DNA of 52,357 nucleotides from Marinococcus halotolerans DSM 16375 (lineage in GTDB: Bacteria > Bacillota > Bacilli > Bacillales > Marinococcaceae), in assembly GCF_000420725.1 (NCBI RefSeq), contig NZ_ATVM01000020.1, positions 1-52,357 on the forward strand, given 5' to 3'. Every line of letters begins with the position of its first letter. Position 1 is the stretch's first letter. The notes beneath the pieces were generated by a model, which searched no databases, was not told the origin of the DNA, and worked only from the letters and a program-made list of their open reading frames with translations. The position numbers and the translations under genes are program-made. Below are positions 1 to 52,357 of this stretch, in pieces.

Positions 1-410
1 CCGACCGCTATGGGTACCAGCGGGATCTCAAACGGTATGAAAGCGAAGACTGCAGCGAGTGTCCGTTGAAACCCCAATGCACCACCGCCGAGGGCAACCG
101 GCAGGTTCGCATCAACCCGGTATATGAAGAGGGCAAGGCGATCGCCCGCCGGGCGTTAACGAGCGACGAGGGAGCGTCCACCTATGCCCGGCGCAAGATC
201 GAAGCCGAAAGTGTTTTTGGGCACTTGAAAGCGAATCGTCGCTTTCGCCGGTTTGCCCTGCGGGGCACCGCCAAGGTGACCACGGAATTTGGATTGTTGG
301 CCGTCGCCCATAACTTACGGAAAAAAGCGGAAAAAACGAAAAAAGAAGCCGGAGAAACATCTCCAGCTTCCGCTTAAAAGAGCTATCATTCGATTTTTGG
401 GACAGCCCCT
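1..410 (+). mobile_element. Right end of an IS1182-type insertion sequence
   Basis: The first 410 bases hold the 3' part of a transposase gene followed by a short non-coding tail. The tail ends near 399-410 with GGGACAGCCCC, which resembles the terminal inverted repeat of IS1182-group elements. The left end and most of the gene lie outside the window, so target-site duplications cannot be checked. The element sits directly downstream of murAA, 12 bases from its stop codon. In B. subtilis spoIID follows murAA at this point, so the element interrupts or replaces that neighbourhood. Family assignment rests on the transposase motifs; the exact boundary is inferred. Confidence 0.75.
3..377 (+). 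CDS. IS1182-family transposase, C-terminal part (runs in from the left edge)
   Basis: The frame is open from base 3 to the TAA at 375-377, so the protein begins outside the window and about 124 C-terminal residues are visible. A cysteine-bearing stretch (CSECPLKPQC) is followed by the conserved block ESVFGHLKANRRFRRFALRG, then KVTTE and AHNLRKK. These are typical of the C-terminal DDE catalytic domain of IS1182 transposases, with the catalytic glutamate in ESVFG. The enzyme would cut and move its own element. No frameshift or stop interrupts the visible part, so it may be intact. Confidence 0.85.
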   Translation, partial: DRYGYQRDLKRYESEDCSECPLKPQCTTAEGNRQVRINPVYEEGKAIARRALTSDEGASTYARRKIEAESVFGHLKANRRFRRFALRGTAKVTTEFGLLAVAHNLRKKAEKTKKEAGETSPASA

Positions 411-421
411 GAGTCGTTAAA

Positions 422-1723
422 CTAGGAGCGTTGGGCTGTTTTCAGGGAAGTGTCTGCTTCCTCGTCTGCATTCACGCGCTTTACATTCGCGCCGAGACCC
501 TGCAGCTTTTTATGAAAGTCAACATACCCGCGGTCAAGATGACGAAGCTCTGTTACCGTTGTTTCTCCCTCCGCTACGAGCCCGGCAACGATTAAAGCTG
601 CTCCGGCGCGGAGGTCAGTAGCTGATACTTCAGCGCCCTGCAGTTTTTTCGGACCGCTGATGATTGCGGTGCGTCCTTCGATCTTGATGCTTGCATTCAT
701 GCGCTGAAATTCCTCGACGTGCATGAAGCGGTTTTCGAAAACCGTTTCTGTAATAAGGCCGGTGCCCTTCGCCTGGGTTAAAAGCGCCATAAACTGCGCC
801 TGCATATCTGTTGGAAAGCCGGGATGCGGCATCGTTTTAATATCCACCGGCTTTAAAATATCCGGGCCTGTGACAAGCATGCCTCCGTCGCTTTCTTCAA
901 TCTTTACGCCCATTTCGCGCATTTTTGCTACAAGCGGACGTAAATGTTCATGCATTGCGCCTTCGACGAATACTTCTCCCCCGGTAATCGCAGCAGCAAT
1001 CATAAAGGTGCCTGCTTCAATCCGGTCCGGAATAATTGTATGCTCCGCTCCGGTTAATTTATCTACACCTTCAATGCGGATAGTACCGGTTCCGGCGCCG
1101 CGCACTTTGCCTCCCATGGCATTAATAAAGTTGGCAAGGTCCACGATTTCCGGTTCCTCTGCTACATTTTCAAGCGTGGTAGTGCCTTCTGCAAGAGCAG
1201 CGGCCATCATAATATTTTCAGTAGCGCCGACGCTTGGAAAATCAAGATAAATGCGTGCTCCCTGCAGGCGTTCTTCTACTTTCGCTTCAATATAGCCGTT
1301 GCCGATTTCGACGTGAGCTCCCATCGCTTCAAACCCTTTAAGGTGCTGATCAATCGGCCGGGAGCCAATCGCGCATCCCCCCGGAAGCGCAATATGGGCG
1401 ACCCCTTTTCTTGCTAAAAGCGGGCCCATGACGAGAAACGAAGCCCGCATCTTGCTGACATACTCAAACGGGGCTTCTGTGGAAAGATCACCCGTAGCGT
1501 CAGCCGTCCAGCGGTGATCCTCGTAATTAACTTCTGTTCCGACGTGGCGCAAAACATTGGAGATCGTGTCTACGTCTGCGAGCGGCGGCACATCATAAAG
1601 TGTGCTGCGTCCTTCTTCTGCCAAAAGAGTAGCTGCAATAACAGGCAGAACCGCGTTTTTTGCTCCTTCTGCTTTGACGGACCCCTTTAGGCGTCTGCCT
1701 CCCTGTACAATAATTTTATCCAA
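422..1723 (-). CDS. murAA: UDP-N-acetylglucosamine 1-carboxyvinyltransferase MurAA
   Basis: Cytoplasmic first committed enzyme of peptidoglycan synthesis: it transfers enolpyruvate from phosphoenolpyruvate to UDP-GlcNAc. The 433-residue protein has the usual family length. The active-site loop [17 protein letters not shown] carries the catalytic Cys117 (Cys115 in E. coli), and K22-N23 near the N-terminus matches the conserved substrate-binding lysine and asparagine. The start is TTG, chosen because GGAGGG lies 7 bases upstream and the next residues (DKIIVQGG) fit the family N-terminus. It follows the DUF1146 gene downstream of the atp operon, as in Bacillus. A second MurA (murAB) lies at 22867-24153; two copies are normal for low-GC Gram-positives. 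Confidence 0.97.
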
Positions 1724-1944
1724 TTTAATTCCCTCCGCTATACTTATGCATATTATCTTTTTGTGCTGCGTACTTTACCTAAAGAGCTGTGCATTTCTTT
1801 CGTCCATTTGTCTAGCCTTTTCATTAGTCGCTTCCCTTCTCAAAACGTTACAGTGGCAAAGAGACAGTTTTTCCGTGTCAATTCCGGCAGCATCGATGAA
1901 TTTCATACAGAATCCTTTACCCGCTCCCGCATTTTCATAATCTT

Positions 1945-2190
1945 TTATGCCAAAAGTGTGAAAAACAGGTAACGGAGGTACAAAGAAAAATCAAAATAAT
2001 CGATAAAGAAACTGCTTACAGAGTAGCTGATTGCAATAGCGAACAATATAATCAAAAGCCTTCCCTTCAGGCTTTCCGGTCTTCGGATAAAAACGTCAAA
2101 CCGAAACGCCTGCAGACACCACCAGGTCAGGATAAAAAAAGAGAGATGAAGCAGGATATGTATTAGTGCTTCCTGGCCGTCCGGATTCAT
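1945..2190 (-). CDS. DUF1146 family membrane protein (YwzB-like)
   Basis: An 81-residue protein with two hydrophobic segments (about residues 8-28 and 41-62) separated by a short basic loop (FRFDVFIRRPESLKGR). The pattern LLHLSFFILTWWCLQAFRFD and the later SSFFIDYF resemble B. subtilis YwzB, a DUF1146 protein of unknown function encoded at the same place between atpC and murAA. The frame is open further upstream, but the ATG at 2190 preceded by AAAGG matches the family N-terminus, so that start is preferred. It likely resides in the cell membrane. No function can be assigned from sequence. Confidence 0.75.
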   Translation of the reverse strand: MNPDGQEALIHILLHLSFFILTWWCLQAFRFDVFIRRPESLKGRLLIILFAIAISYSVSSFFIDYFDFSLYLRYLFFTLLA

Positions 2191-2476
2191 GCCATCATGC
2201 CTTTCTTTGTTGCCGTACAACGTTCTTTGCGAATTTTGAGCCACGTTTTAGAATAATCAAATGCATAAGAGAAAACAAGAGACAAAGGTTCTGCTACTAT
2301 GTGCGGCGGTTGTTGGGTTGATGGATCTTGTAATGTTTTTAGGAATGTTTATATAACTATAAGCATATTTAATTATAAAGGACTCGTATTCAAACATCTA
2401 TAGTTCTATCTTCTTTAGAAAGGCATATATTGTTAATATGAATTTCCGTTTTCCCAGCCGGGTCCAATACGAATGT

Positions 2477-2517
2477 AAAACAAAAGAACCGTTTCTCCTT
2501 TTGGAAAAACGATTCTT
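2477..2517 (-). terminator. Rho-independent terminator of the atp operon
   Basis: On the minus strand a stem of about 15 pairs (2484-2490 against 2511-2517, extended inward with two G-U pairs) closes on an AAAA loop and runs into a T-rich tract at 2477-2485. It lies 12 bases after the atpC stop. The rest of the 2191-2528 gap shows no gene. Confidence 0.85.
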
Positions 2518-2528
2518 CAGATGTATCT

Positions 2529-5318
<2,790 letters not shown>

Positions 5319-5334
5319 TTACGTGCGGGACTCT

Positions 5335-6849
<1,515 letters not shown>

Positions 6850-6858
6850 TCACCCCAT

Positions 6859-7407
6859 TCATGATAAATTCGTTTGCGTTATATTACGCTGCAATCGGTC
6901 TAGCTGACCTTGAATGCTTCCGTCAAAAATTGTATGTCCGACGTGCACCTTCATGCCGCCAATGAGCGAAGGATCCACTCTGTTTTCAATATAGAGTTCG
7001 CGCTTGCCGACCCGCTGGGCAAACTTGCGGGAAACTGCCTGCTTCTCTTCATCCGATAATGGTTTCACGGTATAAACGACCGCATTGGCAATGCCGAGAC
7101 GGTCGTTAATCAGTGCAATCACTTCCACTGCCACTTCATCAATCAGGTGAAGCCGTTTCCGGTCAAGCAGCACGCTCAGCATTGAACGGCTGCGCTCACT
7201 CCAGGAACCAAAAGTACTTGCTATGAAAGACTGTTTTCTTTCACGGCTGATGGACGGATACCTGAAAACCTGGGCAATCTCCGGATGCGTGTGGAACACT
7301 TCGAGCATCGCTTCCCATTCCTGCTTGGTTTCTTCAAGAGCACCGTGTTCTTCTGCACTTTTTAAAAGTGCGCGGGCATAGCGTTTCGCCAGGGTTGGAT
7401 TACTCAT
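6859..7407 (-). CDS. atpH: ATP synthase F1 delta subunit
   Basis: Peripheral-stalk subunit (OSCP homologue) joining the b dimer to the top of F1. The 182-residue protein starts with the family pattern MSNPTLAKRYARALLKSAEE and ends with the conserved SLIGGMKVHVGHTIFDGSIQ region. Its ATG overlaps the atpF stop (ATGA, 4 nt), indicating translational coupling between the two stalk subunits. Confidence 0.96.
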   Translation of the reverse strand: MSNPTLAKRYARALLKSAEEHGALEETKQEWEAMLEVFHTHPEIAQVFRYPSISRERKQSFIASTFGSWSERSRSMLSVLLDRKRLHLIDEVAVEVIALINDRLGIANAVVYTVKPLSDEEKQAVSRKFAQRVGKRELYIENRVDPSLIGGMKVHVGHTIFDGSIQGQLDRLQRNITQTNLS

Positions 7408-7895
7408 AAGCGACCGCCGCTTTCCTGTACGTATTCCTGAATCAGTTTTTCCTGTTCTTCTTCATCCAGTTCTTTTTCAATAATTTTCGTCGCAATTAAC
7501 ACAGAAAGCTGGCCGACCTGGGCACGAAGCGCTTCCACTGCCTGCTCCCGCTCTCTCGTAATATCAGCGAGGGCATTGTCTTTCATACGGTTGGCTTCTT
7601 CGTGAGATTCCCGGATGATTTCCTTTGACTGCTCCTGAGCTGTTTTACGGGAGGTTTCGATAATAGACTGCGCTTCTTCACGCGCTTTCTCCATTTCCAC
7701 CCGCTGCTCTTCTAAATATTTTTCCGCTTCCTGACGGTGATTTTCCGCTGTCTCTATTTCATTGGAAATGTGGTTTTCGCGTTTTCTCATTTGTTCCACA
7801 ATTGGACCCCAGGCGAACCGGCGAAGCAAAAGCAGTAAAATGACAAACGTAAAAAGTGAGAAAAGCACATCTCCTAACGCAAATGTAGATGGCAA
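7404..7895 (-). CDS. atpF: ATP synthase Fo b subunit
   Basis: Peripheral-stalk subunit: one N-terminal membrane helix (about residues 9-25, LFSLFTFVILLLLLRRF) followed by a long charged coiled coil (residues 30-130) and the conserved C-terminal region ATKIIEKELDEEEQEKLIQEY. The 163 residues are a usual length. The start is TTG at 7895, chosen because AAAGGAG lies about nine bases upstream and no in-frame ATG precedes the membrane helix. Confidence 0.95.
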   Translation of the reverse strand: MPSTFALGDVLFSLFTFVILLLLLRRFAWGPIVEQMRKRENHISNEIETAENHRQEAEKYLEEQRVEMEKAREEAQSIIETSRKTAQEQSKEIIRESHEEANRMKDNALADITREREQAVEALRAQVGQLSVLIATKIIEKELDEEEQEKLIQEYVQESGGRL

Positions 7896-7985
7896 AAGAT
7901 TTCACTCCTTTCTTAGATATACAAAAGGAATGGCGAAGCCAGTTCCCCCACTCCGCCATTTTGCTTCCCTTTCCAAAACGTATGT

Positions 7986-8216
<231 letters not shown>

Positions 8217-8267
8217 TTAGTTTAAAACTATATTGTTGTTTCGTTGTTTCTGCAGATGCTGCTGTGA

Positions 8268-9005
<738 letters not shown>

Positions 9006-9054
9006 TCAGTCACCCCTTTACTATGTTAGTCGATTGTGCGCTGCAGCCAAAAAA

Positions 9055-9423
9055 TTACTTTTCTTTGCTGAAGTGAACGGATAAAGCGTAAAGCAGCAGA
9101 TAAGGACTGAACAATCCAATCACCAGGTAAAGCAGACGGAATTGTTCCGGAAACCGGACATACAGCATGGCAATGACTACCCCTACTGCGAGCCTTGTGG
9201 CCATGCCAAACGGAAAAATCTTTTTTTCCGCGAGTACCGCCTTCTGGATTCGTTTTGTCTCCCGGTGGGCGTGCCAGATGTTAAAAGCTCCTCCGCACGC
9301 TCCTGCAAATAAGCTCACTGCTTCCTGCCGGAACGTTGGAATCAGCGCCGGAGCTATGTACAATACAAGCATTCCAGCCAATCCTATAAATAACGAGCGG
9401 AGATACAAGCTTGTATCATTCAT
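9055..9423 (-). CDS. atpI: ATP synthase protein I
   Basis: A 122-residue membrane protein at the head of the atp operon with four hydrophobic segments (about 9-27, 32-48, 73-89, 95-113) and a basic loop between the second and third. Position, length and topology match AtpI, which assists assembly of the c ring and, in alkaliphilic Bacillus, has been linked to magnesium uptake. The sequence itself is poorly conserved, so the call rests largely on position. It starts with ATG. Confidence 0.85.
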   Translation of the reverse strand: MNDTSLYLRSLFIGLAGMLVLYIAPALIPTFRQEAVSLFAGACGGAFNIWHAHRETKRIQKAVLAEKKIFPFGMATRLAVGVVIAMLYVRFPEQFRLLYLVIGLFSPYLLLYALSVHFSKEK

Positions 9424-9631
9424 GCGCGGGCCACCTTTTCCTCCGAAACAGACTGATTAGTCCGTTAATACACTACGAAATCCATTGAGAGAATTTTTAC
9501 ACAACTTTACGTAACAATAGTTGTCCCTTACATGTTTTAGGCAAAAAAAAGAAACAATTGCGTGAACCATGCCTTTTATGCAGGAATTCCAAACTTCTCC
9601 CATATGTAAACCTTATCATACGTTCTTCATC

Positions 9632-9660
9632 ATCGTACAATAGCCGCCCCGTAATGTCAA
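9632..9660 (-). promoter_or_regulatory. Likely sigma-A promoter of the atp operon
   Basis: On the minus strand TTGACA (9655-9660) and TACGAT (9632-9637) are separated by exactly 17 bases. Transcription would begin near 9625, leaving a leader of about 200 nt before atpI. No other -35/-10 pair of similar quality was seen in the 9424-9893 gap. Confidence 0.75.
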
Positions 9661-9763
9661 TGGACGAAAATTAATAAAACCCTGTGTTGTCGCGTGTTTC
9701 AGGCATTTTTTATTTTGTGTCCATTAAGTGACATTTTCATAAATTTAAGTCAAGAAAAAGTTG

Positions 9764-9815
9764 GTCAGATAGCATGAACGTCCGGCATTCATTCTATGCG
9801 TAAAAGCTATCTGAC
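9764..9815. repeat. Perfect 10-bp inverted repeat upstream of the atp promoter
   Basis: GTCAGATAGC at 9764-9773 is repeated in inverted form at 9806-9815, with 32 bases between. It lies about 100 bp upstream of the atp promoter and downstream of the upp terminator. It could be a backup terminator for upp (the minus strand runs on into CAACTTTTTC), an operator, or neither. Confidence 0.6.
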
Positions 9816-9849
9816 TGTCCCGCTTCATTATTAGAATACACCTTTACAA

Positions 9850-9886
9850 ATCAAAGAGCTTTTCCTTCCGTATGGGAAAAGCCCTC
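9850..9886 (-). terminator. Terminator of upp
   Basis: A stem of 11 pairs (9855-9865 against 9875-9885) on the minus strand begins eight bases after the upp stop. The tail after it (TTGATTTG) is only moderately T-rich. Confidence 0.75.
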
Positions 9887-9893
9887 TCCTGTA

Positions 9894-10523
9894 TTATTTG
9901 GTGCCAAACAAACGGTCGCCCGCATCTCCGAGACCCGGAACAATATAGCCTTTGTCGTTTAACTTTTCATCCATCGAAGCCAGGTAAATGTCCACATCCG
10001 GATGTGCTTCCTGAACGAGCGCCACTCCTTCAGGAGCTGCGATTAAACACATGAGCTTGAGATTCTGGGCTCCGCGCTTTTTCAGACTGTTCAACGCTTC
10101 AATAGCAGAACCGCCCGTTGCAAGCATCGGATCAATCACAATAAATTCCCGCTCTTCGACATCACTTGGCAGCTTCACGTAATACTCGACCGGCTGCAGT
10201 GTTTCCGGATCCCGGTACAGGCCGACGTGCCCTACTTTCGCTGCCGGGATCAGTTTGATGATACCGTCGGTCATGCCAAGCCCTGCGCGCAGAATTGGCA
10301 CTACTCCGAGCTTTTTGCCTGCAAGCGTATAGGATTTGGCCGGCCCTACCGGAGTTTCCACCGTGACTTCCTGCAGCTGAAGGTTTCTTGTAATCTCAAA
10401 TGCCATCAGCGTGGACACTTCATCGACAAGCTCCCGAAATTCCTTTGTTCCTGTTGAGACGTCCCGGATGAATGTAAGTTTATGTTGAATGAGCGGGTGA
10501 TCCAGTACATGTACATTTCCCAT
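9894..10523 (-). CDS. upp: Uracil phosphoribosyltransferase
   Basis: Pyrimidine salvage enzyme that makes UMP from uracil and PRPP in the cytoplasm. The 209-residue protein has the PRPP-binding loop [10 protein letters not shown] (131-140), the conserved ILRAGLGM block (about 77-84), and the C-terminal uracil-contact region [17 protein letters not shown]. Its length is standard. In B. subtilis upp lies directly between glyA and the atp operon; here a peroxiredoxin gene separates it from glyA. Confidence 0.97.
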
Positions 10524-10715
10524 AAGTATAGTCGGCTCCTTTTTCCCCGGCGCCAGCCGGTGCTTATTAACCCATGTCCCTATCGAACATATTCTTTAGA
10601 AATTCTACCTAAAAAGCGTGATGGATTCAAGGTTATATAAAATGACAGAAATATGCCGCAACTTCTGCCTTCTGCTGGAAATAACAGCAGCGCCCGGATG
10701 CACTGCTGCAGACGT

Positions 10716-11210
10716 TTATTTTAAATTGTCTTCAATATACTTTACTGTTTTGCGCAGCTCCTTCGGGCCCGGCCGGCCGAATGGATTGGTCTGGCGGTGC
10801 TGGTATAAAAACCTGCCTTCTTCGTCGAGCAGAAAATATGCAGGCTCCCCGTGCGCTCCGTGGTCTTCATACGGCGCTTCCGAGCTGTGATAAAAGACGC
10901 CGTAATCGTCGAGCACCTTCAGCGCTTCGTCGACGAGCACCGGAAACGTGAGGCCGTATTCTTTGGTCATCGCGCTCAGATCCTCCGGGTTGTCGGTAGA
11001 AATCGCTGTAATATTTACGTTATTGTTTTCAAAAAAACCGCGGTGCTCTTCCCATGCCTGCAACTCTTCTTTACATACCGGGCACCATGATCCCCGGAAA
11101 AACACGAGCAGCTGCCAGCCTTTCCCTATTTTATCTTCGAGCTTAAATTCTTCGCCGTTCACGTCAGCAAGCGTGAACATCGGCGCTTTTTCATTTAGTG
11201 CAAAAACCAT
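10716..11210 (-). CDS. Peroxiredoxin-like thioredoxin-fold protein (AhpC/TSA family)
   Basis: A 164-residue cytoplasmic protein with a thioredoxin fold. FFRGSWCPVC places Cys43 and Cys46 as a CxxC pair after the first strand, and the conserved cis-proline region reads GEPAYFLLDEEG. It probably reduces peroxides or disulfides. ATG 11210 is chosen because GGAGG lies seven bases upstream; an in-frame TTG seven codons earlier overlaps that ribosome site. It sits alone between upp and glyA, where B. subtilis has no such gene, which suggests insertion. Substrate and reductant cannot be told. Confidence 0.85.
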   Translation of the reverse strand: MVFALNEKAPMFTLADVNGEEFKLEDKIGKGWQLLVFFRGSWCPVCKEELQAWEEHRGFFENNNVNITAISTDNPEDLSAMTKEYGLTFPVLVDEALKVLDDYGVFYHSSEAPYEDHGAHGEPAYFLLDEEGRFLYQHRQTNPFGRPGPKELRKTVKYIEDNLK

Positions 11211-11294
11211 TTGAACTCCTCCTTTTCCCAATTTATATATACCCTAACACACTTGCCTTCACCCCTGAAAAACAAAGAGTTTTTCCAAAAATGA

Positions 11295-11336
11295 CAAAGA
11301 AAAACAGCTGCCTTCCTTAAATAGGAAAACAGCTGT
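11295..11336 (-). terminator. Terminator of glyA
   Basis: ACAGCTG at 11304-11310 pairs with CAGCTGT at 11330-11336, with an inner TTCC/GGAA pairing, and a T-rich tract (TTTTTCTTTG) follows on the minus strand. Confidence 0.85.
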
Positions 11337-11370
11337 ATTAACGCCCCGTTTGCTGGCCGGAACTGCCAGC

Positions 11371-12630
11371 TTACAGGTATTCGTAAATTGGGAAACGGCC
11401 CGTTAAAGCTTTCACGCGGTCCGCCGCTTCTTTTAATGCTTCCGCGTCTTCATGATTTTTCAGCGTGTAGGCAATGATGGCGCCTATTTCTTTCATTTCT
11501 TCTTCGCCAAAGCCGCGGGACGTTACGGCTGCAGAGCCTAGACGGATACCGCTTGTGACAAATGGCTTTTCCGGATCGTACGGAATAGCGTTTTTGTTCG
11601 CAGTGAGGCCGACTTCGTCCAGCGCTTTTTCCGCTATTTTCCCTGTCAGCTCCAGGCTGCGGGTATCCATCAGCACGAGGTGATTGTCGGTGCCGCCCGA
11701 GACCACGGTTATTCCTTCATTCTGCAAAGAGCTGCTTAAGCTGCGGGCGTTTTTCACGACGTTTTCAGAGTACGTGACAAAGTCCTTTTGCAGCGCTTCG
11801 CCGAACGCAACAGCTTTCGCTGCAATCACGTGCATAAGCGGCCCGCCCTGCAGACCCGGGAATACGGCTTTATCAATCTTTTTGCCGAACTCTTCCTTAC
11901 AAAGCACCAGGCCGCCGCGTGGTCCGCGCAGCGTTTTGTGTGTTGTTGTTGTCACAAAATGCGAATGAGGAACCGGGTTTTGGTGCACCCCTGCTGCTAC
12001 CAGTCCGGCAATGTGTGCCATGTCCACCATTAAATACGCGTCTACCTCATCGGCGATTTCGCGGAATTTTTTAAAGTCAATCTCACGCGGGTACGCACTT
12101 GCGCCGGCAACGATTAATTTTGGCTGTGTTTCTTTTGCCACGCGAAGCACTTCATCGTAATCAATTACCTGGTCTTCTTTAGTCACACCATATTCTACGA
12201 AATTATACTGCACACCGCTGAAGTTGACAGGGCTTCCGTGGGTTAAGTGGCCGCCGTGGGAAAGGTTCATGCCAAGCACGGTGTCGCCGTGATTTAAAAT
12301 TGTATAGTAAACAGCCATATTGGCCTGGGCTCCGGAGTGAGGCTGCACATTCGCATATTCTGCCGAAAATAGTTCCTTTGCCCGGTCAATTGCGAGCTGT
12401 TCGACCGTATCCACGTGCTCACATCCGCCGTAATAGCGGCGATTCGGGTAGCCCTCCGCATATTTGTTGGTAAGCACAGACCCCTGTGCTTCCATTACTG
12501 CACGGCTCGTGAAGTTTTCTGAAGCGATCAGCTCAATCTTGTCGCGCTGGCGCCCCAGCTCCTTCTGCATTGCCTCATATATGGCCGGATCCTGCGTCTG
12601 TACGCTTTCTGCATTTACCTTGGTTTCCAT
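11371..12630 (-). CDS. glyA: Serine hydroxymethyltransferase
   Basis: PLP enzyme that interconverts serine and glycine and supplies one-carbon units as methylene-tetrahydrofolate. The 419-residue protein carries the PLP lysine K232 in [15 protein letters not shown], the aspartate of the [10 protein letters not shown] block (about 201-210), and the N-terminal [11 protein letters not shown] signature. Length and motifs are complete. It has its own terminator, and a pair of PurR-like boxes lies 28-71 bases upstream of the start, which fits its role in purine-linked one-carbon supply. Confidence 0.98.
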
Positions 12631-12657
12631 TTGTAAATCTCCCTTCCCTTCCGGTGC

Positions 12658-12701
12658 AATAGCGAACGATTATCTTTTCCATTAATATTTCGTTCGTTAT
12701 T
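12658..12701 (-). promoter_or_regulatory. Candidate PurR operator (PurBox pair) upstream of glyA
   Basis: Two inverted copies of a CGAAC-centred box lie at 12658-12670 (AATAGCGAACGAT on the plus strand) and 12689-12701 (AATAACGAACGAA on the minus strand), 18 bases apart. Each matches about 10-11 of the 13 positions of the Bacillus PurBox consensus AWWWCCGAACWWT. glyA belongs to the PurR regulon in B. subtilis. The pairing and spacing are seen; binding is inferred. Confidence 0.6.
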
Positions 12702-12804
12702 TTTCTCTCCATGTTACTATGTTTTTCATTGTAACACGTATTTTTTATGAATTTCCGTACCTTGCGAAATTTTTTAGGATTTCTTTATTTTCCTGCCGGC
12801 ATGT

Positions 12805-12840
12805 GAAGAAAAAAGAACCGCAGCATGCGATTCTTTTTTC
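12805..12840. terminator. Terminator after ywlG
   Basis: A stem of 13 pairs (12809-12821 against 12827-12839, one G-U) is flanked by A6 on one side and T6 on the other, so it could work in both directions. It sits directly after the ywlG stop and ends the ywlC-ywlE-rpiB-ywlG group. Confidence 0.8.
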
Positions 12841-12845
12841 GGCGG

Positions 12846-13391
12846 CTATTCGTAACGGGCGCGCTCGCCGCCAATCAGTTTTGGCCGGGTTTTCGCCATT
12901 GTTACATAGGCAGAGCCAATCTGCTTCTGCGGGCCACGCACCGGCACCGCCACCGGCTTCAAATGCATACCGATCAGAGTCGAACCGATATCAATACCCG
13001 CATCTGCTTTTACCGCTTCGATAACGACCGGTTCCCTCATGTGTTTATACGCATACGAGCTCATCGAACCGCCCGCTCTTGGATGGGGCACCACATTTAC
13101 TGCTTCGAGGCCGTAAGCGTCTGCTGTTTCCCTTTCCACCGTAAGCGCACGGTTAATATGCTCACAGCCTTGAAACGCAAGGCGTACGCCGGTGTCTTCC
13201 CGAAATTCCTGAAAGACATCAAATAATGCTTCGGCGACTTCTTCAGAGCCTGCCTTACCGATATGCTCTCCGAGCACTTCACTGGTGCTCGTGCCGATTA
13301 CAAGCATCTGGCCCCGGCGGAGCGATGCCTGTTCTTTTAATGAAGCTAACAATTCCCGTAAAGGCTGCTGCCATTCTGCTTTGTTCACCAT
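12846..13391 (-). CDS. TIGR01440 family protein (YwlG-like, DUF436)
   Basis: A 181-residue cytoplasmic protein of the family that accompanies rpiB and glyA in Bacillus. Recognisable blocks are [20 protein letters not shown] (about 29-48), the single conserved cysteine in [11 protein letters not shown], and [10 protein letters not shown]. Biochemical function is not established for the family. It is the last gene of the ywlC-ywlE-rpiB-ywlG group and is followed by a terminator. Confidence 0.85.
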
Positions 13392-13415
13392 GACAACTCA
13401 TCCTTTCTTCGTTCC

Positions 13416-13853
13416 TTATTGTTCAATCGCCGCTACTTTTTGAATACGGTCGGCGTGCCGGCCGCCTTCGTGCTCTGTGCTGATCCAGGCTTTGACGATT
13501 TCGCCGGCAAGGCCGGAGCCAATGACTCTCGCACCCATGGCCAGTACGTTGCTGTCGTTATGAGCCCGGGTCATCTTTGCACTGAATACATCATGGACAA
13601 GCGCGCAGCGGATGCCGTTGACTTTATTCGCAGCAATCGACATGCCGATGCCTGTGCCGCAGACAAGAATCCCGCGGTCCACTTCGCCGGCTGTTACTTT
13701 TTCAGCCACCGGAACCGCGTAGTCCGGATAGTCCACAGAATCACTGCAGTCACAGCCCAGGTCCTCGTATTCCACCCCTGCTTCGTCCAGTACAGATTTA
13801 ATTTCCTCTTTTAAGTCATACCCGCCGTGATCGGCACCCAATGCTACTTTCAT
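13416..13853 (-). CDS. rpiB: Ribose-5-phosphate isomerase B
   Basis: Interconverts ribose 5-phosphate and ribulose 5-phosphate in the pentose phosphate pathway. The 145-residue protein has the N-terminal ALGADHGG motif with His9, the catalytic Cys65 in CGTGIGMS, and His98 in RAHNDSNVL, all expected for RpiB. Close relatives can act on allose or galactose 6-phosphate, but position and motifs favour ribose phosphate. Confidence 0.93.
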   Translation of the reverse strand: MKVALGADHGGYDLKEEIKSVLDEAGVEYEDLGCDCSDSVDYPDYAVPVAEKVTAGEVDRGILVCGTGIGMSIAANKVNGIRCALVHDVFSAKMTRAHNDSNVLAMGARVIGSGLAGEIVKAWISTEHEGGRHADRIQKVAAIEQ

Positions 13854-13925
13854 GTCAACCTCTCCTCCGTTTGATTATACTGTTTCCAGTCTCTCACGTA
13901 TCCATCAGCCTGTAAATCTCCAGGC

Positions 13926-14381
13926 TCAGTCCAGCGTCTTTTCTTTCATATACCGCTCCCATGCTGCCTGCAGCGCCTCTTCCATTTCCTCTGCCGTTTC
14001 GTGGTACACCTTCGAACCACCGCCGATAGGATCTCCAATATCCTTATCTCCATCAGTTCCGGCATATTCCTTTAAGAGCACTGTTTTCTCTTCCGCACCC
14101 GGAAACATCCGCTGCATAATATCTTTGTGCCCCCGGGTCATCGCAAAGATGACATCCGCCCAGTCGATTAATTCCTTCGTGAGCGGCTGGGATTCATGAT
14201 CAATTTCCACCTGTCTTTCATCCATCGCCCGGACGGCTTCTGTCGCTGCCGGCTCTCCATTTGCAGCCATCACGCCGGCGGAAGCCACTTCCACCTCGGG
14301 ATAGTGATGCTTCATCAGCGCAGCGGCCATCGGGCTCCGGCATGTGTTCCCTGTACAAATAAACAATACGTGATAACTCAT
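13926..14381 (-). CDS. ywlE: Protein arginine phosphatase (YwlE type)
   Basis: A 151-residue low-molecular-weight phosphatase fold. The P-loop CTGNTCRS gives nucleophile Cys9, Arg15 and, in between, Thr13. In B. subtilis YwlE the equivalent threonine selects phosphoarginine, where tyrosine phosphatases carry a larger residue. The general-acid loop reads GDPIGGG (D117). It would reverse McsB arginine phosphorylation in protein quality control. ATG 14381 is preferred because AAGGAG lies nine bases upstream; the ATG two codons earlier is only three bases from it. Unlike B. subtilis, no mntP lies between it and ywlC. Confidence 0.9.
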   Translation of the reverse strand: MSYHVLFICTGNTCRSPMAAALMKHHYPEVEVASAGVMAANGEPAATEAVRAMDERQVEIDHESQPLTKELIDWADVIFAMTRGHKDIMQRMFPGAEEKTVLLKEYAGTDGDKDIGDPIGGGSKVYHETAEEMEEALQAAWERYMKEKTLD

Positions 14382-14406
14382 CGTCATCGACTCCTTGCAG
14401 AAGTTT

Positions 14407-15459
14407 TCATTGTTCTGAAGATGCTGCTTTTTCCAGACGGTTCATGAGCGCGGTCCCGATCCCTTCTTTTGAAAAAACTTCACAGAACGCAGCGTCCACC
14501 TCCATTGTATCTAATTCACGAAGAACAGCGTATAATTTTGCTGCCGTTTCTTCGGGTGCCCGGCGCGAGCCTAAACTAAGAAAGGCGTCCGCCTGTGTCC
14601 AGGCTGTTTTGTTTTCTTCCACAGCAAGCACCGCTACTTTTTTTCCGTCCTGCTGGAGGTCCTGGAGCTTTCGCTGCCATATCTCCTCCGGTCCCTTCAT
14701 TAAATAAAGAGAGGTCGCCGGCGAATAGTGGCGGTATTTCATTCCAGGTGCCGCCGGTGCTTCCTCCGCAGGAGCGCTTTGCGAATAGCGGACTGTTCCC
14801 GGACCTAGCACCTGCTCGATCTGCTCTTTAGTAACTCCCCCCGGACGCAGAATCCAGCAGATTTCTGCCGTACAGTCCACGACGGTGGACTCCACCCCGT
14901 ACCCACAAGGGCCGCCGTCGATCACCGCATCAATTTTCCCATGCAGGTCATTGTATACGTGCTCCGCCGTGGTCGGGCTCGGGGATCCGGAACGATTGGC
15001 GCTCGGTGCTGCAACCGGTACACCTGCGTATTTCAGCACTTCCCTCGCGACTTCGTGCTCCGGGATCCGGACAGCCACTGTGGACAGTCCTGCCGTTACA
15101 AGGGGAGAGAGAGGGGTTTCTTCTGTCAGTGGGAATATAAGCGTTAAAGGGCCTGGCCAGAACGCATCCATCAGCTGTTCCATATTCTTTGTCCATGTAA
15201 CTCCGAGCGTGTCGAGCTGGGCACGCTCAGCAATATGAGCAATCAGCGGATTGTCCGGCGGCCGGTTTTTAGCTTCAAAAATCGCCCGGACGGCTTCGGT
15301 GCATACAGCGCTTGCCCCGAGGCCGTACACGGTTTCTGTTGGAAGAGCCACTGTCCTGCCCTGTGTTATCCACAGCCCTATTTCCTTCAGTACAGACTCC
15401 TCCGGGAGAGCTTTATTTATTTTATCCACATTTCTTATGACCGTCTGTTTATAACTCAT
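14407..15459 (-). CDS. ywlC: L-threonylcarbamoyladenylate synthase (Sua5/YwlC)
   Basis: Makes threonylcarbamoyl-AMP from threonine, bicarbonate and ATP for the tRNA t6A modification. The 350-residue protein has the YrdC domain first (PTETVYGLGASA about 40-51, KNRPPDNPL about 64-72, APSANRSGSPSPTT) and then a Sua5 C-terminal domain (YRHYSPATSLYL onward), so it is the long Sua5 type. It leads the ywlC-ywlE-rpiB-ywlG group. Its first codons and upstream region lie inside a cluster of DnaA boxes. Confidence 0.94.
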   Translation of the reverse strand: MSYKQTVIRNVDKINKALPEESVLKEIGLWITQGRTVALPTETVYGLGASAVCTEAVRAIFEAKNRPPDNPLIAHIAERAQLDTLGVTWTKNMEQLMDAFWPGPLTLIFPLTEETPLSPLVTAGLSTVAVRIPEHEVAREVLKYAGVPVAAPSANRSGSPSPTTAEHVYNDLHGKIDAVIDGGPCGYGVESTVVDCTAEICWILRPGGVTKEQIEQVLGPGTVRYSQSAPAEEAPAAPGMKYRHYSPATSLYLMKGPEEIWQRKLQDLQQDGKKVAVLAVEENKTAWTQADAFLSLGSRRAPEETAAKLYAVLRELDTMEVDAAFCEVFSKEGIGTALMNRLEKAASSEQ

Positions 15460-15677
15460 GTGGCTTTCGTTCCTTCCAAAAAGTTAAAATGCTTTCATAT
15501 CAGGGATAATTTTGCATTATTTTCGTTTTTTCACACTATCAACAGCCGCTTATTTTCTGTGGATAACTGCATTTTTTCCTGATAGTTCAGCCTTTGAATT
15601 TACATTTTTTACAACAATTTAATGTTTTCCACAAAAATGGGGGTATTTGTATTCTGTTATCCACAGGTCGTGGATAA
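15366..15677. promoter_or_regulatory. Cluster of DnaA boxes at the ywlC 5' end
   Basis: Within 312 bases there are four perfect 9-mers TTATCCACA in either orientation (15366-15374, 15422-15430, 15558-15566 inverted, 15657-15665) and two with one mismatch (15625-15633 TTTTCCACA, and 15669-15677 CGTGGATAA inverted). The first two lie inside ywlC, the rest in the AT-rich ywlC-prmC gap. From memory, B. subtilis has one of its chromosomal DnaA-box clusters beside ywlC, so this is probably its counterpart. It is not the origin: no dnaA, dnaN or gidA is present. Confidence 0.85.
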
Positions 15678-15682
15678 CCTTC

Positions 15683-16549
15683 TTACTTATTCACAACTGT
15701 AACGATTCGGTCATTTCCATTCAAGTCCTTTATTACCTGAATTCTTTTTCCGGGGAAAGCTTTTTCAGCTGCTTTTTTTACCGCTTTTCCCTGCTGCCAG
15801 CCGATTTCAAAAGCAAGCAGTCCACCCGGGGCCAGAACTTCGGCAGCATGTTTGATAATTTCTTCATAGCTGTGTATTCCTTCTTCACCTTTACCAATCA
15901 ATGCGATCGCAGGCTCCTTATCCCGGACAAGCGGATCGAGCTGCTCCCATTCCTCTTTTGGAATGTAGGGAGGATTGGATACAATAACATCGACCTGATC
16001 CTTCCGGGACGCTATACCTTCAAGAAACGATTCCTGATGAAAGACGACCGGTGCCCGCAGCCGTTCTGCATTCCGTTTGGCCACCTCAAGCGCCCAGCTG
16101 TCAATATCCACAGCCTGCACCCGTGCCGTTGAAAGCTCCAGGGCGAGCGTGACTGCGATGATTCCGCTGCCTGTCCCGACGTCGACGATCCTTGGGGATT
16201 TCAGCTCTTTGTTTTTTTGCACCCAGTCGATCACGTGCCAGACGAGCTCCTCGGTTTCCATCCGGGGAATCAGCACGTCCGGATTAACAGAAAACTCGCG
16301 GTCGTAAAAAAAGCTGCTGCCTGTTAAATGCTGCACCGGTGTCCCCGCTGCGTGGTTACGCACGTTTTGCTCAAAATGCTTCCACGTCTGCGGCTCTACC
16401 CTCTCTCTCGCTGCAGCCAGCAGCTGCGGGCGGGAGAGCTGCAGATGATGCTCCAGAAGCCAGTCTGCTGCCGTTTCTTCTCTTCCATGCTCACTCAAAA
16501 AAGAAGAAGCCCATCTCCGGGCTTCAAATACAAGTGGTTCTTCCTTCAT
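15683..16549 (-). CDS. prmC: Release factor glutamine N5-methyltransferase
   Basis: Methylates the glutamine of the GGQ motif in release factors RF1 and RF2, using S-adenosylmethionine. The 288-residue protein has a helical N-terminal domain, the SAM-binding motif DVGTGSG (123-129) and the catalytic NPPY (192-195). Its ATG overlaps the prfA stop by one base (TAATG), so the enzyme is coupled to its substrate. In B. subtilis spoIIR follows further downstream; here ywlC comes next. Confidence 0.96.
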   Translation of the reverse strand: MKEEPLVFEARRWASSFLSEHGREETAADWLLEHHLQLSRPQLLAAARERVEPQTWKHFEQNVRNHAAGTPVQHLTGSSFFYDREFSVNPDVLIPRMETEELVWHVIDWVQKNKELKSPRIVDVGTGSGIIAVTLALELSTARVQAVDIDSWALEVAKRNAERLRAPVVFHQESFLEGIASRKDQVDVIVSNPPYIPKEEWEQLDPLVRDKEPAIALIGKGEEGIHSYEEIIKHAAEVLAPGGLLAFEIGWQQGKAVKKAAEKAFPGKRIQVIKDLNGNDRIVTVVNK

Positions 16550-17622
16550 TACGCTTCGCCTGCTTTTTCCATCAGCTCGGCCTGCTCTTCCATTACAAGC
16601 GGCTCGATAACCTGATCGAGCTCTCCCTGGAGAATCTGATCAAGCTTTTGCAGCGTCAGGCCGATTCGGTGATCGGTTACGCGCGTCTGCGGGAAATTGT
16701 ACGTCCGGATCCGTTCGGAGCGGTCCCCGGTCCCCACCGCCGATTTCCGGTTTTCGTCATATTCGGCCTGGGCTTCCTGCTGGAATTTGTCGTACACACG
16801 GGCACGAAGAATTGTCATCGCTTTTTCTTTGTTTTTAATCTGGGATTTGCCGTCCTGACAGGAAGCGACAATACCTGTCGGGACGTGGGTCAGCCGTACT
16901 GCCGACATGGTGGTGTTTACGCTCTGGCCGCCGGGACCGCTCGCTGCAAACGTATCAACGCGGATATCCTTATCGTGAATATCCACTTCCACTTCCTCGG
17001 CTTCCGGCAGGACAGCCACCGTAGCTGTTGAAGTATGCACGCGTCCCCCGGATTCCGTGCTTGGCACCCGCTGGACCCGGTGCGCGCCGTTTTCATATTT
17101 CATTTTCGAATACGCCGAATCGCCGTTAATCATAAAAATGATTTCCCGGTAGCCGCCAAGGTCGCTTGCAGTCGATTCCACGATTTCTGCTTTCCATCCC
17201 TGTTTTTCTGCGTAACGGGTATACATTTTGTATAAATCAGCAGCAAACAGCGCTGCTTCTTCACCGCCCGCGGCTCCCCGTATTTCAATAATGACGTTTT
17301 TATCATCGTTTGGATCCTTTGGAAGAAGGAGCCTCCGCAGCTCTTCCTCCTGGTTTTCGATACGCTCGCTCAACTCTTCGACTTCCGATTTTACCATGTC
17401 TTTCATTTCCGCATCGAGCTCATCCTCAAGCATCGATTTGGCTTCATCAAGCTGCTGCCGGGCTTCTTTATATTCCCGGTACACCTCCACGGTCCGCTGC
17501 ATCTGTGCCTGCTCCTTGGACAGCTCCTTGATTTTATTCGGATCGTTTGCGATTTCCGGATCGCTCAGCTGTTCGTTTAAATATTCATAACGGTCTTCTA
17601 CCGTCTGCAGTCGCTCTAACAC
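16549..17622 (-). CDS. prfA: Peptide chain release factor 1
   Basis: Recognises UAA and UAG and releases the finished peptide. The frame is open from a GTG at 17631, but the GTG at 17622 has AGAGGTG six bases upstream, and the resulting N-terminus ([17 protein letters not shown]) aligns with B. subtilis RF1, so 357 residues are annotated. The GGQ motif lies at 231-233 in [10 protein letters not shown]. The codon-reading tripeptide is PST, within the PxT pattern of RF1. It is the first gene of prfA-prmC. Confidence 0.96.
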
Positions 17623-17832
17623 ACCGTTCACCTCTATTTTTTAAATTTTATCCGATTGAAATGTATTTCGTTACGTTTTACACGTTCCTCGTTCTCCTTT
17701 ACAGTATACTAATTATAATACAGGGGCATAGGGGCGTCAAAATACCGCCGCGTCTATAAATTTCGTTTGACCAGTGCAGGAGCGGGGAACCGCCCTGTAA
17801 GTGCCTATTGTTTAAGCAGAAGGGGGAAAACC

Positions 17833-19161
17833 ATGAAATACGTTATTATCGGCGGAGACGCCGCCGGCATGAGTGCAGCCATGCAGATCTACCGGCAGGA
17901 CGAGAACGCAGAAATTATTACGCTCGAAGCAGGAGAAATATATTCCTACGCTCAGTGCGGCCTTCCTTACATGCTTGGAGGCGAAGTCGAGGACAGCGCG
18001 AATTTAGTCGCCCGCGACGTTGATACATTCCGGGAAAAATACGGCATTGATGCCCGGGTAAACCACGAAGTGACCGGCGTCAATGCGGATAAAAAAGAAG
18101 TGAACGGTGTACATACCGGCACCGGCAAGCCTTTTCAGGTCACGTATGATAAGCTGCTGATTGCTTCCGGCGGGCGTCCGCTTCTGCCAAACTGGCCAGG
18201 ACGCGAGCTTGAAGGGGTGCATACACTAAAAACGATTCCGGACGCCGAAACAATCAAAGCAGACCTGGCCCACGTAAACCACGTCACTGTTGTAGGCGGC
18301 GGCTATATCGGCCTGGAGGTGGCAGAAAACTGCATTCATGCTGGAAAAAAAGTAACGCTTTTACAGCGCGGCGACCAACTTGCCGGTATATTCGATCCGG
18401 ACATGGCAGAATACATCGCTGAGGAAGCAGAAGCGAACGGCATTGAACTGCTGTTTGGGGAAAACGTTCAGCATTTATCAGGCAAAAGCCGGGTCGCAGC
18501 TGTCCATACCGACCAGCGGGTAATTGACACCGATGCAGTGATCGCCGGCGTCGGCCTGCGTCCTAATACGGAAATGGTGTCCAAATGTGGACTGTTCCGG
18601 CACGGCAACGGAGCCCTTCAGGTGAACCGCTATATGCAAACCAACATCTCTGATATATACGCCGCCGGGGACTGCGCCACCCAGTTTCACCGGATCAAGG
18701 AGATCGATGATTACCTTCCGCTCGGAACCCACGCCAACAAGCAGGGACGGGTCGCCGGCCTGAACATGGCTGGAAGCGTAAAATCATTCAAAGGAGTAAC
18801 CGGCACGTCCATCCTCCGCTTTTTCAGCCTGACACTCGGAAAAACTGGTATCTCCGAAGCGGAGGCTGCTGACATGCGCTTTCCCCACCGCAGCGAAATG
18901 CTTACTACATCAAGCCATGCCGGTTATTTCCCGGGAAATACCAAGCTTCACATTAAAGTCACGTACTGCCCGGACACAGGTATTATCCTCGGCGGCCAGC
19001 TTATCGGCGGCGACGGCACGGATAAACGGCTCGATGTACTGGCAACCGCTCTCTTCCACCGTATGACGATCAGTGAGTTTGAGGATTTGGACCTGAGCTA
19101 CGCTCCGCCGTACAATAAAGTGTGGGATCCGCTCCAGCAGGTGATCCGCCGGGCGAAGTAA
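17833..19161 (+). CDS. CoA-disulfide reductase (single-cysteine FAD/NAD(P)H oxidoreductase)
   Basis: A 442-residue flavoprotein with an N-terminal FAD-binding Rossmann motif (VIIGGDAAGMSAA, 4-16), a second NAD(P)H-binding motif (VVGGGYIGLEVAE, mid-protein), and the FAD signature DIYAAGDCA. The single active-site cysteine Cys42 in SYAQCGLPY is diagnostic for CoA-disulfide reductases and NADH oxidases of this group, as opposed to two-cysteine glutathione reductases. No rhodanese domain is fused. ATG 17833 is chosen for its AGGGGG ribosome site and family N-terminus. It is transcribed against prfA and tdk and looks inserted between them. Its role is probably CoA thiol homeostasis under oxidative stress; NADH oxidase is the alternative. 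Confidence 0.85.
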   Translation: MKYVIIGGDAAGMSAAMQIYRQDENAEIITLEAGEIYSYAQCGLPYMLGGEVEDSANLVARDVDTFREKYGIDARVNHEVTGVNADKKEVNGVHTGTGKPFQVTYDKLLIASGGRPLLPNWPGRELEGVHTLKTIPDAETIKADLAHVNHVTVVGGGYIGLEVAENCIHAGKKVTLLQRGDQLAGIFDPDMAEYIAEEAEANGIELLFGENVQHLSGKSRVAAVHTDQRVIDTDAVIAGVGLRPNTEMVSKCGLFRHGNGALQVNRYMQTNISDIYAAGDCATQFHRIKEIDDYLPLGTHANKQGRVAGLNMAGSVKSFKGVTGTSILRFFSLTLGKTGISEAEAADMRFPHRSEMLTTSSHAGYFPGNTKLHIKVTYCPDTGIILGGQLIGGDGTDKRLDVLATALFHRMTISEFEDLDLSYAPPYNKVWDPLQQVIRRAK

Positions 19162-19180
19162 CTCTCCGCCTGCAATAGAT

Positions 19181-19219
19181 AAAGCCAGCCGGCAATGCTC
19201 CGGCTGGCTTATTTTTTGT
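19181..19219 (+). terminator. Terminator of the CoA-disulfide reductase gene
   Basis: AGCCAGCCGG at 19183-19192 pairs perfectly with CCGGCTGGCT at 19200-19209, followed by TATTTTTTG. Confidence 0.92.
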
Positions 19220-19798
19220 TTACAGGGCAATAGGCGGATTGGCGTGACATCTCCGGCATACCGGATAATAGGAGTCATTGCCGCCGATATGAATCTGATC
19301 GCCTGTATAAACCGGCCGCCCCTCGCCGTCGAGTCTTAAATTCATGACCGCTTTTTTATGACAGAACCAGCAGATGGTTTTCATTTCCTCGATTTTGTCC
19401 GCGTAAAGCAGCAGATGCTTGCTGCCTTCAAACAGTTCATTTTGAAAATCGTTCTTCAGGCCAAAGCTCATCACCGGGATATCAAGGTTATCAACAATCT
19501 CCGCCAGCTGAATGATGTGCTCCTGGGACAGAAACTGCGCTTCGTCCACGAGGATGCAGAACGGCCGCTCTTCTTCCTGGCGGACGATATCATAAATGTT
19601 TGTCTCTTCAAATACTGGAACAGCCTCACGTTCCACGCCGATTCTGCTTGCTACAAATCCCACCCCGCGCCGGTCATCCAGACCGGAGGTGAAGATGAGC
19701 ACCGGCTTGTTCTGCTCTTCATAATTGTGGGCCACCTTTAAAATTTCGATGGACTTGCCGCTGTTCATTGTGCCGTATTTAAAAAATAACTGCGCCAT
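19220..19798 (-). CDS. tdk: Thymidine kinase
   Basis: Salvage enzyme that phosphorylates thymidine with ATP. The 192-residue protein is a type II thymidine kinase with P-loop GTMNSGKS (9-16), catalytic Glu86 in DEAQF, and a zinc site formed by C143, C146, C181 and C184. All four cysteines are present. It lies 35 bases downstream of the L31 terminator, so it must be read either by readthrough or from a promoter within the short gap. Confidence 0.96.
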
Positions 19799-19833
19799 AT
19801 TATTCTCCCCTGCTTATCGGTTTAGGTTCATGA

Positions 19834-19864
19834 TATAAAAAAGACGGAAGCCGCAGCTTCCGCC
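19834..19864 (-). terminator. Terminator between the L31 gene and tdk
   Basis: A nine-pair stem (19843-19851 against 19855-19863, one G-U) with a CAGC-type loop is followed on the minus strand by T6 at 19837-19842. Confidence 0.88.
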
Positions 19865-19882
19865 TTTACCCAACCATTGTGA

Positions 19883-20125
19883 TTAGCGGTTATATTTTCT
19901 TTTGAACTTGTCCACACGGCCGCCGGCAGTGTTCTGCTTCTGCTTGCCGGTATAGAACGGGTGGGAATCGGAGCTTACCTCAATTTTGATTACTGGGTAC
20001 GTGTTTCCGTCTTCCCATTCGATAGTTTCAGACGAGCTTTCTGTCGAACCGCTCAAAAACTTGAATCCCGTACTTGTATCCATAAACACAACTTTATGAT
20101 ATTCCGGATGTACTTGTTGTTTCAT
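19883..20125 (-). CDS. rpmE2: Ribosomal protein bL31, zinc-free type B
   Basis: An 80-residue L31. It contains no cysteine, so the zinc-binding CxxC of ordinary L31 is missing, and it has the longer type B middle section ([20 protein letters not shown]). Type B proteins replace the zinc form in zinc-poor conditions in B. subtilis, where the zinc form sits at this rho-tdk locus. Here the zinc-free version holds the housekeeping position. A terminator follows. No Zur-type operator was recognised upstream. Confidence 0.95.
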
Positions 20126-20213
20126 AGCTGGTCACTTCCTTTCGATTCTTCTCTTTTTCACACATAACGAGATTATAACAACTTCCCCGAAATTTATCAA
20201 TCGTTCATTTCGT

Positions 20214-21503
20214 TTATTTCTTTCCGGTCGTTACTTTTCCCTGCTTGTCCTTTTGAAGCTCCTCAAAAAATTCTTCATTCGTTTTGGTCTGCTTAATGCG
20301 CCGGATAAAGTGATCCACGAAATCCGGCGAATCGTTCATCGTCTTGCGGATCGCCCATAAATTGTCCAGATGCTCCTTGGAAACGAGCAGCTCTTCTTTC
20401 CGGGTGCTTGAGCGGCGGATGTCGATTGACGGGAAGATACGGCGTTCGGCCAGACGGCGGTCGAGATGAAGCTCCATGTTGCCTGTACCTTTAAATTCCT
20501 CATAAATCACATCGTCCATTCGCGAACCGGTTTCTACAAGGGCCGTCGCCAGGATGGTCAGGCTTCCGCCTTCTTCAATATTGCGGGCCGCCCCGAAGAA
20601 GCGCTTCGGACGGTGAAGCGCTGCCGGGTCAATACCACCGGAAAGCGTCCGGCCGCTTGGCGGCAGCACCAGGTTATACGCACGCGCAAGCCGGGTGATA
20701 CTGTCGAGCAGAATGACGACATCTTTTTTATGCTCCACAAGCCGCATCGCCCGTTCAAGCACAAGCTCCGAAACTTTAATGTGGTTTTCCGGCACTTCAT
20801 CAAACGTCGAGCTGGCAACGTCCCCGTCTACGGAGCGCTCGATGTCGGTGACCTCCTCCGGACGCTCGTCCACAAGCAGCACAATCAGTTCGGTTTCCGG
20901 ATGGTTTTCAGTGATACTGTTGGCGATTTCTTTCAACAGCGACGTCTTTCCGGCTTTTGGCGGAGCCACAATGAGCCCGCGCTGGCCGAAGCCTACCGGG
21001 GTGATCAGGTCAATAATCCGTGAAGACGCGCGATTGGGCTGGGTTTCCATCTGCATGCGCTCTTCCGGGTACAGGGGCGTCAGCGCCGGAAAATGCGGGC
21101 GCTCCTTCGACGAGTCCGGGTCCTCCCCGTTGACTGCTTCAACCTGCAGCAGCCCGTGGTACCGCTCCGAATCCTTCGGCGGCCGCACCTTTCCAGAAAC
21201 TTTGTCCCCGTTTCTCAGATCAAAACGGCGGATCTGGGAGGCAGAGATATAAATGTCCTCCGTGCTCGGCAGGTAGTTAATCGGACGAAGAAAACCGTAG
21301 CCTTCGGTCTGGATAATTTCAAGCACGCCTTCCATAAACATCAGGCCGTCTTTTTCCGCCTGTCCTTTTAAGATCGCAAAGACGAGCTCCCGTTTGTTTA
21401 ATTTGCTGTAATACGATACCTTGTATTCTTTGGCGAGCCGGTACAATTCTTTCAGCGTCATTGTTTCGAGCTCTGCGATGTTGACTGCCAATGCGGTCAC
21501 CAC
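20214..21503 (-). CDS. rho: Transcription termination factor Rho
   Basis: RNA-dependent ATPase helicase that ends transcription. The 429-residue protein has the N-terminal Rho domain, the RNA-binding cold-shock-like domain ([21 protein letters not shown], about 67-87), and an ATPase domain with Walker [13 protein letters not shown], followed by the [21 protein letters not shown] block near the central pore. The GTG at 21503 gives an N-terminus a few residues longer than B. subtilis Rho; a TTG four codons later is also possible because neither has a strong ribosome site. Confidence 0.96.
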
Positions 21504-21833
21504 TTTCTTTTTCTATTATGAATGCAAAAAAATAATCATGTATATTAGTGCCGTCAACGTGAAGAAACACTTACACTTTATGAATGTAAGCTGCCTGTTT
21601 TATTTCCGTTATGGCTTTCCGGCAAAACGTGTTGGGATAATTGGAAGATAAGAAAAGGAACGGATGCCCTGCATTCTTTGGAGCATTGAAGCAGATGTGC
21701 CTTCGCTCTGCATAAAGGAGAGGAGAACTGTTGGATGGCAGTAAATGTTTTTCGTATATGGATTGTACTTCATTATTTTAACTTTGAACGCCTCTGTCTG
21801 CAAGTGAAATTATCAGCACGGAACACCTCCGGA
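21504..21833. other. Gap between glpX and rho with no gene
   Basis: About 330 bases of mixed composition. Short frames exist on both strands, but none has a convincing start, ribosome site or family resemblance. The segment is the upstream and leader region of rho; no hairpin or promoter strong enough to call was seen. Confidence 0.6.
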
Positions 21834-21868
21834 ATAAAAATGAGAAAAGGACAGGTGCCCCTGTCCTC
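21834..21868 (-). terminator. Terminator of glpX
   Basis: AGGACAGG at 21848-21855 pairs perfectly with CCTGTCCT at 21860-21867 around a GCCC-type loop. On the minus strand it runs into TTTCTCATTTTT. Confidence 0.88.
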
Positions 21869-21876
21869 TGCCCGTT

Positions 21877-22848
21877 CTATTCGTCTCTGATGACAAAGTC
21901 CGGCTTTTTCTGCACGTTGTGCTTGCCGTCGACAAAGCGGACCGTTCCTGATTTCGCCCTCATGACAAGGGACTGAGTCGTAGCCTTGGAGCTTTTAAAA
22001 TTCACGCCCTTCAGCAGCTCTCCCTCTGTTACGCCGGTAGCGGCGAAGATGCAGTCCTCTCCGCCGACCAGATCCGACATAAGAAGCGGCCGGCTGACGT
22101 CATCAATGCCCATTTCTGTGCACCGGGCCAGTTCATCGTCGTTCTGCGGAAGAAGCTTGCCCTGCATTTCCCCGCCCAGACATTTGAGTCCGACCGCGGC
22201 AATAACACCCTCCGGCGCTCCACCGGAGCCAAGCAGTATATCCACGCCTGTTTCATCAAAGGCAGTGTTAATCGCACCGGCGACGTCTCCGGCAGGGATC
22301 AGCTTGATCCGGGCCCCGGTATCGCGGACATCCTGAATCAGCTTGGCATGGCGCTCTCTGTCTAAAATAGTGACCACAACGTCCTCGATGTCCTTGCCTT
22401 TGGCCTTGGCTACAGCGTGCAGATTGTCTGCGACCGGGGCATCGATATCAATTTTTCCGATCGCTTCAGGTCCTACCGCAATTTTATCCATATACATATC
22501 CGGAGCATGGAGAAGCCTTCCATGGTCAGCAATAGCAAGTACCGCAAGGGCGTTCCAGGATCCGCTGGCAACGATTTCTGTACCCTCAAGCGGATCTACC
22601 GCCACATCGACTCTCGGACCAAAGCCGGTACCAAGCTTTTCCCCAATGTAGAGCATCGGTGCCTCATCCATTTCCCCTTCGCCGATGACCACGGTCCCTT
22701 TCATCGGGATCGTATCAAATACATCGCGCATTGCGCTTGTGGCAGCATCGTCGGCCTCGTCCTTTTTTCCCCTGCCCATCCAGCGTGCAGACGATAACGC
22801 CGCTGCTTCTGTCACTCTTACTAACTCCATCGATAGACTTCTTTCCAT
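21877..22848 (-). CDS. glpX: Fructose-1,6-bisphosphatase class II
   Basis: Gluconeogenic phosphatase that makes fructose 6-phosphate. The 323-residue protein has the metal-binding motifs [15 protein letters not shown] (about 56-70) and [10 protein letters not shown] (about 80-89), and the substrate-contact segment GSGGAPEGV. The ATG follows GGGGGAG. It lies directly downstream of murAB, as in B. subtilis (ywjI), and is followed by a terminator. With fbaA and the transaldolase upstream it forms a central-carbon group. Confidence 0.95.
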
Positions 22849-22866
22849 TGTTATACTCCCCCAAGC

Positions 22867-24153
22867 TTATGAATTTTGAATTTCCTGCATTTCCTGCTCG
22901 CTGATAGTCTCTAAACGGATCTCAGCGCCTAAATAACGCAATTTGTGCTCAATTTTTTCATAGCCCCGGGCTACATGCTCAAACCCGGTAATAACGGTCC
23001 GGCCTTCGGCCATCAGTCCGGCTACAATCAGGGCAGCCCCGGCCCTCAGATCACTCGCTGTTACCTGGACGCCCTGAAGGTCCGCCGGGCCCCGCACAAT
23101 CGCTGTGCCCTCACTTGTGGTCACATCTGCCCCCATTCGTGCCAGCTCATCCACATGCTTGAACCGGGACGGATAGATGGTGTCGTGAACGATGGTTTTT
23201 CCTTCGGCTCTTGTCATCAGCGCTGTGAACGGCTGCTGCAGATCGGTTGGAAAACCCGGATAGACGAGAGTTTTTAACTGAACGGGCTGCAGCCTTTGCG
23301 CCCCGGTGACACGGACCGAATTATCATACCATTCAACGCCGGTTCCTGTTTCCCGGAGCTTGGCCGTTAACGCTTCGAGGTGATCGGGGATAACGTTGTC
23401 TATTACTACTTCACTCCCCATAGCCGCCCCGGCAATCATATAAGTACCCGCCTCAATCCGGTCCGGTATAATCGAATGCGTGCATCCGTTTAATTCTTCC
23501 ACGCCGTCAATGCGGATAACGTTTGTTCCCGCGCCTTTAATATTTGCACCCATATTTGTTAAAAGCGTGGCTACGTCGATAATTTCCGGTTCTTTCGCGG
23601 CGTTTTCGATGACTGTCCGGCCCTTGGCCATAACTGCCGCCATCATAATGTTAATTGTTGCCCCAACGCTCACCACATCCAGATAAATGCGGGCGCCTTT
23701 CAGCTCTTTGGCGTGAATATGGAGCGACCCGTGTTCATTTTCGACCGTAGCCCCCAGAGCTTCGAAGCCCTTAATATGCTGATCAATCGGCCGCGGACCA
23801 AGATAGCAGCCGCCCGGCATGCCGATAACCGCTTTTTTAAACCGACCGAGCATCGCCCCCATCAGATAGTAGGAAGCACGCAGCTTCTTGACTTTACCGT
23901 TTGGCATTGGCAGCGGACGAACATTCTTCGCGTTGATTTTCATTCGGTGATTTTCCGTTTTTACATTCGCTCCCACGTCCTGCAAAATTTCAGCCAGCGT
24001 GTCGATATCGTGAATGTCTGGAAGGTTCTCGAGAGTTACATGGCCATTTGCCATCAATGCAGCCGGAACAAGCGCCACTGCGCTGTTCTTCGCTCCGCTG
24101 ACCGACACCCGTCCTTCTAAAGGCCTGCCGCCTTCAATAATCATTTTCTGCAT
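22867..24153 (-). CDS. murAB: UDP-N-acetylglucosamine 1-carboxyvinyltransferase MurAB (MurAZ)
   Basis: Second MurA isozyme, catalysing the same enolpyruvyl transfer as MurAA. The 428-residue protein has the catalytic Cys116 in [17 protein letters not shown], and AKNS near the N-terminus. It fits the B. subtilis MurAB branch ([20 protein letters not shown]). The frame is open to an ATG at 24174, but ATG 24153 has GAGGA seven to eight bases upstream and matches the family start, so it is preferred. It stands between the transaldolase gene and glpX. Confidence 0.96.
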
Positions 24154-24345
24154 GCAATCATCCTCTATAATCATTATCCGGCATCCTCAGCTAGTCTGTA
24201 TGAACCGGTATGTAAAAGCTGAATCCCGGGCCCGGATCCAGCCCTTTTTATGCTATTTGTGTCCTACTAATCGTTAAAAGTGTTTTCTTTTTTCAGCATA
24301 GATGTTTTTCCACTTATTAGCAAGAGAATTTGGCTGAATTTTCAT

Positions 24346-24380
24346 ACAAAAAAAGCTTCCGCAGAAACCCTGCAGAAGCC
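24346..24380 (-). terminator. Terminator of the transaldolase gene
   Basis: A ten-pair stem (24355-24364 against 24370-24379, one G-U) is followed on the minus strand by T7. murAB therefore probably starts from its own promoter within 24154-24345. Confidence 0.88.
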
Positions 24381-24394
24381 TGTACTGTTTTATT

Positions 24395-25039
24395 TTACTG
24401 CTTACGGTTTTCCCAGTCGCTCAGGAATTTTTCAATGCCCTGATCTGTCAGCGGATGCTTCAGAAGGCCGGGAACAACCTTAAACGGAATGGTCGCGATA
24501 TGGGCACCGCGGGCCGCCGCTTCTGCCACGTGAGTGGAATGGCGCACGGATGCAGCAATAATTTTCGTTTCGATACCGTGAACGTTAAAGATCTCGGAAA
24601 TCTCACTGATCAAGTCCAGACCGTTATGGCCGATATCATCCAGACGCCCGAGGAATGGGGATACGTATGTCGCTCCTGCTCTTGCCGCAATTAACCCCTG
24701 TACGGAAGAAAAGACGAGCGTAACGTTTGTTTGGATGTTTTCTTCTGTAAAGACCTTTACGGCTTTCATGCCCTCAAGTGTCATTGGAACTTTGACTGTA
24801 ATATTCGGAGCGATTTTTGCGAGCTCCCGGCCTTCTGTGATCATGCCTTCTGCTTCGGTCGAAATGACTTCGGCACTGACGGAGCCGTCGACGATAGCAG
24901 TGATCTCTTTTAAGCGTTCATGAAAGTCGACGCCTTCCTTGGCGACAAGGCTCGGGTTCGTGGTGACGCCGGCGAGAATCCCGAGGTCATTCGCCTCTCT
25001 GATTTCATCGACATTCGCTGTATCTACAAAAAAATTCAT
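24395..25039 (-). CDS. tal: Transaldolase / fructose-6-phosphate aldolase family (TalC type)
   Basis: A 214-residue small transaldolase. The Schiff-base lysine is K83 in NITVKVPMT, preceded by GVTTNPSL (about 24-31) and followed by [12 protein letters not shown]. Proteins of this size belong to the TalC/FSA group; B. subtilis YwjH at the same locus is an active transaldolase, so a pentose phosphate role is the likelier one. It is flanked by fbaA upstream and murAB downstream. Confidence 0.92.
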
Positions 25040-25124
25040 ACATGTTCCCTCCTATTATTTAGTACTCTTTATCCAGATCAAGCAAACGCTTGCAAATCAT
25101 TTTACTATGAAAAGAAGAAAGTAA

Positions 25125-25160
25125 GGCGGAGAAAGAGGCGGCCCGTTTCCGGGCCCCTTT
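25125..25160. terminator. Probable terminator after fbaA
   Basis: GGCCCG around 25140-25145 pairs with CGGGCC at 25150-25155 across a TTTC loop. The tail is CT-rich rather than a clean T-run on the minus strand (GCCTCTTTCTCC) and more T-rich on the plus strand. Confidence 0.6.
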
Positions 25161-25181
25161 TCTTCGCTTTATGCTCATTAA

Positions 25182-26045
25182 TTACGCCTGGTTGGAAGAA
25201 CCAAATTCCTGCATTTTGAACTTCACTGTTTCTTTGACAGCATCGCGTGCCGGGCCGAGGTATTTACGAGGATCATACTGATCCGGCTGCTCTGCCAATA
25301 CCTCGCGCACTTTCGCCGCAGAAGACATCTGGCTTTCCGTGTTTACGTTCACTTTAGCGTGACCGTAACGGATCGCTTTTTTCACGTCTTCTGTCGGAAT
25401 GCCCGTGCCGCCGTGCAGAACGAATGGCACGTCCACAAGCTGCTGGATTTCTTCCATGCGGGTAAAGCTCAGGTTCGGCTCGCCTTTGTAAGGGCCGTGT
25501 ACAGAACCAAGCGCAGCTGCGAAGCAGTCAACACCGGTCTGCTCTACAAGCTCTTTACATTCTGCAGGAATAGCGTAAGCTTCTTCCGCTTCAGAAACGA
25601 CCAGGTCGTCTTCCTGTCCGCCTACACGGCCGAGCTCGGCTTCTACAGATACGCCGATCGCGTGCGCAGCATCTACAACGCGTTTAGTCATTTCAATGTT
25701 ATATTCGAGCGGGTGGTGAGAGCCGTCGATCATTACAGAAGTAAATCCTGCTTTCATTGCCTTCATGCAGTTCTCAAAGCTCGAACCGTGGTCGAGGTGA
25801 ATGGCTACAGGTACTGTTACGTTGTATTCTTTCATCAACGCTTTTACCAGCGTAACGACTGTTTCGAAGCCACCCATGTAGCGGGCCGCACCTTCAGAAA
25901 CGCCGCAGATTACTGGCGACTTTTCTTCTTCAGCCGCCTGAAGAATAGCCTGGGTGAATTCCATGTTGTTCAGGTTGAACTGTCCTACGGCATACTGATT
26001 TTTTTGTGCTGTTTTCAGCATTTCCGTCATTGATACCAATGGCAT
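25182..26045 (-). CDS. fbaA: Fructose-1,6-bisphosphate aldolase class II
   Basis: Zinc-dependent glycolytic aldolase. ATG 26045 is chosen for the GGAGG nine bases upstream, giving 287 residues and the family N-terminus [10 protein letters not shown]. The catalytic and zinc region AIHLDHGSS lies at 81-89 (D85, H86), further zinc ligands are in VNVNTESQ and HGGTG regions, and the protein ends in the usual basic tail. It is followed by the transaldolase gene and preceded by spo0F, exactly as in Bacillus. Confidence 0.96.
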
Positions 26046-26293
26046 AAAAAATATCCTCCCTCTTCGTTTCAAGCAAAATGTTTGAGCAGCTTCCATACAT
26101 AGTAAATATATTTAAGCGCACGAAAGCATCTGCAGCTTTTATTCAGGCTGCATCGAATAGTGTGTATTAAAGCGTAATGATGATATGATCAGAGCGTCTT
26201 CACTATCAGATACTTTCGCTTGAAAACAGACCGACTATGCTATGTAGATCTTACTCAAATTCTTTTTTCATTATAGCATATCGAGTCCAGTTG

Positions 26294-26662
26294 TCACCCT
26301 TCTTGCGAAAGTTTGCCGATGATGCTCTTTAAGTTTTCAATGTCAAAAGGCTTGGTGATATAGTGATCCGCTCCGTTTTGTTTGGCTGCTTCCACTTGTT
26401 CTTTTTCACCAAAGGCAGTCATAATAATCACACAGGCATTTTCGAGGCGGGAGGAGCTTTGAAGCTCTTTAAGCAGCGTGAGCCCGTCGATTCCCGGGAG
26501 TTTCATATCGATGATAAAAATTTCCGGCCTCCATTCTTCTACCATATGTAAAGCAAGCTCGCCGTTATGTGCTTCCTTGACGGTGTACCCTTCTTCTTCG
26601 AGTACCTCTTTTAAGAGAAGCCGGATCCCCATTTGATCATCTACAATTAACACCCGTTGCAT
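26294..26662 (-). CDS. spo0F: Sporulation phosphorelay response regulator Spo0F
   Basis: A 122-residue stand-alone receiver domain. Acidic pocket D8-D9, phosphoacceptor D52 in IIDMKLPGIDG, T82 and K104 in TKPFD are all present, and there is no output domain. In B. subtilis Spo0F passes phosphate from sensor kinases through Spo0B to Spo0A. Length, synteny with fbaA and sequence support the name. Its presence contrasts with the missing spoIIR and spoIID neighbours elsewhere in the window; receiver-only proteins can also serve other phosphorelays. Confidence 0.9.
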   Translation of the reverse strand: MQRVLIVDDQMGIRLLLKEVLEEEGYTVKEAHNGELALHMVEEWRPEIFIIDMKLPGIDGLTLLKELQSSSRLENACVIIMTAFGEKEQVEAAKQNGADHYITKPFDIENLKSIIGKLSQEG

Positions 26663-26776
26663 TGCATGAATTCCTCCTTCTCTACTTTCTTCTCCCTGCA
26701 GTATATATTACTATGAGATTTATGACCACGCATGTTTCAGCAGGGCATCAATTTCAAAGCAGAAAAGAGGATTTTC

Positions 26777-27298
26777 ATGAAAATTTTTTCGACCCAGCTT
26801 CAGGGTAAATTTCAAAGCATCATGGACCAGGAGGAAGAATTTGAAGATGCGGCACGTCTGGCCGTCCAGGCTGTAAGGGGACTGGGCAGGCTCTGGGTCG
26901 CGGGATCACCGTCCGCCTACTCCATTGCCCTCGCGCTGGCCAGCCATCCGGACGCCCCGGGAGGCACCACGGCCATTGTGCCTTCTTCCGACACTGAGGC
27001 CCTGTCCGAGGTCGACCGTTTGTTTCTCATTATTCATCCCGACGAGCAGGAGGACATGCTTTCGTTTATCCAAACATGTGAAAACAGCGAAACACCTTTA
27101 ATTATTTTCACGCAGGATGACGCCCGGATCAACGAGCTGCTCGGCCCGTTAAACTGCCATATTTCAGCACCTTCGGCCGACCCGGTCATCCCGGATGAAA
27201 AGGGAGAGCGCTACGGGTATCCATTTGACTTGTCCGCAATGTTCGCCGGCCAGCTTTTATATTTATATATAAAAGAATTATCGGATGAACTCGACTAA
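26777..27298 (+). CDS. DUF2529 family protein (YwjG-like)
   Basis: A 173-residue protein divergent from spo0F, the position of B. subtilis ywjG. It has a Rossmann-like alternation (GRLWVAGSPSAYSIALALAS, then VDRLFLIIHPDE) resembling SIS-type sugar-phosphate domains, and a C-terminal helix (FAGQLLYLYIKEL). The start at 26777 has AAGAGG upstream; the open frame before it lacks a ribosome site. Function is unknown. Confidence 0.8.
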   Translation: MKIFSTQLQGKFQSIMDQEEEFEDAARLAVQAVRGLGRLWVAGSPSAYSIALALASHPDAPGGTTAIVPSSDTEALSEVDRLFLIIHPDEQEDMLSFIQTCENSETPLIIFTQDDARINELLGPLNCHISAPSADPVIPDEKGERYGYPFDLSAMFAGQLLYLYIKELSDELD

Positions 27299-27314
27299 AG
27301 CAGAAGTATTATGC

Positions 27315-27358
27315 ATAAAGAAGCCTGGATGATCTATGCCATCCAGGCTTCTTTTCGT

Positions 27359-27360
<2 letters not shown>
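27315..27360. terminator. Bidirectional terminator between ywjG and pyrG
   Basis: AAGAAGCCTGGATG at 27318-27331 pairs perfectly with the inverted copy at 27340-27353. T-rich sequence lies to the right, and the A-rich left flank gives Ts on the minus strand. It serves the convergent ywjG and pyrG. Confidence 0.92.
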
Positions 27361-28978
<1,618 letters not shown>

Positions 28979-29030
28979 TTATATAAATGTTCTTTAAAAT
29001 AGTGCTTCCAGGGCCCGCACGATGCGGGTC

Positions 29031-29073
29031 AGTTCGATGTTGCTACAGGATGTAGCGATTTTAATCGAACATC
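29031..29073 (+). repeat. Repeat A, copy 1: short nested hairpin
   Basis: Outer arms GTTCGAT (29032-29038) and ATCGAAC (29064-29070) enclose a perfect inner hairpin GCTACA-GGA-TGTAGC (29042-29056). A near-identical 30-nt core recurs at 32406-32435, and at both sites it is followed by Repeat B units. Confidence 0.85.
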
Positions 29074-29091
29074 CTTTAAATAACACCCTTC

Positions 29092-29222
29092 GCTTTTCTT
29101 TGTCCAGCTCCGGAAGCCAGCGGCAGCGTGTCCCTTCAGATCTTTGTTAAAGGGAAAAAACCCCTTTATCCAAAGCTCTTCCAGGGCCCGCGCCGCTAAA
29201 CAGGCTTCCTCCGCTTTTCTTT
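29092..29222 (+). repeat. Repeat B, unit 1: long nested hairpin
   Basis: The 18-nt junction GCTTTTCTTTGTCCAGCT opens the unit (29092-29109) and returns at 29213-29230. Between the junctions the sequence folds on itself in four perfect nested arms: GGAAGCC/GGCTTCC (29112-29118 with 29203-29209), AGCGGC/GCCGCT (29119-29124 with 29192-29197), CTTTG/CAAAG (29142-29146 with 29171-29175) and TAAAGGG/CCCTTTA (29148-29154 with 29162-29168). Confidence 0.85.
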
Positions 29223-29340
29223 GTCCAGCTTCGAAGCCTAACCGCTCGGGGTTACTTCCCAGCCGACTCCGGGCAGCAGGCTGCCCTGCACGTCTGGGAA
29301 GTACCTGTCGCGGTTGAGCAAGGCTTCTGCGCTTTTCTTT
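29213..29340 (+). repeat. Repeat B, unit 2: long nested hairpin
   Basis: The unit opens with the same junction as unit 1 and ends in GCTTTTCTTT (29331-29340). Its own nested arms are GAAGCCT/AGGCTTC (29233-29239 with 29321-29327), AACCGC/GCGGTT (29240-29245 with 29310-29315), ACTTCCCAG/CTGGGAAGT (29254-29262 with 29294-29302) and GGGCAG/CTGCCC (29271-29276 with 29281-29286). The inner arms differ in sequence from unit 1 while the fold is the same. Confidence 0.85.
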
Positions 29341-29344
29341 AATC

Positions 29345-29400
29345 ATAAAAAAAACAAAAGTGGCGCCCTGCCACCATATGGAGGGGGCACACTTTTGTTT
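29345..29400 (-). terminator. pyrG leader attenuator (terminator hairpin)
   Basis: AAACAAAAGTG (minus strand, 29400-29390) pairs perfectly with CACTTTTGTTT (29362-29352), with an inner GCCC/GGGC pairing, and runs into eight Ts. The 5' arm contains GCCCCCTCC (29388-29380), which could pair with a run of Gs at the 5' end of the transcript and so prevent the terminator. It also lies downstream of rpoE and may end that transcript. Confidence 0.85.
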
Positions 29401-29444
29401 GTCGTTCATGCTTATATAGGTATCATTTTCACCTTTACGTCACA

Positions 29445-29484
29445 GCCCAAAAATGATTGTACCTATACGAGCTTCGAAAGTCAA
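29445..29484 (-). promoter_or_regulatory. pyrG promoter with GGGC start
   Basis: TTGACT (29479-29484) and TACAAT (29456-29461) are exactly 17 bases apart, and seven bases further the transcript would begin GGGCT (29448 onward). B. subtilis pyrG also starts with GGGC, where low CTP causes repeated G addition. The promoter lies just after the rpoE stop. Confidence 0.8.
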
Positions 29485-29502
29485 GATATGACCACGATAA
29501 AA

Positions 29503-30039
29503 TTACCGGCTCTCTTCTTCACTTTCCTCTGTATTGTCGCTTCCACTGTCTTCTTCGTCTTCATCTTCGTCCTCGTCGAAGCCTGGACCGGAATTACCTG
29601 GCTCAAAGCCTTCGAGATCATTATCATCAAACGTGTCTTCATCGGCGTCGTCTTTTTTAGAGATGGCGTCCAGATCGTCGGAAATGTCCACCAGGTCATC
29701 GTCATACGTTTCTTCTTCCGGATCGATCTCATCGGCAAGCTCATCAGAGCCCTGTACAGTATGGCTCAGCTCTTCATCTGACTGATCGAGAGGATACCAT
29801 CCGCGAAGACCCCAGTGGTTTTCGCCCAGGTGCACAAACCGTCCATCCAGATTCATGGATGTAAACAATTTGATCATCCGGCTTTTTCTTTCTTCTTCCG
29901 TGTAGCCTTTTAATTCTGTCAGACGGTCCATGACTCTCGTATAGCCTGATGCTCCGCCCTCTTCTTCGAGAATCATATATGCCAGTTCCATCGAAGACAT
30001 TTCCCGTACTTTTTCTTCGCTCAACTCGTTTATTTTCAC
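29503..30039 (-). CDS. rpoE: RNA polymerase delta subunit
   Basis: Gram-positive RNA polymerase accessory subunit that raises specificity and recycling. The 178-residue protein has an N-terminal winged-helix (HARE-HTH) domain (about 1-85, with LDGRFVHLGENHWGLRGWYP) and a long, almost purely acidic disordered tail of D and E. The frame is open to an ATG at 30066, but GTG 30039 has AAAGGAG about ten bases upstream, and the resulting start (KINELSEEKVREM) lines up with B. subtilis RpoE, so GTG is chosen. pyrG follows, as in Bacillus. Confidence 0.94.
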   Translation of the reverse strand: MKINELSEEKVREMSSMELAYMILEEEGGASGYTRVMDRLTELKGYTEEERKSRMIKLFTSMNLDGRFVHLGENHWGLRGWYPLDQSDEELSHTVQGSDELADEIDPEEETYDDDLVDISDDLDAISKKDDADEDTFDDNDLEGFEPGNSGPGFDEDEDEDEEDSGSDNTEESEEESR

Positions 30040-30200
30040 AGCTTCATCGCTCCTTTTCACGAACATGCCCTTATGCTGATTCCTTTATATTAATCGCTTC
30101 ATCGCTACGAAAATTCATACCTAAAATTATAAACATATTTCGAAGGAAAATTCCATAATTATTATTCAATTCTTCCTGATAGAATTTACCGCCTGTCTGT

Positions 30201-31652
30201 TTAATTGTTTTCCAGAGGTGCCCATTCGTTCTGCTGCCGGTTCGTGAGAAGGGAAACGAGCACAAACGCCGCAAGTGAAAAAAGAACAGGCATGGCTACC
30301 TCGTGCATCCCGAGCCACCCCGGCAGCCAGATGGAAATAATCATGTATGAAGCGATACCTGTGACCATCGCTGCAAGCGCTCCCCAGCCGTTTGCCTTTT
30401 TCCAATACAGCCCTAAAACAATTGGCCAAATGAACGCTGCTTCCAGCCCACCAAAGGCAAACAGATTCAGCCAGATTAAAAACTCCGGCGGGCTCCACGA
30501 AATAGCTACAACAATAATGCCGACGGCTGCCGTAACAATCAGGCTAAGCAGGCGTATTCTGTTTTCTGACGCGTCCGGCTTGATATAGTTGATGTATACA
30601 TCTTTCACTACTGAGGAGCTGATCATCAGCAGCAGGGAATCCACGGTGCTCATGATGGCCGCCATCGGCGCTGCCAGGACGATACCGGCCAGCCATCCGG
30701 GAAGGACAGTCATCGTAAGCTCCGGCATAACGGTATCGGCCACTTCAATGCCCGGAACAACGACGCGGCCCATAACCCCGGCCATATGCATTCCAAACAT
30801 CATAAAAGCAACCACTGCCGTTCCGATCAGAAGTGCACGGTGCATAGCAGCCGAGCTTTTATACGACATCGCCCGCACGGCCACCTGAGGCAGCCCGACC
30901 ACTCCCACACCGACTAAAATCCAGAATGACGATACATAGAGCGCGGTTAAATCTCCGTCTGCGCCGAACGGTGTAACGAGGTTCGGGTTTTCCTGATACA
31001 GGGAGGTCATAATATTGTTCATGCCGCCTCCGGCTATCAGTGTAGCGGTAAAAATAATCAGCGTGCCGACTACCATAATAATGCCCTGCACCGCGTCTGT
31101 AACCACTACTGCCCGGAAACCCCCGATAATTACGTAAAACAGGACAGCTGCTGCAAACAGGAACAGAGACGCCTGATAGCTCATGCCTGTGACCGATTCG
31201 ATGAGCCTCGCGCCACCTACCCACTGGGCAGCCATAGCGGAAAATAAAAAGATGACAATGCTAAATGCCCCTAAAATAACAACAAGTCCGTTATTATAGC
31301 GGGAGCGGAGAAAATCCACGAGTGTTACAGCCCGGTACCGGCGGGCCATGACGGCAAATCGCTTGCCGAGAATCATCAGCGTGAAATAGCCGGTAACCAC
31401 CTGGGCCATGGATAAAAGCACCCAGCCAAGCCCGCGGTCGTAAGCGATGCCGGGGCCCCCGACAAAGCTGCTCGCACTGCCGTACGTCGCAACCATTGTC
31501 ATTGCAAGCACGAGTCCGCCAAGTTCACGGCTTCCTAAATAGTAATCATGAAGAAAAGAAGCAGCTCCCGTCCTTTTTCTAGCAGACCAGATACCGATCG
31601 CAAACGTAAAAAGTAAAAAAACGACTAATGGCACAATCACTTCTATATTCAT
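30201..31652 (-). CDS. panF: Sodium/pantothenate symporter
   Basis: Solute:sodium symporter family, 483 residues with about 13 membrane helices. Several blocks match E. coli PanF closely: TYGSASSFVGGPG (about 58-70), AVTLVDFL, GLPQVAVRAMSYK, LAAPMAAIMSTVDS, and LLAFGGLEA-like LFAFGGLEAAFIWPIVLGLYW. It would import pantothenate, the precursor of coenzyme A, with sodium. It overlaps yhdT by one base (TAATG), the same pairing as in E. coli. B. subtilis lacks this pair at rpoE-argS, so it is accessory here. Confidence 0.92.
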   Translation of the reverse strand: MNIEVIVPLVVFLLFTFAIGIWSARKRTGAASFLHDYYLGSRELGGLVLAMTMVATYGSASSFVGGPGIAYDRGLGWVLLSMAQVVTGYFTLMILGKRFAVMARRYRAVTLVDFLRSRYNNGLVVILGAFSIVIFLFSAMAAQWVGGARLIESVTGMSYQASLFLFAAAVLFYVIIGGFRAVVVTDAVQGIIMVVGTLIIFTATLIAGGGMNNIMTSLYQENPNLVTPFGADGDLTALYVSSFWILVGVGVVGLPQVAVRAMSYKSSAAMHRALLIGTAVVAFMMFGMHMAGVMGRVVVPGIEVADTVMPELTMTVLPGWLAGIVLAAPMAAIMSTVDSLLLMISSSVVKDVYINYIKPDASENRIRLLSLIVTAAVGIIVVAISWSPPEFLIWLNLFAFGGLEAAFIWPIVLGLYWKKANGWGALAAMVTGIASYMIISIWLPGWLGMHEVAMPVLFSLAAFVLVSLLTNRQQNEWAPLENN

Positions 31653-31924
31653 TAGTCTTCCTCCTGATCAAGAGGAATATCACGGAGGACGAACTTCACG
31701 ACAAACCATAGAGTGACGAGTAAAAGCACTGGCCCGAGCACACAGCTGTAAAAAAGCCAGTCGGGCATACCGAGTATGTACTGATAATCCTGGGGGTCTC
31801 TGCCTCCAAGACCATACGCAAAACCAAACCACCAGATAAAATGGCCCACAGCAATAGCAACCCCAAGAAGCGCTTCCTTCGCTGTGAGCTGCTGCAGCTT
31901 TTTCTCTTTTTCTTCCAGGCTCAT
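31652..31924 (-). CDS. yhdT: YhdT/DUF997 family small membrane protein
   Basis: A 90-residue protein with two membrane helices (about 17-37 and 51-77) and short charged ends. YhdT-type proteins are regularly encoded directly upstream of panF and may act with the symporter, though the role is unproven. ATG 31924 is chosen because GGAGG lies six bases upstream; an earlier in-frame ATG abuts that site. Confidence 0.85.
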   Translation of the reverse strand: MSLEEKEKKLQQLTAKEALLGVAIAVGHFIWWFGFAYGLGGRDPQDYQYILGMPDWLFYSCVLGPVLLLVTLWFVVKFVLRDIPLDQEED

Positions 31925-32109
31925 GACCATCCTCCAATTTTTCGTTCCTTCAAAAACTTCAATTAGTTTAGCTGATTTACCAGTCTGCTGCAACCTTATT
32001 GACAAATCGTTCCCGTTTCACGAAAATATACGTATTGTGTCTGTAATTTCAAGCGACGTTTAATCATTATAAAAAAGGGTATTATAATTTAATAAAGTTA
32101 AAGGTGTTG

Positions 32110-32307
32110 ATGTATATGGCTGGCGAAAAGCAATTTGACCAATTCGAACCTGGAGAAGTCGTCCATTACGAAGGCTATGAAATGAAAGTTATTTCTGAAT
32201 TTGAACGCACAGTTATCGTAGAGTTCAGTGATTATCCAATTGTGGGAAAAGAAGAAGAATTTCCTTACCACCGCATCGTCCTATTAAAAAATGAAGTAAC
32301 CCATTAA
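32110..32307 (+). CDS. Small conserved hypothetical protein
   Basis: A 65-residue acidic protein (pattern FEPGEVVHYEGYEMKVISEF, then TVIVEFSDYPIVGKEEEFPYH) that looks like a small beta-barrel; a DUF2187/KOW-like fold is possible but not certain. AAAGG lies five bases before ATG 32110 and eleven before ATG 32116, so either could be the start. A TATAAT lies at 32083-32088 without a good -35. A strong terminator follows. Function unknown. Confidence 0.7.
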   Translation: MYMAGEKQFDQFEPGEVVHYEGYEMKVISEFERTVIVEFSDYPIVGKEEEFPYHRIVLLKNEVTH

Positions 32308-32326
32308 AATAATCATCTATCAAGTG

Positions 32327-32364
32327 CAAAGCTGCTTCCTCACACAAGAGGAGCAGCTTTTTTG
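32327..32364 (+). terminator. Terminator of the small conserved gene
   Basis: AAGCTGCTTCCTC at 32329-32341 pairs with GAGGAGCAGCTT at 32348-32359, with one unpaired base, followed by T6. Confidence 0.92.
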
Positions 32365-32405
32365 ATTTATAGAATCTTAGATCAGGACCCAAATGAAGCA
32401 GGGCC

Positions 32406-32443
32406 GTTCGACGTTGCTACAGGACGTAGCGGTTTATTAGTCG
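32406..32443 (+). repeat. Repeat A, copy 2
   Basis: Its first 30 nt differ from copy 1 (29032-29061) at only three positions, all transitions. The inner hairpin GCTAC/GTAGC (32416-32420 with 32426-32430) is kept, and a short outer CGAC/GTCG pairing remains (32409-32412 with 32440-32443). Confidence 0.85.
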
Positions 32444-32455
32444 GCCGCGTTTTCC

Positions 32456-32583
32456 CTGGCTAGCTCCGCCTCCTAGCCGTCCGGTCCATTGGCTTCACCC
32501 TTGTTTCACCGTCTAACGACGCTTCCAACAAGGTTTACGCCAGCCGTCCGGAACGGCTGTGCAAGTCGGCTCCGCTTTTCTTT
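32456..32583 (+). repeat. Repeat B, unit 3
   Basis: The unit begins with TAGCTCC (compare CCAGCTCC in unit 1) and ends with the same GCTTTTCTTT (32574-32583). Nested arms: AGCCGTCCGG with CCGGAACGGCT (32475-32484 with 32548-32558, one bulge), TGGC/GCCA (32490-32493 with 32539-32542) and CCTTGTT/AACAAGG (32499-32505 with 32527-32533). A local hairpin AGCCGT/ACGGCT competes. Its last base is also the last base of the acetyltransferase stop codon. Confidence 0.8.
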
Positions 32584-33068
32584 TACATCTCCTTCTCCAT
32601 AATCAGCATTGGAATCTGATAGCCGCCGAATTCTCCCTGAAGCTTTTCTTTTTCCTCAAATCCCTGAGCTTCGTAGAACTTCTGCCCGCGGGTATTTTTT
32701 TCCTCTATATACACCCGGATCTTTTTAGCGTTCGGCTCTTCCATCAGCGTTTCGTCAAACAGCTGTTTTCCAATTCCCCGGCTCTGATACTCAGGAAGCA
32801 GGTACATAGCAGACATTTTACAGCTTCGTTTGTCGTCGATCGGCCCTAAATCAGAAAACCCCACGACTTTCCCATCCACTACAGCTACTTTGGACGTATG
32901 ACTTGATATCCGGCGCATCAGCATTTCATCGTTGTAGGCCTGACTCAAATACATCTCCTGGGCCGGCAACGGAATAATGCCCTCATAGGCGTCATGCCAG
33001 CAGTCTCTTGCTACTTCGCGGATCCGGTCCAAATCTTTATACTCCATCGGGCGGATAATAACAGCCAT
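32583..33068 (-). CDS. GNAT family N-acetyltransferase
   Basis: A 161-residue protein with the GNAT fold: MAVIIRPMEYKDLDRIREVA at the N-terminus, the strand YLLPEYQSRGIGKQLFDE carrying the acetyl-CoA pyrophosphate loop Q/RxxGxG/A (about 93-110), and the late motif NTRGQKFYEAQGF. The substrate cannot be predicted. Repeat B unit 3 runs into its stop codon, so the repeat forms its immediate 3' end. Confidence 0.88.
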   Translation of the reverse strand: MAVIIRPMEYKDLDRIREVARDCWHDAYEGIIPLPAQEMYLSQAYNDEMLMRRISSHTSKVAVVDGKVVGFSDLGPIDDKRSCKMSAMYLLPEYQSRGIGKQLFDETLMEEPNAKKIRVYIEEKNTRGQKFYEAQGFEEKEKLQGEFGGYQIPMLIMEKEM

Positions 33069-33181
33069 CGCACTTCCTCCTTCTGCATGGTAGCATGTCT
33101 TCCTGCTATTCTTCTAGATCTACCATTATTTACCCTTCCTACCTGCAATAAAAACCGCGCGGAAACGCTTCCTTTTTCTGC

Positions 33182-33210
33182 TTGACGTTTATGATTTCCA
33201 AATGTATAAC
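33182..33210 (+). promoter_or_regulatory. Promoter of cstA
   Basis: TTGACG (33182-33187) and TATAAC (33205-33210) are exactly 17 bases apart, with a start expected near 33217. Confidence 0.75.
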
Positions 33211-33215
33211 TAACC

Positions 33216-33229
33216 TGTAAGCGTATTCA
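33216..33229 (+). promoter_or_regulatory. Candidate cre site over the cstA start point
   Basis: TGTAAGCGTATTCA matches the CcpA operator pattern TGWNANCGNTNWCA with one mismatch and lies directly on the expected transcription start. This would give glucose repression of cstA, as is known for this gene in Bacillus. Confidence 0.65.
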
Positions 33230-33251
33230 AATTTACCAGGGGGACGACATC

Positions 33252-34712
33252 ATGATTACTTTTATCATCGCAGTAGCATTACTGATTATCGGGTACTTTA
33301 CATACGGTGCTTTTATTGAAAAATTATTCACTGCAAACGACAAGCGGGCGACCCCCGCCTTCACTAAACAGGATAACGTAGACTACCTTCCTATGGGAAC
33401 GAAGCGGAACTCCATGATTCAGCTGCTGAACATTGCCGGCGTCGGCCCAATCTTCGGCCCGATCATGGGCGCTCTTTACGGACCTGTTGCTTTTTTGTGG
33501 ATCGTGTTCGGCGCCATTTTCGCTGGAGCGGTACACGATTACTTAACCGGCATGATTTCTATCCGCAACGGTGGCGCCCACCTTCCGCAGCTTGCCGGCA
33601 AATTTCTCGGCAAGTCAATGAAGCATATCGTAAATGGATTTTCTGTGCTTCTTTTATTATTAGTTGGCACCGTTTTCGTCACCGCTCCCGCGGAACTGCT
33701 GAACGGGATTCTTCCTGGATGGATCGGTCTTGCTGCCATTATTACAGTTATTTTTGCCTATTATACGCTCGCGACACTTCTTCCGGTGGATAAAATCATC
33801 GGAAAAATCTATCCGATCCTCGGGGCGCTGCTGCTGCTAAGTGCTGTCGGTATTGGAGGCGGGCTTATCGTTCAGGGGCAGCCGATTCCAGAGCTTTCGT
33901 TTCAAAACATGCACCCGGATCAGGCGCCTATTTTTCCACTGCTCTTTTTAACTATTTCCTGCGGGGCTATCTCCGGCTTTCATGCCACCCAGACGCCGAT
34001 CATTTCACGGACTACACAAAACGAAGGCAGTGGAAGAAAAATTTTCTACGGGATGATGATCGCAGAAGGTATCATCGCCATGATCTGGGCTGCTGCTGCT
34101 ATGAGTATTTTTAATGGGATTTCCCTGAATGAACTCATCGCTGCAGGCGGACCCGGGGCTGTGGTTAGCGAGGTTTCAATGACGATGCTCGGAGCTGTCG
34201 GCGGTACACTTGCCGTTCTCGGGGTCATTGTACTCCCGATTACGTCCGGCGATACGTCGTTTAGAAGTGCACGGATGATTATTGCGGACTACTTCCGGAT
34301 CAATCAAAAGAAAATGCCGAACCGGCTTTGGATCGCGCTTCCGTTGTTTGTCGCTTCGTTTGCTTTAACAAACATGGACTTCACCATTTTGTGGCGGTAT
34401 TTTTCCTGGGCCAATCAGTCCACCGCTATGATCGCCCTGTGGGTCGGTGCCATGTATCTCGTGCTCGCCGGGAAAAACCACTGGGTCGCTTCGATTCCGG
34501 CCACCTTTATGACCATGGCAACATTCACCTACATTTTAAATGCGCCGATTGGCTTCGGCCTGCCAATGGACATAAGTTATATTATCGCGGCTGTCGGAAC
34601 ACTAATCGTTATCGCCCTGTTTGTTAAACGGGCCCGCGCCTACGTGGGGACCAAATTTCCAGTCGACGAACAGATCGAATCGGCGTATGAAAAAGCACCC
34701 GCCAAAGCATAA
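33252..34712 (+). CDS. cstA: CstA family carbon-starvation / peptide or pyruvate transporter
   Basis: A 486-residue membrane protein with about 12-14 helices. The family signature is clear in TKRNSMIQLLNIAGVGPIFG, GAIFAGAVHDYLTGMISIRN, and SGFHATQTPIISRTTQNE. It is shorter than B. subtilis CstA (near 600 residues), as in the compact subfamily. CstA proteins are known as peptide transporters, and relatives import pyruvate. The ATG follows AGGGGG. The gene faces argS and has its own promoter with a cre-like site. Confidence 0.88.
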   Translation: MITFIIAVALLIIGYFTYGAFIEKLFTANDKRATPAFTKQDNVDYLPMGTKRNSMIQLLNIAGVGPIFGPIMGALYGPVAFLWIVFGAIFAGAVHDYLTGMISIRNGGAHLPQLAGKFLGKSMKHIVNGFSVLLLLLVGTVFVTAPAELLNGILPGWIGLAAIITVIFAYYTLATLLPVDKIIGKIYPILGALLLLSAVGIGGGLIVQGQPIPELSFQNMHPDQAPIFPLLFLTISCGAISGFHATQTPIISRTTQNEGSGRKIFYGMMIAEGIIAMIWAAAAMSIFNGISLNELIAAGGPGAVVSEVSMTMLGAVGGTLAVLGVIVLPITSGDTSFRSARMIIADYFRINQKKMPNRLWIALPLFVASFALTNMDFTILWRYFSWANQSTAMIALWVGAMYLVLAGKNHWVASIPATFMTMATFTYILNAPIGFGLPMDISYIIAAVGTLIVIALFVKRARAYVGTKFPVDEQIESAYEKAPAKA

Positions 34713-34745
34713 TAAAAAGGCACCGCCCATCCCGGGTGGTGCCTT
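34711..34745 (-). terminator. Terminator of argS (between convergent cstA and argS)
   Basis: GGCACCGCCC at 34719-34728 pairs with GGGTGGTGCC at 34734-34743 (one G-U). On the minus strand it is followed by T5ATT, so it suits argS; on the plus strand the tail is weak. Confidence 0.82.
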
Positions 34746-34753
34746 CGTCGTTA

Positions 34754-36424
34754 TTACATCGTTTCCGGCGCATTCACGCCGATAAGGTCCAGGCCGTTCT
34801 GCACCGTTGTCTGGACTGCCTTTGCCAGTACGAGTCTCGCCTGGGTTTTCGGCTCGTCTTCCGCGTCCATGACGCGGTCTGCATTGTAGAAGCTGTGAAA
34901 TGCAGAGGCCAGTTCATGGAGATAGGTGGTCATGCGGTGCGGGGCATATTTATCCGCTGCAATTGCCACCTCTTCCGGAAATTCACCAATTTTTTTCAGC
35001 ACGGCCAGCTCTTTCTCACTGTGGATCGGTGTCAAATCTGCCGCTGGATCAAAGGTGATGCCGCGTTCCTCCGCCTGGCGGAAAATGCTGCAGAGCCTGG
35101 CGTGAGCATACTGCACGTAGTATACCGGATTTTCATTGGACTGCGATTTGGCCAGGCTCAGGTCAAAGTCCATATGAGTGTCCGGACTCCGCATCGCAAA
35201 GAAATACCGGGTGGCGTCAATGCCGACTTCGTCCATCAGATCCCGCAAAGTTACCGCTTTTCCGGTCCGTTTGCTCATTTTCACGCGCTCGCCGTTCTCA
35301 AACAGATTCACCATTTGAATGATCTGTGTTTCAAGCTGGTCTTTGTCATAACCAAGCGCCTGCACCGCTGCTTCCATACGCGGAATATAGCCGTGGTGGT
35401 CCGCGCCCCAGATATTAATAACCTTTTCAAAGCCGCGGCCAAATTTGTCCCGGTGATACGAAATATCCGGCAGCAGATACGTGTAGGTGCCGTCGTTTTT
35501 CACAAGCACCCGGTCTTTGTCGTCACCGTAACGGCTCGAGCGGAACCATACTGCCCCGTCTTCTTCGTATGTTTCTCCCTGATCATGCAGGTACTGCAGC
35601 GTTTCTTCAACATTGCCGTTAGTATAAAGTGAGGTTTCCGAATACCACACGTCAAAACGGACTCTGAATTGTTCAAGATCCTGCTTCAGCTTTTCGATTT
35701 CACGCTTCAGCCCATATTCACGGAAAAACTCGAGCCGTTCCTCCTCTTCGACGTTTACAAACCGGTCACCCTGCTCACTGGCAAGCTCTTCACCGAACTG
35801 GCGCACGTCTGCTCCCTGATAGCCGCCTTCAGGCATTTCCATCTCCATGCCAAGCGCTTCAAAATAACGGCTCTCGACCGATCTTGCCAGGTTTACGATC
35901 TGGTTGCCGGCATCGTTAATGTAATATTCACGCGTCACCTCATAGCCGGCGAAGTCCAGAATGTTGCAGAGCGAGTCCCCCACAGCCGCGCCGCGGGCAT
36001 GGCCGAGATGCAGGTTGCCGGTCGGATTCGCCGATACAAACTCCACCTGGACCTTTTTCTGTTTTCCTACATCAGAACGACCGTAGTCCGCTCCCTGATT
36101 GAGCACTTCCGGAATTACATCAATCAAATAACGGTTGTCCATAAAAAAGTTAATAAATCCCGGGCCCGCAATTTCAATTTCTTTGACAGAGGCTTTGTTT
36201 GTATTTAAGTGATTCACGATGTCTTCGGCGATCGCCCGCGGTGCTTTTTTTGCCACACTTGCGAGCTTCATCGCCGCATTGGACGCAAAGTCCCCGTGGC
36301 TTTTTTCCTTCGGGGTTTCAAGCACAATTTCCGGCACTTCCCCTCCCCGGGCAAGCCCCGCCGCTTCAATTGCCGCCGCAATTTCTGTTTTCAGCTGCTC
36401 TTTCACTTGATCCATTATATTCAT
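34754..36424 (-). CDS. argS: Arginyl-tRNA synthetase
   Basis: Class I synthetase charging tRNA-Arg. ATG 36424 gives 556 residues and the family start [10 protein letters not shown]; a TTG seven codons upstream overlaps the AGGAGG ribosome site and is rejected. The HIGH-type motif is HLGHARGA within [12 protein letters not shown], the KMSKS-type motif is KMSKRTGKA, and the C-terminal DALR anticodon domain begins near [12 protein letters not shown]. ywiB lies four bases upstream, so the two are co-transcribed. Confidence 0.96.
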
Positions 36425-36428
36425 GTGT

Positions 36429-36866
36429 TCATGCGTCCTCCTCAATAACGATCGAAATTTCGTAACGTCCTACCGGCGTCCCCTGCAGTACCAGCCGGTA
36501 ATGAAAATCAATATGAAGCATCCAGCCGAGGTTGGCCTTTGTCACAGCCAGATGGTCCGTTACCGCTTCTGTATGAAGCCGGCCGTAGCCCATATCGTAG
36601 GTGCCTTCGGTACGTTCACCGTAGGCGTAGACCTGACGCATGGCCACGGCCCCGCTTCGGAGTACCATAACCTCTGCATTTCCTATTTTCAGTGTTGTCT
36701 GTACTTTTCCTATGCCCTCGAGCTCTTCTTCGAACCGGACATACGTCCACTCCTGTTTTTCGTACATTTCGCCATCTGCTTTCAGCTGGATAGTTTCACG
36801 TTCATCCTCCTGCTGCATGTTGGTTGTCATGGCTACTTTTACCGGGATTTTCGCTGTATCTGCCAC
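36429..36866 (-). CDS. DUF1934 family beta-barrel protein (YwiB-like)
   Basis: A 145-residue, beta-rich protein of the YwiB family, which resembles lipocalin-like barrels; function unknown. GTG 36866 is chosen because AAAGGTGG lies six to seven bases upstream and the preceding in-frame stretch lacks a ribosome site. Characteristic parts are [22 protein letters not shown] and a C-terminal [21 protein letters not shown]. It is paired with argS as in B. subtilis. Confidence 0.82.
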
Positions 36867-37025
36867 GATGAGCCACCTTTCTCTATGCCTGCACATACTC
36901 GCTTTCAACGCTCCGGTTAATCACTGTCTTATTTTAACACGTCTTTGCGCATTGAGAAGGGAAAATTGATCAATTGAAAAGCCTGCAGACAAAAAAGCTT
37001 CCCTGCCGGAGCAGAGAAGCTTTGA

Positions 37026-37844
37026 TCACCCTTTGACCGATCCGGCGAGCAGGCCGCGGACAAAGTATCTTCCGAGTACAATATAGACAATCAGCGTCGG
37101 CAGGGCGGCAAGCATGGCACCGGCCATCTGCACGTTCCACTGCACGATCTGGCTGCCGGATAAATTCTGAAGCGCCACCATTACCGGCTGGCTGTCGGCG
37201 TTTGTGATCGTTACTGCAAACAGAAATTCGTTCCAGATGTTTGTAAACTGCCAGATGGCCACGACGACAAATCCCGTAATGGAAAGCGGAATGATGACAC
37301 GCCGGAATATCTGCAGAAAACCCGCGCCGTCAATTTTCGCCGCCTCGATCATCGTATCCGGAATATTGGCATAAAAATTTCTAAACATCAGGGTCGTAAT
37401 CGGCAGGCCGTACACGACGTGGGTTAAAATCAGCCCCGGAATCGAGTTGTACAATTCAATGGTTCTGAGAAATTGAATGAGCGGAATGAGGATGCTCTGA
37501 TACGGAATAAACATCCCAAACAGCAGCACAGTAAAAAGAATTTCCGAGCCTTTGAACTTCCATTTGGACAGCACGTACCCGTTCATCGCCCCGAGCAGCG
37601 CGGATAAAATTGTGGCCGGAATAACCAGATAAAAGCTGTTCGCCAGGTTCGGCGCCAGGGCTGTAAAGGCTTCTGCGTAGCTTGAAAAGTCGATTGCTGT
37701 CGGAAATGCCCACATCGTAGCGAGGCTCACTTCGTCGAGCGGCTTCAGGCTGGTGACTACGATGACGTAAATAGGTGATAAAAACAAAAGCGACATGAAA
37801 ATGGCGAGTGCATATTTGAACACCGGCGTTAATCGAACAGCCAT
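37026..37844 (-). CDS. Sugar ABC transporter permease, MalG type
   Basis: A 272-residue inner-membrane permease of the CUT1 family with six helices. The EAA loop that docks the ATPase is EAAKIDGAGFLQIFRRVIIPLS. Its ATG overlaps the stop of the upstream permease (TGATG), showing translational coupling. It is the last gene of the importer operon. No ATPase gene lies in the cluster, so the importer probably uses a shared MsmX-type ATPase encoded elsewhere. Confidence 0.93.
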   Translation of the reverse strand: MAVRLTPVFKYALAIFMSLLFLSPIYVIVVTSLKPLDEVSLATMWAFPTAIDFSSYAEAFTALAPNLANSFYLVIPATILSALLGAMNGYVLSKWKFKGSEILFTVLLFGMFIPYQSILIPLIQFLRTIELYNSIPGLILTHVVYGLPITTLMFRNFYANIPDTMIEAAKIDGAGFLQIFRRVIIPLSITGFVVVAIWQFTNIWNEFLFAVTITNADSQPVMVALQNLSGSQIVQWNVQMAGAMLAALPTLIVYIVLGRYFVRGLLAGSVKG

Positions 37845-38803
37845 CACCCTTCCCTCCTTCGATTGGCGAGTAAGTACGGTACGATGAATACTGCGACCAG
37901 GATGAGCATCACCATGGCAATGGCAGCCCCGTTCGCGTAGTAGTTGGCCCGGAAGGTCGTTTCAAACATATACACGCCCGGCACGTCAGTTACGAAATTA
38001 GCTCCCGAACCGGTCATGGCATATACCAGGTCAAAGATTTTCAGCGAAATATGTGCCATGATAATAACAACACTTACCGTAATCGGCAGAAGCAGCGGAA
38101 TAACTACCTTCATGTATACCTTCCACTCCGACGCTCCGTCGACCCGGGCAGCCTCCCGGAGCTCCTCCGGAATGCCCCGCAGTCCGGCCAGATACATCGC
38201 CAGGGAAAAGCCGGTCATCTGCCAGACAGCTGCAATAACAAGCGCGATGATGGCGACCGGGAGACCGAATTCAATACTTCCCCACTGAAAGCCGCCCAGA
38301 ATAGTCGTATCAGTGTACCAGAGCGGTTCGATACCGAAGAAAGCCAAAAATGTATTGTAGCCGGTGGACGGATTCAAAAGCCACTGCCAGACGACACCGG
38401 TTACGACAAAGGAAAGCGCCATTGGAAAAAGAAAAATATTGCGGAAAAGCGTTTCGGCCTTTAGCTTTTGATCGATAAGCACAGCCAGGCCGAGCCCGCT
38501 CACAATTACAAACCCGATAAACAGAATCGTGAAAAACAGGGTGTTCCTTAAATCCGCCTGAAAACGGAAATCCTGGAACAGATATATATAGTTAGCAAAC
38601 CCGGCAAACGAAAAGTCCGGCGTCAGGCTGTTCCAATTGCTGAGCGAAACGTACCCTGTCCATCCGATAAATCCGTATACAAATACAGCGACCAGTAAAA
38701 ACGAGGGGACGATAAACGCCACGGCCCACCAGCGGTCCTTGACGACCTTTTTTCGTTTCACCCGGTCTTTTGCTGCTGTTTTATCCATTACTTCGTCGGC
38801 CAT
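37844..38803 (-). CDS. Sugar ABC transporter permease, MalF type
   Basis: A 319-residue CUT1 permease. A charged N-terminal stretch (DKTAAKDRVKRKK) precedes six membrane helices, and the EAA loop reads EAARVDGASEWKVYMKVVIP. ATG 38803 is chosen for AAAGGAGGG seven bases upstream. It is separated from the solute-binding lipoprotein gene by a hairpin that probably lowers permease expression relative to the binding protein. Substrate is unknown. Confidence 0.93.
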   Translation of the reverse strand: MADEVMDKTAAKDRVKRKKVVKDRWWAVAFIVPSFLLVAVFVYGFIGWTGYVSLSNWNSLTPDFSFAGFANYIYLFQDFRFQADLRNTLFFTILFIGFVIVSGLGLAVLIDQKLKAETLFRNIFLFPMALSFVVTGVVWQWLLNPSTGYNTFLAFFGIEPLWYTDTTILGGFQWGSIEFGLPVAIIALVIAAVWQMTGFSLAMYLAGLRGIPEELREAARVDGASEWKVYMKVVIPLLLPITVSVVIIMAHISLKIFDLVYAMTGSGANFVTDVPGVYMFETTFRANYYANGAAIAMVMLILVAVFIVPYLLANRRREG

Positions 38804-38817
38804 CTTCCATCCCTCCT

Positions 38818-38862
38818 TTAAACAAAAGAAGCCCGGCACCGCTTTCACCGGCACGGGGCTTC
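38818..38862 (-). terminator. Partial terminator between the binding-protein and permease genes
   Basis: GAAGCCCGGCACCG (38828-38841) faces CGGCACGGGGCTTC (38849-38862) with a few mismatches, followed on the minus strand by TTTTGTTT. It resembles the leaky hairpins that set binding protein to permease ratios in ABC operons. Confidence 0.75.
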
Positions 38863-38877
38863 CTTCTGTTAATCATC

Positions 38878-40194
38878 CTATTGTTGTTCTTCATCCAGCG
38901 CTGTCTGCATCGATTCCATCAGTTTTTCTTCATCACCCTGGGTAACGAAGATATTGACTGCCTGGTTCGCTTTGGTCACGAAGCCTTCAGAGGCAGCTGA
39001 ACCGTGAGCAAGACTTGGCGTAAGCGATGTTTCCTGGAAGTCTTCCATCGTGTCCTGGCCGTATTCGTCATATTTGGACTCATCCGCGTCCACCCGTGCC
39101 GGGATCGAACCTTTTAATGGGTTGAACGTGTCCTGTCCTTCCTTCGAACCGAGGACGCTCAGGAATTCTTGAACCTGTTCCGGATTTTCCACCCCTTTTG
39201 GCAGACCGAACGTATCCGTGATGACCATAAACTCTTCTGCTGTTCCAGGGAATGGCGTGTAGCCGAAGCCTTCATTTACTTCGAGGCCAAGGTCATTTAC
39301 AAAGTAGCCCTTTGCCCAGTCGCCCATGTTAATCATGGCAGCTTCCCCGTCTGCAACCATCTGAGCTGAATCCTGCCAGTTTCTCGAAGCGTGATCTTCG
39401 TTTACATATTCAAGCATCTGCCCAAACTGCTCGGTGGCTGTTGCTACGCGCTCATCGTCAAAGCCGACTTCGCCTTCCCAAAGAGCTTCGTAGTCCTCCG
39501 GACCGAGGTTGGCAAGCAGCAGATTTTCGTAAATCTGTGTAGCCGGCCAGGACTCTTTATCGCCCATCGCAAGCGGAGTCACGCCCGCTGCTTCGAGCTC
39601 TTCTGCGACTTCAAAAAATTCGTCAATATCACTTGGCGGTTCGATGTCGTTTTCTTCAAACACTTCCATGTTGTAAAACATTACGTTACCGCGGTGAATA
39701 TTGACCGGTACGGAATAGATATCGCCATCTGAGCTGACCATATCGACCAGCTCTTCCGGAAACTTGTCATTCAGCTCTTCCTCTTCGTAAAAATCATTGA
39801 GCGGCTCCATTTTGTCTGCCGCCACCCAACTGTCATTCAGCTCAGCTCCGCCGTGCACCTGGAACGTCGACGGCGGATCGTCGCCCTGCATTCTTGTGGC
39901 AAGCACCGCTTTAGCATTTGTACCGGCACCGCCGGCTACAGCTGCGTTTTCCACCGAAATATCGGGATTTTCCTCTTCAAACATTTCAATCAAAGCCATC
40001 AGGCCGTCTTCCTCGCCAGCGCCTGTCCACCAGCTAAAGATTTCTACTTCAGCGTCGCTTCCGCCTTCTCCCGAGCCGCTGGAGCTGCCTTCATTTTCCG
40101 AACCGGAGCCGGAGTCCGAACCGCCTCCCCCACAGGCTGCCAAACCGAACAACAGCAGTGAACTTCCTACCAGACCAACACTCTTTTTCAACAT
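38878..40194 (-). CDS. Sugar ABC transporter solute-binding lipoprotein
   Basis: A 438-residue family 1 solute-binding protein. The signal peptide ends in the lipobox GLAAC with Cys21 as the lipidated residue, followed by a Gly/Ser/Glu-rich linker of about 25 residues. The mature protein (EVEIFSWWTGAGEEDGLMAL onward) is strongly acidic, consistent with a salty exterior. Tryptophan-rich openings such as SWWTG suggest a carbohydrate ligand, often glucose or oligosaccharide, but the ligand cannot be fixed. Its promoter region holds a cre site. Confidence 0.93.
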   Translation of the reverse strand: MLKKSVGLVGSSLLLFGLAACGGGGSDSGSGSENEGSSSGSGEGGSDAEVEIFSWWTGAGEEDGLMALIEMFEEENPDISVENAAVAGGAGTNAKAVLATRMQGDDPPSTFQVHGGAELNDSWVAADKMEPLNDFYEEEELNDKFPEELVDMVSSDGDIYSVPVNIHRGNVMFYNMEVFEENDIEPPSDIDEFFEVAEELEAAGVTPLAMGDKESWPATQIYENLLLANLGPEDYEALWEGEVGFDDERVATATEQFGQMLEYVNEDHASRNWQDSAQMVADGEAAMINMGDWAKGYFVNDLGLEVNEGFGYTPFPGTAEEFMVITDTFGLPKGVENPEQVQEFLSVLGSKEGQDTFNPLKGSIPARVDADESKYDEYGQDTMEDFQETSLTPSLAHGSAASEGFVTKANQAVNIFVTQGDEEKLMESMQTALDEEQQ

Positions 40195-40215
40195 AAACCC
40201 TCCCCCTCGCAGGAA

Positions 40216-40244
40216 TAAATATGATTTTATGATAACGCTTACAA
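40216..40244 (-). promoter_or_regulatory. Promoter of the sugar importer with overlapping cre site
   Basis: On the minus strand TTGTAA (40239-40244) and TATTTA (40216-40221) are 17 bases apart. A perfect match to TGWNANCGNTNWCA lies at 40230-40243 (TGATAACGCTTACA on the plus strand), covering the -35. CcpA binding here would block the operon when preferred sugars are present. The weak promoter hexamers suit activation by the adjacent AraC-type regulator. Confidence 0.75.
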
Positions 40245-40337
40245 TTTTGATTATAAGTTAAGCTCCTGCGATTGTATGGAAGTATTTTCTATACAATCTT
40301 TTGATTCTCTGCATTATTTTTAGGTTACTTTATCCTA

Positions 40338-41714
40338 TTACTTTTTACCTTGCTGGTATTGTTTCGGAGAGCATCCCACCTGTTTTTTAAAGACACGGCT
40401 GAAATAGTTCGGGTCTTTGTACCCGATGCTGATACTGATTTCCTTTAAAGGTCGTTCGCGGTCCTGAAGCATCCGTTTTGCTTCCTGCATCCGCACACGC
40501 GTGACGTAATCAACAAATGATACCCCGGTTACTTCTTTAAACTGATGGGAAAAATATGCAGAGCTCCACTGCACATATCCCGCCATGTCCTCGAGCTGGA
40601 GTGCTTTGGCATAATGCTCCTTTACGTAGGCCTTCACTTTTTCAATCTGGTGATGCTCCCGAAAATGAACTCCTCTGTACGCCCCTACAATATGAAGAAG
40701 CCGCTTCCATTCCGCAGCATCCGACGGCATATCTTCTTCGAGTGTGCCGCCCATTTCCTTGACCAGTTCTTCAAGCTGAAGCCACAGGTGCCTCCTCGAT
40801 GATTTTTGGGGACTGGTCTTCCACCATTCGCTCCAATAATAGACAGCGGCTTTTTCTTCCCCGGTCCGCAGCGCATTCACAATAGAGGAGACCCACTGGC
40901 TGCTCTGTTCGGGCAGCGCGTACCGATCCTTTTCAAGACCGGACAATGCTTCCACATAAGCCTGAAACAGCTGTTTCATGTCATATTCTTTATCAGAAAT
41001 TCCAATTGCCGCTTTTTCCCCAAGCTCAAAATGCATCCGGCGGCGCAGGCGCTCGATCTCTTCAGAGCCTCTGCTTTTGCCTGCATGAAAGAAAAAAGCA
41101 CGAAACCAGCCGCCCGGCTGACGGTCTGTAAGAAAAGCATCAGTTGTCCAATGCGCCATTCTTTCTTCTATGTCCTCCGGCGTTTCCTCCTCGCGCATGA
41201 CTGCTGCAAAGCCGCAGGAGGCATCCGGCACTGCTTCAGTAAGAAGATCTGCATGGTTTTCATACGGTTCCCCGTGACAGACACTTTGGAAAAGGAGCTT
41301 TTGCATTCTGCGGCTGTATTGCTTCTGTTCCTGTCTGCTTCGGTTTAACGCTGTCTGCACGCGCATGAGTGTCTGAATGGTCTCTTCTTTTTTGCCCGGC
41401 TTTAACAAATACTCCTTTACGCCCAGCCCGAGCGCCTCCCGGGCATAGTCGAAGGAATCGTAGGCGGTGACCATAATAAAGTGGATGCCGGAAACTGTCT
41501 GCTGAATGCGCTGTATGGCTTCAAGGCCGTTACATCCGGGCATTTTAATATCCATCAGCATAATGTCCGGCCTGCTTTCGATAGCCAGCTCCACTGCCTC
41601 GTGCCCGTTCTCTGCCTCTCCGATTACTGTAATTTCCGGTAAATGCGCCGCGATCAGTTTTTTCATCGCTTTACGTTCAAGCCATTCATCCTCTGCCATC
41701 AACAGTCGTATCAT
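40338..41714 (-). CDS. Two-component response regulator, YesN/AraC type
   Basis: A 458-residue regulator with an N-terminal receiver domain (phosphoacceptor D55 in IMLMDIKMPG, with LLKPG following), a middle region of about 230 residues, and two C-terminal AraC helix-turn-helix units (LEDMAGYVQWSSAYFSHQFK and ISISIGYKDPNYFSRVFKK). ATG 41714 overlaps the kinase stop by four bases, so it is translationally coupled. It lies between the sensor genes and the importer and probably activates the importer promoter at 40216-40244. Confidence 0.93.
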   Translation of the reverse strand: MIRLLMAEDEWLERKAMKKLIAAHLPEITVIGEAENGHEAVELAIESRPDIMLMDIKMPGCNGLEAIQRIQQTVSGIHFIMVTAYDSFDYAREALGLGVKEYLLKPGKKEETIQTLMRVQTALNRSRQEQKQYSRRMQKLLFQSVCHGEPYENHADLLTEAVPDASCGFAAVMREEETPEDIEERMAHWTTDAFLTDRQPGGWFRAFFFHAGKSRGSEEIERLRRRMHFELGEKAAIGISDKEYDMKQLFQAYVEALSGLEKDRYALPEQSSQWVSSIVNALRTGEEKAAVYYWSEWWKTSPQKSSRRHLWLQLEELVKEMGGTLEEDMPSDAAEWKRLLHIVGAYRGVHFREHHQIEKVKAYVKEHYAKALQLEDMAGYVQWSSAYFSHQFKEVTGVSFVDYVTRVRMQEAKRMLQDRERPLKEISISIGYKDPNYFSRVFKKQVGCSPKQYQQGKK

Positions 41715-43159
41715 CCTGCCCGCCCCCCTGCTTTCTGCCATTCTTTGACCGGCATACAAAGCTTCACCGTTGTGCCCCGCGCCGGCACAGATTCCACATC
41801 CACGAGCTCGCCGGCCTGAAAAAACAATTCCAGACGTCTGCGGACGTTCTGCATGCCAAGACCAGTGGAATGGCCAATATGCGCTTTTTGCTCTTTACCC
41901 GCACCAAGAAGCTGCTGGCGCTCGTGTTCATTCATTCCTTTACCGTTATCCATCACCCGGACGACAATCTGTCCGTCCTCCAGACGCACCTGCACACGTA
42001 CTTCGGCGTTTTCCTCCATCCCTTCCACCCCGTGAATAAAGGCATTCTCGATTACCGGCTGCAGCGTCAGTCTCGGGATAGGCACATCGAGCTCGTCCGT
42101 TTCGATTTCAATATGTGTAGACAAGCGGTTTTGGAACCTTGTTTCCTGAATGTGAAAGTAGCTCCGGATCACATCCAGTTCGTCCCGGAGTGTTACTTCT
42201 TTGTCGATATTTCCTAAGCTGTAGCGCAGCAGCGAAGAAACAGACTCGATCAATTCCGACGTTTCCTCCGCGTCTTCCAAATAAGCCATTTTTGAGATCG
42301 TGTTCAGGGTATTAAATAAAAAGTGTGGATTAATTTGGTTCTGCAGATGCTTCAGCTCCAGCTGCTTCATCAGCTGATCCATTTCTGCCTTTTTTTCCAT
42401 TTCGCCGACGTAGGTGTGAATATCTGTCCGCATACGGTTGAATGTACGACCGAGAAGCTCCAATTCATCTCCGGAACGAATGCGGAGCGGCTCTCCCTGA
42501 AAATGGCCGCGCGATACTTCTCCTGCTGCCTGGGATAATTCGCCGACCGGCTTTGTAATGCTTGAAGAAAACTTGAATGCGATAAAAGCGGCAATCAACA
42601 ACGATGTCGTAAACAGGCATATAATAAAATAGCGAAATGAGGTGTTTCGCTCCTGCAGCTGGGCATACAGCTGCTGATATTCTGTCAGGGACTGATCGAT
42701 AAGCGTCAGCGTACTTTCCTGTATATATGCATTCGACTGCTCGGTTTCTGCGAGATTGCTTCCGTATTTTTCAATATCTCCCTGCAGCACAAACCCGGCA
42801 GTGGTTTCACTGTTTTGTTCCAGTGAATCAAGCAGCTGCATGTAGCTCTGCATTTCGACCGATCCCGGCTGGCTTTCTTCATTACCGAGCTCTTCTGTCA
42901 GCGCCTTCATTTCCCGGGATGCCTGATAATAAGCGGCCCACGTTTCCTGTGAAGGGTTGGTCGCGATCTGCTGCGTCGCCGCTGTCCATTCTTCGGCCTG
43001 CCGGGAAATGGAATTCAATAGCACAAAGCGGTCAAAGCTCGAACTGTATTCATTGGTGATTCGCTCTGAACTCCAGTAAATACCGATCGCTACAGCGTTA
43101 AACAACAGGATGAACGCGAAAGAAAAAAACATCATTTTCGAACGAATAGAATGTATCAC
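41711..43159 (-). CDS. Sensor histidine kinase, YesM/LytS type
   Basis: A 482-residue membrane kinase: helix 1 at about 9-29, an extracellular sensing domain of about 145 residues, helix 2 at about 177-196, HAMP at about 197-250, then the His_kinase domain with H279 in QNQINPHFLFNTLN and an ATPase domain with DNGKGM and GLGMQNVRRRLEL. The start is GTG, overlapping the stop of the upstream sensor by four bases (GTGA). It presumably receives the sugar signal from that sensor and phosphorylates the regulator encoded next. Confidence 0.93.
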   Translation of the reverse strand: MIHSIRSKMMFFSFAFILLFNAVAIGIYWSSERITNEYSSSFDRFVLLNSISRQAEEWTAATQQIATNPSQETWAAYYQASREMKALTEELGNEESQPGSVEMQSYMQLLDSLEQNSETTAGFVLQGDIEKYGSNLAETEQSNAYIQESTLTLIDQSLTEYQQLYAQLQERNTSFRYFIICLFTTSLLIAAFIAFKFSSSITKPVGELSQAAGEVSRGHFQGEPLRIRSGDELELLGRTFNRMRTDIHTYVGEMEKKAEMDQLMKQLELKHLQNQINPHFLFNTLNTISKMAYLEDAEETSELIESVSSLLRYSLGNIDKEVTLRDELDVIRSYFHIQETRFQNRLSTHIEIETDELDVPIPRLTLQPVIENAFIHGVEGMEENAEVRVQVRLEDGQIVVRVMDNGKGMNEHERQQLLGAGKEQKAHIGHSTGLGMQNVRRRLELFFQAGELVDVESVPARGTTVKLCMPVKEWQKAGGRAG

Positions 43160-44145
43160 TGCTCCGCGCCCCCTTCCCGGGCAGCTTCAGAAGATCTCCA
43201 AATAACCGTGTCTGTATGCTGAATTGCCGGTACGTGCTTCTGTTGATTCAGACGGGCCACGTCATAGACCGCCTGCTCCCCCATCTGTACGGGGTGCTGA
43301 CGGACCGTTGCATCAATTGTTCCCTCTTCAAGCAGCTGTACTGTTTCGGGAAGCGTATCAAACCCTATCACATACAGGTCCCCGGCCCCTTCAATCTCTT
43401 CGATCCCCTGGGCTATGCCGACAGCATCCAAAGCACTTGTGCCGTACAACGCTGTGATGTCGGGCTCCTCCTTCAATAAGCTGTAGGTGGCCTGGGCGGC
43501 TCCAATCTCGGATATTCCGGAATATCCGATATCCTTAATTTCCACACGACCGCTTGCTTCCACAGTATTCCGAAAGCCTTCCACTCTCTCCTGCTGGTTG
43601 ACCGTCTCCGCACTTCCCGAAACAATGCCGACATGCTGTATCCCTTCTGTATGTTGAAGCAGCTCTTCACCTGCCAAAACCCCGGCTTCGTAATTGTCCG
43701 TCCCTATATAGGCCCGCCGCCCGCTCTCCGGCACATCACTGTCCACCGTGATGACCGGCACACCCTTTTCGAGCGCTTTTTGCACCAGCTCCTGAAAAAC
43801 AGGATCGTCGATGCCCTGGGTAATAATAGCGTCCACATTGCTCTCAATCATCCGATTCATCGTTTCAAGCTGCTCATTTTTATTCGCTTTGGACGGACCG
43901 TACGTTTCCACGTAGATGCCCGCTTCTTCCCCTGCTTCGACGGCTCCCTCTTTAATCTGTTCCCAGTAAGGGTTACCTGCTTCCTCCATAACGAGCGCCA
44001 CTCTCGTCTGATACGTTTCGTTTTCCTCTGAATTGACCGGCTCCACGTAAAAAGCCTTCGTGCCAAAATAAACGGTTGCTGCCAAACTGGCCAGACAGCC
44101 GATAAAGAAAACAGCAAACATCCAACGCTTCCGCCGTTCACCCAC
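43156..44145 (-). CDS. Membrane-anchored periplasmic-binding-type sugar sensor
   Basis: A 329-residue protein with a basic N-terminus, one hydrophobic segment (about 8-28) with no lipobox or clear cleavage site, and a periplasmic binding protein type 1 domain of the RbsB class (VALVMEEAGNPYWEQIKEGA, DAIITQGIDDP, GVPVITVDSDVP, IGTDNYEAG). GTG 44145 is chosen for AAGGGGG eight bases upstream. It heads a sensor-kinase-regulator operon, so it most likely presents bound sugar to the kinase instead of transporting it. Confidence 0.88.
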   Translation of the reverse strand: MGERRKRWMFAVFFIGCLASLAATVYFGTKAFYVEPVNSEENETYQTRVALVMEEAGNPYWEQIKEGAVEAGEEAGIYVETYGPSKANKNEQLETMNRMIESNVDAIITQGIDDPVFQELVQKALEKGVPVITVDSDVPESGRRAYIGTDNYEAGVLAGEELLQHTEGIQHVGIVSGSAETVNQQERVEGFRNTVEASGRVEIKDIGYSGISEIGAAQATYSLLKEEPDITALYGTSALDAVGIAQGIEEIEGAGDLYVIGFDTLPETVQLLEEGTIDATVRQHPVQMGEQAVYDVARLNQQKHVPAIQHTDTVIWRSSEAAREGGAEQ

Positions 44146-44164
44146 AACCGCATCCCCCTTTAAA

Positions 44165-44188
44165 TGAAACCGTTTACAAACAATTATA
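44165..44188 (-). promoter_or_regulatory. cre site and -10 element upstream of the sensor operon
   Basis: TGAAACCGTTTACA at 44165-44178 (plus strand) is a perfect match to the CcpA operator pattern. Just upstream on the minus strand is TATAAT (44183-44188) with no good -35, so the start point would fall inside the cre. CcpA would silence the sensing system together with its importer. Confidence 0.72.
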
Positions 44189-44231
44189 TAACTTTTCCCA
44201 GAAATCGCCACCCTCTTCCGCTGGAAAGAGC

Positions 44232-44265
44232 ATAAAAAAGACGCCGGAGTATTGAACCGGCGCCC
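44232..44265 (-). terminator. Terminator of the ornithine-cyclodeaminase-like gene
   Basis: GACGCCGG (44240-44247) pairs with CCGGCGCC (44257-44264), followed on the minus strand by T6. Confidence 0.88.
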
Positions 44266-44270
44266 TCTAA

Positions 44271-45257
44271 TTATTCGTCCTCTGTTATTTCGAGCCCTTC
44301 TCCCGAGGCCTTAAGCTGATCGTACGTGTAGACTGCAATGGCTGTATCCTGCACCCCGGTGCCTGTCAGGTCACAGAGAGTTACCTGTTCCATCGTTTCC
44401 CGCCCGGGGGCATCTCCACTGATAATGGCCCCAATTTCCACGGTGCTGCTTTCATCGATGATTCCTGCTTCTTTAGCCGTCCGGTGTTCTCCGATGGAAA
44501 ACACCTGCGAGGCGGCATCGCATGCAAGAATATCCACTGCTCCGAGTACGTCCGGCTCGATTTCATTCTTTTCCGAAGCATCTGAGCCCATCGCTGTAAT
44601 ATGAAGCCCCGGATGCAACCATTCTTTTTTAATGAACGGCTCTGTCGCTGGGGTCGTCGTGACGAGTACGTCGCAGTTTCGTACGACCGTTTCAAGGTCG
44701 GCAGCCTCCGTGGTAACACCAAGCTCATGCTCCATTTCACGCTGGTACGCCTCGATCCGTTCTTTTTTTCGTCCATACACATACACTTTTTCAATCGACG
44801 GCCGCACCATTTTCAGCGCCCGCAGCTGAAAGCGCGCCTGCGTACCGGTGCCGACAATACCGGCAATCCTTGCCCCGTCTTTAGCCAGATACTTGGCTGC
44901 CGCAGCTCCGGCAATTCCTGTGCGCACATCGGTCAGGTATCCGTTATCCTGCAGCACTGCTGCCGGGAAGCCGGTATCTGAATGAAATAAAAGCATCATG
45001 CCGCTGAGGCTCGGAAGCCCTTTGTCCGGGTTATCGAAAAAACCGGTCGAAATTTTCAGGGCAAACTGATCCATGCCTTTGACGTAGGCCGTTTTTGCAT
45101 CCATCTCCCCATTTTTGTCGGCAATGGGCATGCTGAGCACAGGAGGCATGGTTACTTCTCCTGCCTGAAGGCGCCGAAAACCGTCTTCAATGAGGGAAAG
45201 CGCCTGCTGATTAACATCAATCGTATTTCTGATCGATTTTTCTTTAAATAAATACAA
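44271..45257 (-). CDS. Ornithine cyclodeaminase / mu-crystallin family enzyme
   Basis: A 328-residue NAD(P)-dependent enzyme. The substrate region reads ALKISTGFFDNPDKGLPSLS (about 66-85), followed by DNGYLTDVRTG, the Rossmann motif GIVGTGTQARFQ with GTGTQA at 136-141, and the late DLTGTGVQDTAIA. The family includes ornithine cyclodeaminase, ketimine reductases and EutC-type proteins of ectoine breakdown; the STGFFDNP block recalls the last, but no ectoine genes are nearby. The TTG start has AAGGAGG eight bases upstream. It is monocistronic. Confidence 0.85.
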   Translation of the reverse strand: MYLFKEKSIRNTIDVNQQALSLIEDGFRRLQAGEVTMPPVLSMPIADKNGEMDAKTAYVKGMDQFALKISTGFFDNPDKGLPSLSGMMLLFHSDTGFPAAVLQDNGYLTDVRTGIAGAAAAKYLAKDGARIAGIVGTGTQARFQLRALKMVRPSIEKVYVYGRKKERIEAYQREMEHELGVTTEAADLETVVRNCDVLVTTTPATEPFIKKEWLHPGLHITAMGSDASEKNEIEPDVLGAVDILACDAASQVFSIGEHRTAKEAGIIDESSTVEIGAIISGDAPGRETMEQVTLCDLTGTGVQDTAIAVYTYDQLKASGEGLEITEDE

Positions 45258-45344
45258 GGACTCCGCCTCCTTTTAAGTGAGTTGCTTTTATTATAGGAAA
45301 CATTTCCCTAAATCAAAACCATTAATCATGAGAACGCTTAAATA

Positions 45345-45373
45345 TTTACAGAACGGGAATAGCCTACCATACT
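45345..45373 (+). promoter_or_regulatory. Probable promoter of the aldo/keto reductase gene
   Basis: TTTACA (45345-45350) and CATACT (45368-45373) are 17 bases apart. A start near 45380 would lie after the in-frame TTG at 45374, supporting the GTG at 45398 as the true start codon. Confidence 0.55.
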
Positions 45374-45397
45374 TTGATTAAAAGGCAGGTGGACGGT

Positions 45398-46381
45398 GTG
45401 AAATATCGTCAGTTGGGAAATACCGAATTGGAAGTAAGTGAACTGAGCTTTGGCACGTGGGCCATTGGCGGCGCGTGGGGAGCAACAAACGATAACGAAG
45501 CGCTCAGGGGCCTTGAGGCTGCCATGGACGCGGGCGTGAATTTTTTCGACACAGCTGATGTCTACGGTGACGGCCACAGCGAAGAGTTAATCGGAAAAGC
45601 GACAAAGGGAAAAGAAGACAAGATTCACGTAGCCAGCAAATTTGCGCGCGGCGGCGATATCAATGACCCAAATACTTATTCGAAAGAAAGTGTAACGTCT
45701 TATCTGGATGCTACGCTGAAGCGTCTCGGACGCGAACGCCTGGATCTTTATCAGATTCACTGCCCGCCGATCGATATTTTAAAAGACGGCTCGGTGTTCC
45801 AGGTTCTTGATGACCTGCAGGCACAGGGAAAAATCCGGCATTACGGAGTCAGCGTAGAGACCGTGGAGGAAGGTCTGGAATGCCTTCATTATCCGAATGT
45901 TAAGGCACTTCAGGTAATCTACAATATCTTCCGCCAAAAGCCGGCAGAACGACTGTTTCCACAGGCCAAAAAGCAGGGCGTCGGCATCCTGACCCGCGTA
46001 CCGCTCGCAAGCGGACTTTTGACGGGGAAATATACAAAAGAAACAACATTCGCTGAAGATGACCACCGCAATTTCAACCGGGACGGAGAAGCCTTTAATG
46101 TCGGAGAAACATTCGCGGGCCTTCCTTTTCAAAAAGGCGTGGAGCTCAGCACCTCGCTCCAGTGGATTAAAGAAGAACGGGGAACGATGGCGCAGGCGGC
46201 GCTGCGCTGGATTCTTGATAACGACGATGTTACCTGCGTCATACCAGGATTCCGGAATGAAAAACAGGTGTCCGACAGCCTCGAAGCAGTCAGCGTGCCT
46301 TCCTTCTCCAAGGAAGAGCAGGAGAAGCTGACGAAGTTTTATTTAGAGGATGTGGAACCAAATATCCGGGGCGGCTATTAA
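45398..46381 (+). CDS. Aldo/keto reductase
   Basis: A 327-residue NADPH-dependent carbonyl reductase with a TIM barrel. The catalytic tetrad is visible: Asp and Tyr in FFDTADVYG, Lys in HVASKFARGG, and His in YQIHCPPID. The C-terminal cofactor region reads CVIPGFRNEKQVSDSLEA. GTG 45398 follows AGGTGG and gives the family start KYRQLGNTELEVSELSFGTW. It is divergent from the cyclodeaminase-like gene. It resembles general stress AKRs such as YhdN/IolS; the physiological substrate is unknown. Confidence 0.9.
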   Translation: MKYRQLGNTELEVSELSFGTWAIGGAWGATNDNEALRGLEAAMDAGVNFFDTADVYGDGHSEELIGKATKGKEDKIHVASKFARGGDINDPNTYSKESVTSYLDATLKRLGRERLDLYQIHCPPIDILKDGSVFQVLDDLQAQGKIRHYGVSVETVEEGLECLHYPNVKALQVIYNIFRQKPAERLFPQAKKQGVGILTRVPLASGLLTGKYTKETTFAEDDHRNFNRDGEAFNVGETFAGLPFQKGVELSTSLQWIKEERGTMAQAALRWILDNDDVTCVIPGFRNEKQVSDSLEAVSVPSFSKEEQEKLTKFYLEDVEPNIRGGY

Positions 46382-46456
46382 ATCGTATGATTAATACCGT
46401 TTCATCCCGGGAAACTGTACTAGTGGACAAATTATAAAGCAAAGGAGCGATTATAT

Positions 46457-46696
46457 ATGGGAAGCCAATCCGTTTCCGAACTGACCGCAGGCACGAACTA
46501 TAAAGCGAGTGAAATTGACAGCTTTGTAGAAAACAATCATGTCACGGTTATTTCCAACAACGAAAATCAATTGTTTACAGAACCTGACCGCGAGTACAAA
46601 GTCGTCTATAAATTCGGCGGCTATTTCGATCATTCGAAAGAACTCGGCGGAAAAGAATTCGTTGAAAAACCAACGTACGTTGTAGAAAAAGTCTAA
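46457..46696 (+). CDS. Orphan 79-residue hypothetical protein
   Basis: The gene is well formed: AAAGGAG lies about nine bases before the ATG, and a strong terminator follows 30 bases after the stop. The protein is soluble and acidic, has no cysteine or tryptophan, and contains FVENNHVTVISNNENQLFTE and REYKVVYKFGGYFDHSKELG, suggesting a short alpha/beta fold. I do not recognise a family. It lies between the aldo/keto reductase and an RsbR-like protein. Confidence 0.75.
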   Translation: MGSQSVSELTAGTNYKASEIDSFVENNHVTVISNNENQLFTEPDREYKVVYKFGGYFDHSKELGGKEFVEKPTYVVEKV

Positions 46697-46726
46697 AAGC
46701 AGAATGCTTCTGTATTAAAGACGAAA

Positions 46727-46766
46727 GAAAAGCCGGCATCCTTTATTAGGGAGCCGGCTTTTTTAA
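46727..46766. terminator. Bidirectional terminator between the orphan gene and the STAS gene
   Basis: AAAGCCGGC (46729-46737) pairs perfectly with GCCGGCTTT (46753-46761), flanked by Ts on the right and As on the left. It overlaps the stop codon of the convergent STAS gene. Confidence 0.88.
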
Positions 46767-47596
46767 TGCTTTTGATCCATTGCCTGGGCAAGCGAGGAGG
46801 CGATCGGCACGTCCTGAAATCTGATGCCAAGATTGACAGAGGTCTGAGCGATTTCGGGGCGCATCCCTGCCAGGACAGGCTGCACGCCGATCAGCTTTAA
46901 CGAGCGGATCAGTCCGAAAATCTGATGGGCGACGTGGGTATCAATGCCGGCTACGCCGGAAAGATCGATAAACAATTCAGATACCTGCTTTTTCGAGCAT
47001 GCCTCGAGCGAATGCTCGAGTATTACCGCCGCCCGCTCTTCATCAATTTCACCTATCAACGGAAGAAGGGCGGAGGATTTATTCAGTGAAATAATCGGAG
47101 CACTCAATTCATTAATAATGCTTTCCTTAGCTTCCAGTTTCTGCAGTAGCAGCCGGTTGGATTTTTCCACGTACGAAAGAATAATCTGATCCATGCCGTT
47201 TGTTACGAGCTCCCGCAGCTGTTCTTTCATATTGGTCGAAAGCTCTGCGTGCTCTTCAGCATAAAAACGCTTCAGATAAGCTGTGTACTGCTCCCGGTAC
47301 CTCATCATTTCCCGGACCACCCGTGCATCCTTCGTCCGGAAGTACTTGGGATCACTTATAATACCGTCTAGCCATACTTCAAAGGCATTCTCCCACGTTT
47401 TCCGGTCTTCGATAAAAATGCTTGAAAAGTATAAATGAAACTCGTACGTCTGAGACTTCAGCTCCTCGACTTCTTTTGGATCCATCGTTGCGTAAGCAGA
47501 TTCTCTGTCTGATTCCTCTAACGTTTCGTACCATGTATTCGCCATTTCTGCTGCATGATTGACAAAATAGTCACGGAGCAACTGGTTGGTGCTCAT
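46763..47596 (-). CDS. RsbR-like STAS domain protein
   Basis: A 277-residue protein with an N-terminal helical globin-like half (about 1-140) and a C-terminal STAS domain (about 160-270) containing ELFIDLSGVAGIDTHVAHQI and LAGMRPEIAQTSVNLGI, the hallmarks of RsbR and its paralogues. Such proteins build the stressosome that releases sigma-B activators; phosphorylatable Ser/Thr sites would be in DLSG and near the domain junction. No RsbS, RsbT or sigB gene is adjacent, so this is a stand-alone paralogue like YkoB or YojH. Confidence 0.88.
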   Translation of the reverse strand: MSTNQLLRDYFVNHAAEMANTWYETLEESDRESAYATMDPKEVEELKSQTYEFHLYFSSIFIEDRKTWENAFEVWLDGIISDPKYFRTKDARVVREMMRYREQYTAYLKRFYAEEHAELSTNMKEQLRELVTNGMDQIILSYVEKSNRLLLQKLEAKESIINELSAPIISLNKSSALLPLIGEIDEERAAVILEHSLEACSKKQVSELFIDLSGVAGIDTHVAHQIFGLIRSLKLIGVQPVLAGMRPEIAQTSVNLGIRFQDVPIASSLAQAMDQKH

Positions 47597-47678
47597 ACGG
47601 CACCGTCTCCCTTCTGTTTACATAATGCTTCTACCCACTTCCATCTTCCTTAAAAAAGTTAAAGCTAAACAAGGAATA

Positions 47679-49115
47679 TTATGACTCCGGCTGAAGCTGG
47701 AGGGAACTTCTTAGCGTCCACTGATCTTTTTCCAGATGTTTCTTAAAGCGGTTCATGATCCAGAGGTGAATAAAGGCCTGGGTATACTGATAGAAATACC
47801 ACGGCATAGCCGGAACATAATCATGCACCGCCACAATACACTGATTCGTATGAGGAATTTTGCGAAATTCCAGCCGGCCCCGCTCTCCTTCATTTACCTG
47901 GGCAAGCAGCCCTCCGGTAATATAGTACAGCGCGCGGTCTTCTTCACTGCGCTCTTTGGAGTAGGAAAGCTCAAGAAACGTTCTTTTCATAAAGGCAGGC
48001 CGCAGGCCGTACTGGTAGCGGTCGGTGGTCTCCACCTTAACGAACGGCCTCAGCAGCTTCGGGAGCCACTTGATATAATAACGGGCGGCCCAATCTGCAT
48101 CTCTTCCATTTGGAATGGTCACGCGCTGAACCGATCGGACATTTCGCTCCACAGGTGCCGGCTTCAGCCGCGCCAGAATGGAGGACTGCTCCTTCCTGCT
48201 TTCTTTCAAGGAGTTTTCCGCTGCCTCCTGAAATGAAATTTTCCCATCACTAATGCCCTTCACACTTTTGGCGGGATCAGCGACCATTGGGTGAATCAGG
48301 CTTTCAATAAGCGGATAAACCAGGCTTTTCGGCGTTCCTGTCGTCACACTTACCCACAGCCTTGAAAGACGCACGGTGAAAAACGGCACAGTGACTGCAT
48401 ACCTTTTTTTCCCCATGACCTTTGAAGTAATCCCCATCATTTTCCGGTAGGTCATTACATCCGGCCCTCCGACATCGATGGAACGATTGTAGAGCGATTC
48501 TTCCCCGATGCTCTTCTGCAGACTGTTTAATACGTCAGCAAGAGCGATCGGATGAGTCTTTGTCTGCGTCCATTTCGGCAGAATCATGACCGGCAGCCGC
48601 TTCACCAGCTTTGCGAGAATAGGGAATGAGGAACCCTGCGGGCCGACAATTAAGCCTGCACGTATAGCAGTTACCGGCGTCCGGTATGATTTCAGAATGT
48701 TTTCCACCTCGAGCCGGCTGCTTAAATGGCGGGAGAGACGGTCAGCTTCAGGAATAATGCCGCTCAAATAGACGATCTGCTTCACCTGCTTCTGCTCGGC
48801 AGCACGTGCAAAATTATCCGCCAGGATGACGTCCATATCCTCAAAGCGTCCCTGGGTTAATTTGGACGTCGGCATCATCGAATGAACTAAGTATAGAGCG
48901 TAATCTGCGCCTTCGAGTGCCTGTTCTGCGTCTTTTAATGAAAATAAGTCACACGAACGCCACGTTACATGCTCTTCGTTTTCTTTTGTCTCTATGTTTC
49001 TTGATAGAGCAATAATATCCGCATGCTTTTTCAGCTCCGTCATCAGGTTTCGTCCAATGTATCCGCTTGCGCCGGTAATTGCTATGACCGGCCGCCGGCT
49101 GTCTGTCTCTTCCAT
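47679..49115 (-). CDS. NAD(P)-binding protein with DUF2867 C-terminal domain
   Basis: A 478-residue protein. The N-terminal half is an atypical short-chain dehydrogenase/epimerase with the nucleotide motif ITGASGYIGRNL (about 12-23) and conserved YLSGI and DVGGPDVMTYREM-like DVGGPDVMTYRKM segments; the C-terminal half (from about 320, RVTIPNGRDADWAARYYIKW) matches the DUF2867 type. ATG 49115 is chosen for GGAG nine to ten bases upstream. The reaction is unknown; related proteins have been annotated as NAD-dependent epimerases. Confidence 0.8.
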   Translation of the reverse strand: MEETDSRRPVIAITGASGYIGRNLMTELKKHADIIALSRNIETKENEEHVTWRSCDLFSLKDAEQALEGADYALYLVHSMMPTSKLTQGRFEDMDVILADNFARAAEQKQVKQIVYLSGIIPEADRLSRHLSSRLEVENILKSYRTPVTAIRAGLIVGPQGSSFPILAKLVKRLPVMILPKWTQTKTHPIALADVLNSLQKSIGEESLYNRSIDVGGPDVMTYRKMMGITSKVMGKKRYAVTVPFFTVRLSRLWVSVTTGTPKSLVYPLIESLIHPMVADPAKSVKGISDGKISFQEAAENSLKESRKEQSSILARLKPAPVERNVRSVQRVTIPNGRDADWAARYYIKWLPKLLRPFVKVETTDRYQYGLRPAFMKRTFLELSYSKERSEEDRALYYITGGLLAQVNEGERGRLEFRKIPHTNQCIVAVHDYVPAMPWYFYQYTQAFIHLWIMNRFKKHLEKDQWTLRSSLQLQPES

Positions 49116-49179
49116 TCTCCCACGCTCCTTCTCGCTTTTAAACCTTACAAACACCATTCCCTAATTTCTCCGGGGCTAA

Positions 49180-49362
49180 TTACATATTTATTTTAGAAAT
49201 AATCCATTGCGCAATTATTACTGTAACAAAGCTGACGAGAAATCCAAAAACTACGAAAGCAAGCACCCACAGCCAGCCTCTGTCGAGATTCAGGCCGGCG
49301 AGAAGACCAATCACTGCCCACGTCAACGCCGTCGGGAGCGCATATTTTAACACGTTTTCCAT
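49180..49362 (-). CDS. Small two-helix membrane protein
   Basis: A 60-residue hydrophobic protein with two membrane helices (about 8-27 and 30-54) separated by LDRG. AGGAGGG lies eight bases before the ATG, so it is a real gene. It precedes the NAD(P)-binding protein gene by 64 bases in the same direction and may be co-transcribed. No family recognised. Confidence 0.7.
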   Translation of the reverse strand: MENVLKYALPTALTWAVIGLLAGLNLDRGWLWVLAFVVFGFLVSFVTVIIAQWIISKINM

Positions 49363-49454
49363 TGAGTCATCCCTCCTCTTCTGCTCCTTTCCCGTTTCAA
49401 ATTCCCCCCAATACTTAAGTTCATCATTTGGTCACAACTATATATTTTCCTCGC

Positions 49455-49483
49455 TTGCATTTAATTGTGAAATGTTGCACAAT
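49455..49483 (+). promoter_or_regulatory. Promoter region of ldh with Rex operator
   Basis: TTGTGAAATGTTGCACAA at 49465-49482 is an 18-bp palindrome matching the Rex consensus TTGTGAANNNNTTCACAA with one mismatch. TTGCAT (49455-49460) and CACAAT (49478-49483), 17 bases apart, could be the promoter, in which case Rex covers the -10. A high NADH/NAD ratio would lift repression. Confidence 0.75.
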
Positions 49484-49529
49484 GTAAATAGATAAAGATT
49501 GCTCAATCATTCACATGATTCATATTTGA

Positions 49530-50507
<978 letters not shown>

Positions 50508-50539
50508 ACGAGCCACTAATTATACAAACACAGTCCTGA

Positions 50540-50568
50540 AGAGCCCTTCCACTGCGAAGGGTTTTTTC
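50540..50568 (+). terminator. Terminator of ldh
   Basis: CCCTTC (50544-50549) pairs with GAAGGG (50556-50561), followed by T6. Confidence 0.85.
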
Positions 50569-50670
50569 ACGGCTCCATCTGCCTTGAAGCGCAGGGATTC
50601 CCCATTTTGGGGCAATGTATGTTAGAATTTGAAGGAATAGCAACATACTAGTGAGAAGGAGCCTGAATGT

Positions 50671-51717
50671 ATGAGTATTTCACGTAACGATCCGTGTCCT
50701 TGCGGCAGCGGTAAAAAATACAAAAAATGCTGTGGCGATCCCGCCAACCAGCCAGCTTATACGACTGAAGAAGTAACCAACATACAGCTGGACCTTGCAG
50801 CCGCTGCAAACAAAGACAGCCGGAAGGATTTCAGCCATTATTACCGCCGCGTCTACCGGCCGAACTATTTCCCTTACGCCTGGCATAAATTTGTCCAGAA
50901 CCTGGCGCTTGCCGACTTTTTACTGCACGGCAATGAACGCCGGAAGTGGATGAACATTCACCAGCAGTTAGAGCAGAACAATCAGCATCCGCGGCTTCAG
51001 CGGCTTTATTCCAACTGGACCGGACATAACCTGTCACTGTTCCGCCTGAATAAAATGACCGACGACTGGTATGAAGTCACTGACCTGCTGAGCGAGGAGG
51101 TTCACCACATTGAGCCACTTTCCTTTTTCCGGGACCTGCAGGAAAACATTGTGTTTCTCGCCTTTTTAGTTCCCGTGGAGGACAAATGGTATCCAATGCT
51201 CGGCCTGCTTCCATTTCATCCGGATTTCGCCGATGACGTTATTAAAAGTGTTACCGGCTCTGTTCCGGATAACGAAGCGGATAAAGCCGGCTGGATCACG
51301 CATCACCTGCCGGACGTGCTTCGCACACTGAAGGACGATCTTCAGGAAAAATACCAGGAAGCAGATAACACCTCCGTCTCTTCTGAAATAAATTCAGATG
51401 CTGCAGCCGAAACAACCGAGGATGCTGCAGCGTCCGCTTCGAGCCTGAATGACGACCAGCAGAAAGTAGTGGAGGCGCTCGAAAGCTCCGATCAGCTGTC
51501 CAAAGAAGCAGTATCTACAGCCGCAGAGCTGTGGGCCCGCTTTTGCGAACAGGAAAACCCTGTGATCCGAAAACCCGAAGCCCAGGCAGCAGCTCTGGAA
51601 TATGCGGTCGGCGGCGGCACCCAAAAAGAAGTAGCCCAACGCTACGGGGTGGCCTCCTCTACTATTCGTACGCAGTGGAAAAAGATGGAGCCTTATACGT
51701 CAAATGAAAATGCATAA
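50671..51717 (+). CDS. SEC-C zinc-finger protein with C-terminal helix-turn-helix
   Basis: A 348-residue protein. It opens with a complete SEC-C metal-binding motif (RNDPCPCGSGKKYKKCC: C9, C11, C20, C21), which is usually C-terminal, for example in SecA. The middle (about 45-215) is rich in aromatic residues and unassigned, then comes an acidic Ala/Ser/Glu linker (about 225-275), and the C-terminus (from about 300) carries a helix-turn-helix-like GTQKEVAQRYGVASSTIRTQ. It is probably a nucleic-acid or ribosome-associated factor; the function is unknown. AAGGAG precedes the ATG by nine bases. Confidence 0.8.
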   Translation: MSISRNDPCPCGSGKKYKKCCGDPANQPAYTTEEVTNIQLDLAAAANKDSRKDFSHYYRRVYRPNYFPYAWHKFVQNLALADFLLHGNERRKWMNIHQQLEQNNQHPRLQRLYSNWTGHNLSLFRLNKMTDDWYEVTDLLSEEVHHIEPLSFFRDLQENIVFLAFLVPVEDKWYPMLGLLPFHPDFADDVIKSVTGSVPDNEADKAGWITHHLPDVLRTLKDDLQEKYQEADNTSVSSEINSDAAAETTEDAAASASSLNDDQQKVVEALESSDQLSKEAVSTAAELWARFCEQENPVIRKPEAQAAALEYAVGGGTQKEVAQRYGVASSTIRTQWKKMEPYTSNENA

Positions 51718-51719
51718 AT

Positions 51720-51760
51720 ACTAACGGCCTGCGGGGATTGATGCCCCGCAGGCCGTTTAC
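51720..51760. terminator. Bidirectional terminator between the SEC-C gene and doxX
   Basis: AACGGCCTGCGGGG (51723-51736) pairs perfectly with its inverse at 51744-51757 across a seven-base loop; the T-tails are short on both sides. Confidence 0.82.
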
Positions 51761-51764
51761 TGTT

Positions 51765-52151
51765 TCAGAAAGAACGCTTCTTTTTTCGTTTTTTCAAGGC
51801 AAGCATACGGCTTCCGGTAAGCGCGAGATGGATGGAAGCGGCCATCAGTATAAGGTCGAGCTCGAAGCCTCCAATCAGCCCCTGCTGCCATTTGACTGTT
51901 ATAATCGCTCCAAGCATAATGAGCGCAAACAGGCCGGCAATCACACGCGTCAGTACACCGAGAATAAGTAAGAGTCCTCCCGCTGCTTCGATAACCGCTA
52001 CGGCGTAAGCAGTGCCGTCCGGCATGCCCATGCTGCCAAACGACGCAGCTGAAGCGCCCATCCCGTTCAATAATTTATCAGCCCCGTGGGCTAAAAATAT
52101 CACACCCGTCACGACCCGGAGAATCAGCAGGCCGGCTTCCATATTTTTCAT
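51765..52151 (-). CDS. DoxX family membrane protein
   Basis: A 128-residue membrane protein with four helices (about 6-25, 46-66, 70-87, 96-112) and a strongly basic tail (KKRKKKRSF). LLILRVVTGVIFLAHGADKL at the start is typical of DoxX. Family members are linked to quinone-dependent oxidation or thiosulfate oxidation, but this is rarely shown. AGGAGG precedes the ATG. Confidence 0.88.
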   Translation of the reverse strand: MKNMEAGLLILRVVTGVIFLAHGADKLLNGMGASAASFGSMGMPDGTAYAVAVIEAAGGLLLILGVLTRVIAGLFALIMLGAIITVKWQQGLIGGFELDLILMAASIHLALTGSRMLALKKRKKKRSF

Positions 52152-52239
52152 ATGAATTCCTCCTCTTTCTTTTTCACCAGTATGCCGAAAGCCTGCAGGT
52201 TTGAAAAGGCACTATAATAAGATACATGATTTCTGCCTA

Positions 52240-52264
52240 TAAAAAAAAGAGGCCGCAGCGGCCT
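52240..52264 (-). terminator. Terminator for a gene beyond the right-hand insertion
   Basis: AGGCCGCAGCGGCCT (52250-52264) is a short perfect hairpin, followed on the minus strand by T8. It would end a minus-strand gene whose body must lie to the right and is now cut off by the insertion element. Confidence 0.7.
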
Positions 52265-52267
52265 GAT

Positions 52268-52357
52268 ATGCTCCCCTTTAAGTAGACAGATGAAATAAAT
52301 CATCTGTTTTGCTTAGAGGGGAGCATTTTTATGCCTTATCGAGGATATACGACCGAG
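52268..52357 (+). mobile_element. Left end of an insertion sequence (possibly IS3/IS150 group)
   Basis: TGCTCCCCTTTAAGTAGACA near 52269 resembles IS3/IS150-type left ends (TG start and an AAGTAGACA-like core). A 10-bp outer inverted repeat (ATGCTCCCCT at 52268-52277, AGGGGAGCAT at 52317-52326) and an inner ACAGATGA/TCATCTGT (52286-52293, 52300-52307) form a long imperfect hairpin before an ATG at 52331. The element runs off the window, so the family is tentative. Confidence 0.6.
52331..52357 (+). CDS. First codons of a probable transposase OrfA (cut by window end)
   Basis: Nine codons (MPYRGYTTE) are visible after GAGGGGAG and a seven-base spacer. The start of an IS-encoded protein is inferred from its place just inside the element's left end; too little is present for a family call. 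Confidence 0.5.

Follow-up and report, generated by a model that had tools for sequence, protein, structure and literature searches.

Two intergenic sites in a 52,357-nt stretch of the Marinococcus halotolerans DSM 16375 genome (hereafter the window) carry members of a family of short repeats, the B units, that combine fixed ends and variable interiors with a hairpin fold whose arms covary, and that are common in the Bacillales. On balance, and with a confidence only a little above even, we take B to be a small, non-coding, non-autonomous DNA hairpin element, Bacillales-wide in its distribution, that docks behind transcription terminators. A full-length copy would be ~160 nt long and consist of a leader (about AAAAGATAAGAAAGTATAAAA followed by 15–20 nt), GTCYAGCT, a long hairpin closed by AGC/GCT and finally CGCTTTTCTTA. 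Such an element would be recognised as a folded DNA hairpin and moved in trans by a recombinase or transposase, inserting directionally and no more than ~5 nt past the T-tract of an intrinsic terminator, with no clear target-site duplication. The 3' end of B, a stem followed by TTTTCTTA, is itself terminator-like and could offer a dock to the next copy, in which case head-to-tail arrays would grow by docking behind an earlier copy. The leaderless units of the window would then be old copies that arose by the same docking route, in arrays that lose or reorder units via conserved junctions, and the Rfam family RF01690 would be a second small hairpin repeat, nesting in B units and elsewhere.

The repeats of the window and their relatives

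The original prediction, that the same two repeats (A and B) recur at two sites of the window, was confirmed as an observation, and the phenomenon is larger than it described; its interpretation was partly supported. Both sites are present, ~3 kb apart. Site 1 lies between pyrG (CTP synthase) and the minus-strand gene preceding it, which we take to be rpoE, encoding the RNA polymerase delta subunit (the HARE-HTH match of this putative delta-subunit gene falls slightly below the cut-off). The site 1 array sits between pyrG and the terminator of that gene and has no sense terminator in front of it. Site 2 is flanked by a 65-aa ORF with no Pfam match and a GNAT acetyltransferase gene. The features of the two sites are as follows, the E-values, which are rough, being those of the covariance model described below.

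29005..29018, plus strand: 14-nt direct repeat CTTCCAGGGCCCGC, copy 1
29014..29080, minus strand: Repeat A copy 1, RF01690 (Bacillaceae-1), two hairpins; 76.4 bits, gathering cut-off 35
29081..29098, plus strand: 3' end of a B-type unit (TAACACCCTTCGCTTTTC), 5' half missing
29103..29219, plus strand: B unit 1, subtype alpha; 62.9 bits, E 2e-15
29178..29191, plus strand: 14-nt direct repeat CTTCCAGGGCCCGC, copy 2, within B unit 1
29224..29337, plus strand: B unit 2, subtype beta; 62.2 bits, E 3.1e-15
29345..29400, minus strand: terminator of the upstream minus-strand gene (presumably rpoE)
32320..32357, plus strand: terminator (hairpin with T-tract) of the 65-aa ORF at 32110-32307, ahead of site 2
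32383..32450, minus strand: Repeat A copy 2, degraded RF01690; Rfam match 32409-32443, 30.2 bits, below the cut-off
32459..32580, plus strand: B unit 3, subtype delta; 44.7 bits, E 1.6e-10

Repeat A had been described as a 40-nt hairpin. It is in fact 67 nt long and corresponds to RF01690, "Bacillaceae-1 RNA": copy 1, whose loops we take to be RUCCU-type, scores above the gathering cut-off and copy 2, a partial remnant, below it. The proposed order, A followed by B, is too simple: RF01690 lies inside B-type units at sister loci. At site 1, RF01690 forms the 3' part of the 5'-truncated B-type unit that ends at 29081-29098, an intact version of which, with RF01690 inside, is found at locus L003. 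Likewise, the orthologue of B unit 3 in genome G002 contains a copy of RF01690, which takes the place of ~10 nt, while the delta unit of G000 is without one.

B units have the fixed ends TCYAGCTNC...CGCTTTTC, variable interiors and a length of 110–124 nt. We used 60 non-redundant units from other genera, obtained in a scan of genome contigs, to build a covariance model, and this matches all three B units of the window along with units at sister loci (21 matches from eight sources). The model is independent of the window's genus, since no locus in the scan is more than ~75% identical to the loci of that genus over 100 nt. The underlying alignment takes in 60 of 61 units, Flavobacteriales locus L258 being left out and Pilibacter locus L303, probably a chance match, being kept. 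When B units 1–3 were compared with Rfam, no family was found at E 5 or better and the B family has no counterpart there; nor did we find a description of it in the open-licence literature, although it may be in print elsewhere.

The expectation of many copies in related genomes was borne out. The pattern AGCTNCG-N76..106-CGCTTTTC has matches in 93 of the 121 genomes searched, many through chance, and 26 of the 121 (the copy-rich genomes) have at least 10 matches, with reversed-pattern counts there of 0–7. Counts peak at 74 in G037 and are zero in G082, the window's own genome having 13 (reversed, 3), and in G022 there are 321 terminus matches versus two for the reversed pattern. A stricter pattern, GTCTAGCTNCGG-N78..108-CGCTTTTCTT, found at least 119 stretches in the scan of genome contigs. 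By record title, and on our own placement of the genera, 116 of the 119 listed belong to the Bacillales; the other three, from a Flavobacteriales MAG, a Chryseobacterium record and Pilibacter, may be misassigned records or chance matches. Viral contigs gave no match to this one exact pattern, on which ground a phage origin was rejected. As regards gene context, a same-strand gene lies upstream of 49 of 74 arrays and 15 of the 74 overlap an ORF of at least 90 aa. The protein at locus L008 has no sequence match in the PDB.

Leaders, terminators and empty sites

Evidence on how B units come to lie where they do comes largely from full-length copies. A conserved 5' leader starts copies in G022 and in other genera. 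Across 48 occurrences of this leader, at loci mostly fetched for their B units, a GTCTAGC-like sequence comes next in 47, and the single leader without a B unit showed no obvious autonomous form. Thirty of the 39 full-length copies whose 5' flanks are distinct are 155–162 nt long. All but four of these 39 (35/39) have a T-tract no more than 20 nt upstream, compared with three in control windows 70–90 nt upstream, eight downstream and none upstream in antisense orientation; a hairpin plus T-tract is found upstream of 26 of the 39 versus downstream of two. Cytobacillus sp. S13-E01 supplies 21 of the 39 and G022 another 14, the last four being single copies from G060, G016, an Anoxybacillus and an Alteribacillus; with 35 from two genomes, the 39 are far from independent. 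Terminator docking is well supported for the leader-bearing copies of these two genomes alone, and we therefore lowered our confidence in B as a terminator-docking element, from moderate to its present level.

Arrays that mostly lack leaders gave a different picture. At the genome-contig loci, T-tracts before the first units of such arrays are not above the level of control windows: upstream of the 110 first units there is a unit remnant in 53 cases, a T-tract in 21, a called leader in 10 and nothing of the kind in 26; control windows hold T-tracts in 35/110 and 39/110. Docking as a general trait of leaderless arrays was rejected for this reason. When a looser scan of up to 120 nt was used, terminator-like sites were seen upstream in the sense orientation in 60 of 124 arrays, a count that also takes in remnants of other units, versus 30 upstream in antisense; downstream the counts were eight (sense) and nine (antisense) of 124. 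Arrays close to locus ends or containing N are left out of these array counts and of those on gene context.

To look at insertion itself, two stretches of G022 were compared with G016, giving seven element sites of which three have an alignable empty junction, one of them clean and two ambiguous. At the clean junction, site F, G016 reads TTTGTAC|CTTAG and the G022 element lies exactly at the bar with no duplication. Both edges of the element at site B carry the 8 nt TTTTCTTA, but these are also the usual 3' end of B; site E resembles site B and is less clean. There is no clear target-site duplication at sites F, B and E, and the lack of one at site F sets B apart from a DDE-type MITE. By eye, the leader sequence TAAGAAAG and the 3' end CTTTTCTTA are possible inverted termini.

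Inherited arrays and covarying arms

Within the window's genus, we used BLAST to annotate B units at eight loci with orthologues in up to five species: the B units of an array share one orientation, but content and order vary. Five species show four arrangements at site 1, and at the other loci there are as many arrangements as species: five at each of sites 2, X and Y, three at each of Z, W and U, and two at V. The order at site 1 is A-alpha-beta in G000, alpha(3' part)-beta-gamma in G001 and G004, alpha(3' part)-gamma in G002 and alpha(3' part)-beta in G003; the 173 bp of this site that are bounded by the 14-nt direct repeats are present in this species and missing from four sister species. 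Units are more similar to those at the same locus in sister species (0.94–0.95) than to those at other loci of the same genome (0.74–0.83), and the arrays are therefore old and locally reshuffled. No recent spread between loci within the genus was seen in this comparison of unit similarity, and transposition between its loci was rejected on that basis. Arrays of the genus are handed down at fixed loci, their rearrangement proceeding one unit at a time.

The arms of the hairpin, originally thought to be perfectly nested, are imperfect. The hairpin is closed by an AGC/GCT triplet, whose invariance is no evidence because the search patterns dictate it. Beyond it come a 3x3 internal loop with TNC on each side, a helix of 7 bp, a 3'-side bulge of ~5 nt and another helix. 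B units 1, 2 and 3 have predicted folds of -51.6, -55.4 and -42.9 kcal/mol, each of nested hairpins. Across 61 non-redundant units (near-identical ones having been removed at 85%), the interior fold has a mean z of -4.7 relative to mononucleotide shuffles and lies below -2 in 57; with dinucleotide shuffles, 40 units that passed a fold filter, likewise freed of near-identical ones at 85% and used in the strand comparison, have means of -5.0 (plus strand) and -5.3 (minus strand). In these 40, helix 2 is paired at 93.6%, as against 59% (at most 70%) once arms are exchanged among units, and in the 61 without the filter the figures for own and swapped arms are 86% and 65% for helix 2 and 91% and 60% for helix 3.

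RNAalifold gives double changes in 8 of 13 pairs. There are 131 double-changed cells compared with 39 +/- 4.6 in shuffles, 93.9% of cells being paired, and the covariation score is 0.442 as against 0.138 in shuffled alignments, a signal that collapses once partners are slid. Two further measures, how many pairs show any double change and how many pair types occur, are not above shuffles, and support for covariation thus rests on the cell counts, the score and the slide control. The fold is kept while the arms change, as had been proposed, and what was said to count against the proposal, few copies and no excess of compensatory changes, is the reverse of what was found. The 592 cells of helices 2 and 3 comprise 532 Watson–Crick pairs, 13 G.T, 9 A.C and 38 others, with no excess of G.U among the mismatches on either strand. 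Covariation that is so nearly pure Watson–Crick suggests that the hairpin acts as DNA and not as RNA.

Strict Watson–Crick covariation might also come about with no folding factor at all, if template-switching in replication used each arm to correct its partner and slippage between conserved junctions changed the arrays. Losses and reorderings at inherited loci that are exact to the unit are in keeping with this, as is the 14-nt repeat that flanks the 173-bp difference at site 1, and with the docking evidence concentrated in two genomes we raised its standing slightly. It does not, however, readily account for a 3x3 internal loop and a bulge that are retained, uncorrected, across many genera, and fresh insertion behind terminators requires an insertion step. 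We consider this explanation unlikely.

We regard as distinctly unlikely the possibility that B and RF01690 are transcribed and that an RNA hairpin is the object of selection. The loops and bulge are conserved while the arms covary, as would be expected of a structured non-coding RNA, Rfam classes RF01690 as an sRNA, and the minus strand is the better fold in 37 of 40 units. The difference between strands is mostly a matter of base composition, though (-6.9 kcal/mol observed versus -4.8 in shuffles), and a strand preference indicative of RNA was rejected. Wobble pairs are no commoner than other mismatches in B, nor in RF01690, where 15 non-redundant copies (near-identical copies removed at 90%, copies failing a regular expression left out) have 247 Watson–Crick pairs, 2 G.T, 5 A.C and 1 other. 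The structured RNA that the original prediction had offered as one option is weakened by these results; another of its options, a protein target, or a substrate of single-stranded DNA, may yet apply. RF01690 is, moreover, highly repeated: it is matched in 71 of 121 genomes, several of which have at least 38 matches each, all 38 of the scored candidates having matched, so that true counts may be higher. At locus L096 it separates two pieces of an rpn (PDDEXK_2) gene.

The motif is listed as an RNA in the available portion of Weinberg et al. (2010; PMC2864571); relative to that listing, RF01690 appears here as a dispersed hairpin repeat, nested in B in several genomes and lacking a wobble signature. 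By eye, it lies inside B-type units at loci of G000, G002, G006, G016, G018 and G022, often just within the 3' outer arm, and is apical or mid-unit at L153, L165 and L169. It is also found within repeats of G101, and these we take to resemble IS605-type derivatives.

Candidate mobilisers and known systems

Group IIC introns have a comparable choice of site, their target being the region behind terminator hairpins, in sense orientation. Leader-bearing copies, mostly from two genomes, are alike in having a T-tract (35/39) or a hairpin plus T-tract (26/39) upstream. Retro-insertion by a group IIC-like reverse transcriptase, priming at the U-rich 3' end of the unit, would explain sense insertion past T-tracts with no clear duplication, and G022, one of the two genomes with the clearest docking, has two RVT_1 matches. 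Set against this, the maturase (GIIM) is missing from 21 of the 26 copy-rich genomes and from G022, and the reverse transcriptase (RVT_1) from 15 of the 26; G037, with its 74 B matches, has neither. In addition, were transcription to begin at the possible -10 box, the transcript would not contain the leader lying upstream of it. This route is very improbable.

We give hardly any credence to B as a REP-like element moved by a RAYT/IS200 (Y1 HUH) transposase, an option for which a linked Y1_Tnp gene had been suggested as a check: a hairpin substrate and the lack of a clear target duplication would suit such an enzyme, and Y1_Tnp is present in 98 of 121 genomes with five matches in G037, which has the highest B count, but it is absent from 7 of the 26 copy-rich genomes and from G022 with its 321 termini, and no B 3' end falls within 1.5 kb of the sole Y1_Tnp gene of the window genome. 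Five of the 26 copy-rich genomes (G003, G021, G040, G041 and G108) lack Y1_Tnp, GIIM and RVT_1 alike, and hence neither RAYT/IS200 transposases nor reverse transcriptases are the general mobiliser. These five are 99–100% complete, four of them being in at least 20 contigs, and could have lost a mobiliser after the copies spread. Searches for Y1_Tnp, GIIM, RVT_1 and terminus pairs found no autonomous B copy or moving enzyme; a terminus pair ~1.2 kb apart in G022 (L170) was rejected as an autonomous copy, being by eye two neighbouring elements with an ordinary ORF between them.

A broader reading of B as a docking DNA element can be put forward tentatively, as possible but doubtful. B would be the part now seen of a Bacillales mobile system that has yet to be described: a hairpin cassette that docks at terminators without target duplication, stacks in arrays by way of a terminator-like dock of its own, tolerates almost any interior, nested RF01690 included, and owes its movement to a recombinase family outside both the HUH Y1 enzymes and the reverse transcriptases; RF01690 would be a DNA element misfiled as RNA. 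If so, a common type of intergenic sequence in Bacillus and relatives would be accounted for, the classification of an Rfam family as RNA would come into question, and transcription terminators would be seen to serve a mobile element as safe places to land. The question of mobility is directly testable, as relatives such as G022 carry hundreds of matching termini.

Several known systems share features with B. The BOX elements of Streptococcus pneumoniae also have fixed ends and a modular interior, a likeness drawn from description, and we know of no enzyme that moves them; they belong to another host group, and terminator docking is not part of their description as we know it. Integron attC sites are hairpins with fixed ends and variable interiors whose arrays change unit by unit, as in B, but their AAC/GTT is replaced in B by AGC/GCT and B has no cassette genes. 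REP elements, in the available text of PMC3733652, are palindromes of 20–40 nt with a GTAG or CGTC tag that resemble B in being short, many-copy, intergenic and probably moved in trans. B differs from that description in its length of 110–124 nt, its ends TCTAGCT...CGCTTTTC and its head-to-tail direct arrays, and also in that several copy-rich genomes are without Y1_Tnp. Finally, the accessible part of PMC2267715 describes Bhal-1, a stem-loop family of Bacillus halodurans with a length of 74 nt and 36 copies; compared by description, it is like B a stem-loop repeat of a member of the Bacillaceae, and it could be RF01690 or part of B.

Internal-loop triplets in B-unit arrays

At X and W, two of the eight orthologous B-array loci of the window's genus, a single 3' internal-loop triplet is found in each array, shared by all classified units regardless of subtype, and at the other array loci of the genus this triplet is not constant. 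It is as if the junctions of the X and W arrays had been homogenised within the array. On inspection of the sequence by eye, ribosomal RNA genes adjoin or flank B units at loci L234, L237, L266, L285 and L057.

The Y1_Tnp gene

The window's own genome (G000) encodes a sole Y1_Tnp (RAYT/IS200-type) transposase:

L008 (G000:C6), 1246-1818, minus strand: Y1_Tnp gene

This gene may be inactive, because its HUH and tyrosine motifs, examined by eye, look degenerate.

RF01690 within other sequences

In genome G101 (L134-L137), RF01690, the small hairpin repeat A, occurs as near-identical copies housed in a different repeat, whose ends look IS605-like.

In L096 (G014; 873-1939) RF01690 is flanked by two ORF pieces of an rpn gene, a PD-(D/E)XK nuclease family transposase with a Pfam match in the first piece only. 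At the centre of L093 (G120), the ORF that contains it is short and looks, on inspection by eye, like one for a holin-like type I toxin peptide.
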